Of a stretch of 33,215 nt of DNA, positions 1 to 33,215 are shown one piece after another. The notes under the pieces were generated by a model. The model searched no databases, had not been told where the DNA came from, and saw nothing but the letters and a program-made list of their open reading frames with translations. Each line of letters starts with the position of its first letter. Positions within the stretch are counted from its first letter, which is position 1. The position numbers were made by a program, and so were the translations under genes. Source of the DNA: Candidatus Nanopelagicales bacterium (GTDB lineage Bacteria > Actinomycetota > Actinomycetes > S36-B12 > UBA10799). Location: the NCBI GenBank assembly GCA_018003655.1, contig JAGNDY010000014.1, forward strand, positions 1-33,215, given 5' to 3'.

Positions 1-248
1 CCCCAGTCGTTTGCCCCCGGATTCCACGTACTGGGGATCGCTCCGTCAGTGAACTGGGTGGCAAGCCACCCTGCGGCAGCGTCGCCCGAGCTGATTGTGG
101 ACGTGGGAGCACTCGCGCGCGCGGTCGCCGCGCCGGTTGTCGGGGCTGACGCGGCCGCTGGCGGTGCAGCGAGCAGTCCGACAGCCAGAGTCGCGGACAA
201 GGCAGTCAAAGCCACCAAGCGGGAGGAGCGGGTGGTGAGGGCGCGCAT
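1..248 (-). CDS. Secreted protein, N-terminal part only; possible prenyltransferase/squalene-cyclase-repeat protein under B12 control
   Basis: This is the 5' end of a minus-strand gene that runs off the left edge; about 82 codons are visible. Translation from the ATG at 248 gives a basic start (MRALTTRSSR), a hydrophobic Ala/Leu-rich signal peptide with a likely cleavage near APPAAASA, a Ser/Thr/Ala-rich stretch, and then a mature start containing AAGWLATQFTDG. A GAGAGG ribosome-binding site lies 6 nt upstream. That motif resembles the first repeat of actinobacterial secreted prenyltransferase/squalene-oxidase-repeat (alpha/alpha-toroid) proteins, from memory. The gene follows a cobalamin riboswitch with terminator, so it is probably repressed when B12 is plentiful. 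A role in capturing or importing cobalamin is an inference; the domain that would prove it lies outside the window. Confidence 0.6.
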   Translation of the reverse strand, partial: MRALTTRSSRLVALTALSATLAVGLLAAPPAAASAPTTGAATARASAPTSTISSGDAAAGWLATQFTDGAIPSTWNPGANDW

Positions 249-301
249 GTAGTGCCTCTCGTATCAGCGAATCTACGGCGTCGCCGCACCTCTGATACGC
301 G

Positions 302-334
302 AAAACCCCTGCTGCGATTGCGCGCAGCGAGGGG
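302..334 (-). terminator. Intrinsic terminator of the B12 riboswitch
   Basis: On the minus strand CCCCT-C-GCTGCG, a CGCAAT loop, and CGCAGC-AGGGG form an 11-bp stem with a single bulged C, followed directly by TTTT. This is a standard Rho-independent terminator placed between the cobalamin aptamer and the coding start, so ligand control is probably by premature termination. Between the terminator and the start codon, arms at 260-267 and 292-299 form another 8-bp hairpin that ends just before the ribosome-binding site. Confidence 0.88.
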
Positions 335-366
335 TGAATTCGGACCAGCAAGTCCGGACTCCACCC
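332..366 (-). promoter_or_regulatory. Candidate antiterminator hairpin competing with the riboswitch terminator
   Basis: On the minus strand GGGTG (366-362) pairs with CACCC (336-332), and an inner GTCCGGAC-type stem uses 357-352 and 345-341. The 3' arm shares bases 332-334 with the 5' arm of the terminator (334-330), so the two hairpins cannot fully form together. This is the expected geometry for ligand-switched antitermination. It comes from pairing by eye; no folding energy was calculated. Confidence 0.6.
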
Positions 367-548
367 GTAGCCTCGACGGTTGAAGAGTCGCTGGCTCAGG
401 CGCGGTATTCCGACTTGCCGCCCCACTAGTGGGCCGACCTACGGTTGCGGGTCAGTGCCGGAATTCGACCGGCTTCCCCGCGCAAGAGCAATTGACCTAG
501 CGGCTGAAAGGTAGCATCCGGTCAATCGCAGCGTGGCCGGGTGCTACC
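335..548 (-). ncRNA. Cobalamin (B12) riboswitch aptamer
   Basis: Read on the minus strand, the leader contains the conserved cobalamin-riboswitch core. GGGGAAGCCGGT, then TCCGGCACTGACCCGCAACC (positions 479-442), matches the GGGAAnnnGGTG...CCGGnnCtGaCCCGCaACnGT consensus. It is followed by a B12-box-like segment AAGTCGGAATACCGCGCC (about 417-400). A 5' hairpin is made by GGTAGCA (510-516, plus strand) and its partner TGCTACC (542-548). Downstream lie a terminator hairpin and a competing hairpin, then the signal-peptide gene starting at 248. The aptamer boundaries are approximate. The promoter should lie in 549-607, between the riboswitch and the stop of the desaturase gene. Confidence 0.9.
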
Positions 549-607
549 AATCCGCCAGGTCGTCGGGCGCTGACCCTGGCGCTGGCTGACGGGACGAGCA
601 CCGTCAC

Positions 608-1825
608 CTACGCGGCAGAATTCCCGGCTTCGATGGTGCTCTCGCCCGCCTCAAGGGTGTCGGCGACCGCCGCCGACTCACGGATTGCGGCCGCTTCGGC
701 GAGGCTTGAGCGCACCGCTTGGGCAGCCGGGCCACCGCGAAGCCAGCTGCGGATCCCACTGACGAAATCGTTGGGCACGGAGTAGATCGCGAGCTTGCGC
801 CAGACCTCGGCGCTTTGCTTGGACAGCCGCCCGCTGGTGTAGGGCAGTCCGTACTCCTCACACAACGCACGCACCTGCGGAGCTATTTCGGCGTAGTGGT
901 TGCTCGGGATGTCCGGGAACAGATGGTGCTCGATCTGGTGGCTCAGGTTCCCACTCATGATGTGGAACAGCGGGCTACCCTCGATGTTCGCCGAACCCTG
1001 GAGCTGCCGGATGTACCACTGTCCACGCGTCTCTCCCTCGATTTGCTCTTCGGTGAAGTACTCAACATCCTCTGGGAAGTGACCGCAGAAGATGATCACG
1101 TGTGTCCAGATGTTACGCATGACGTTGGCCGAAACGTTGGCAGTCAACGTCGTCGGAGCGCTGATTCCGGACAACAGCGGGAAGGCCACGTAGTCCTTGA
1201 TGACCTGCGGTTTGACCTTGCGCCACAGGCTCTTGAGCGCCGCCACCTTGTCCCGCTTGCCATCGTTTTGCGCGGCAACTTCCTGGTCAGCGTCATACAT
1301 GGCGATGCCGTATTCGAACATCAACATGATCACCACGTTGGTGATCAGTTGGAACGAATGGGACGGTTCCCACTCCTGGTCCTTGGAAACTCGCAGGCGA
1401 CCGTAGCCAACGTCCAGATCCTTGCCAATGACGTTGGTCCAGGTGTGGTGCATGACGTTGTGCGACTTCTTCCACTCCTCCGAGGAGATGGCGCTGTCCC
1501 ACTCCCACGTGGTGGAGTGAATTGCCGGGTCACGCATCCAATCCCACTGGCCGTGCATGATGTTGTGGCCAAGCTCCATGTTTTCCAGGATCTTCGATGT
1601 TCCCAACATCGCCGTACCGGCAAGCCAGGCGGGCGGGAGGATCGAGGCCATCAGGGTCGTCCGTGCCGCGATCTCAAGGCTCCGTTGAACCTTGATCATG
1701 CGCCGGATGTAGGCGGCATCCTCCTCGCCGAGGTTGTCCACGACGCCCGCACGCATGGCGTCGAGGCGGCGGCCGATCTCTTCGACTTGGCTGTCGCTGA
1801 GGTGAGCTGCTGTTTTGCTGTTCAT
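608..1825 (-). CDS. desA3: DesA3-like acyl-CoA fatty acid desaturase
   Basis: Membrane di-iron fatty acid desaturase of 405 aa. It has the three histidine boxes of the family: HNIMH (87-91), HNVMHH (122-127) and HQIEHH (296-301). A hydrophobic segment precedes the first box and others lie around 155-175 and 212-245. The family inserts a cis double bond into acyl chains using O2 and electrons from a reductase partner. The gene just upstream encodes that type of partner, as in mycobacterial desA3-Rv3230c, where the substrate is stearoyl-CoA (delta-9). The ATG at 1825 is chosen because AGGAG lies 6 nt upstream; the reading frame extends further, but that part lies inside the upstream gene. The start is 8 bases from the upstream stop, so the pair is translationally close. 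Substrate and position specificity are inferred from synteny. Confidence 0.9.
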   Translation of the reverse strand: MNSKTAAHLSDSQVEEIGRRLDAMRAGVVDNLGEEDAAYIRRMIKVQRSLEIAARTTLMASILPPAWLAGTAMLGTSKILENMELGHNIMHGQWDWMRDPAIHSTTWEWDSAISSEEWKKSHNVMHHTWTNVIGKDLDVGYGRLRVSKDQEWEPSHSFQLITNVVIMLMFEYGIAMYDADQEVAAQNDGKRDKVAALKSLWRKVKPQVIKDYVAFPLLSGISAPTTLTANVSANVMRNIWTHVIIFCGHFPEDVEYFTEEQIEGETRGQWYIRQLQGSANIEGSPLFHIMSGNLSHQIEHHLFPDIPSNHYAEIAPQVRALCEEYGLPYTSGRLSKQSAEVWRKLAIYSVPNDFVSGIRSWLRGGPAAQAVRSSLAEAAAIRESAAVADTLEAGESTIEAGNSAA

Positions 1826-1833
1826 GGGTTCTC

Positions 1834-2886
1834 CTAGATGTCGATGTGGACGTCGCCGAGCGGGGCGTTGATGCAAGTCTGGATGAGCTCGTTGGGTTCG
1901 CCGTGAGTCTGACCGGTTCGGATGTCGCGCACCTGGCCCTCGACGAGCGGGACGACGCAGCCGTGGCAAATTCCCATCCGGCAGCCGTGCGGCATCAGGA
2001 TTCCGGCGGCTTCGCCTGCCTCGAGCACGGTGGTATCGGCGCCTACTACCTGCTGCCTCGTGCTGCGTTCGAAAGTGACGTTGCCACCTTGACCAACCGT
2101 GGCGGCACGGACTGGAGTGAAGCGCTCGATGTTCAACTGCCTCGGGTCACCGCAACGATCCCAATGCTGCTGGGCTTGCTCAAGCAGTCCGGCCGGACCG
2201 CAGACCCAGACCGGCAACTCCTGCCAATCCGGCACCTGGTCGGTGATCTCCGCGAACGTCGGTCGTCCGGAGATGCTCGTGTATCGAACGTGCAGCTTGA
2301 GCCAAGGACTCAATGATGCAAGTTCACGAAGCTCCGCGCCAAAGATCTGGTCCGAGCGGCTGTGGTCAACAGTTACTAGCTCGACCAATGGTGGGTTCGG
2401 CTGGTTTGCCAGCGTGCGCAGCATCCCCATTATCGGGGTGATGCCACCACCCGCCGCGACCATGAGCAGTCGCTGCGGCTGCGCGGTTGGCAGATGGAAC
2501 TCGCCGCTCGGCTCGCCGATCCACAGCAGGTCGCCGACCTCAAGGTCGTTAACGAGGTAGTTCGAGACGACGCCGGCATCCACAGCCTTGACTGTGATGC
2601 AGAGATCCGCCGCCGCGCCGCCCGCTGGCGACGTGATCGAGTAGGTGCGCCAAGTGCGCACGCCGCGAACGTCCACCCCGATCGGCAGGTGCTGGCCCGC
2701 GAGGTGGGCTGGAAGGGGTCGGGCTGGACGCAACTGCAACGTTGCGGCGCCAGGAGCCTCATCGATGATCGAGATGACTCGGGCCGCCCGGCCGGAGCCG
2801 GACCACATTGGGTTGACGAGTTCGAGGAAGTCACTCGGCAACAGCGGAGTCGTCAGCCGTCGTGCCGCGTTAAGTATCCGGTTCAT
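1834..2886 (-). CDS. Flavin/2Fe-2S oxidoreductase, electron donor to the desaturase
   Basis: A 350-aa ferredoxin-reductase-type protein in the order FAD domain, NAD(P) domain, plant-type ferredoxin domain. RTYS (80-83) is the FAD-binding motif, AAGGGITP (144-151) is the nucleotide-binding loop, VCGP is near 228-231, and the C-terminal cluster ligands are C302, C307, C310 and C338 in the C-x4-C-x2-C...C pattern. It probably passes electrons from NADPH to the desaturase encoded directly downstream, as Rv3230c does for DesA3. It is the first gene of a two-gene operon with a repeat-rich promoter immediately upstream. The N-terminal 30 residues (LLPSDFLELVNPMWSG) are typical of this desaturase-linked subfamily, from memory. 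Confidence 0.9.
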   Translation of the reverse strand: MNRILNAARRLTTPLLPSDFLELVNPMWSGSGRAARVISIIDEAPGAATLQLRPARPLPAHLAGQHLPIGVDVRGVRTWRTYSITSPAGGAAADLCITVKAVDAGVVSNYLVNDLEVGDLLWIGEPSGEFHLPTAQPQRLLMVAAGGGITPIMGMLRTLANQPNPPLVELVTVDHSRSDQIFGAELRELASLSPWLKLHVRYTSISGRPTFAEITDQVPDWQELPVWVCGPAGLLEQAQQHWDRCGDPRQLNIERFTPVRAATVGQGGNVTFERSTRQQVVGADTTVLEAGEAAGILMPHGCRMGICHGCVVPLVEGQVRDIRTGQTHGEPNELIQTCINAPLGDVHIDI

Positions 2887-2892
2887 GTTTCT

Positions 2893-2945
2893 ACGGTACC
2901 GTAAGTTACGCCTCCGTAGGTTACGGGCACGTAAATATCTCTCAA
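2893..2945 (-). promoter_or_regulatory. Putative promoter with 15-bp phased operator repeats for the desaturase operon
   Basis: On the minus strand TTGAGA (2945-2940) and TAACCT (2923-2918), 16 bp apart, make a plausible -35/-10 pair. On the plus strand CGTAAGTTACG (2900-2910, a perfect palindrome about its central G), CGTAGGTTACG (2915-2925) and CGTAA (2930-2934) repeat at an exact 15-bp interval. The 10-bp palindrome ACGGTACCGT (2893-2902) adjoins them. The repeats overlap the proposed -10 box and the transcript start region, as expected for a repressor. No regulator gene is in the window. Confidence 0.6.
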
Positions 2946-2962
2946 ACGTGTCGCGCCACGCC

Positions 2963-3001
2963 GAAGGGCCGCCGCAGCGGGTGTGGCTGCGGCGGCCCTT
3001 C
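2963..3001. terminator. 15-bp perfect hairpin between the CHAP gene and the desaturase operon
   Basis: GAAGGGCCGCCGCAG (2963-2977), a 9-nt loop, and its exact complement (2987-3001). It lies 70 bp after the stop of the minus-strand CHAP gene and upstream of the desaturase promoter. There is no T-tract on either side, so it would be a U-less actinobacterial-type terminator or insulator; function is inferred from position. Confidence 0.6.
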
Positions 3002-3071
3002 TGCGCGCTTCGTCGTTGTCTTCGGCTTGTTTCCCTTGGTCACGGGTTAGTGCCCGCGCCGGGTGACCGGT

Positions 3072-3671
3072 TTACTTGAAGTGGTTGCGCTTGCTGTGGA
3101 TGAAGCCACCAACGTGGCGCGGTCCGTAGGCACCCACGGCCTTGTGCCCGTGCTTGCCCTTCCAGCGGTATACGTGGCGCGCGCTGCGGGTGGCATTTTG
3201 CTCCACCGTGTAGATGCGCTTCTTGGTGACCTTGTTGACGACCGCCACGTGCTGGTACGGGCCGCCGAGCTCGACGAGCACGTCGCCTGGGACGGGGCGG
3301 TAGCCGGTAGCGTTGCGGTGGAACTTCAGCTTCTTGCTGTAGGTCCGGTTGCTCCGCATGCCGTAGAAGTTGGTGATCCTGCCCCAACCCTTGTTGCTGT
3401 AGAGCCGACTCGCCAACTCCGTGCATTGGCGGCTACGAATCACGGACACGCCATGGCCCTTGAGCCAGCGCTTGCCCTTGATGGTCACGCCACCGCCGGA
3501 GAAGTGGCTAACGGAGCGAGTCATGGTCGGCGCCGCGCTGGCCGTCTGCGTGGTCAGTACCGCTGGCGCTGCAACTGTGGAAGCTGCCAATACGGGAACA
3601 GCAACAGCGAGAGCCGCTCGTCGAATCCCTCGGGGCGAGGGGATGTGCGTCTGATTTTGTGTTGAGTTCAT
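3072..3671 (-). CDS. Secreted CHAP-domain protein (probable peptidoglycan hydrolase)
   Basis: A 199-aa protein counted from the ATG at 3671. A twin-Arg-free signal peptide (basic RRAALAV, hydrophobic core, cleavage near ASAAP) ends around residue 47. The CHAP core follows: SRQCTELA with nucleophile C83, QHVAVV with H141, and VEQN with E157/N159, the usual Cys-His-Glu arrangement. The mature part is very basic (many K/R/H), which fits binding to the cell wall. CHAP enzymes cut peptide or amide bonds in peptidoglycan. A GTG at 3719 would add 16 residues before the signal peptide; the ATG is preferred because it puts the signal peptide at the N-terminus, although no clear ribosome-binding site precedes it. 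If transcription begins beyond 3720 the leader is long; I found no known riboswitch motif there. Confidence 0.8.
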   Translation of the reverse strand: MNSTQNQTHIPSPRGIRRAALAVAVPVLAASTVAAPAVLTTQTASAAPTMTRSVSHFSGGGVTIKGKRWLKGHGVSVIRSRQCTELASRLYSNKGWGRITNFYGMRSNRTYSKKLKFHRNATGYRPVPGDVLVELGGPYQHVAVVNKVTKKRIYTVEQNATRSARHVYRWKGKHGHKAVGAYGPRHVGGFIHSKRNHFK

Positions 3672-3800
3672 ACGTCGAGATTCGGGGGAAAACAAGCCCG
3701 CCGAAAGGAGGAAAGTCACCTTGGGTGCTTACTCACTCCTGAAAAGGTTGAAACTTGGACATTCCGAAGCGTGAATTTGTAGCGGCCGTCACACGGTGGA

Positions 3801-5798
3801 TTAGTACGCGCCGGGGCGTCCCCAGTGATCACGCGGCTGCCCGTCGCGCGCGGCGGGGACCGCCGTCACGTTGGAACCGGCCGGTGCCCCAAGTGGAACG
3901 TCACCCCAACCGAAATCTGGGATCGCGGTAGCCGACAAACTCGCAAGCGCTCCGATCGGAACGAAGTCACCGCCGGAGGCGTTTCGGAACGCGGGCGCGA
4001 GCGTATTTATCCGGTTGTCGCGGATAATCTGGGTCGGGTTGCACGTTGGGTTGTTCGACCTACACCCAGTTCCGTCACCAATGCCCAGCTCCTTGCCCGC
4101 GCCACCGTTCCAGATGACATTCCCGACGATTCGTAGGTCGTCGTCAGCAACAGATGGTGCCATGATGTGACTTCGCGCTGGCGGCGATGCCGGAGCGTGA
4201 ACCGACAGTTGCTGCCACCGCGACTCATAGCCGCTCGGATTAGCGATCACGTTGTTGTAGACGAACACGTGGCGATTGGGTACCCACTCGCCACCCGTCG
4301 TTGCTGTTCCCCATCCGCCGCGATTCAGATTGCCAACGCATGCTGCAGCATTCACTGAAGCGTCATACGCGTCGCAACTGCGGGAACCGTGTTGAAACAG
4401 CAATAGCGCATCGCGCTTGCCGACTCGATAGAGCGTGTTGTACGCGATCAACACGTTGTACCCACCCTGCACGCCTAGCCCCGCGTTTTCGGTGTCGTGG
4501 ATGACGTTGTTGACCACCGCAATCCCCATGGCTTCGTAGGTGATCCAGGGGCTGACCATGAACTCAAACCCTGTCCCCTGGCCGGCAGTGAAACCGCCCA
4601 CCCCGCAGGCGTAGAACTCGTTATCGGCGACCGTCAGGTAGGCACTGCCACCCTTCGCGTAAGCACACCAGTCACCCGCATCGTGGACCTTGGTGCCGAT
4701 GATGTGACCCGACTGCACCGCCACGAAGTCGATCGCGTTGTCCTCGGCGCCGCGGACCTCGGAGTCCTCTATGTAGATGTTCTGCGATTGGTTGACCTTG
4801 AGCAGGTCGTGGCTGCGCGATCCGCCGGCCGACGCATCGCCGTCGAACAGAACGTTGCGCACCAGCACGTGATCACATCTCTCACAATGGAACGCGTCCT
4901 GGTCGCGGATGACGTCGATACCCGTCAGATAGAAGTACCTGGTGGCGTACATGTTGATGTCGCTATCGAAGCGAACGGTGTGTGCACCATCGACTGCGTT
5001 GAGGATGATCGGATGCTTAGCGGTACCTCGGCGGTTCTCCCAGTAGTTGGGAGTCATCGACTCCGCATACCTTCCGGATCGCACCTGGATCCGGACGCCT
5101 TGAGTCAGGTCTCGATCTGCTGGGATGCGCGTCCATGCCTCGGTCACGGTTCGCAGCGGATGGGTGGCACTTCCGTCGTTGCGGTCGGACCCATGGGTGC
5201 CGTCGACCCAAACATCGGACACGTCTATGTCACCCATCTGGTACCGGCTTACGGACGTTCCCGCTGGGACGCGACTCGGCGGCTGGGCGGGGGCTCGAAC
5301 TGGGCGCACCCCTGGTCGGAACCGGACGATGACCGTTCGCGAAGTCCGTGGCCGCACGCGCAGTCGCGTGGTTTGCTTCTCCGGCCGGTACGTCCGCGAG
5401 CCAAGGTGCACTGGCTTCGCTCGAACCGTCACCCAACCCTTCCCCCGAAAGCGGAGCTTGGCCGACTTCCGGAGAGTCCGGTGGTACTTCTGCGGCCCCT
5501 TGACCACGATTGAGGGCCACGCTCTTGCCGGTAGTCCCTGAATCCGCACGGCCAACCTCGCCCTAGGCGCCCGCCCGGCCCGAGTTGTCTTCAGCGCGGA
5601 ACTTACCCAGCGGTATGGTCGCGAATCGACGCGGGAAACAGCCATACCGCCGGGTAACTTCGTGGGGGCCGAATGCCAGCGTGCGGCAACCGCCGGGGCG
5701 GCGAGGGTCAAGGCGGCGAGGGTCAAGGCGGCGGCGATTGCCACCGTCGTGGCAAGGGCGCAGAGGATCGGGCTCGTGGATTTAACGCGATTGTTCAC
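3801..5798 (-). CDS. Secreted right-handed parallel beta-helix protein, cysteine-rich
   Basis: About 665 aa from a GTG at 5798 (AGGAGG lies 11 nt upstream); an ATG at 5849 would place 17 polar residues before the signal peptide. After a signal peptide ending near AAPAVAA, about residues 60-165 form an Arg/Pro-rich domain that looks like a small secreted beta-sandwich. Then comes DVWVDGTHGSDRNDGS, the typical first rung of right-handed parallel beta-helix (pectate-lyase-like, DUF1565-type) proteins. Many rungs follow, such as IYIEDSEVRGAEDNAIDF and VVNNVIHDTENAGLGVQGG. Several paired cysteines (CERC, GCRSNNPTC, a DWC...YAC pair) suggest disulfides outside the cell. Such folds are polysaccharide lyases, epimerases or adhesive scaffolds; no catalytic set could be assigned. 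It lies upstream of the CHAP gene on the same strand, with a 129-bp gap. Confidence 0.75.
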   Translation of the reverse strand: MNNRVKSTSPILCALATTVAIAAALTLAALTLAAPAVAARWHSAPTKLPGGMAVSRVDSRPYRWVSSALKTTRAGRAPRARLAVRIQGLPARAWPSIVVKGPQKYHRTLRKSAKLRFRGKGWVTVRAKPVHLGSRTYRPEKQTTRLRVRPRTSRTVIVRFRPGVRPVRAPAQPPSRVPAGTSVSRYQMGDIDVSDVWVDGTHGSDRNDGSATHPLRTVTEAWTRIPADRDLTQGVRIQVRSGRYAESMTPNYWENRRGTAKHPIILNAVDGAHTVRFDSDINMYATRYFYLTGIDVIRDQDAFHCERCDHVLVRNVLFDGDASAGGSRSHDLLKVNQSQNIYIEDSEVRGAEDNAIDFVAVQSGHIIGTKVHDAGDWCAYAKGGSAYLTVADNEFYACGVGGFTAGQGTGFEFMVSPWITYEAMGIAVVNNVIHDTENAGLGVQGGYNVLIAYNTLYRVGKRDALLLFQHGSRSCDAYDASVNAAACVGNLNRGGWGTATTGGEWVPNRHVFVYNNVIANPSGYESRWQQLSVHAPASPPARSHIMAPSVADDDLRIVGNVIWNGGAGKELGIGDGTGCRSNNPTCNPTQIIRDNRINTLAPAFRNASGGDFVPIGALASLSATAIPDFGWGDVPLGAPAGSNVTAVPAARDGQPRDHWGRPGAY
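5701..5730. repeat. Two perfect 15-bp tandem units in the beta-helix signal peptide
   Basis: GCGAGGGTCAAGGCG occurs twice head to tail (5701-5715 and 5716-5730). On the coding (minus) strand the pair encodes the repeated LTLAA segment in the hydrophobic core of the signal peptide. The 15-bp length keeps the frame, so the repeat changes only signal-peptide length. Confidence 0.85.
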
Positions 5799-6030
5799 GT
5801 CCGCGTCCACCTCCTGGCTGTGTCCGTCGATGAGACCACAGGGGATCACTTCGAGTCGACCGTCGTTCTACGTTCCAGCGGATACCTCCCCTGCCTTGCT
5901 CGACTGCTTGGTCTCAGTTGACTTCGGCAGTCAGCGAGGTGATGCGGGCTTTCGGTCACCTGATTGGCTGGGTGATCCACGTACTCGGTCACAGCGTGCA
6001 TTTACGCTGCTGCTCCAGCACACTGGTTGC

Positions 6031-6408
6031 ATGCTCGCTGCTGGAAGCCTCATCGCTTTTGTGCCCGTGACCGATGTCGGCCGGGCCATGCACTTCTACG
6101 GCGACCTACTCGGCCTCAGCGTGATTGATCAGGCAGAGAACTGGTGCACTCTGGGCGCCCACGGCGCGGCGCTGCGCCTGACGCTGGTTGATTCGAAACC
6201 CGACGTCGAATTCACGAAGGTCGGATGGTCGGTCACCGACATCGCAGAAACCGTCAGCGACCTTGCCACTCGCGGCGTCGCCTTCCAGCGGTATCCCAAT
6301 TTCGAGCAGGACGACTCGGGCATCTGGACCGCACCCAACGGCGATCGTGTCGCGTGGCTGCTCGACCCGGACCAGAACATCCTGTCGATTACGCAGTTCG
6401 CTGGCTAG
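6031..6408 (+). CDS. VOC (glyoxalase/bleomycin-resistance) family protein
   Basis: A 125-aa single-module VOC protein. The opening SLIAFVPVTDVGRAMHFYGDLLGLSV is the standard beta-alpha start of the fold (stretch split here as SLIAFVPVTDV and GRAMHFYGDLLGL), and the C-terminal half ends with the canonical WTAPNGDRVAWLLDPDQN strand pair. VOC members include lyases, dioxygenases and antibiotic-binding proteins, so the reaction cannot be named. The ATG at 6031 is chosen because it puts the fold start at residue about 6; no strong ribosome-binding site is visible. The gene is divergent from the beta-helix gene. Its TAG shares the palindrome CTAG (6405-6408) with the stop of the convergent DUF3817 gene. 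Confidence 0.8.
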   Translation: MLAAGSLIAFVPVTDVGRAMHFYGDLLGLSVIDQAENWCTLGAHGAALRLTLVDSKPDVEFTKVGWSVTDIAETVSDLATRGVAFQRYPNFEQDDSGIWTAPNGDRVAWLLDPDQNILSITQFAG

Positions 6409-6794
6409 CCGGTTGGCGGTGTCGTGGTCTGCGCGGTCGAGGAGGCTGTTGGCTTCCCACCCCCGACACCGGCCTGCGCCTGCTGGGCTTTGACCCGCTT
6501 TGTCACCCAATGCTCGGCGAAGAAAGACGCCAGCGGAATGGTCCCTGCGATGAGGATCGCCCCAGTGGCCAACAGCGACCAGCGCATCCGGAACGTGAGG
6601 TCCACCGCCGTGATCAGGTAGATGAAATAGAACCATCCGTGCCCAGTCCACATGAGGGCGTACGCGGACGGCTTGCTGGCTGCGTCGCTGTAGTCGAGCA
6701 TGGTGTAGCCCACGATGGCCCAAATCGTCAGCGTCAACAGAAAGACGCCGGTAATCCACGCCATAACGCGATACCGCAGCAGTGCGCCCGACAT
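6405..6794 (-). CDS. DUF3817 family membrane protein
   Basis: A 129-aa membrane protein with three predicted helices. MAWITGVFLLTLTIWAIVGY, the ALMWTGHGWFYFIYLITAVDL segment and LLATGAILIAGTIPLASFF are characteristic of the DUF3817 family, whose GHG(W/F)xYxxY core is seen here as GHGWFYFIYL. The C-terminal 25 residues are a Ser/Thr/Ala/Gly-rich tail. Function is unknown. It starts 3 nt after the stop of the upstream membrane-protein gene, so the two are probably one operon. Its TAG overlaps the TAG of the convergent VOC gene in a CTAG. Confidence 0.8.
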   Translation of the reverse strand: MSGALLRYRVMAWITGVFLLTLTIWAIVGYTMLDYSDAASKPSAYALMWTGHGWFYFIYLITAVDLTFRMRWSLLATGAILIAGTIPLASFFAEHWVTKRVKAQQAQAGVGGGKPTASSTAQTTTPPTG

Positions 6795-6797
6795 TGT

Positions 6798-7268
6798 CTA
6801 CTCGCCACCATTTCTCTCGACGGAGTTTCTGTCTACCGAATCAGAAGGCGCGCCATACGCCCGCTGGGCTCGCGTGGCTGCTGGCGCGTCCAACGAGATG
6901 GGTTGGTCATCGACCTGCACCGGAGCCTGGTCGGCAGGTCTGACCGACGACTCGGAACCGCCGACATCGGCAACCTTGCGGTCGTCCTCGGCGCCGTCGA
7001 AGCCCTCGACCGCAGCGGCAGCCGCCAGTTCGGCATCCCGCTGGTCGCGGATGAATCGGAACCAGAACCACACCCCGAAGGCCGCGAAGATCCACCATTG
7101 GAATGCATAGACGAGGTTCCGGAGATTGAGGTTCGCTTCGCCCCCAGGAATCCTGGGCGCAGTCGCCACGTTCCACTGCCAAATTCCCATCCCAATGAGC
7201 CCGGCAATGAGCAGCACACAGAAGACATGCCACGCTAGCCAGCGGGGGGCCATTGCGTAGCGGAGCAC
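6798..7268 (-). CDS. Conserved actinobacterial two-helix membrane protein with acidic tail
   Basis: About 156 aa. The core LAWHVFCVLLIAGLIGMGIWQW, then NLRNLVYAFQWW and IFAAFGVWFWFRFI, gives two membrane helices. It resembles the small SURF1-N-terminus-like proteins common in actinobacteria (WLAWH...WQW...YAFQWP pattern, from memory). The C-terminal 70 residues are Ala/Asp/Glu/Ser-rich and probably disordered. A GTG at 7268 (VLRYAMAPRWLAWH) or an ATG at 7253 is likely the start. The frame stays open to 7445, but that part overlaps the divergent GGDEF/EAL gene and looks non-coding. It is probably co-transcribed with the DUF3817 gene. Function unknown. Confidence 0.65.
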   Translation of the reverse strand: MLRYAMAPRWLAWHVFCVLLIAGLIGMGIWQWNVATAPRIPGGEANLNLRNLVYAFQWWIFAAFGVWFWFRFIRDQRDAELAAAAAVEGFDGAEDDRKVADVGGSESSVRPADQAPVQVDDQPISLDAPAATRAQRAYGAPSDSVDRNSVERNGGE

Positions 7269-7382
7269 GGCATAACGGTACGTCAAGGGCCGGAATCCGA
7301 CACACGGACGGCGAGCCCTGGCGCGCACTGACGGCCGATTGCCGCGATCATTTCTGTGAGCGAACCATTGGGAGGTGACGGC

Positions 7383-10300
7383 GTGGGCGACACGAAACCA
7401 CGCAACCTCTGGATCGGCACGTCGCTGGTCATACTTGTGATTCAACTGCTGGCATCACCGTTGCCACTGCTGCAGGACATCATCTGGTGGATTTTCGCCC
7501 TGCTGACCGCAGCCATGATCGCCATAGTGGCCCGGCGCAAACGACTGTGGGCCAAGTCGGCCTGGGGGTTTGTCAGCGTCGGCATGGTGCTGTTTGTCCT
7601 CACCGACCTGTTCTCCCGGGGAACCAGCACCGAACCCACCTCGCCGGGGGCATTCGGGCCCATCGAGAACGTCTTGCACGCCGCCTCATTCGTCTTCTTC
7701 TCCGTCGCCGCAGTCATTTTTGTCAATCGACGACGACGGACTGTCGCTGACATCGGTGGCCTGCTCGACTCCGCCATCGTCTTTGTTGGCGCCAGCATGA
7801 TCGCCGCTGAGTTCTTCGTGTACCCACTGTGGAGTGAAGGCACGCTCAATAGCGATCAGCGAACCACGCTCGTGCTCTTCGAGATCCTCAACGTCTTACT
7901 CCTGTCCCTCACCGTGCGCCTGTGGTTCTCAACTGACCGCGTCGTCAATCGCTCCGCGCGGATCCTGTCCATCGGCTTCCTCCTACTGGTGCTGACGGAC
8001 GCCATCGGCATCCTCAGCTGGCTGCCGAGCAGCCCCATCGAAGGCCGCTACACCAATCCGATCGTTGAGTCGGCCGCGATCATCTTCATATCCCTCGCCG
8101 GATCCGCAGCCCTCGACCCCACCGCCGCACGACCGCCAGCGATCGACACCGAGGCAGTGATCGTCGCGCGCACTCGGGTGCTATTCCTGCTTGGCGCCGC
8201 TGTCCTCGTGCCGCCGGTGCTCCTGCTGCTGCACCGCGACCAGGGCACGTTCAGCAATGGACGGGCGTTCGTGCTCGCGACCCTTGCCCTGACGGTGCTG
8301 CTGGTGTTGCGCGTGAACCTCCTGGTGCAGGGATACCGCGAGGCGATCTTCCGCGAGCACGCGCTGCGCGAGATCAACGCTGGCCTCATGCGCACCAGCA
8401 CCATCCACGAGGTCAACAGCCGACTCAGCGACTGGGCCGGGCGCCTCGTCGAGCAGCCCGATGTCACCTGCGTGCTCGGCACGGACGAAGAACTTGAGGC
8501 CAGCGGAACCAACACGACGGGTCAGCGCTTCCGACTGCCAAACGGCCAAGTGCGCTACCGAACGGTCGTCTCCGTATCCGGCACGACGCCACGGCGTCAA
8601 CTCGTCGTGGAAGCCCCCGATTCGATCCAGGGCGCAGCTCAATCGTCATTGGCCGTGCTCGGCCAGAGCGTGGGTATGGCGCTGGAACGCCTAGCGCTGG
8701 CGCGCCGCGTTGTGGAACGCGCGACCACCGAGCGACTGCAGTTACTGCTGCATAACGCCAGTGACGTCATCGCCTTGGTCGACAGCAATTTGGTGATCCG
8801 CTATGTGACCGAGGCCGTGCGCGACCTGACCGGTCAGTCGCCGATCAACACGGTCGGCCGGGGGTGGCCGAGTCTGTTCCAAGACGCGGCACTGGCACGT
8901 GGCCTGCTCGACCGAGCACGCACCGCAGGCGAGGCTCGCGGAGACCTCGTGCTCGATCCACTGGCCATGCGCGTGACCCTGGGCGACGAGGTCTCCGCCA
9001 CCGACGGCGCCGCGCGGGATCGTCGGGTCGAGGTCGACGTGTCGTGGCTGAGCTCCGAAGGTCAGTTTGTGGTCACCCATCACGACGTCACCGACCGTTA
9101 CGTCCTCGAGCAGGAATTGGCCTTCCAAGCGTTTCACGACGAGCTCACGGGCCTGAACAATCGCGCCGTCTTCCGCACCGAACTTGTCCGCGCGAGCACC
9201 CGCGCACGACGATCAGGCAGTCCGTTCGCCGTGCTGATGATGGACCTCGACGACTTCAAGGACGTCAACGATTCCCTCGGCCACCCGGCTGGCGACCAAC
9301 TCCTTAAGGAGGTAGCCCGCCGACTCGTTGAGTGCATGCGCGAAGGCGATACCCCGGTTCGACTCGGTGGCGATGAGTTCGCGGTCATCCTGGAAAGCGC
9401 CGGCACGTTGGCGGACGCACAAACCGTCGCCAACCGTGTCCTCGACAGACTCGCGCAACCGACGAACCTGATGGGGACCGATGTTTCCACCAGCGCGAGC
9501 ATCGGGATTGCGATGAGCGATGGCGCGCAGGACACCTCTGAGGTGGAGCGCGATGCAGACATTGCCCTGTATGACGCGAAGTTCGCTGGAAAGGGCCGGG
9601 TCGCGATCTTCCACAGCGACATGCATGACACTGCAGTACTCAAACTCTCGGTTATGAATCAACTGCGCGGTGCCCTGACCAGAGATGAAATGGTCGTCAA
9701 GTACCAGCCAATCTTCGACCTGGAGACCGGTGCCATCGCCGGAGTCGAGGCGCTGGTTCGGTGGAATCACCCGACCCGGGGCGAACTTGTTCCCGACACC
9801 TTCATCGCGCTGGCTGAGGAAACCGGACAGATCATCGAGATCGGCCAGTTCGTCATCCGACGTTCGTTGGAGGACTTGGCACGGTGGACTCGGTCGATAC
9901 CGGCCCACCGCGACTTGCGAATGTCGGTCAATGTCTCTTGGCGACAGCTGGCTAACGACGACGTCGCGGCCGTACTGGCCAAAGCGATTGCAAACACCAA
10001 CGTGGCTGCCGAGCACGTGGTGGTCGAGGTCACCGAGAGCGTTCTGGTGCCCCACGAGAGTACTGCTGCGAGCCAACTGTCGGCCATCGACGGGCTCGGT
10101 GTCTCGGTGTACATCGATGACTTCGGCACCGGCTGGGCATCGCTGCACTACCTGCGATCCCTGCCCGTCAGTGGCCTGAAACTGGCACAGGAATTCGTCG
10201 CCGGTTTGCCCAACGAGTTTGACGGCGGGCTAGTCAAGGCGATCAAGGATCTGTCGAGCTCGATGCATCTTGAAGGTGTCATTGCCGAAGGCGTGGAGAC

Positions 10301-10454
10301 GGAAGTCCAGAAATCGGCGTTGATGTCGATGGGATACCGCCTCGGGCAGGGGTACTTACTGGCACGACCGCTGAGCTCCGAGCAGATCGTCGCACTGCTG
10401 CGCACCACCCCGGCAGCACCATGGGAACTGGCGAGCCGCCTGCCGACGACCTAG
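7383..10454 (+). CDS. Membrane-bound PAS-GGDEF-EAL cyclic-di-GMP signalling protein
   Basis: About 1023 aa from a GTG at 7383 preceded by GGAGG at a 7-nt spacing; a GTG at 7356 is possible but lacks such a site. The N-terminal ~310 residues are about eight to ten membrane helices. They are followed by a linker or GAF-like part, a PAS domain near 450-560, a GGDEF domain about 575-735 and an EAL domain about 760-1010. The GGDEF signature at about 662-666 is intact, and RxxD (REGD) sits exactly five residues before it as a product-inhibition site, so diguanylate cyclase activity is likely. The EAL domain has EALVRW (789), N in SVNVS, VEVTES, DDFGTG, AEGVE and GQGY. However, the usual LKID is LKLA, so the metal-site Asp after the lysine is Ala. 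Phosphodiesterase output may be weakened. It ends 12 bp from the convergent next gene. Confidence 0.93.
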   Translation: MGDTKPRNLWIGTSLVILVIQLLASPLPLLQDIIWWIFALLTAAMIAIVARRKRLWAKSAWGFVSVGMVLFVLTDLFSRGTSTEPTSPGAFGPIENVLHAASFVFFSVAAVIFVNRRRRTVADIGGLLDSAIVFVGASMIAAEFFVYPLWSEGTLNSDQRTTLVLFEILNVLLLSLTVRLWFSTDRVVNRSARILSIGFLLLVLTDAIGILSWLPSSPIEGRYTNPIVESAAIIFISLAGSAALDPTAARPPAIDTEAVIVARTRVLFLLGAAVLVPPVLLLLHRDQGTFSNGRAFVLATLALTVLLVLRVNLLVQGYREAIFREHALREINAGLMRTSTIHEVNSRLSDWAGRLVEQPDVTCVLGTDEELEASGTNTTGQRFRLPNGQVRYRTVVSVSGTTPRRQLVVEAPDSIQGAAQSSLAVLGQSVGMALERLALARRVVERATTERLQLLLHNASDVIALVDSNLVIRYVTEAVRDLTGQSPINTVGRGWPSLFQDAALARGLLDRARTAGEARGDLVLDPLAMRVTLGDEVSATDGAARDRRVEVDVSWLSSEGQFVVTHHDVTDRYVLEQELAFQAFHDELTGLNNRAVFRTELVRASTRARRSGSPFAVLMMDLDDFKDVNDSLGHPAGDQLLKEVARRLVECMREGDTPVRLGGDEFAVILESAGTLADAQTVANRVLDRLAQPTNLMGTDVSTSASIGIAMSDGAQDTSEVERDADIALYDAKFAGKGRVAIFHSDMHDTAVLKLSVMNQLRGALTRDEMVVKYQPIFDLETGAIAGVEALVRWNHPTRGELVPDTFIALAEETGQIIEIGQFVIRRSLEDLARWTRSIPAHRDLRMSVNVSWRQLANDDVAAVLAKAIANTNVAAEHVVVEVTESVLVPHESTAASQLSAIDGLGVSVYIDDFGTGWASLHYLRSLPVSGLKLAQEFVAGLPNEFDGGLVKAIKDLSSSMHLEGVIAEGVETEVQKSALMSMGYRLGQGYLLARPLSSEQIVALLRTTPAAPWELASRLPTT

Positions 10455-10466
10455 ATCGGTCGGCCA

Positions 10467-10823
10467 TCACGCAGGGTCGGTCGGTTCAGAATCTGTCGGG
10501 GAGGCACCAGCACCGGGTGAGCGCTGCTGGCCGCCTGGACTCTGTGGAACGTCGATCTGGCGGGGCGGAATAAGGTCGACCCGACGCGAACCCGCGGGCT
10601 CCTTGCCCTCCTCGAAGTCCACTTTGCGGAGTTGCTTGCGCATCGAGAAGAAGATCACCACGGCAGCAATGGCCAACACGACAATCGAAAGGAAGCCCAG
10701 GCCACCGGGCGAGACGCGATCTGGATCGATCTGAGGAGCCGTTGTGGGGCTCGGAGTCGCGACGACGTCGGCGAGTAAACTGGTCACACTTGAAAGCAAC
10801 GAATTGGCGCTCACGACAGCCAT
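10467..10823 (-). CDS. Small single-pass membrane protein, Rv1083-like by position
   Basis: A 118-aa protein from the ATG at 10823. The N-terminal part is Ala/Ser/Pro-rich (LLADVVATPSPTTAPQ), then comes one helix (FLSIVVLAIAAVVIFFSMRKQL), then a basic patch and a Pro/Gln/Gly/Ser-rich cytoplasmic tail. In mycobacteria a small membrane protein (Rv1083) follows mca next to DUF4307 and greA. Here the small protein is directly divergent from DUF4307, with 39 bp between their starts. The frame is open further upstream to 10904, but that would run into the DUF4307 gene. Function unknown; the Rv1083 relation rests on context. Confidence 0.6.
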   Translation of the reverse strand: MAVVSANSLLSSVTSLLADVVATPSPTTAPQIDPDRVSPGGLGFLSIVVLAIAAVVIFFSMRKQLRKVDFEEGKEPAGSRRVDLIPPRQIDVPQSPGGQQRSPGAGASPTDSEPTDPA

Positions 10824-10862
10824 GACACCACGGCCCCGCCCACAATCGGACAATGGGTACCA
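10824..10862. promoter_or_regulatory. 39-bp divergent intergenic region, small membrane protein / DUF4307
   Basis: Only 39 bp separate two divergent start codons, so both promoters must overlap or one or both transcripts must be leaderless. No ribosome-binding site is clear for either. In mycobacteria the mca gene occupies this junction. Confidence 0.4.
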
Positions 10863-11336
10863 ATGTCGACCACCAAATTGCGCGATCTTCCGCCGTACCT
10901 GCAAGACCGGTACGGCTACCGGCGCACGCCACGATTCGTGATCGGCCTGACGCTGGTGCTAGCGATTGTTGTCGTCAGTCTCGGCAGCTACGGCGCATAC
11001 AAGGTCGCCAACCCCGCAGTGCGCAGCAAACTGCTGGTCTGGAGCGCGAAAGAACCAACCCACGTCGACGTGACTTTTGAAGTTCGCCGCTCTGCCAGTC
11101 AGCCCGTTGACTGCGCGCTGCGAGTGCAGGACGACAAGCGCCAGGATGTCGGATACGCGGTGGTGAATTTCCCCGCTGGGACTCCTTACGTGCAAGAGAC
11201 CTACAGTGTGGCAACGCGGAAACAGGGTGCCGCAGCGGAAGTGCTGGGGTGCGCGCCAACGGGTCAACTGCGCGTCTCCCAACCGGACTTCCCGCCTGGA
11301 ACCGTCAACCCCCCACAACCATGGAGTCCCGCATGA
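10863..11336 (+). CDS. DUF4307 family membrane protein
   Basis: A 157-aa protein with a short cytoplasmic N-terminus (LRDLPPYLQDRYGYRR), one membrane helix (FVIGLTLVLAIVVVSLGSYG) and an exported beta-rich domain (VDVTFEVRRSASQPVDCALRV). The pattern matches DUF4307, an actinobacterial family usually next to greA. Two Cys (in VDCAL and LGCAPT) may form a disulfide outside the membrane. Its TGA overlaps the ATG of greA (ATGA), so the two are translationally coupled. No clear ribosome-binding site precedes the ATG, and the divergent gap is only 39 bp, so a leaderless transcript is possible. Function unknown. Confidence 0.82.
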   Translation: MSTTKLRDLPPYLQDRYGYRRTPRFVIGLTLVLAIVVVSLGSYGAYKVANPAVRSKLLVWSAKEPTHVDVTFEVRRSASQPVDCALRVQDDKRQDVGYAVVNFPAGTPYVQETYSVATRKQGAAAEVLGCAPTGQLRVSQPDFPPGTVNPPQPWSPA

Positions 11337-11821
11337 GTCAAACGAACGAGACGTGGTTGACCCAAGAGGCTTATGACCGGCTGCAGGAAGAACTCGCGGA
11401 ACGCTCGGAGGCCAAGCGGGCCGAGATCACCGCCCGTATCGCCGCTGCGCGGGAAGAAGGCGACCTCAAGGAGAACGGCGGATACCACGCGGCCCGCGAG
11501 GAGCAGGGCAAGAATGAGGCACGTATCCGCCAGCTCAAGCACCTACTGGAGAACGCTCAGATCGGCACACCGGCCGACGCTGAAGAAGGCAAAGCAACCC
11601 ACGGCACAATCGTGACAGTCCGCTTCTCCGACGGCGACACCGAGCGCTTCCTGCTCGGCTCTCGCGAGGAGGCGGCCCACACCGACATCGACGTCTACTC
11701 GCCCACGTCACCGCTCGGCGGCGCTGTGCTGGGCAAGTTCGTCAACAACTCGGTTGAATTCGAACTCCCCAACGGCCGCAAGGTGTCTGTTGAAATCGTC
11801 GCGGTGGATCTCAACGACTAG
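11333..11821 (+). CDS. greA: Transcription elongation factor GreA
   Basis: A 162-aa protein of usual length for the family. The N-terminal coiled coil (about 10-75) carries the acidic tip region AREEGDLKENGGYHAAREEQ, and the C-terminal FKBP-like domain includes SPLGGAVLGKFV. GreA enters the RNA polymerase secondary channel and stimulates cleavage of backtracked RNA. The ATG at 11333 has GGAG at a 6-nt spacing and overlaps the stop of DUF4307. It ends 7 bp before the stop of the convergent ABC permease; no terminator hairpin fits in that gap. Confidence 0.95.
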   Translation: MSQTNETWLTQEAYDRLQEELAERSEAKRAEITARIAAAREEGDLKENGGYHAAREEQGKNEARIRQLKHLLENAQIGTPADAEEGKATHGTIVTVRFSDGDTERFLLGSREEAAHTDIDVYSPTSPLGGAVLGKFVNNSVEFELPNGRKVSVEIVAVDLND

Positions 11822-11828
11822 CGCGACC

Positions 11829-12707
11829 TCAGTGAGCCGTCGTACGACGGTACTTGCGCACCGCCAGCGGAACAAAGATCGCCAACAGAACGGCCAGACT
11901 CAACAAGGTGTAGAGGACCGAGTGGTCCAACGACCAGTAGCCATATTGTTGGCCCGGTATCCCGCCGGTCGGGTTGCCGAACAGCTCTCGGCAGGACAAC
12001 GTCAGCGAGGACAACGGGTTCCAGGCGGCAATCGCCCGTAGGCCTGACGGCATGCCCTCCAACGGCACAAACGCATTGGAGATGAAAGTCAGCGGAAACA
12101 GCCAGATCAATCCCGCGGTGTTCGCCGTCTCCGGGTTTGGCATGTAGAGGCCGACCCACGATCCGATCCACGCGACCGTGTACGCGAACAACAGCAACAG
12201 TGCGTATGCCTTGACGGCATTGACGAAGCCGTCACTGATCCCCCACCCCACGAATAGGCCAGTGATGGTTAGCACCGTCAGGACCAGGATCATGCGCGCG
12301 GCATCGGCGAAAGTGCGACCAAACAACACTGCCGAGGCCTTCATCGGTAGCGAGCGGAATCGGTCGACGATTCCCTTGTGCATGTCTTCGGCAATGCCCA
12401 CCGTCGACGATGCTGCTGCGAAAGCAACGGTCTGCGCGAAGATGCCAGGGATGAGGTACTCGCGGTAGGCGTCGGCACCGCCGGAGGCTCCGGGAACCGG
12501 GATGGCCCCGCCAAAGACGTAGGCGAACATCAGCACGAAGATGACCGGCTGAACCAGCGAGAAGAACAGTAGTTCGGGGACTCGGATGGTCTGGATCAGG
12601 TTGCGCTTGGCAACGACCATCCCGTCGGCCAGATGCCAGCCCAGTATCGGCCGTGACCGAGGTTGCGGGGCGTCCGTGCGGGTAGTGGTTGCAGATACCG
12701 CACTCAT
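11829..12707 (-). CDS. ABC-2 type transporter permease, DrrB-like
   Basis: A 292-aa membrane subunit with six helices. The first follows RNLIQTIRVPELLFFSLVQP, and the characteristic late motifs are LTFISNAFVPLEGMP and ANTAGLIWLFP, as in DrrB/ABC2_membrane exporters. It pairs with the ATPase just upstream: its ATG (12707) overlaps the ATPase TGA (12704). Such transporters export drugs, lipids or glycolipids in actinomycetes; the substrate cannot be inferred directly. P450 and ROK kinase genes lie upstream on the same strand and may belong to the same transcript. Confidence 0.88.
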   Translation of the reverse strand: MSAVSATTTRTDAPQPRSRPILGWHLADGMVVAKRNLIQTIRVPELLFFSLVQPVIFVLMFAYVFGGAIPVPGASGGADAYREYLIPGIFAQTVAFAAASSTVGIAEDMHKGIVDRFRSLPMKASAVLFGRTFADAARMILVLTVLTITGLFVGWGISDGFVNAVKAYALLLLFAYTVAWIGSWVGLYMPNPETANTAGLIWLFPLTFISNAFVPLEGMPSGLRAIAAWNPLSSLTLSCRELFGNPTGGIPGQQYGYWSLDHSVLYTLLSLAVLLAIFVPLAVRKYRRTTAH

Positions 12708-13711
12708 GAGGCCTCCTTCTGCTTGCGCTGGCGCCGTTTCTTCTTGGTTCCGCTCTGCTGTTCTTCTTCCTCTGCCGTTCGACCCGTCAACGACAGGAAC
12801 ACGTCGTCGAGGGTAGGCCGGCGTAACGCCAGGTCGTCCAACACAACGCCAGCGGAATCGAGTGATCGAACGACGTCGACGAGCACCGTCGAACCGCCGG
12901 ACACCGGCACAGTGACCCGTCGATCCACCTCGTCCACCTTGGCCTCGGCGTTACCCAACGGGGAGATCGCCGCAACCGCAGGGGCAATCATCGACTGCTC
13001 CCGCACCACGACCTCGACCCGATCGCCACCGACCGAATCCTTCAAGGTCTCACTGGTTCCCTTGGCGATCACCTTGCCGTGATCGATGACGACGATCTCT
13101 TCGGCTAGTTGGTCCGCCTCCTCCAGGTACTGGGTCGTCAACAGCACCGTGGTGCCGTCAGCAACGAGGTTCTCGATCACTTCCCAGAGCTCCAGCCGAG
13201 ACCGTGGGTCCAGGCCAGTTGTGGGCTCGTCCAGAAAGAGGATCTCCGGTTTGGCGACCAGACTCGAGGCCAAGTCGAGCCTGCGCCGCATGCCGCCGGA
13301 ATAGGTCTTGGCGGGCCGATCTGCGGCGTCAGCCAGTCGGAATCGCTCCAACAACTCGTCCGCTCGCTTCCTTACCCACTTGGGTTCCAGGTGGTACAGC
13401 TGCCCGACCATGTTGATGTTCTCCCGACCGGTGAGGTACTCATCAACGGCCGCGTACTGACCGGTCAGGCCGATAATTGCCCGGACCTTCTCCGGGTGCT
13501 TGAGCACGTCGATGCCGCCGACCGTTGCGTGTCCGGCATTCGGCCGAAGCAATGTGGTCAGGATTCGCACTGCGGTCGTCTTGCCGGCGCCGTTGGGTCC
13601 AAGCAGCCCCAGGACGCTCTGCTCCTTGACCTCCAAGTCAAGGCCATCGAGGGCCTTGACATCTCCGTAAGTCTTGACCAAACCCTCGGCCACTACTGCT
13701 GAATTTGCCAT
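12704..13711 (-). CDS. ABC transporter ATPase, DrrA-like (daunorubicin-resistance type)
   Basis: A 335-aa ATPase with Walker A GPNGAGKTT (38-46), signature YSGGMRRRLDLA (137-148) and Walker B ILFLDEPTTGLDP (157-169). It has the DrrA-type C-terminal regulatory extension (DDLALRRPTLDDVFLSLTG) and a final Lys/Arg/Gln-rich tail (KKKRRQRKQK). The family powers export by an ABC-2 permease, which is the next gene and overlaps it by 4 nt. The gap of 65 bp to the upstream P450 stop allows either read-through or a separate promoter. Confidence 0.92.
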   Translation of the reverse strand: MANSAVVAEGLVKTYGDVKALDGLDLEVKEQSVLGLLGPNGAGKTTAVRILTTLLRPNAGHATVGGIDVLKHPEKVRAIIGLTGQYAAVDEYLTGRENINMVGQLYHLEPKWVRKRADELLERFRLADAADRPAKTYSGGMRRRLDLASSLVAKPEILFLDEPTTGLDPRSRLELWEVIENLVADGTTVLLTTQYLEEADQLAEEIVVIDHGKVIAKGTSETLKDSVGGDRVEVVVREQSMIAPAVAAISPLGNAEAKVDEVDRRVTVPVSGGSTVLVDVVRSLDSAGVVLDDLALRRPTLDDVFLSLTGRTAEEEEQQSGTKKKRRQRKQKEAS

Positions 13712-13776
13712 GGGGGAAAGTTAGTGGATCGAGCCACCGGTTGTCGTCGCCGATTGTCCCGCCTGCGGCCTCGCGA

Positions 13777-15246
13777 TCAGCGCTGGTGAGTGACCATGGA
13801 GATGCCGCCGCCTGGTCGCAACGTGATGGCCGGAGCAGCCGTCGCGACGGTTCCCGGCGTCAGTTCCAGTCGCCATTTGCTGGCCAGGGTGGCCAAAACC
13901 AGCACGGCCTCGGTCCAGGCGAATTGGTCACCGATGCAACGTCGGTTGCTGAAGCCGAAGGGGAACCAGGCACCGCGCGGGGCACCAGGTGCCGACTCGC
14001 TGAACCGCCCCTCGGCAGTAAGCCAACGCTGCGGTTGGTAACCCAACGAGGCGGGCCAGAAGCGCGGATCGCGGTGCATCGCGAATGCCGAAGCGAGGAT
14101 CAACGAGCCTTCCGGAATGGTCCACTCGTCCACCTGAATGTCGGTCAAAGCCCGACGGCCAATCATCCAGGCCGGCGGATACAGCCGCATTGACTCAGCA
14201 ACGCACGCGGTCGTGAACGGCAGCGCGGCAAAATCGTCGAAGGTCGGGGTCCGACCCGCGAGCACCTCGTCGAGTTCCGCATGGAGCCGCTGGGTCGCGC
14301 TGGGGTTACGGGCGAGCAGATACCAGGTCCACGACAACGCCATGGCTGTGGTCTCGTGCCCCGCCAGGACCATGGTCATGGCCTCATCCCGAAGTTGCGC
14401 GTCGTCCATTGCGAAGCCGTCCTCCTGCGCCGCGATCATCATGCTCAAGAGGTCACCGTTGTCTCCCGCTGCTCGGTGTTCCGTGATCAGTCGCTGCACC
14501 AGCATGTCCAGCCGATCCACGGCTTCGCGCAGATCGCGGTTGCGTTTGATGGGGAGTCGGAAGGTGGTTCGGGCGCCAGGCAGCATTAGGAATTGGAAGC
14601 GCTCCAGCACTGCCGACAGTGCCTCGCTGACCTCACTGGCATCACCGGAGAGATCGGATCCGAATAGCGCCTTGCCGACGATCGCCAGCGTCAACGACGA
14701 CATGTCGCCGACGACCTCAATCGTCTTGCCGTAATGCCACTTCTGCTCGTGAATGACAGCACTGCCAACCATGTCCTGGGCGTAGCTGGCGATTCGCGAC
14801 TTGTGAAAAGCCGGCTGAATCATCCGGCGCGCGCGCAGGTGATCCTCCCCTTCGCTGGTCAGCAGTCCGTCGCCCAGTATCACCTTGGCGACCTGCAACC
14901 CACGGCCCTTGCTGGTGTCGCGACCGTGCGTCTGCATGACCGCCAGAATCGTCTCCGGGTGCGTGAGGATGTAGGTGTCTTCACCACGGAGTTTGGTGTG
15001 CGCGATTCGTGGGAATTGCGTCGCGACATCAACCATCGAGTTTGCCATCGACCGGCGCCGAGTCAGCGCGTTGAGGACGATCGCCCGGCCGTTCGGACCC
15101 GGTGGCCGCGGGACATCCTTGGGTTGGCTGACCTTGGCGGCATCGACGGCGCCGAGGGCCATCCGGAACCGGAAGTCCAGATCGTAGGGCTGTCCGTCGC
15201 GTGTGGGAAGTTCGACGTCACGCATCAGGTTGCGTCCAGTACGCAT
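13777..15246 (-). CDS. Cytochrome P450 monooxygenase
   Basis: A 489-aa P450. The oxygen-activation helix has AGHETT (295-300), ESMR (351-354) is the ExxR motif, and the haem loop is PFGFSNRRCIG with the cysteine ligand at 437. The usual haem-loop Gly four residues before the Cys (FxxGxxxCxG) is Ser433 here. The N-terminal VPRPPGP region and the overall pattern suit the bacterial clan of soluble fatty-acid or terpenoid hydroxylases; the substrate is unknown. It starts inside the end of the ROK kinase gene (29-bp overlap; an alternative ATG at 15225 gives an 8-bp overlap), so it is coupled to that gene. DrrA/DrrB-type genes follow. No ferredoxin or reductase gene is adjacent. Confidence 0.93.
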   Translation of the reverse strand: MRTGRNLMRDVELPTRDGQPYDLDFRFRMALGAVDAAKVSQPKDVPRPPGPNGRAIVLNALTRRRSMANSMVDVATQFPRIAHTKLRGEDTYILTHPETILAVMQTHGRDTSKGRGLQVAKVILGDGLLTSEGEDHLRARRMIQPAFHKSRIASYAQDMVGSAVIHEQKWHYGKTIEVVGDMSSLTLAIVGKALFGSDLSGDASEVSEALSAVLERFQFLMLPGARTTFRLPIKRNRDLREAVDRLDMLVQRLITEHRAAGDNGDLLSMMIAAQEDGFAMDDAQLRDEAMTMVLAGHETTAMALSWTWYLLARNPSATQRLHAELDEVLAGRTPTFDDFAALPFTTACVAESMRLYPPAWMIGRRALTDIQVDEWTIPEGSLILASAFAMHRDPRFWPASLGYQPQRWLTAEGRFSESAPGAPRGAWFPFGFSNRRCIGDQFAWTEAVLVLATLASKWRLELTPGTVATAAPAITLRPGGGISMVTHQR

Positions 15247-16195
15247 CGCCCCGGACGACCAGTGCAGCGGCTCCCACCACCCCGGCGAGTTGATCCAACA
15301 CGGCCGGCACGATCGTCATTCGCTGAACAAAAGCCATACCAGCATGCTCCTCGAAAGCGTGCCGCATGGGAACCATCAGCAGGTCACCACTTTGCACCAA
15401 TCCGCCTCCGATGACCGCGACGTCCAGGTCGAGCAACGCCGCGACCGATGCCAGGGCGATCCCGACGGCCTCACCCGCTCGGCGATACGCGGCGATCCCG
15501 ATCGGATCGCCGTTCCTGGCATCCTCGGCCAGCGTCTTGGCGTCGGCTGGCGCATCGGCTCGACGCGGGGTCCACCCCTGCTCCACCGCCCAGGCCGCAG
15601 TTGCTGGCCCACGGGCAATGGCCTCCAGGCAGCCACGACCACCGCACCCGCAGGCCGGGCCTTCTGGGTTGACCACAACATGTCCGATATGGCCGGCGTT
15701 GCCGAGTCCGCCGTTGACTATTCGGTCATCGATGATGAGGCCACCACCCACCCCCGTCGACACGACCATTCCCAAGGCATTGGCGTAACCGGCCGCGGCA
15801 CCCATCCAGTGCTCGGCGGCAGCCATTGCGATGGCGTCGTTGTGAATCCGCACCGGGACACCGGGGAAACGCTTTGCGAGGTTGCGGCGCAACGGATAGC
15901 CGCGCCACCCTGGAATGTTCACCGGCGACACCACACCGTCGGGCCAGACCATCGGCCCGGCACAGCCAACTCCAACCCCAGCGACCTCCTGCTGACCCGT
16001 GGCTGCGAACAGTGAATCGCACAGCCCAGTAAGTGCGCCGTACATCTCCTCCGCGCTTCCGCGGGCCGGCGACGGCGTGCGCTCGACGGCAAGCACGTCT
16101 CCGTCACTGGTGACCAGTCCGGCAGCCATTTTGGTGCCACCAATGTCCAACGCCAGCACCGGTAGGGATGGGTCGGTCACTTCAAACGCGCTCAT
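15218..16195 (-). CDS. ROK family sugar kinase (NanK/glucokinase-like)
   Basis: A 325-aa ROK kinase. DIGGTK (17-22) is the ATP loop, HND (118-120) holds the catalytic Asp, STGVGGG follows, and the zinc site is GH...CGCGGRGC (Cys 182, 184 and 189). The residue before IGH is His (GHIGH) instead of the Glu of glucokinases; E. coli N-acetylmannosamine kinase NanK has GHIGH at the same place, from memory. The substrate may therefore be an amino sugar or another hexose. The start is taken at the ATG at 16195 (GGGG 8 nt upstream); the ATG at 16201 with AGGA is equally possible. It is divergent from the amidase gene and first in a possible operon with the P450. Confidence 0.88.
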   Translation of the reverse strand: MSAFEVTDPSLPVLALDIGGTKMAAGLVTSDGDVLAVERTPSPARGSAEEMYGALTGLCDSLFAATGQQEVAGVGVGCAGPMVWPDGVVSPVNIPGWRGYPLRRNLAKRFPGVPVRIHNDAIAMAAAEHWMGAAAGYANALGMVVSTGVGGGLIIDDRIVNGGLGNAGHIGHVVVNPEGPACGCGGRGCLEAIARGPATAAWAVEQGWTPRRADAPADAKTLAEDARNGDPIGIAAYRRAGEAVGIALASVAALLDLDVAVIGGGLVQSGDLLMVPMRHAFEEHAGMAFVQRMTIVPAVLDQLAGVVGAAALVVRGDAYWTQPDA

Positions 16196-16277
16196 TGTCA
16201 TGTCCCCATCCTGCCGCGCAGACATGCCGATAGCACCTGCTCGCGACACCCACTACGCCGAGCGGCAGGATCACGGT

Positions 16278-17699
16278 ATGAGTACTACCGCTGCTTTCAG
16301 CTCGGTGCCTTGGGCCGGGTCCGATGTTGCGTGGACAGCAACTGGGATCGCCGCAGCTGTCCGCGCTGGTCACATCAGTCCCAGAGCAGTCACCGACGAA
16401 GCCCTGCGTCGAATCTCCGAGCGGGACGGCGCTCTGAACGCGTTTGCACGCGTTCGTGACGCGTCGGCGCGCGCGGAGGCGGCAGCTCTGACGCATCACC
16501 CCGAGCTTTCGCAGCTTCCGCTGGCCGGTGTCCCAGTGGCGATCAAGGAGAGCCTGCAGGTCAGCGATCAGCCAGGGCCGGACGAGTCACCTGCTGCGGG
16601 AGAGCAACGGTCATCGTCGGATCATCCCGTGGTCGCTCGGTTGCGGGCGGCCGGAGCGATCATCGTCGGTACTACTCGGATGCCACAGTTCTCGCTCTAT
16701 TCCGCGACCGACCGTCCCGGTGTTATTACCCGCAATCCGTGGAATCCACAACTGACTGCCGGTGGTTCCAGTGGTGGCGCCGCAGCGGCGGTGGCAGCAG
16801 GAATGGTGCCGCTCGCACACGGCACCGATGCCCTCGGCAGCGTCCGTATCCCGGCGGCTGCTTGTGGCTTGGTCGGCATGAAGCCCGGGCCGGGGTTAGT
16901 TCCCCGCGCCTTGGACGGGCCCGACTGGTTCGGGATGCTGGAACACGGGGTGCTGGCGAGCACAGTCGCCGACGTGGCACTGGGCATGTCGGTCATAGCA
17001 GAGGACGCCGGTTTGGCTGACACCACATTGCCCACTGCCAGGCTCGTGATCGCCGTCTCGCAGAAGTCCGCGGTCACCGGAGTGCGTGTCGATGATGCCT
17101 ACCAACGAGCGCTGAGTTCGGCCGCGACCTTGCTCGCCCGGGCAGGTAACGAGGTTCGCTCAGCAGACCCGGACTACTCGACGCGCGCCTCCCTTTCGGT
17201 CATTGCTCGATGGTTCGCGGTTGCGGACCAGGCTGTACGCGCGGCCGATGACCCCACCGCGATCGAGCGGCGCGTCCGGGCGCAGGCCCGGCTCGGCAAC
17301 CTGTTGGGCAGAACAACACTGGTGGACGAGAGCCCCGCAAGAGCCTTCACCGAGGCGGCGCAACAGTTCCTGAGCGCCTACGACCTGCTGGTCACCCCGG
17401 CTCTCGCACAGCCACCCATCCGGGCCCGGGAATGGTCTGACGGATCGCTTCTGCGGACGCTGCAGGGAACCGTCCCGTGGACTCCATTTGCCGCGCCATG
17501 GAATCAAGTCGGCTTCCCGGCCATCGTCGTGCCGACCGGAAAGCTGCACCCGCGGACGCGCACTCCACTGGCTGTGCAGATCGTCGCTCGTCGCGGCCGT
17601 GAGCAACTTCTCTTGGCCGTCGCCGCGCAGTTGGAATCGGTCCGGCCGTGGTCGCTGGTCGCCCCCGGTTACGGCGGTCAGCCCGACCCCACGGACTAG
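16278..17699 (+). CDS. Amidase (amidase signature family)
   Basis: A 473-aa amidase-signature enzyme of usual length. The Ser-Ser-Lys triad is visible: K90 in VAIKES, S164 in AGGSSGG (162-167), and the nucleophile S188 in GTDALGSVRIP (canonical GTDTGGSIR). The family hydrolyses amides, including nitrile-derived, peptide-end or carbamate substrates; the specific one cannot be told. Unlike GatA there is no gatC/gatB context. The start has AGGA at a 7-nt spacing. Divergent from the ROK kinase, with an 82-bp gap that must hold both promoters. Confidence 0.9.
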   Translation: MSTTAAFSSVPWAGSDVAWTATGIAAAVRAGHISPRAVTDEALRRISERDGALNAFARVRDASARAEAAALTHHPELSQLPLAGVPVAIKESLQVSDQPGPDESPAAGEQRSSSDHPVVARLRAAGAIIVGTTRMPQFSLYSATDRPGVITRNPWNPQLTAGGSSGGAAAAVAAGMVPLAHGTDALGSVRIPAAACGLVGMKPGPGLVPRALDGPDWFGMLEHGVLASTVADVALGMSVIAEDAGLADTTLPTARLVIAVSQKSAVTGVRVDDAYQRALSSAATLLARAGNEVRSADPDYSTRASLSVIARWFAVADQAVRAADDPTAIERRVRAQARLGNLLGRTTLVDESPARAFTEAAQQFLSAYDLLVTPALAQPPIRAREWSDGSLLRTLQGTVPWTPFAAPWNQVGFPAIVVPTGKLHPRTRTPLAVQIVARRGREQLLLAVAAQLESVRPWSLVAPGYGGQPDPTD

Positions 17700-17768
17700 C
17701 ATCGCGACGCCACGGTCGGGAAAGCCGGGGTCGTCGGCGGTGGCGTCGGCACAGTTCTCACGGGTAGG

Positions 17769-19127
17769 TCAGTTTGGGCTTGCTGCAGACAATTGCTCGT
17801 CGCGCGCCTTCGTCTCCGGCATGAGGACGGCAAAGAGTAGTGCGACCGCCATGACGGCCAAAGCCGTAGCGAAGGCCCAGTGGTATCCCGCTTGATCGGC
17901 GATCAGACCCGCTAGGAGTGGACCGGCGATCGAACCAACGTCGGCGATCATCTGGAAGGTCGCCACCACGATGCCACCACGGTTCGGTCCAATGACATCG
18001 CCAACCACTGCGGCGGGAGCGGACCCGAGGAATGCGGTACCAATGCCGACGATGGCCATACTCACCAAGAAGAGAGCAGGTTCGCCCGCCAGAGTCAGCG
18101 CCACCAAACCGATAGCTGAGGTCAGCGTCCCAATAATCATGGCCGGTCGACGGCCTCGGTGATCAGCGAGCCGACCGGCAGGCAGCAGCGCGATCCCCTG
18201 CGTGAGCGCGGCCACCAGGAATCCGACGCCCGCGAGTCCAGGACCCCTACCGAGTGACTCGACGACGAACAGCGGGACCAGCGACGTGCGGATGCCGAAG
18301 GAGACGAAGCCATTGGAGAGGTTGACCACGAGTGCGGCGCGGTAGCCGCCGTTGCGCAGGGCACGACCGAGGGTTGTCGGGTGTGCTGCCGGTGCCTGGT
18401 TGTTCGGAGTCTCGTTGTTCGGCGCCCCGACAGCCACTACGTCGTCGGGCGCCAGCTCGGCAGCGCGCGCCGCGACCGGATCGATCGCCTCGGCTGTGTC
18501 GGTATCTCCACGAGCAACATCTGCGGCCGCGATCTGCGCCGGGGAGCGAAGAAATAACAGTGCGACGGCTGTGGCAAGTAGCAATGTCGCGGCGTAGACG
18601 AAGAACGGCGCACGGATGGAGATGCCAACGACCAGACCACCCACCGCAGGGCCAGCAATACCGCCGAACAGAAAGCCAGCCTGGAACGCACCGGCCGCAC
18701 GGCCACGCTGCTCCGGGCCAGCCGTGCGCAGCAGAAGCGCCATAGCGGACACGGTGAACGCCGCCGAACCGATCCCACCGACACCGCGCAGCAGGAGCAA
18801 CTGGGTGTAGGTATTGGCAAAGCCAGCGAGCAGCGACGACACCGCTACCACCAACAGGCCGGCCGACAACACCGCTCGCTCGCCGATCCGGTTGACCAGC
18901 GCACCGGCGCCAGGCGCCGTAATGAGCCGCATGAACGCGAACACGCTGACAACCGCGCCCGCCAGGAACGCTGTGACGCCGAAGGTTTTGGCGAACACAG
19001 GAATCGCTGGGGCGACAATTCCAAATCCCAACGCAACGCAGAAGGCGATCGCGGCCAGTACCGAAACCTCGCGCGGGAGGCCGGCAAGCCATGGGGTGCG
19101 CCGCAGCGCGCCAGCGAACTTGCTCAT
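17769..19127 (-). CDS. MFS transporter (drug-efflux type)
   Basis: A 452-aa protein with 12 predicted helices. It opens as a drug:H+ antiporter (FCVALGFGIVAPAIPVF), followed by a short loop with NRIGERAVL, the motif-A-like NHGR equivalent LADHRGRRPAM in the second half, and a motif-C-like AGPAVGG. The central loop between helices 6 and 7 (about 205-255) is Ala/Asp-rich with a repeated PNN (APNNETPNNQAP). The substrate is unknown. Its stop faces the amidase stop across 69 bp that contains an 8-bp inverted repeat (GACGCCAC / GTGGCGTC), a weak terminator candidate. Divergent from msrA with a 242-bp gap. Confidence 0.88.
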   Translation of the reverse strand: MSKFAGALRRTPWLAGLPREVSVLAAIAFCVALGFGIVAPAIPVFAKTFGVTAFLAGAVVSVFAFMRLITAPGAGALVNRIGERAVLSAGLLVVAVSSLLAGFANTYTQLLLLRGVGGIGSAAFTVSAMALLLRTAGPEQRGRAAGAFQAGFLFGGIAGPAVGGLVVGISIRAPFFVYAATLLLATAVALLFLRSPAQIAAADVARGDTDTAEAIDPVAARAAELAPDDVVAVGAPNNETPNNQAPAAHPTTLGRALRNGGYRAALVVNLSNGFVSFGIRTSLVPLFVVESLGRGPGLAGVGFLVAALTQGIALLPAGRLADHRGRRPAMIIGTLTSAIGLVALTLAGEPALFLVSMAIVGIGTAFLGSAPAAVVGDVIGPNRGGIVVATFQMIADVGSIAGPLLAGLIADQAGYHWAFATALAVMAVALLFAVLMPETKARDEQLSAASPN

Positions 19128-19369
19128 CGGCTAGGCCACCGTCGACTGTCCGATGGTTGCAGGATCCGGCAGAACAGCGTCGCCCACTTCCACAAATCGC
19201 ACGGGTCATTCGACCATGCGCCGGGACTTGGACTTGTTGCAGGGCACCGCAGGTGCAGACGGCTCAGTGGCCCGGCGCGAGAGCCGCCATGCGAGCCGCT
19301 CACCGCCCGCCCGGAAGTGAGGCGGGTAACGGACTTGCGCTCAGGCAGTTGGGAGCACAAAGTGTTCAC
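19128..19369. other. Intergenic region between divergent MFS and msrA genes
   Basis: About 240 bp with no gene that I can support. It must hold the promoters of both neighbours. The msrA frame stays open through it, but the translation (rich in Arg, Cys and Pro) looks non-coding. No strong palindrome or RNA motif was seen. Confidence 0.5.
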
Positions 19370-20029
19370 ATGAGTTGGATTTTCGGTACAGCAAAGCGAC
19401 GGATGGTCGAGCCCGACGAGGCCCTCCCAGGACACGACGACTATCTCTACGAGGTGCCGACGACACACGCTGTCCTGGGCACCCCCTTGCGCGGCCCGTG
19501 GAGTGATACGACCGAGGTCCTGTACGTCGCGATGGGTTGCTTTTGGGGTTCGGAGCGAAAGTTCTGGCAACTCCCCGGTGTGGTCTCAACGGCGGTGGGT
19601 TACCAGGGTGGGTTCTCCACGTACCCCACCTACGAGGAGACCTGCACGGCGCGCACTGGTCACACCGAGACGGTGATGATCGCATACGAACCATCCGAGA
19701 TTTCGACCTACGAGCTACTCAAGGTCTTCTGGGAGAACCACGACCCAACCCAGATGTATCAGCAGGGAAACGACGTCGGCACCCAGTACCGCAGCGCTAT
19801 CTTCTACACCACCGACGACCAGCGCGAACTGATCGAGTCAACCCGCGATGCCTACGCGAAGGTGCTCGCCGATCGGGGCTTCGACCCGATCACGACGCAG
19901 ATCGCCCCCGCCGATGGTCTGCCGTTCTACTACGCCGAGGACTACCACCAGCAGTACCTCTACAAGGTGCCCCACGGTTACGACTGCCACTCCAGCACCG
20001 GGATCACCCTCCCCGCCCTGTCGGCGTAG
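19370..20029 (+). CDS. msrA: Peptide methionine sulfoxide reductase MsrA
   Basis: A 219-aa MsrA. The active site GCFWGSERKFW puts the catalytic Cys at 57. QYRSAIFY and EDYHQQYL are conserved substrate-pocket motifs, and a possible resolving Cys lies near the end (GYDCHSS). It repairs S-epimers of methionine sulfoxide with thioredoxin-type reductants. The N-terminal extension of about 45 residues (MVEPDEALPGHDDYLYEVP) is common in actinobacterial and fungal-type MsrA. The ATG at 19370 lacks a clear ribosome-binding site. Confidence 0.94.
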   Translation: MSWIFGTAKRRMVEPDEALPGHDDYLYEVPTTHAVLGTPLRGPWSDTTEVLYVAMGCFWGSERKFWQLPGVVSTAVGYQGGFSTYPTYEETCTARTGHTETVMIAYEPSEISTYELLKVFWENHDPTQMYQQGNDVGTQYRSAIFYTTDDQRELIESTRDAYAKVLADRGFDPITTQIAPADGLPFYYAEDYHQQYLYKVPHGYDCHSSTGITLPALSA

Positions 20030-20119
20030 CTCAGAAACCGATCCGCCAGCGCACAACGCCGCGAGACGGGCATGATTGATGTTCGAGTACCCTTCCAGAT
20101 TCCGAATGTGGAGGACACC

Positions 20120-21634
20120 ATGACTGATACCCACTCGGCTCGGTTTGCGGGCACACCTTCTGTTTGGAACCCGGCCCATCCGGTTCCAACCGAAGCAGCT
20201 TTGCCGCCGCGGGCTGACGTAGTGATCGCGGGCGCTGGTATCGCTGGCATGTGCGCCGCGGTGCAACTGTCCGCAGCCGGACTAGCTGTCGTTGTAGTAG
20301 ACGCGATCGGTCCAGCAGCGGGAACCACCGGTCACAGTTCGGCGAAAGTCACGCTCTTGCACGAACTCCACGCTCACCGGATCGCCCGACTCGACGGCGA
20401 AGTCACTGCACGGAACTACCTGGACGCGAATCAATACGGTCTCGATTGGATCGCCGATCAGATCAAGACCAGTGGAATCGACTGCGGTTGGGAACGCCAA
20501 CCGGCGATGACCTACGTGACGAGCGCGGAGAACAGTCAGCTGATCGATGAGGAGGTCCGCGCTTTCACTACTGCGGGGATCGCCGCTAGTCGGATAGCAC
20601 TTGACCTGCCCTACTCCACCCAGGCAGCAATCAGGGTGGCCGATCAGGGGCAATTCGATCCGGTTCGATTCGTCGACGGACTGGTCGCACAATTCAAGGC
20701 CAGTGGCGGCACATTAATCAGCGGACCACGTGCCACTGGCGTCAAGGATGGTGGCCACGGAGCAACCGTGCACACCAGTTGGGGCGACATTGCGTGCCGA
20801 TGGTTCATCGTTGCAACGGGCCTACCGTTCTTGGACCGAGGGCTCTTCTTCGCTCGCACTGAACCGATGTCGTCCTACGTGATCGCCTGTGAGGTCGAAC
20901 AGCTGCCACCCGATGGCATGTATCTCTCCGCCGATGGGCCGACTCGGTCGTTGCGCACCGCGCTCATCGGCGACCGGCGACTGCTGCTCGTGGGCGGAGA
21001 AGGGCACAAGACCGGCCAAGGCGGTGACACACGAACCCGCTACGAAGATCTAGCCACGTGGACCGACCGGCATTTCGGCCTAGTCGAGGAGGTGAATCGA
21101 TTCAGCGCCAACGACTTCACCACGGGCGACCTGCGCCCGTTCGTCGGACCGATTCACCCAGGTCCCAGCAGCACCTTGGTGGCGACCGGTTTCAACAAGT
21201 GGGGCTTCACCAACGCCGCGGCTGGCGGTGAACTACTCCGGTCGCACATTCTGGACTCGACGACGCCACGGTGGGCTAGTGCGTACTCGCCCACCCGGCT
21301 ACCCATTTCCGGCGCTACTAATCTCATCGGCGCCAACGCCAACGTCGGCATGCACATGCTCGGAGGTTGGGCTGACGCGATGCGCGGCCACGACTCTCCC
21401 GAAGCTGGCGAGGGACGCGTCACACGTCGACGTGGTCGTCCGGTGGCGGTCTCGCGCGACGAAGATGGCCGCGAATGTGCCGTCTCCGGGGTATGCAGCC
21501 ACTTAGGCGGAATTCTCAACTGGAATCCCGCCGAACGCACGTGGGACTGCCCACTGCACGGATCACGGTTCGCATCCAGCGGCCAGGTATTGCAAGGACC
21601 GGCAACTACCGACCTCGAACGCAACGAGCCCTAG
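20120..21634 (+). CDS. FAD-dependent oxidoreductase with C-terminal Rieske 2Fe-2S domain
   Basis: A 504-aa fusion. The N-terminal Rossmann loop VVIAGAGIAGMCAA (GAGIAG 38-43) belongs to the DAO/glycine-oxidase-like FAD family. The C-terminal ~60 residues are a Rieske domain with C459, H461, C477 and H480 (CSHLGG...CPLHGSRF). Bacillus YhfW has the same architecture, from memory. It probably oxidises an amine or amino-acid-like substrate and passes electrons to the cluster; the substrate is unknown. The ATG at 20120 has GGAGG at a 5-nt spacing, which decides against the earlier start at 20072. It lies 90 bp after msrA on the same strand. Confidence 0.9.
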   Translation: MTDTHSARFAGTPSVWNPAHPVPTEAALPPRADVVIAGAGIAGMCAAVQLSAAGLAVVVVDAIGPAAGTTGHSSAKVTLLHELHAHRIARLDGEVTARNYLDANQYGLDWIADQIKTSGIDCGWERQPAMTYVTSAENSQLIDEEVRAFTTAGIAASRIALDLPYSTQAAIRVADQGQFDPVRFVDGLVAQFKASGGTLISGPRATGVKDGGHGATVHTSWGDIACRWFIVATGLPFLDRGLFFARTEPMSSYVIACEVEQLPPDGMYLSADGPTRSLRTALIGDRRLLLVGGEGHKTGQGGDTRTRYEDLATWTDRHFGLVEEVNRFSANDFTTGDLRPFVGPIHPGPSSTLVATGFNKWGFTNAAAGGELLRSHILDSTTPRWASAYSPTRLPISGATNLIGANANVGMHMLGGWADAMRGHDSPEAGEGRVTRRRGRPVAVSRDEDGRECAVSGVCSHLGGILNWNPAERTWDCPLHGSRFASSGQVLQGPATTDLERNEP

Positions 21635-21715
21635 ACCTGAAACATGCGGCAGCGCTCGACGGTTGGTCGGGCCTGCCCGCAGCGGACTCAGGCGGTCATC
21701 GAATGACTAGTGCTC

Positions 21716-22003
21716 CTAGCGATCTGTGCTGTATTCGGGCTGGATCGGCTTGGAGCTCTTGTTGGGATCAGCGGTGTACGTGGGCTCATCGGTTGAGTAC
21801 GGCGTCTTGGTGTTCGTCGATGGGCCCTTGGAACTACTACCACCGCCCGAGTTCGAGTTGCTCCCGCTGTTGGAGTTACCTCTTTTCGTGGAGTTGCCCC
21901 CGGGATTCGAGTTTGAGTCCCCAATTCCGTTCTCTTCGAAGTTTGTGGTGCTCGCGGAATCCGTCGGCAATGGGGGACTCGGTTCGGCGGGACACAAGGC
22001 CAA
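21716..22003 (-). CDS. Doubtful Asn/Ser/Gly-rich disordered ORF
   Basis: A 95-codon frame from a TTG at 22003 with no clear ribosome-binding site. The product is low-complexity: DSNSNPGGNS, GNSNSGSNSNSGGGSSS, then a Tyr/Pro/Thr-rich end (YSTDEPTYTADPN, IQPEYSTDR). The ordered composition and GC-rich third positions look coding, but there is no signal peptide, and an in-frame stop lies about 36 bp before the TTG. It starts 33 nt after the DUF2200 stop on the same strand. It may be a real disordered protein, or the remnant of a longer secreted or cell-surface linker. Confidence 0.35.
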   Translation of the reverse strand: MALCPAEPSPPLPTDSASTTNFEENGIGDSNSNPGGNSTKRGNSNSGSNSNSGGGSSSKGPSTNTKTPYSTDEPTYTADPNKSSKPIQPEYSTDR

Positions 22004-22036
22004 GGTGCGCCGAGCCGAGATGAGATCCGTGCAGCG

Positions 22037-22378
22037 TCATACCCGCAGGACTTTGTCCATTGGCCGTCCCTTGGCGAGTTCATCTACCAGCTTGTCCAGG
22101 TAGCGGATCTTCTGCATCAGGGGATCGTCGACTTCTTCGACGCGCACTCCACACACCACGCCAGTGATCAGGAAGGAGTTTGGGTTCAACCGTGCATCGG
22201 CGAAGAAGTCTTCGAACGTTGTGCCCGCGGCAAGGTGCGCACTCAATTCTGATTGGTTGAATCCGGTAAGCCACTCGATCACCAGATCCAACTCGGCCTG
22301 CGTGCGCCCCTTCTTCTCCACTTTCGACACATAGAGGGGATACACGGAAGCGAAGCTTGCGTTGAAGATCCTGCTCAT
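22037..22378 (-). CDS. DUF2200 family protein
   Basis: A 113-aa protein that begins at once with the family pattern ([19 protein letters not shown]) and continues with [19 protein letters not shown] and [10 protein letters not shown]. This is the compact DUF2200 domain, whose length it matches. Function is unknown. The ATG at 22378 lies 2 nt beyond the stop of the upstream 498-aa gene, so they are co-transcribed. Confidence 0.85.
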
Positions 22379-22380
22379 AG

Positions 22381-23877
22381 CTAGCGGAAGCGCAGGGTCG
22401 GGGCGTAGGCGGCGGGGATGCCGACCAGCCCGGTGTATAGCAGCGTCGATCTGATGTCGTACGGGACGCGCCAATAGCCGCCGTGGATCCCGTCCCGGGT
22501 CAGACCGAGTTCAGGGTGTTCAGTCGGCGTATCGACGTTCAGGTCGTGGACCAGCAGCGCCGTCATCAAGACACTCATCGTGTCTGGCTCGAACACCTCA
22601 AGACCCGCAGCGCGGGCACCGTAGTAGCCGGCCGCGAGGATGCGGTTCTTGGTGACCGAAACGGTCCAGGTTGGCGGCGCCACATTGAACGAAGCTGACT
22701 TGCCCTGGCGCCACGAGTCAATCGTCCGCCACCGCTGCAACCGCTTGGCCAGCGAGTAGTTCGGGCCCTGCTGGGTGACGATCGCGTCCACGATTCCCAC
22801 GTCGTCGCCCTCGGCGCTATGCAGTAGCTCCTCATAGGCCGGCGCGTACAGCTTGCCAAGTGTCAGTGCCCGAACCGGCAACTCGACAAGACGTGAGCGC
22901 CGCGAACGACGGCGGTCGTTGCTGTCATTCACCGCGTCGGTTGATACCAGGAAGCAGTCACTGGGCGTCCCGGCGTAGGCCATGCTGACTTGCTGACCTT
23001 GCTCGGTGAGCGTCGTGCCAAGCACGTCGGCTGCCAACGTCGCTTGCACGTGAAGCGCACCATCGGCATAGATGTAAACGCCCAGCACAAGCGGCTGATC
23101 GGCGAAGCCCGACAACCAGCTGGTCAACTCCGGTAGTTCTTCGATGACATTTGCTCCGGCTCGCTGCGGAAGTGTCCCTTCCGCGTCCACCTGGACCGGC
23201 AAGTGCACCGTCCCTGCACCTTTGGCGGCCGTTGCCATGATCCGTTCCCACACCTCCGTGCGCGGAAGGTCGACGGCGATCGTCTCAACACCCCAGGACA
23301 ACAGAGTGGACAGCGGGCTCGTCTGGGCACCCGCGCCCAGGACGGCGACCCGTTGGCCGGCCAACCGGAGCCACGCCGGGTTTTCCATGACGAGATTGAT
23401 TGCTGAGGATGCGGACGGTTCGATGATTCCCCGGGCGACCCAGTCGGCCAGCTGGCGTCGGAGAGCATCCGAGCGCAAGTTGGTCCCCCGGTACGGAAGC
23501 ACGATCTCTTCCAACGGCAGTGCGGACCCTCGAATCGTTTCAGTCTGGAACTCGAAGGTCGGCTCCGCGTCAGCGAAGTCATCCAGGCTCGTCACATCAC
23601 TGTCGCGCTCGAAAACCAGATGATCGCGCGCCGACGCCAACCCCGCCGCTGCCACCGTTTGGGCAACCTCCGCCGAGCTGGCGCACAGCGCGGTGATCTC
23701 GTGCGCGAAGCCCGCGTAGTCACTACGCCATGCTTCGCTCAGTTCAATCCGGTGGGACAACTCGGGGTCAATCTCGCGAACCGCGTCAGCCCAGATCGCT
23801 TGATTCACCGCCAACGAACTGCGTCGCCCTGATTCATCGACTGGGAATACAACACCAACGTTGGACAACCTGGCCAC
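22381..23877 (-). CDS. Unrecognised 498-aa protein with a central Rossmann-like segment
   Basis: I do not recognise this family. The start is a GTG at 23877 with little sign of a ribosome-binding site, so the transcript may be leaderless. The N-terminal ~165 residues are mixed helix/strand. At about 170-200 a [20 protein letters not shown]...ETIAVDLPR pattern looks like a nucleotide-binding Rossmann beta-alpha-beta with GxGxxx and an acidic end to strand 2. Later conserved-looking segments are [34 protein letters not shown] and [10 protein letters not shown]. It has no signal peptide and no membrane helix. It may be an NAD(P)-dependent enzyme. It is followed by DUF2200 in an apparent operon. 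Confidence 0.7.
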
Positions 23878-24040
23878 CTTCGCGTGGATATGTCACGATC
23901 GCGCACCTGCGTATCGATCAGACCCTATTCCCGTTGGATCGCGAGCGGGCGGTCATGACCCATAAGGACCAACCGTCACTGCGAACTGGTCGGGTGGCGG
24001 GCCGCCTGTCGGAAACTGCGGACGTCAGTGAACCTGACGA

Positions 24041-24517
24041 CTAGAAGATCACGCCATTCGCAATCAGCAGGATGATCAGCGACGCGGGAAGGCCAATGTC
24101 GTAAATCAGAATCACCGAATTGCCGGGCTTGAAGTTCTTGTCGCGAAACATCTCCACAATGTGGTTGGCCGCTGCACCGAGCAGAAACACTGACACGATG
24201 ATCGAAACCACGAGCCACGCCATCGTCTCGGAGGTGGCCGATGCGACGATTCCGGCGATACCGATCCCATAGCTCACAAAGCCGATTTCGTACTGAAAGC
24301 CGTTGGTCTGCCAACCGATCATCGCGGCGGTCTTCTTCGCCAAAAACGTGTGCATGAATCCGTTGACGATGAACGTCCCGCCGACCGGTAGAGCGAGCAT
24401 CCAATGCATCGCATTCAATGCGTAGCCCGCATCCGCAGGAGCGCCCATTCCTCCCACGCCGAAGAGGGGCAATAACCACGCGAGCGCCACGAACAGTGAC
24501 ATGAAAAGAACTCCCAT
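24041..24517 (-). CDS. DUF6790 family membrane protein
   Basis: A 158-aa protein with four to five helices. The end pattern FQYEIGF...VVSIIVSVFLLGAA...DKNFKPGN...YDIGLP recalls the DUF6790 family, from memory. An ATG at 24517 puts a hydrophobic segment (VLFMSLFVALAWLLPLFGV) at the N-terminus; the frame opens earlier at 24565, but that extra part is Cys/Pro/Arg-rich. Function unknown. Confidence 0.65.
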   Translation of the reverse strand: MGVLFMSLFVALAWLLPLFGVGGMGAPADAGYALNAMHWMLALPVGGTFIVNGFMHTFLAKKTAAMIGWQTNGFQYEIGFVSYGIGIAGIVASATSETMAWLVVSIIVSVFLLGAAANHIVEMFRDKNFKPGNSVILIYDIGLPASLIILLIANGVIF

Positions 24518-24627
24518 GGCGGGCAGGTTAGCGAACCGCCGCGGCGGTTTGCAGCACGTCGGCACCCCAAAGCGACACGAATTTTTCGGTACCCAGAAGA
24601 GGTTCTTTCATGTCCCACCAGCGTGGG

Positions 24628-25074
24628 CTACTTCGCCCCGGTTCCCGGCGCCGTAGCGGGCATGAGGCGGCCGATCGCGAAGAACGACACCGCGACCGCG
24701 TTGCCGCCGTACTCCCCGAGCAGTCCAGCGGGAAATGGCAAGAAAGCGACAAAGCCCAGGTAGACCAACACCGCGATGACGTGGCGGCCGTTCATCCCCC
24801 GCAATGTGCCAGTGAAACCGTGATTCGCGCGCCAGTAGATCGCGACCCAAACGAAGCCGACCACGAACGCAGCCAACTGGGGTGACTTGTGCAGGATGGC
24901 GTCGAAAAGTTGCGAGGTGGAGCTGCCGTCCTCGATCTCCGGGATGCCGATTTCGACGGCCATGAGGGTCAACGCAATTGCGAAGACCGCATCGTAGAAA
25001 AAGATGACCCGGTCGAAACCGGTGGCGTCGCCTTCGCGCGGGTGAAACCTCCGCGTCCAAGAACTCGTGGTCAT
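24628..25074 (-). CDS. TMEM175-like membrane protein, short at the C-terminus
   Basis: 148 aa from an ATG at 25074 with GGGAG at an 8-nt spacing. FDRVIFFYDAVFAIALTLMAVEI corresponds to the TMEM175/DUF1211 first-helix motif (RxxxFSDGVFAIAITLLVxE), here with FYDAVFAIA. VGFVWVAIYWRANH and FLPFPAGLLGEYGG match helices 3 and 4. TMEM175 proteins are potassium or proton channels, usually of about 200 aa with six helices per subunit. This one stops soon after the fourth-fifth helix (FFAIGRLMPATAPGTGAK), so it is either a variant or truncated. Ion conduction is therefore uncertain. Confidence 0.7.
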   Translation of the reverse strand: MTTSSWTRRFHPREGDATGFDRVIFFYDAVFAIALTLMAVEIGIPEIEDGSSTSQLFDAILHKSPQLAAFVVGFVWVAIYWRANHGFTGTLRGMNGRHVIAVLVYLGFVAFLPFPAGLLGEYGGNAVAVSFFAIGRLMPATAPGTGAK

Positions 25075-25094
25075 TCCGGCGTCTCCCACGGCGG

Positions 25095-25259
25095 TTACTT
25101 ACCGCGGTCCAACGGTCGGGCGCACCTTTCGCTTTGTCCCAGCGCCGAGGCGCCCTCGACTACCAACAGCACCCCAATAGCGGCAGTGACTACCGCCATC
25201 ACCGCCGCGATTCGTCCCGAGGGAGGACTTCGGACCCAAATTCGGGGCAATTCAGCACT
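25095..25259 (-). pseudogene. Remnant of a GAP/SfLAP-type gene tail
   Basis: A 54-codon open stretch between in-frame stops, with no upstream start. Its middle encodes RIAAVMAVVTAAIGVLLVVEGASALG, almost the same as the C-terminus of the intact GAP gene at 25549-26208 (AVVMAVVIAAIGVLLVVKGASALG). Nucleotide identity is about 85% over about 65 bp by eye (25137-25205 versus 25556-25620). The rest of the gene is absent, so this is a degraded duplicate, in the same orientation as the intact copy. (Sequence shown in short parts: AAVMAVVTAAIGVLLVV, then EGASALG.). Confidence 0.7.
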
Positions 25260-25324
25260 TTAGCCGCACCAGCGGCCTGCGGCACAGTGTGATCAGGAAC
25301 AGGCGTGACTAGGAGGGAGATCTC

Positions 25325-25474
25325 ATGTCAACACTTCTGTGGATACTGGCAGCAATTCTGTTGGTGGTCGGCGTCGTCGTGCTGATCCAGGGGCAGATCA
25401 TATTCGGCATCGTGCTGATCGTGGTGGGCTTGGTCATCGGTCCAAGTGGACGATTCATCGGCAATAAATCGTAG
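25325..25474 (+). CDS. Small membrane protein of 49 aa, GPGG-motif type
   Basis: ATG at 25325 with a strong AGGAGG at an 8-nt spacing. The product is MSTLLWILAAILLVVG..., then a short polar turn (LIQGQI), a second helix, and VIGPSGRFIGNKS. It matches the small actinobacterial proteins with two helices and a GPGG end (here GPSG), from memory. It was checked codon by codon to the TAG at 25472-25474. It lies between the two GAP-tail copies and is followed by a strong hairpin. Function unknown. Confidence 0.8.
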   Translation: MSTLLWILAAILLVVGVVVLIQGQIIFGIVLIVVGLVIGPSGRFIGNKS

Positions 25475-25495
25475 GCGGGCTGAGGTCACGAGTCA

Positions 25496-25532
25496 GCGCC
25501 GCCGCTGGGGGGTAGGACCCCAGCGGCGGCGC
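25496..25532. terminator. 15-bp perfect hairpin, bidirectional terminator candidate
   Basis: GCGCCGCCGCTGGGG (25496-25510), a 7-nt loop, and its exact complement (25518-25532). It sits between the stop of the 49-aa plus-strand gene and the stop of the convergent minus-strand GAP gene, so it could serve both. No T-tract follows. Confidence 0.75.
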
Positions 25533-25548
25533 CGTGGCGCCTCCATCG

Positions 25549-26208
25549 TTATCCCAGCGCAGATGCACCCTTGACTACCAAAAGCACACCAATGGCGGCA
25601 ATGACTACCGCCATCACCACAGCGCTGTTCGGCTCCAACCAGTTCTTTGCCGAACGCAGAGGGCCCAGCGCCCTTTCACCCACGACGAGGTACCCAACAA
25701 CAGGTGTGGCAACCGTGCTCACGGCCACGGCGGTGAACAGGAACACGACCAGGGTGATAGTCGCGAACTCGGCGTAGTCGTTGCCGATCGCGAGCCCGCC
25801 CACTGCCGCGAGCAAGAGGACCTTCGGGTTGGCGGCCGACAGCACCAGCCCCAGTCGTGCCGCACCGCCCGGTCCCATCGAATCAATCGATTGCATCCAG
25901 GCAGGGGACTCCTTCTGGTTACCGCGTCGCACCCATTGCCAACCGCCGAAACCAACCAGGAGCAACCCAAGCACGATTCTGGTCCACGAGGCCCAGACTG
26001 GTGGGTACTCAAAGCCCTCGATCACCGAGGCAAGCACCACGAATACCCACGTCGCAACGAAAATGCCTGCGGCCCAGCCAGCCAAGAAGCTCAGTGAGTT
26101 CGCGCGGGCACTCGGCGTCAGCAGGAGCAGCACCGTGGGAATGATCGGGAATGGCGACAGGGCGATCGCAATGGCGATCGGAAGCACCTCGGTGAACAGG
26201 TCGAACAC
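25549..26208 (-). CDS. GAP/SfLAP family membrane protein (LysE-like fold)
   Basis: A 219-aa protein with six helices, starting MFDLFTEVLPIAIAIALSPFPIIP (read as LPIAIAIALSPFPIIP). This opening and the later GGAARLGLVLSAANPKVLLLAAVGG (shown in parts: LVLSAANPKVLLL) are typical of the actinobacterial GAP/Sap family, linked to export of glycopeptidolipids or other cell-envelope lipids. The substrate here is unknown. Its last 25 codons have a degraded copy at 25095-25259. Confidence 0.82.
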   Translation of the reverse strand: MFDLFTEVLPIAIAIALSPFPIIPTVLLLLTPSARANSLSFLAGWAAGIFVATWVFVVLASVIEGFEYPPVWASWTRIVLGLLLVGFGGWQWVRRGNQKESPAWMQSIDSMGPGGAARLGLVLSAANPKVLLLAAVGGLAIGNDYAEFATITLVVFLFTAVAVSTVATPVVGYLVVGERALGPLRSAKNWLEPNSAVVMAVVIAAIGVLLVVKGASALG

Positions 26209-26244
26209 GATTGCCAGGGTACGGCGTCACCCTGCCTACGCGCC

Positions 26245-26517
26245 TCAATCAGCGCTGGCGAAGGTCACGCCTGCGTCAGCCATAGCGGCTACGAGGCGCT
26301 TCAGAGTGGACTTACCCATTCCGTGCAGACCCACAACGTGTTTCTCGGTGACGCGGCTCAGGTCTTCCATCGACATCAGGTCGGCGTTGACCAAGGCACG
26401 TCGAGCTGGCGCCCCCAGGCCAATCGCGTGCCAGGCGCGGTCTAGCTCGTCATAGGACCGCGGGTCGACTCGCCCACTGGTGATGTCGCAGGCTGCAAGG
26501 TCGTTGTACTTGGCCAC
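26245..26517 (-). CDS. Helix-hairpin-helix protein (RNA polymerase alpha-CTD-like)
   Basis: A 90-aa protein from a GTG at 26517. The C-terminal 60 residues (LGAPARRALVNADLMSMEDL, then LHGMGKSTLKRL) form a helix-hairpin-helix pattern like the RNA polymerase alpha C-terminal domain and related small actinobacterial proteins. Such domains bind DNA without sequence specificity or act in protein contacts. A GGAGGA element lies about 16 nt upstream of the GTG, farther than ideal. Partner unknown. Confidence 0.75.
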   Translation of the reverse strand: MAKYNDLAACDITSGRVDPRSYDELDRAWHAIGLGAPARRALVNADLMSMEDLSRVTEKHVVGLHGMGKSTLKRLVAAMADAGVTFASAD

Positions 26518-26608
26518 GACAGGATTCTGCTATTCCTCCGACGATGCCGCAACTGACCCAGTTGGAGCGCGGAGTGAGTGAGTGACCCCTCGGACGGCCC
26601 CAGCCGAA

Positions 26609-27040
26609 CTACTCCGGACTGTTGAACATCCACTTCACGCCGAACCTGTCGGTACAGGACGCGAAGTACCCGCCCCAAAACATCTCCGACGGTGGTACCT
26701 CCACCGAGCCGCCAGCCGACAGCTTCGCGAACAGGTCATCGACCTCCGCACGGGTATCCGGTTCGAGGTTGATATTCACGTTATTACCGAATGTGAGGCT
26801 CATGCCCATCGACTCCGGGGCATCGGTTCCCATCAAAACGTGGCCGCCAAGGATCGGGAGTTCAACGTGCATGACCAAGTTCTTGTCTCCGTCTGCCAGC
26901 GGAGGTTGGCCTTCGGGCATTGGCACATCGCCCATCCTGTTGATCTCGCCGACAAATCCAGTACCGAAGACTTCGCGGTAGAACACAAAGGCCTCTTCGG
27001 TGTTTCGCGGGAAGTTCAAGTACGTGCTCACTCGTGCCAT
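26609..27040 (-). CDS. PhnB-like VOC family protein
   Basis: A 143-aa protein. YLNFPRNTEEAFVFYREVFG opens the fold, LGGHVLMGTDAPESMG and GNNVNINLEPDTRAEVDDLF follow, and it ends with SCTDRFGVKWMFNS. This is the PhnB/3-demethylubiquinone-methyltransferase-like branch of VOC. AGGAG lies 6 nt before the ATG. The biochemical role is unknown; these proteins are widespread and mostly uncharacterised. Confidence 0.85.
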   Translation of the reverse strand: MARVSTYLNFPRNTEEAFVFYREVFGTGFVGEINRMGDVPMPEGQPPLADGDKNLVMHVELPILGGHVLMGTDAPESMGMSLTFGNNVNINLEPDTRAEVDDLFAKLSAGGSVEVPPSEMFWGGYFASCTDRFGVKWMFNSPE

Positions 27041-27086
27041 AGCTCGCTCCTTGCCGGTGCCAGACCTGGTATCCGTCAGACCCTAC

Positions 27087-27524
27087 TCAGAGAGCTCGAC
27101 GCAACGCGATACAAGCCTGCGATGCATCCGTCAACGCTGCCTGAATGCGTTCCTGACGGTCACCGTCGGCGGTGATCAGTTGAGCCTTCGCCGCCAACAG
27201 GAGTTCGCGGCCGACGACGGCAAGTTGAGCGCCCGCCCCGTGGGAACGGACCTCGGGGGCGGGCGGCGGTTCGGCGAGACTGCCCCCTGCCCCGTTTGCA
27301 GGGAAGGAATCCGGGCTCAACCCCCACGCCAGATCGACTAGGTACTGGCTGAGCGCGTGCGCCCTCGACGTTGGCGTCAGTCCCTCGTCGTCGGCCAGCG
27401 AAAGGCGAGCCAAAGCCGTGGTCCGAAGTAGCTCAACGGTCCGACTCAGTTGGCCGGAGAAGTCTGTCAACAATCCATCCGGGTCGCCGTCCGTTGCTCT
27501 GATGCCAGCCGCGTGGCTGTTCAT
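27087..27524 (-). CDS. Hypothetical protein coupled to the SGNH esterase
   Basis: 145 aa, not recognised. It looks helical (QLSRTVELLRTTALARLSLA and LAVVGRELLLAAKAQLI), with a Pro/Ala/Gly-rich middle (GGSLAEPPPAPEVRS). It has no signal peptide or membrane helix. Its ATG overlaps the TGA of the upstream esterase gene (ATGA at 27524-27521) with no separate ribosome-binding site, so it is translated by coupling. Context suggests a role with the esterase, but nothing specific. Confidence 0.6.
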   Translation of the reverse strand: MNSHAAGIRATDGDPDGLLTDFSGQLSRTVELLRTTALARLSLADDEGLTPTSRAHALSQYLVDLAWGLSPDSFPANGAGGSLAEPPPAPEVRSHGAGAQLAVVGRELLLAAKAQLITADGDRQERIQAALTDASQACIALRRAL

Positions 27525-28615
27525 TTGGGACCGGCGGCGATGGCCGCAACCCCGTTGACGGGCAGGGCGGCCTGCTCGCTGCGGGCACCTTCGGTGGTGT
27601 CGGCAGCCGGTTCCTCCGACAGTGGCGCTGGCTTCTCCGGGCGAGGTATGGGGTGGCGAATCCGGTGACGCATCTGCGCCCAGCGGCCCCGCTGACGCAC
27701 AGCCTCGCCGGGCACCCGAGTCGCGGCAACCTCCGTGCCGACAGTGTCCGCAGCCTCAACTGCCGCAGTCGCGACAGGCAGAACCGTGTCGCCGAGCCGC
27801 GCGTCGGGCACCTGCTCGGCACGTGTCGCCAGTCCCAGTGAGTCCAGCACCGACGGGAGTAGCACCTGGGCGGCCATGGCATACCCGTGGTCGGACGGGT
27901 GGAAGCGGTCGTACGCGAACATCCGTTCGGGATAGGCGTCGAAGTCCGGACCGAGCAAGTTGCCCAGCGACACTGAACGTCCGCCAGCCTCGACCACCCC
28001 GATGGTTTGAGCTGCCGCCAACTGCCGCGACAACCTCCGTGCCACCCACCGCAGCGGCTGTCGGATGGGCTTTATTGTGCCGATGTCTGGGCAGGTGCCG
28101 ACCACAACCTCGGCACCGGAATCGGTCAGGCGCCCAACAGCATCCTCAAGTTGACTCACGGCGGTCTGCGGTTTGGTCAGGTGAGTGACGTCATTGCCGC
28201 CAACCAGGATCACCACAATATGCGGCCGGATGATCAAAGCACGCGTGACTTGAGCATCGAGGTCCGCACTGCGCGCACCGACGCTGGACATGTTGACGTA
28301 GCGAACGGGACGATCGGCGGCCTCAACCAGACCCTGCGCGATGAGGGCACCCAGCGTCGCCAGCGGAGAGGATGCCCCGAAGCCGGCTGCGCTGGAGTCG
28401 CCGAGCACTGCGAATCGCAGTGAGGTTCCCGTGCGCTTTGGGCCGTAGTAGCCGTCGGCATACGGGGCGGATTGGGTCCGCAAGCCGATCGTTCGACGAG
28501 CCAGCATTCCCTCGGCAACGAGGACGCCAGCGGCTGCGGCACCTACCCCAACGAGGCCGCTACCGCCATAGGCGGCAGTAGCGGCAATCCGTCGGGCCGA
28601 GTTGATACGGCTCAT
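27521..28615 (-). CDS. Exported SGNH/GDSL hydrolase (Rv1075c-like)
   Basis: A 364-aa protein with an N-terminal hydrophobic anchor (ATAAYGGSGLVGVGAAAAGVLV). SGNH blocks are block I GDSSAAGFG, block II with SVGARSADL, block III VGGNDVTHL, and block V DRFHPSDHGYA supplying the catalytic Asp-His. It is probably a cell-envelope esterase or lipase; mycobacterial Rv1075c is of this type, from memory. The C-terminal ~80 residues are Pro/Ala/Arg-rich and probably disordered. It starts 26 nt after the Bax-inhibitor-1 gene stop and overlaps the next gene by 4 nt. Confidence 0.85.
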   Translation of the reverse strand: MSRINSARRIAATAAYGGSGLVGVGAAAAGVLVAEGMLARRTIGLRTQSAPYADGYYGPKRTGTSLRFAVLGDSSAAGFGASSPLATLGALIAQGLVEAADRPVRYVNMSSVGARSADLDAQVTRALIIRPHIVVILVGGNDVTHLTKPQTAVSQLEDAVGRLTDSGAEVVVGTCPDIGTIKPIRQPLRWVARRLSRQLAAAQTIGVVEAGGRSVSLGNLLGPDFDAYPERMFAYDRFHPSDHGYAMAAQVLLPSVLDSLGLATRAEQVPDARLGDTVLPVATAAVEAADTVGTEVAATRVPGEAVRQRGRWAQMRHRIRHPIPRPEKPAPLSEEPAADTTEGARSEQAALPVNGVAAIAAGPK

Positions 28616-28641
28616 AGCTGGGAGTCAATCGACAAATGCGC

Positions 28642-29544
28642 CTAGTTGCGCGTCAGGATTGCCAGGAAGCGCAGGATCTCCAGGTAGAGCCAGACGAGTG
28701 TGACCATCAGGCCGAAGGCCATCCGCCACGATTCGCGCTCTGGCACGCCGTACTGGATGCCTTGTTCGATGGCATCGAAATCGAGGGTGAGCACGAACGC
28801 CGCGAGGACGACCACGATGCCCGAGAAGACCAGCCCAAGTGGTCCAACCCCGAAGAAGCCCCACCCGTCACCGACGCCGAACAGGCCAGCGATCAGGCTG
28901 ATAACGGCAAACCCGAGATAGGAAATCATCGAGATGAAAAGGACCTTCTTGAACTTGTTGGTGACCCGGATGATCCGCTTGGTGTAGAGCGTGAGCATCG
29001 TCGCGAACACCACGAAGGTCGCGATGACAGCCGTCAGGACGAGGTTTCCGTAGCCGTTCTGTTCGCCGATCTGCTGGTACCAGTAGCTGATACCGCCGAG
29101 GAAAACACCTTCGAAGATCGCGTAAGCCAGGACCAACGCGGGGCTGATCTGCTTCTTGAAGATGTTGACCATTGCGATAGCGAATGCCACCAGCGCGGCA
29201 CCGATCCATACGAACGGCAGCGAGGTGGCGGTGAACCAGCCGAAGACAGCGCCGACGAGGATCACGCCGAAGGTCATCGCCGACTTCATGACCACGTCTG
29301 TCAGTGTCATCGCGGTGCCGGTCGCACCAGCAACAGCCGGAGCCGCGTACATCTGCTGCAACTGTTCCGCCGTCGCCGGGGTTCCCGGTGGCGGGGTGCC
29401 TGGTGGCGGGGTGCCCGGGCCACCTGTTGCATGGGGAGTGGCCGCTTGGTTCGCAGCTCCGGCGGGCGTCACTGCCGCAAAGCCCGGTCCACCTTCTTGG
29501 TAATCCTTCTCCGCCCTGCGGATGATCGGATTGCGCGATTCCAT
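28642..29544 (-). CDS. Bax inhibitor-1/YccA family membrane protein
   Basis: 300 aa from the ATG at 29544 (GGGAGG at a 5-nt spacing). A cytoplasmic Pro/Gly/Ala-rich N-terminus contains PGTPPPGTPPPGTP. Seven helices follow, with ALVLAYAIFEGVFLGGISYW and MLTLYTKRII and an end LVWLYLEILRFLAIL, all typical of the actinobacterial BI-1/YccA family (TMBIM). These are pH-sensitive calcium-leak channels in studied members. First gene of an operon with the SGNH esterase and a hypothetical protein. The TTG at 29577 was rejected as a start. Confidence 0.9.
   Translation of the reverse strand: MESRNPIIRRAEKDYQEGGPGFAAVTPAGAANQAATPHATGGPGTPPPGTPPPGTPATAEQLQQMYAAPAVAGATGTAMTLTDVVMKSAMTFGVILVGAVFGWFTATSLPFVWIGAALVAFAIAMVNIFKKQISPALVLAYAIFEGVFLGGISYWYQQIGEQNGYGNLVLTAVIATFVVFATMLTLYTKRIIRVTNKFKKVLFISMISYLGFAVISLIAGLFGVGDGWGFFGVGPLGLVFSGIVVVLAAFVLTLDFDAIEQGIQYGVPERESWRMAFGLMVTLVWLYLEILRFLAILTRN
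29387..29416. repeat. Two 15-bp tandem units encoding PGTPP repeats
   Basis: GGTGGCGGGGTGCCT (29387-29401) and GGTGGCGGGGTGCCC (29402-29416) differ in one base. On the coding strand they give the repeated PGTPP in the disordered N-terminus of the BI-1 protein. The frame is kept. Confidence 0.85.
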
Positions 29545-29584
29545 CGAGGCCTCCCAGCCAACAGTGTTGCTTTCCAAACGTGGA

Positions 29585-29609
29585 ATTACGATACCTCACG
29601 TGTCGTAAT
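29585..29609. promoter_or_regulatory. Inverted repeat upstream of the BI-1 operon
   Basis: ATTACGA (29585-29591) and TCGTAAT (29603-29609) are exact inverted arms 11 bp apart; the spacer contains CACGTG. It lies about 40 bp before the BI-1 start and could be a regulator site. The half-sites TTACG/CGTAA also occur in the desaturase operator, though at other spacings. Confidence 0.45.
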
Positions 29610-29697
29610 ACCCGTCACGTCGCTACGAGCAGATATGGGCTATGCCACAGGCAGTTTCCCGGTAGCGCGCGTCCGTAAACACAGCAATGACCAGTGC

Positions 29698-29712
29698 CGG
29701 TTCGCCGAACCG
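29698..29712 (-). terminator. Short hairpin just after the tRNA-Leu gene
   Basis: CGGTTCG, one base, CGAACCG, about 15 bp beyond the 3' end of the tRNA in its direction of transcription. A loop of three would shorten the stem to six pairs. A weak terminator candidate, with no T-tract. Confidence 0.3.
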
Positions 29713-29726
29713 TTGGCGTAGCTGAG

Positions 29727-29808
29727 TGCCCAGGACGGGACTTGAACCCGTACGACCGAAGTCACTCGGGTTTAAGCCGAGCGTGTCTGCCTGTTCCACC
29801 ACCTGGGC
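29727..29808 (-). tRNA. tRNA-Leu (anticodon UAA)
   Basis: The minus strand begins GCCCAGG, pairing with CCTGGGC at the 3' end (7-bp acceptor stem), followed by a discriminator A. The D-arm has GTGGAACAGGCAGAC. The anticodon stem is CTCGG / CCGAG with loop CTTAAAC, so the anticodon is TAA. A variable arm with GACTTCGGTC and a T-arm with ACGGGTTCAAGTCCCGT complete a long-arm leucine tRNA. CCA is not encoded. A 76-codon ORF reading through it is an artefact. Confidence 0.95.
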
Positions 29809-29867
29809 GCGGGCCCATCGTGCCACGAAGCCGAGACCAGCCGCCCCGTTCACCGCAGGCGCTGGAC

Positions 29868-30413
29868 TCAGAGGTAGGTCGTACGGGCGTGGATGGCGTG
29901 GGCTCCCGCGACACGGTCGAGGAAGAGCAGGCCATCAGTGTGGTCGATCTCGTGTTGCAAGGCGCGAGCTTCGAAGCCGTCCGTCATGATGACAACCTCG
30001 TCACCTGTCACTGGAAACACCCCGCGCACAGTCAGTCGCGTCGCACGCTTCACATCACCGGTGAAGTCGGGGACGGACAAGCAGCCCTCGCGGGACTTCT
30101 CGTTGCGCGAAGCCTCCTCGATCACCGCGTTGAGCAGCACGAACCGGCCGTGGCAGAGCTTGGTCTTGGGGTGATCGCTGACATCGAGGCAAAACGCCTT
30201 GACCCCGACTCCGACCTGGTTGGCCGCGAGCCCAACACAGCCGGGCGAAACGGCCATGGTTGCCAGCAAATCTGCTGCCAGCTGGATGACCTGCGGATCT
30301 CGCGGATCCACCTCGGCGCACGGCGTGCTTAGGACGCCATGGGGAGCCAGCACAGCGGGCAGTACCCGGCCGACTGGCAGGTCGGGGACAACTAACGAGG
30401 CAGCATGGGTCAT
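29868..30413 (-). CDS. def: Peptide deformylase
   Basis: A 181-aa protein with the three deformylase motifs in order: GLAANQVG (61-68, usual GxGLAAxQ), EGCLSVP (109-115, metal ligand C111) and HEIDH (154-158, metal ligands H154 and H158, catalytic E155). It removes the N-formyl group from new proteins using Fe or Zn. It follows the double-ACT gene by 12 bp on the same strand. The second motif is normal, so it should be active. Confidence 0.94.
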   Translation of the reverse strand: MTHAASLVVPDLPVGRVLPAVLAPHGVLSTPCAEVDPRDPQVIQLAADLLATMAVSPGCVGLAANQVGVGVKAFCLDVSDHPKTKLCHGRFVLLNAVIEEASRNEKSREGCLSVPDFTGDVKRATRLTVRGVFPVTGDEVVIMTDGFEARALQHEIDHTDGLLFLDRVAGAHAIHARTTYL

Positions 30414-30425
30414 CGGTGGGCAGAT

Positions 30426-30944
30426 CTACAGAAGGTCGCTGTCAGCGGCACGCAGGCTAGCCGTGACCCCGAGTGCATCAGCGACAGTAGTCAGCTTGGC
30501 CTGCAACGCTGCGGCATCGACGTCCTGCGGCAGATCCACGTCAGCTCCAACAACGTAGAGATCCCCGGCCAAGCGGGTGGAGAGGTTGGTCAGGTTTCCG
30601 CCGACGGCCGCGATCTCCCCAGTGATAGCCGAGACGATGCCCGGCCGATCCGCGCCGTGGACGGTCAACCAGTAGGGCACCGAATCGTTGACCTGATCAC
30701 CGGACTCGACGGGTAGTTCCAACACCGAGATCGCAAGGTCCGGCCGCCGTAGGGGCGAAACCGTGGCATCGAGTTCCTCAGCGCTTTTGTCGACTTTGAC
30801 GATCAGCATCCACGCAAAGTGGCCGCGTAGGAGCGTCATTGATGAGTCCTCGATATTGCCGCCGGGTTCGGCCAATGCACCGGTGACGCCGGCGATGATG
30901 CCCGGCCGATCGTGGCCTACGACGGAGATCGCAAAGCTGCCCAT
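30426..30944 (-). CDS. Double ACT-domain regulatory protein (GcvR-like)
   Basis: A 172-aa protein made of two ACT domains, each starting with a DRPGI motif (GHDRPGIIAGVTGALAEPGGN near 10-30; GADRPGIVSAITGEIAAVGGN near 95-115). ACT pairs of this kind bind amino acids; E. coli GcvR, a repressor of glycine cleavage, has this layout. The ligand here is unknown. It is directly upstream of def, a pairing common in actinobacteria. No DNA-binding domain is present. Confidence 0.85.
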   Translation of the reverse strand: MGSFAISVVGHDRPGIIAGVTGALAEPGGNIEDSSMTLLRGHFAWMLIVKVDKSAEELDATVSPLRRPDLAISVLELPVESGDQVNDSVPYWLTVHGADRPGIVSAITGEIAAVGGNLTNLSTRLAGDLYVVGADVDLPQDVDAAALQAKLTTVADALGVTASLRAADSDLL

Positions 30945-30983
30945 GGCCGCCAGCGTACTTGCGGGTTGGGAGTCCGGCCAGCG

Positions 30984-31919
30984 CTAGTCCTCGACCAGAC
31001 TCCACGCGATGCCGTCGAGGATGTCGTGCTCACTGACCAGTACCGCTGGTAGTCCAGTTGCCGCCAGGATTCGATCGAGGACCAGCGCACCGCCACCGAT
31101 GACATCTACCCGCCCAGGGTGCATCACCGGGATCGCGGCCCGTTGCTCATGTGTCTGCCTCAGCAGTTGCCCTGTCAGGGTCTCAACATCGGCTCGTGAG
31201 AGCCACGATCCGTGGGTGGCGTCGGCGTCGTATCGGTCAAGATCCATGGCGATGGCCGACAGGGTGGTCACCGAGCCTGCGAGGCCCACCAGGGTCTGAG
31301 CGGCTGCCAGCTCAACTTCCTCACCCGCTCGCGCAATGGCCGCATCGATGTCGGCAGTGGCGGCATCAATCTCGTCACTGGTCGGCGGATCGGAACGCAA
31401 GCGTCGTTCGGTCATCCGCACACAGCCGACATCGACACTGTGGGCAGCCAGCACCTCGCCGGACACTCGGCCGAGCACGAACTCCGTCGACCCACCGCCG
31501 ATGTCAACGACGAGCACGGGCTCGGCGGTGATCCTGTCGCCGAGTGCCCGGGTAGATCCGATGAACGACAGCCGCGCCTCGGTGTCACCGGAGATGACTT
31601 GGGGTTCGACTCCGAGTCGTTGCCGAACCCCATCGAAGAACACCTGCCGATTGGCGGCGTCGCGGGTTGCCGAGGTCGCCACAAACCGGGTCCGTTGCAC
31701 CCCCGCCTCCGCTATAGCACGCGCGTACTGGTCGCAGGCTGCAAACGTCCGCTCCAGCGCCCCCTCGGACAAGACCCCGGTCCTATCCACGCCCTCACCG
31801 AGGCGAACGATTTGCATGGTCCGCACCACATCGGTCAAGGTCGTGCCAGTCACGTCGATATCGGCGACCAGCAACCGGATGGAATTGGTTCCGCAATCGA
31901 TCGCCGCGACTCTGGTCAC
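30984..31919 (-). CDS. ppx: Exopolyphosphatase (Ppx/GppA family)
   Basis: A 311-aa protein of the short actinobacterial type. IDCGTNSIRLL (8-18) and DIGGGSTEFVLG (about 144-155) are the two phosphate-binding loops of the ASKHA fold, with Glu in ISGDTEARLSF between them, and VIGGGALVL near the end. It degrades polyphosphate or (p)ppGpp-related pppGpp. The order eno-ftsB-DUF501-ppx matches mycobacterial Rv1023-Rv1026 (ppx2). The GTG at 31919 has GGAGG at a 7-nt spacing, but this ribosome-binding/start module occurs three times upstream. Confidence 0.92.
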   Translation of the reverse strand: MTRVAAIDCGTNSIRLLVADIDVTGTTLTDVVRTMQIVRLGEGVDRTGVLSEGALERTFAACDQYARAIAEAGVQRTRFVATSATRDAANRQVFFDGVRQRLGVEPQVISGDTEARLSFIGSTRALGDRITAEPVLVVDIGGGSTEFVLGRVSGEVLAAHSVDVGCVRMTERRLRSDPPTSDEIDAATADIDAAIARAGEEVELAAAQTLVGLAGSVTTLSAIAMDLDRYDADATHGSWLSRADVETLTGQLLRQTHEQRAAIPVMHPGRVDVIGGGALVLDRILAATGLPAVLVSEHDILDGIAWSLVED

Positions 31920-31920
31920 G

Positions 31921-31971
31921 CTGGGTCCTCCGTCACGCCGAGTCCTCCATCACGCCGGGTCCTCCGTCACG
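31921..31971. repeat. Three 17-bp tandem units at the DUF501/ppx junction
   Basis: CTGGGTCCTCCGTCACG, CCGAGTCCTCCATCACG and CCGGGTCCTCCGTCACG follow head to tail (31921-31937, 31938-31954, 31955-31971). On the coding strand each unit carries GGAGGAC and ends GCGTGA, that is, a ribosome-binding site and a GTG start fused to a TGA. The first unit serves ppx; the DUF501 TGA (31950-31952) lies in the second. Confidence 0.85.
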
Positions 31972-32468
31972 CACGGTCCCTCATGTGGCCACGCGCCCCG
32001 CTGCCCGACTACTGCGAGCGCTTCATCACCAAACGGGTTGATCCCTGGCCCTGCTGCGAGCGAGTGTGCCACCAATGCGTGCAGGCATTTGACGCGATCG
32101 GGCATCCCGCCGGCGGAGTAGTCGGCGATCTCCTCGACCCGCGCCACTGAGTCGCGAGCCGCCAGGTAGTGCTGGTGAGCGGCGCGGTACCGATCCCGCA
32201 GGGCGGCATCGTCGACCAATCGGTCCTGCATGCGACGCATCAAACCCTCCGACTCCAACGTCGACAGGACGGCGTTGAGTCGCCGACAGGTCAGGTACCA
32301 GAACGTGGGGAAGGGTGTGCCGTCGGGCAGGCGCGGTTCGGTCTCGACCAACGCGGGCCAACCACAGGGACAGCGAGCCGGAATCGCTCGAACACCTCGC
32401 GGGGCTCTGCCCAGTTGGCGTTCCAGGTGAAGCAGGTCGTCGGCGGTGACGTCGCGCGGGTCACTCAT
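31950..32468 (-). CDS. DUF501 family protein
   Basis: A 172-aa protein of the actinobacterial DUF501 family (LGRAPRGVRAIPARCPCGWP, then TPFPTFWYLTCRRLNAVLSTLE). The paired CPCG and another Cys (TC) may bind metal. Its end is typical: ADYSAGGMPDRVKCLHALVAH. ATG at 32468 is chosen because it overlaps the FtsB stop by 8 nt; a start at 32570 would lie inside that gene. Function unknown, though it is constantly linked with ftsB and ppx2. Confidence 0.9.
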   Translation of the reverse strand: MSDPRDVTADDLLHLERQLGRAPRGVRAIPARCPCGWPALVETEPRLPDGTPFPTFWYLTCRRLNAVLSTLESEGLMRRMQDRLVDDAALRDRYRAAHQHYLAARDSVARVEEIADYSAGGMPDRVKCLHALVAHSLAAGPGINPFGDEALAVVGQRGAWPHEGPCVTEDPA

Positions 32469-33018
32469 TCCGATCCGCGGCTCGGACGCTGTTCCACAGC
32501 TTGCCGTACCAAGGACCCTTGGGTTCTTCCGCCTTTGGCGCCTGCTCGGACAACTCGTCAGTGCCGCCATTTGGACCGATCACAACGTAGCCGACCTCGC
32601 CTGGAAGCAAGAAGTGCAGCCGTTCGCGGGCTTGTCCGCGGACGTAGTCATCGTTGCTCCACTGATCAACCCGCCGTTGCAGATCATCCACCCGCTGCTG
32701 TTGCTCGGAGAGTTGGGCCTCCGCTGCACTGATCTCCGAATGCTGGCGCAGGTACTCGCGCATTGGGAGGGCTAGCAGGATCACGGCGGTGACCCCAATG
32801 GCGATCATGATGGCCGTTCTCGCCGAGACGAATGCGCGCCTTGTTCCGGCGGATCTGCTGCCGTCGAGTCGGCGACGGGTTGTGCCAGCCGATTGGCCTG
32901 AATCAACCCCCGCAGCCGGTGAACCTGCCGACTCCGCTGGCTGCGGCTCCGGCGGCCGGGGCTCCGCTGGCGGTGACCCCGCGCGCTGAGACTTGCGCGA
33001 CCGGTTGATTCCGAGCAT
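32461..33018 (-). CDS. ftsB: Septum-formation protein FtsB/DivIC
   Basis: A 185-aa bitopic protein. A basic Pro/Ala/Ser-rich cytoplasmic N-terminus of about 65 residues precedes one helix (TAIMIAIGVTAVILLALPM), then a coiled coil (SEISAAEAQLSEQQQRVDDL and on) and WSNDDYVRGQARERLHFLLPGEVGYVVIG, which is the extracytoplasmic FtsB/DivIC signature (shown in short parts: DDYVRGQARERL, LLPGEVGYVV). It joins the FtsB-FtsL-FtsQ complex at the division site. It follows eno by 15 bp. Confidence 0.9.
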   Translation of the reverse strand: MLGINRSRKSQRAGSPPAEPRPPEPQPAESAGSPAAGVDSGQSAGTTRRRLDGSRSAGTRRAFVSARTAIMIAIGVTAVILLALPMREYLRQHSEISAAEAQLSEQQQRVDDLQRRVDQWSNDDYVRGQARERLHFLLPGEVGYVVIGPNGGTDELSEQAPKAEEPKGPWYGKLWNSVRAADRNE

Positions 33019-33033
33019 AGGAACTAGGGTCGC

Positions 33034-33215
<182 letters not shown>

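Follow-up and report, generated by a model that had tools for sequence, protein, structure and literature searches.

We propose that the gene at the left end of the window (the whole stretch of DNA analysed here, 33,215 nucleotides, from a genome of Ca. Nanopelagicales, an order of mostly freshwater actinobacteria) encodes one half of a B12-repressed system for scavenging cobalamin at the cell surface. A secreted alpha/alpha-toroid protein and a beta-grasp partner would enclose cobalamin and hand it on to an ECF transporter, a reading to which we give a probability of about 0.8. The computed support for it consists of the riboswitch, the orthology of the gene, its secretion-type N-terminus, the linkage to beta and ECF genes and the predicted folds in relatives, and the finding of B12-dependent enzymes without CbiC. 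That cobalamin is the ligand, that toroid and beta protein form a complex and that this complex hands over to EcfS is what we infer from these observations; the B12-dependent regulation and the likeness to a carrier would follow by analogy with known riboswitches and transcobalamin structures.

The riboswitch leader and the truncated toroid gene

The features at this end of the window are, in the order in which they would be transcribed:

396..491, minus strand: cobalamin riboswitch aptamer (RF00174 match, covariance model and compensatory changes)
302..335, minus strand: terminator-like hairpin forming the expression platform, then UUUU (-21.1 kcal/mol, z -5.3)
260..299, minus strand: second strong hairpin, whose 3′ arm ends at the ribosome-binding site (-19.5 kcal/mol, z -3.1)
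255..260, minus strand: probable ribosome-binding site GAGAGG (direct sequence reading)
1..248, minus strand: first 82 codons of a gene encoding a secreted alpha/alpha toroid, cut by the contig end (open reading frame and orthologue identity)
147..248, minus strand: signal peptide spanning roughly residues 1-34 (assigned by eye from a basic start, a hydrophobic core and AAPPAAASA)
1..86, minus strand: start of the first toroid repeat (module B), GDAAAGWLATQFTDGAIPSTWNPGANDW (alignment to orthologues with module B before A)

The first-pass annotation had read a cobalamin aptamer core and a terminator ahead of a gene with a signal peptide, and each of these elements was borne out. In a search of 800 bases, the core of the Rfam Cobalamin family (RF00174) was matched at 478-404 (-) with 31.1 bits (E 5.4e-6), which just misses the gathering cut-off of 31.5, and the cut-off of RF01689 was passed by the riboswitches of four out of five relatives. 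A dedicated covariance model, R1, places the aptamer at 491-396 (-) with 81.6 bits, a score obtained with a model that includes the window sequence. Indeed, R1 was built from eight related leaders, one of them the window's and seven of the eight from toroid loci; the loci scanned with it were picked by protein alone. In the covariance alignment of these eight leaders, 8 of the 20 aptamer pairs carry double-sided, pair-preserving changes, and the window riboswitch combines a conserved core with covarying stems within the 5′ leader of a B12-related gene. The aptamer is compact, with a short P6 extension, and AdoCbl-II-like. The arms of the terminator-like hairpin (335-302 (-)) read CCCCUCGCUGCG...CGCAGCAGGGG-UUUU; the consensus scanner did not report it because this U tract is only four long. 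Just upstream of the riboswitch, at 608-2886 (-), we also noted a fatty-acid desaturase gene with a ferredoxin-reductase-like gene before it, in the same direction.

The toroid gene starts with an ATG at 248-246 (-) and stays open for 82 codons up to the contig end. As the window is the entire contig C14 and ends at base 1, the gene is unreadable beyond this point, and its continuation was not found elsewhere in the same genome (2.36 Mb, 96% complete). The encoded N-terminus, MRALTTRSSRLVALTALSATLAVGLLAAPPAAASA..., is a signal peptide by eye and is followed by AAAGWLATQFTDGAIPSTWNPGANDW. Two genomes of the same family (Ca. Nanopelagicales) carry full or longer orthologues that are 60% and 56% identical to the readable part (E 3.6e-13 and 3.2e-12), each with the same riboswitch upstream. 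These full-length orthologues give weak matches to prenyltransferase/squalene-cyclase toroids and fall outside the uncharacterised SCO2321 family (NF053823), with 93.3 and 98.6 bits against a cut-off of 300; they are its distant relatives. The alpha/alpha-toroid identity first proposed for the window protein is upheld by these orthologues and by the toroid fold modelled for a relative.

Partner genes and predicted folds

Two B12 riboswitches were detected in the window's genome, that of the toroid gene and another on contig C6, where it is followed by genes for a SCO2322 protein, EcfT (CbiQ), a double EcfA ATPase (EcfAA') and EcfS. The SCO2322 protein is a member of its family (NF040672), with 147 bits against a cut-off of 85. 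EcfT, two ATPase domains and an S component thus stand in one operon as an ECF group (PF02361, ABC_tran twice), the PF12822 match of EcfS lying just below its cut-off; this EcfS has no detectable sequence match to ECF-CbrT in the PDB set. Within the same genome, no convincing match to the canonical beta partner and none to the DUF4430 and SQHop_C profiles was obtained. The genome encodes MetH (methionine synthase) and methylmalonyl-CoA mutase, and a search for CbiC, an enzyme of de novo corrin synthesis, came back negative. This gene set is consistent with B12 auxotrophy and import of the cofactor, although CbiC is a single marker, sought in a 96%-complete assembly.

It had been suggested that an ECF-type cassette might lie to the left of the window. 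Such a cassette does accompany the toroid gene in related loci, but the one detected in this genome sits on contig C6, behind a separate riboswitch. In G009, the nearest relative, the toroid gene is followed by a beta gene (P0002) and then by dapA, with no ECF genes after it. The protein P0002 is secreted, ends in a C-terminal membrane helix and matches SCO2322 weakly. A further genome of the same family (G005) has the order riboswitch, beta, EcfT, EcfAA', EcfS, second riboswitch, toroid. This cluster (L177:497-6961) has two B12 riboswitches, one before the beta-ECF genes and one before the toroid gene, and the genome has an extra SCO2322 copy on contig C23. In G008 (locus L176, contig C227), a locus like that of G009 (TIGR03767 phosphoesterase, riboswitch, beta, dapA) has no toroid gene between riboswitch and beta gene.

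In a class-wide sample, a SCO2321-like match was found in 94 of 198 genomes, the weakest of which may be other toroid proteins, and the protein-similarity scan led to 80 named loci. In 82 of the 88 non-redundant toroid genes searched, a riboswitch precedes the first repeat by no more than 700 nt (median 260 nt); among the six others, two are at a contig end and one stands behind a riboswitch-beta pair. Downstream of the toroid gene, related loci usually encode a beta protein of the SCO2322 type, secreted and membrane-anchored, and an ECF transporter, and SCO2321 and SCO2322 have the same riboswitch-ECF setting in Streptomyces and others. Where enough downstream sequence is available, EcfT, EcfA and EcfS are all present in 45 of 48 loci of the type with toroid module A before B, and in 11 of 21 of the B-A type.

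Toroid and beta protein are encoded by two genes in nearly all loci. They are joined in one chain only in L120 (5872-7437), in the order toroid-beta as in intrinsic factor; the same operon contains a second, divergent toroid gene (L120:7483-8877). In two loci (L082:4829-5643 and L083:4933-5677), a riboswitch-controlled gene for a beta-only secreted protein, whose N-terminus contains a lipobox-like cysteine, shortly precedes a second riboswitch and the toroid gene. Three Acidimicrobiaceae toroids (L088, L094 and L103) have C-terminal tandem repeats, GYW-V--DGGIFSFGDA-F-GS, at residues about 390-655; these are propeller-like and possibly form a cell-wall or surface-binding part. One locus labelled Bifidobacterium breve (L149) clusters with Nanopelagicales loci in the toroid tree and is probably a misnamed lake MAG. 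The plasmid search gave only two matches, both weak and from Embleya.

Because the window protein is truncated, folds were modelled on relatives. AlphaFold models were built for the toroid and the beta protein of an Acidimicrobiaceae locus (L081), separately. The two were folded apart because a joint alignment of the fused L120 protein with separate beta rows, which we rejected, misplaced the beta rows. When the beta model (pLDDT 87) was compared with the PDB by Foldseek, B12 carriers (transcobalamin, haptocorrin or intrinsic factor) took ranks 1-16 and 19, and the bacterial structure 3u7z took ranks 17-18; the TM score of the model against the isolated human transcobalamin beta domain is 0.75. 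The toroid model (pLDDT 92) is an alpha/alpha toroid and matches such toroids in general; squalene-hopene cyclases lead the list, and transcobalamin chains appear from rank 15 on. With these cyclases as its best structural matches, the toroid by itself is no pointer to B12. A sequence-profile search of the PDB gave no transcobalamin link, which is visible only in the fold comparison, and Cobalamin_bind (PF01122) is matched by only 2 of 25 toroids, with a best E of 0.0093 that is not over the cut-off. The DUF4430 partner domain raised in the first reading stands as a fold, the modelled beta protein having the transcobalamin/DUF4430 fold, but not as a sequence match, since the beta partners gave none to Pfam DUF4430 (PF14478).

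Paired circular permutations

SCO2321-type toroids consist of half A followed by half B; the window's relatives and those of Acidimicrobiia have B followed by A. Indeed, the B profile matches the N-terminal part of the window's relatives (E 7e-21 and 3e-21), with module A after it. Alignment of the A-B and B-A toroid profiles covers 212 columns with a score of 390 as they stand, and 326 columns with a score of 554 once the halves are exchanged. The beta-grasp proteins show the same kind of difference: the halves of SCO2322 are ordered b2-b1, and those of the others b1-b2, as in transcobalamin. Here the profile alignment goes from 39 columns and a score of 96 as is to 102 columns and 179 after exchange. 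Among loci having both genes, A-B toroids occur with b2-b1 beta proteins in 60 of 60 cases and B-A toroids with b1-b2 proteins in 18 of 18, six loci being duplicated between collections. The window's genome mixes the types, with a B-A toroid (by orthology) and a b2-b1 SCO2322 protein in the ECF operon on contig C6.

A quick tree of the toroids placed the B-A forms of the window's family inside the A-B group, on a long branch, so that three switches would be needed. In a topology test, a tree with all B-A forms as one clade was not rejected (p-AU 0.76) and had a higher likelihood than the quick tree, and we therefore do not claim a second, independent permutation. A single switch is compatible with the tree. 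Since the permutations are matched and one switch could account for them, toroid and beta protein are suggested to fold or dock as one unit, with their joint termini mattering for the complex. Whether actinobacteria have a two-protein counterpart of the animal B12 carriers, with toroid and beta-grasp partner circularly permuted together, is in our judgement evenly balanced.

Proposed mechanism, alternatives and known systems

At low B12, the aptamer would be empty and the terminator-like hairpin unformed, transcription would pass and the secreted toroid would be produced; the SCO2322-ECF unit on contig C6 would likewise be turned on. The toroid would partner with a secreted, membrane-anchored beta-grasp protein, of the SCO2322 type or the unpermuted form, and the two would close around one cobalamin outside the cell, as transcobalamin and intrinsic factor do with their alpha and beta domains. 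Cobalamin would then be delivered to the putative B12 ECF transporter (EcfT, EcfA-A', EcfS), encoded here on another contig behind the genome's only other B12 riboswitch. High B12 would shut off both units.

The substrate could be something other than intact cobalamin, such as cobinamide, another corrinoid or cobalt. The CbiQ-type EcfT is annotated as cobalt transport, and the characterised ECF-CbrT also imports cobinamide (PMC5997447). Yet among the PDB matches the beta fold is specific to B12 carriers, and the genome encodes B12-dependent enzymes; with CbiC not found, free cobalt would be of no help in making B12. We consider a corrinoid- or cobalt-related surface system unlikely. It is less probable still that the window gene is a remnant, either decaying or solitary, and has lost its role alongside the ECF system of its genome, even if the toroid gene is split from the ECF operon, 7 of the 11 family genomes (several of them incomplete) show no toroid and G008 keeps riboswitch, beta gene and dapA with no toroid between riboswitch and beta gene. 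Indeed, the reading frame is open, signal peptide and riboswitch are intact, and the two loci make up the whole detected B12-riboswitch regulon of a genome that is 96% complete, with the remainder in an assembly gap.

Finally, the toroid might belong to the squalene-cyclase/prenyltransferase superfamily as an enzyme acting outside the cell, with an expression that is merely B12-responsive. Squalene-hopene cyclases are its best PDB matches in sequence as well as in structure, and Pfam SQHop_cyclase_C matches 19 of 25 toroids. Nonetheless, the class II cyclase motif D-x-D-D was found in none of the 25 aligned B-A toroids, all of which have D-x-N-(S/A/Q) at this site, and in none of the 22 rows of alignment A1. 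The signal peptides, the constant riboswitch and the two partners of the toroid, a transcobalamin-like beta protein and an ECF transporter, also argue against an enzyme, which we regard as the most improbable of these explanations.

If the cobalamin-scavenging reading is true, SCO2321 and SCO2322, two uncharacterised families that are widespread in actinobacteria, gain a function, and the actinobacteria abundant in freshwater a likely route of B12 uptake; B12 auxotrophy was predicted in the related acI-B clade by one study (PMC5574706). Actinobacteria would also join the bacteria that have relatives of intrinsic factor and transcobalamin, and they would offer one of the rare examples in which circular permutation affected two partner proteins in parallel.

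SCO2321 (NF053823) and SCO2322 (NF040672), both function-unassigned, are homologous to toroid and beta protein; SCO2321 differs in its A-B order from the window's B-A relatives, which score 93-99 bits against its cut-off of 300. Our search, which left most subscription journals outside, found no paper on the function of either family. Gut Bacteroides have surface B12-capture lipoproteins that are unrelated to the toroid and beta proteins and serve an outer-membrane TonB route. There too, extracellular B12 capture feeds an uptake system (PMC6143338). ECF-CbrT of Lactobacillus is an ECF transporter shown to import cobalamin, as proposed here, but no extracellular carrier pair is mentioned in the accessible part of that paper (PMC5997447).

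Closer to our proposal are the fusions of a transcobalamin-like beta-grasp domain with a toroid that Burroughs et al. 2007 (PMC1796856) reported from low-GC Gram-positives; CbiO/CbiQ are encoded next to them, and a role in B12 scavenging was proposed. The predicted role, the toroid and beta-grasp domains and the operons with ECF-type ATPase and CbiQ are alike; in the available portion of the paper, circular permutation and riboswitch coupling are not mentioned, and the taxa given for the SLBB/transcobalamin-like clade are low-GC Gram-positives, planctomycetes and euryarchaea, with actinobacteria not among them. The general idea is already known from Firmicutes, and the split, permuted actinobacterial pair appears undescribed.

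Transcobalamin, intrinsic factor and haptocorrin (PF01122 and PF14478) are likewise secreted and combine an alpha/alpha toroid with a beta-grasp domain of the same fold, their beta halves being ordered b1-b2 as in the B-A type and their toroid-beta fusion as in L120. Unlike them, the actinobacterial system is bacterial, riboswitch-controlled and made of two separate proteins in nearly all loci, with a beta protein that has no Pfam-level match and is anchored by a C-terminal membrane helix.
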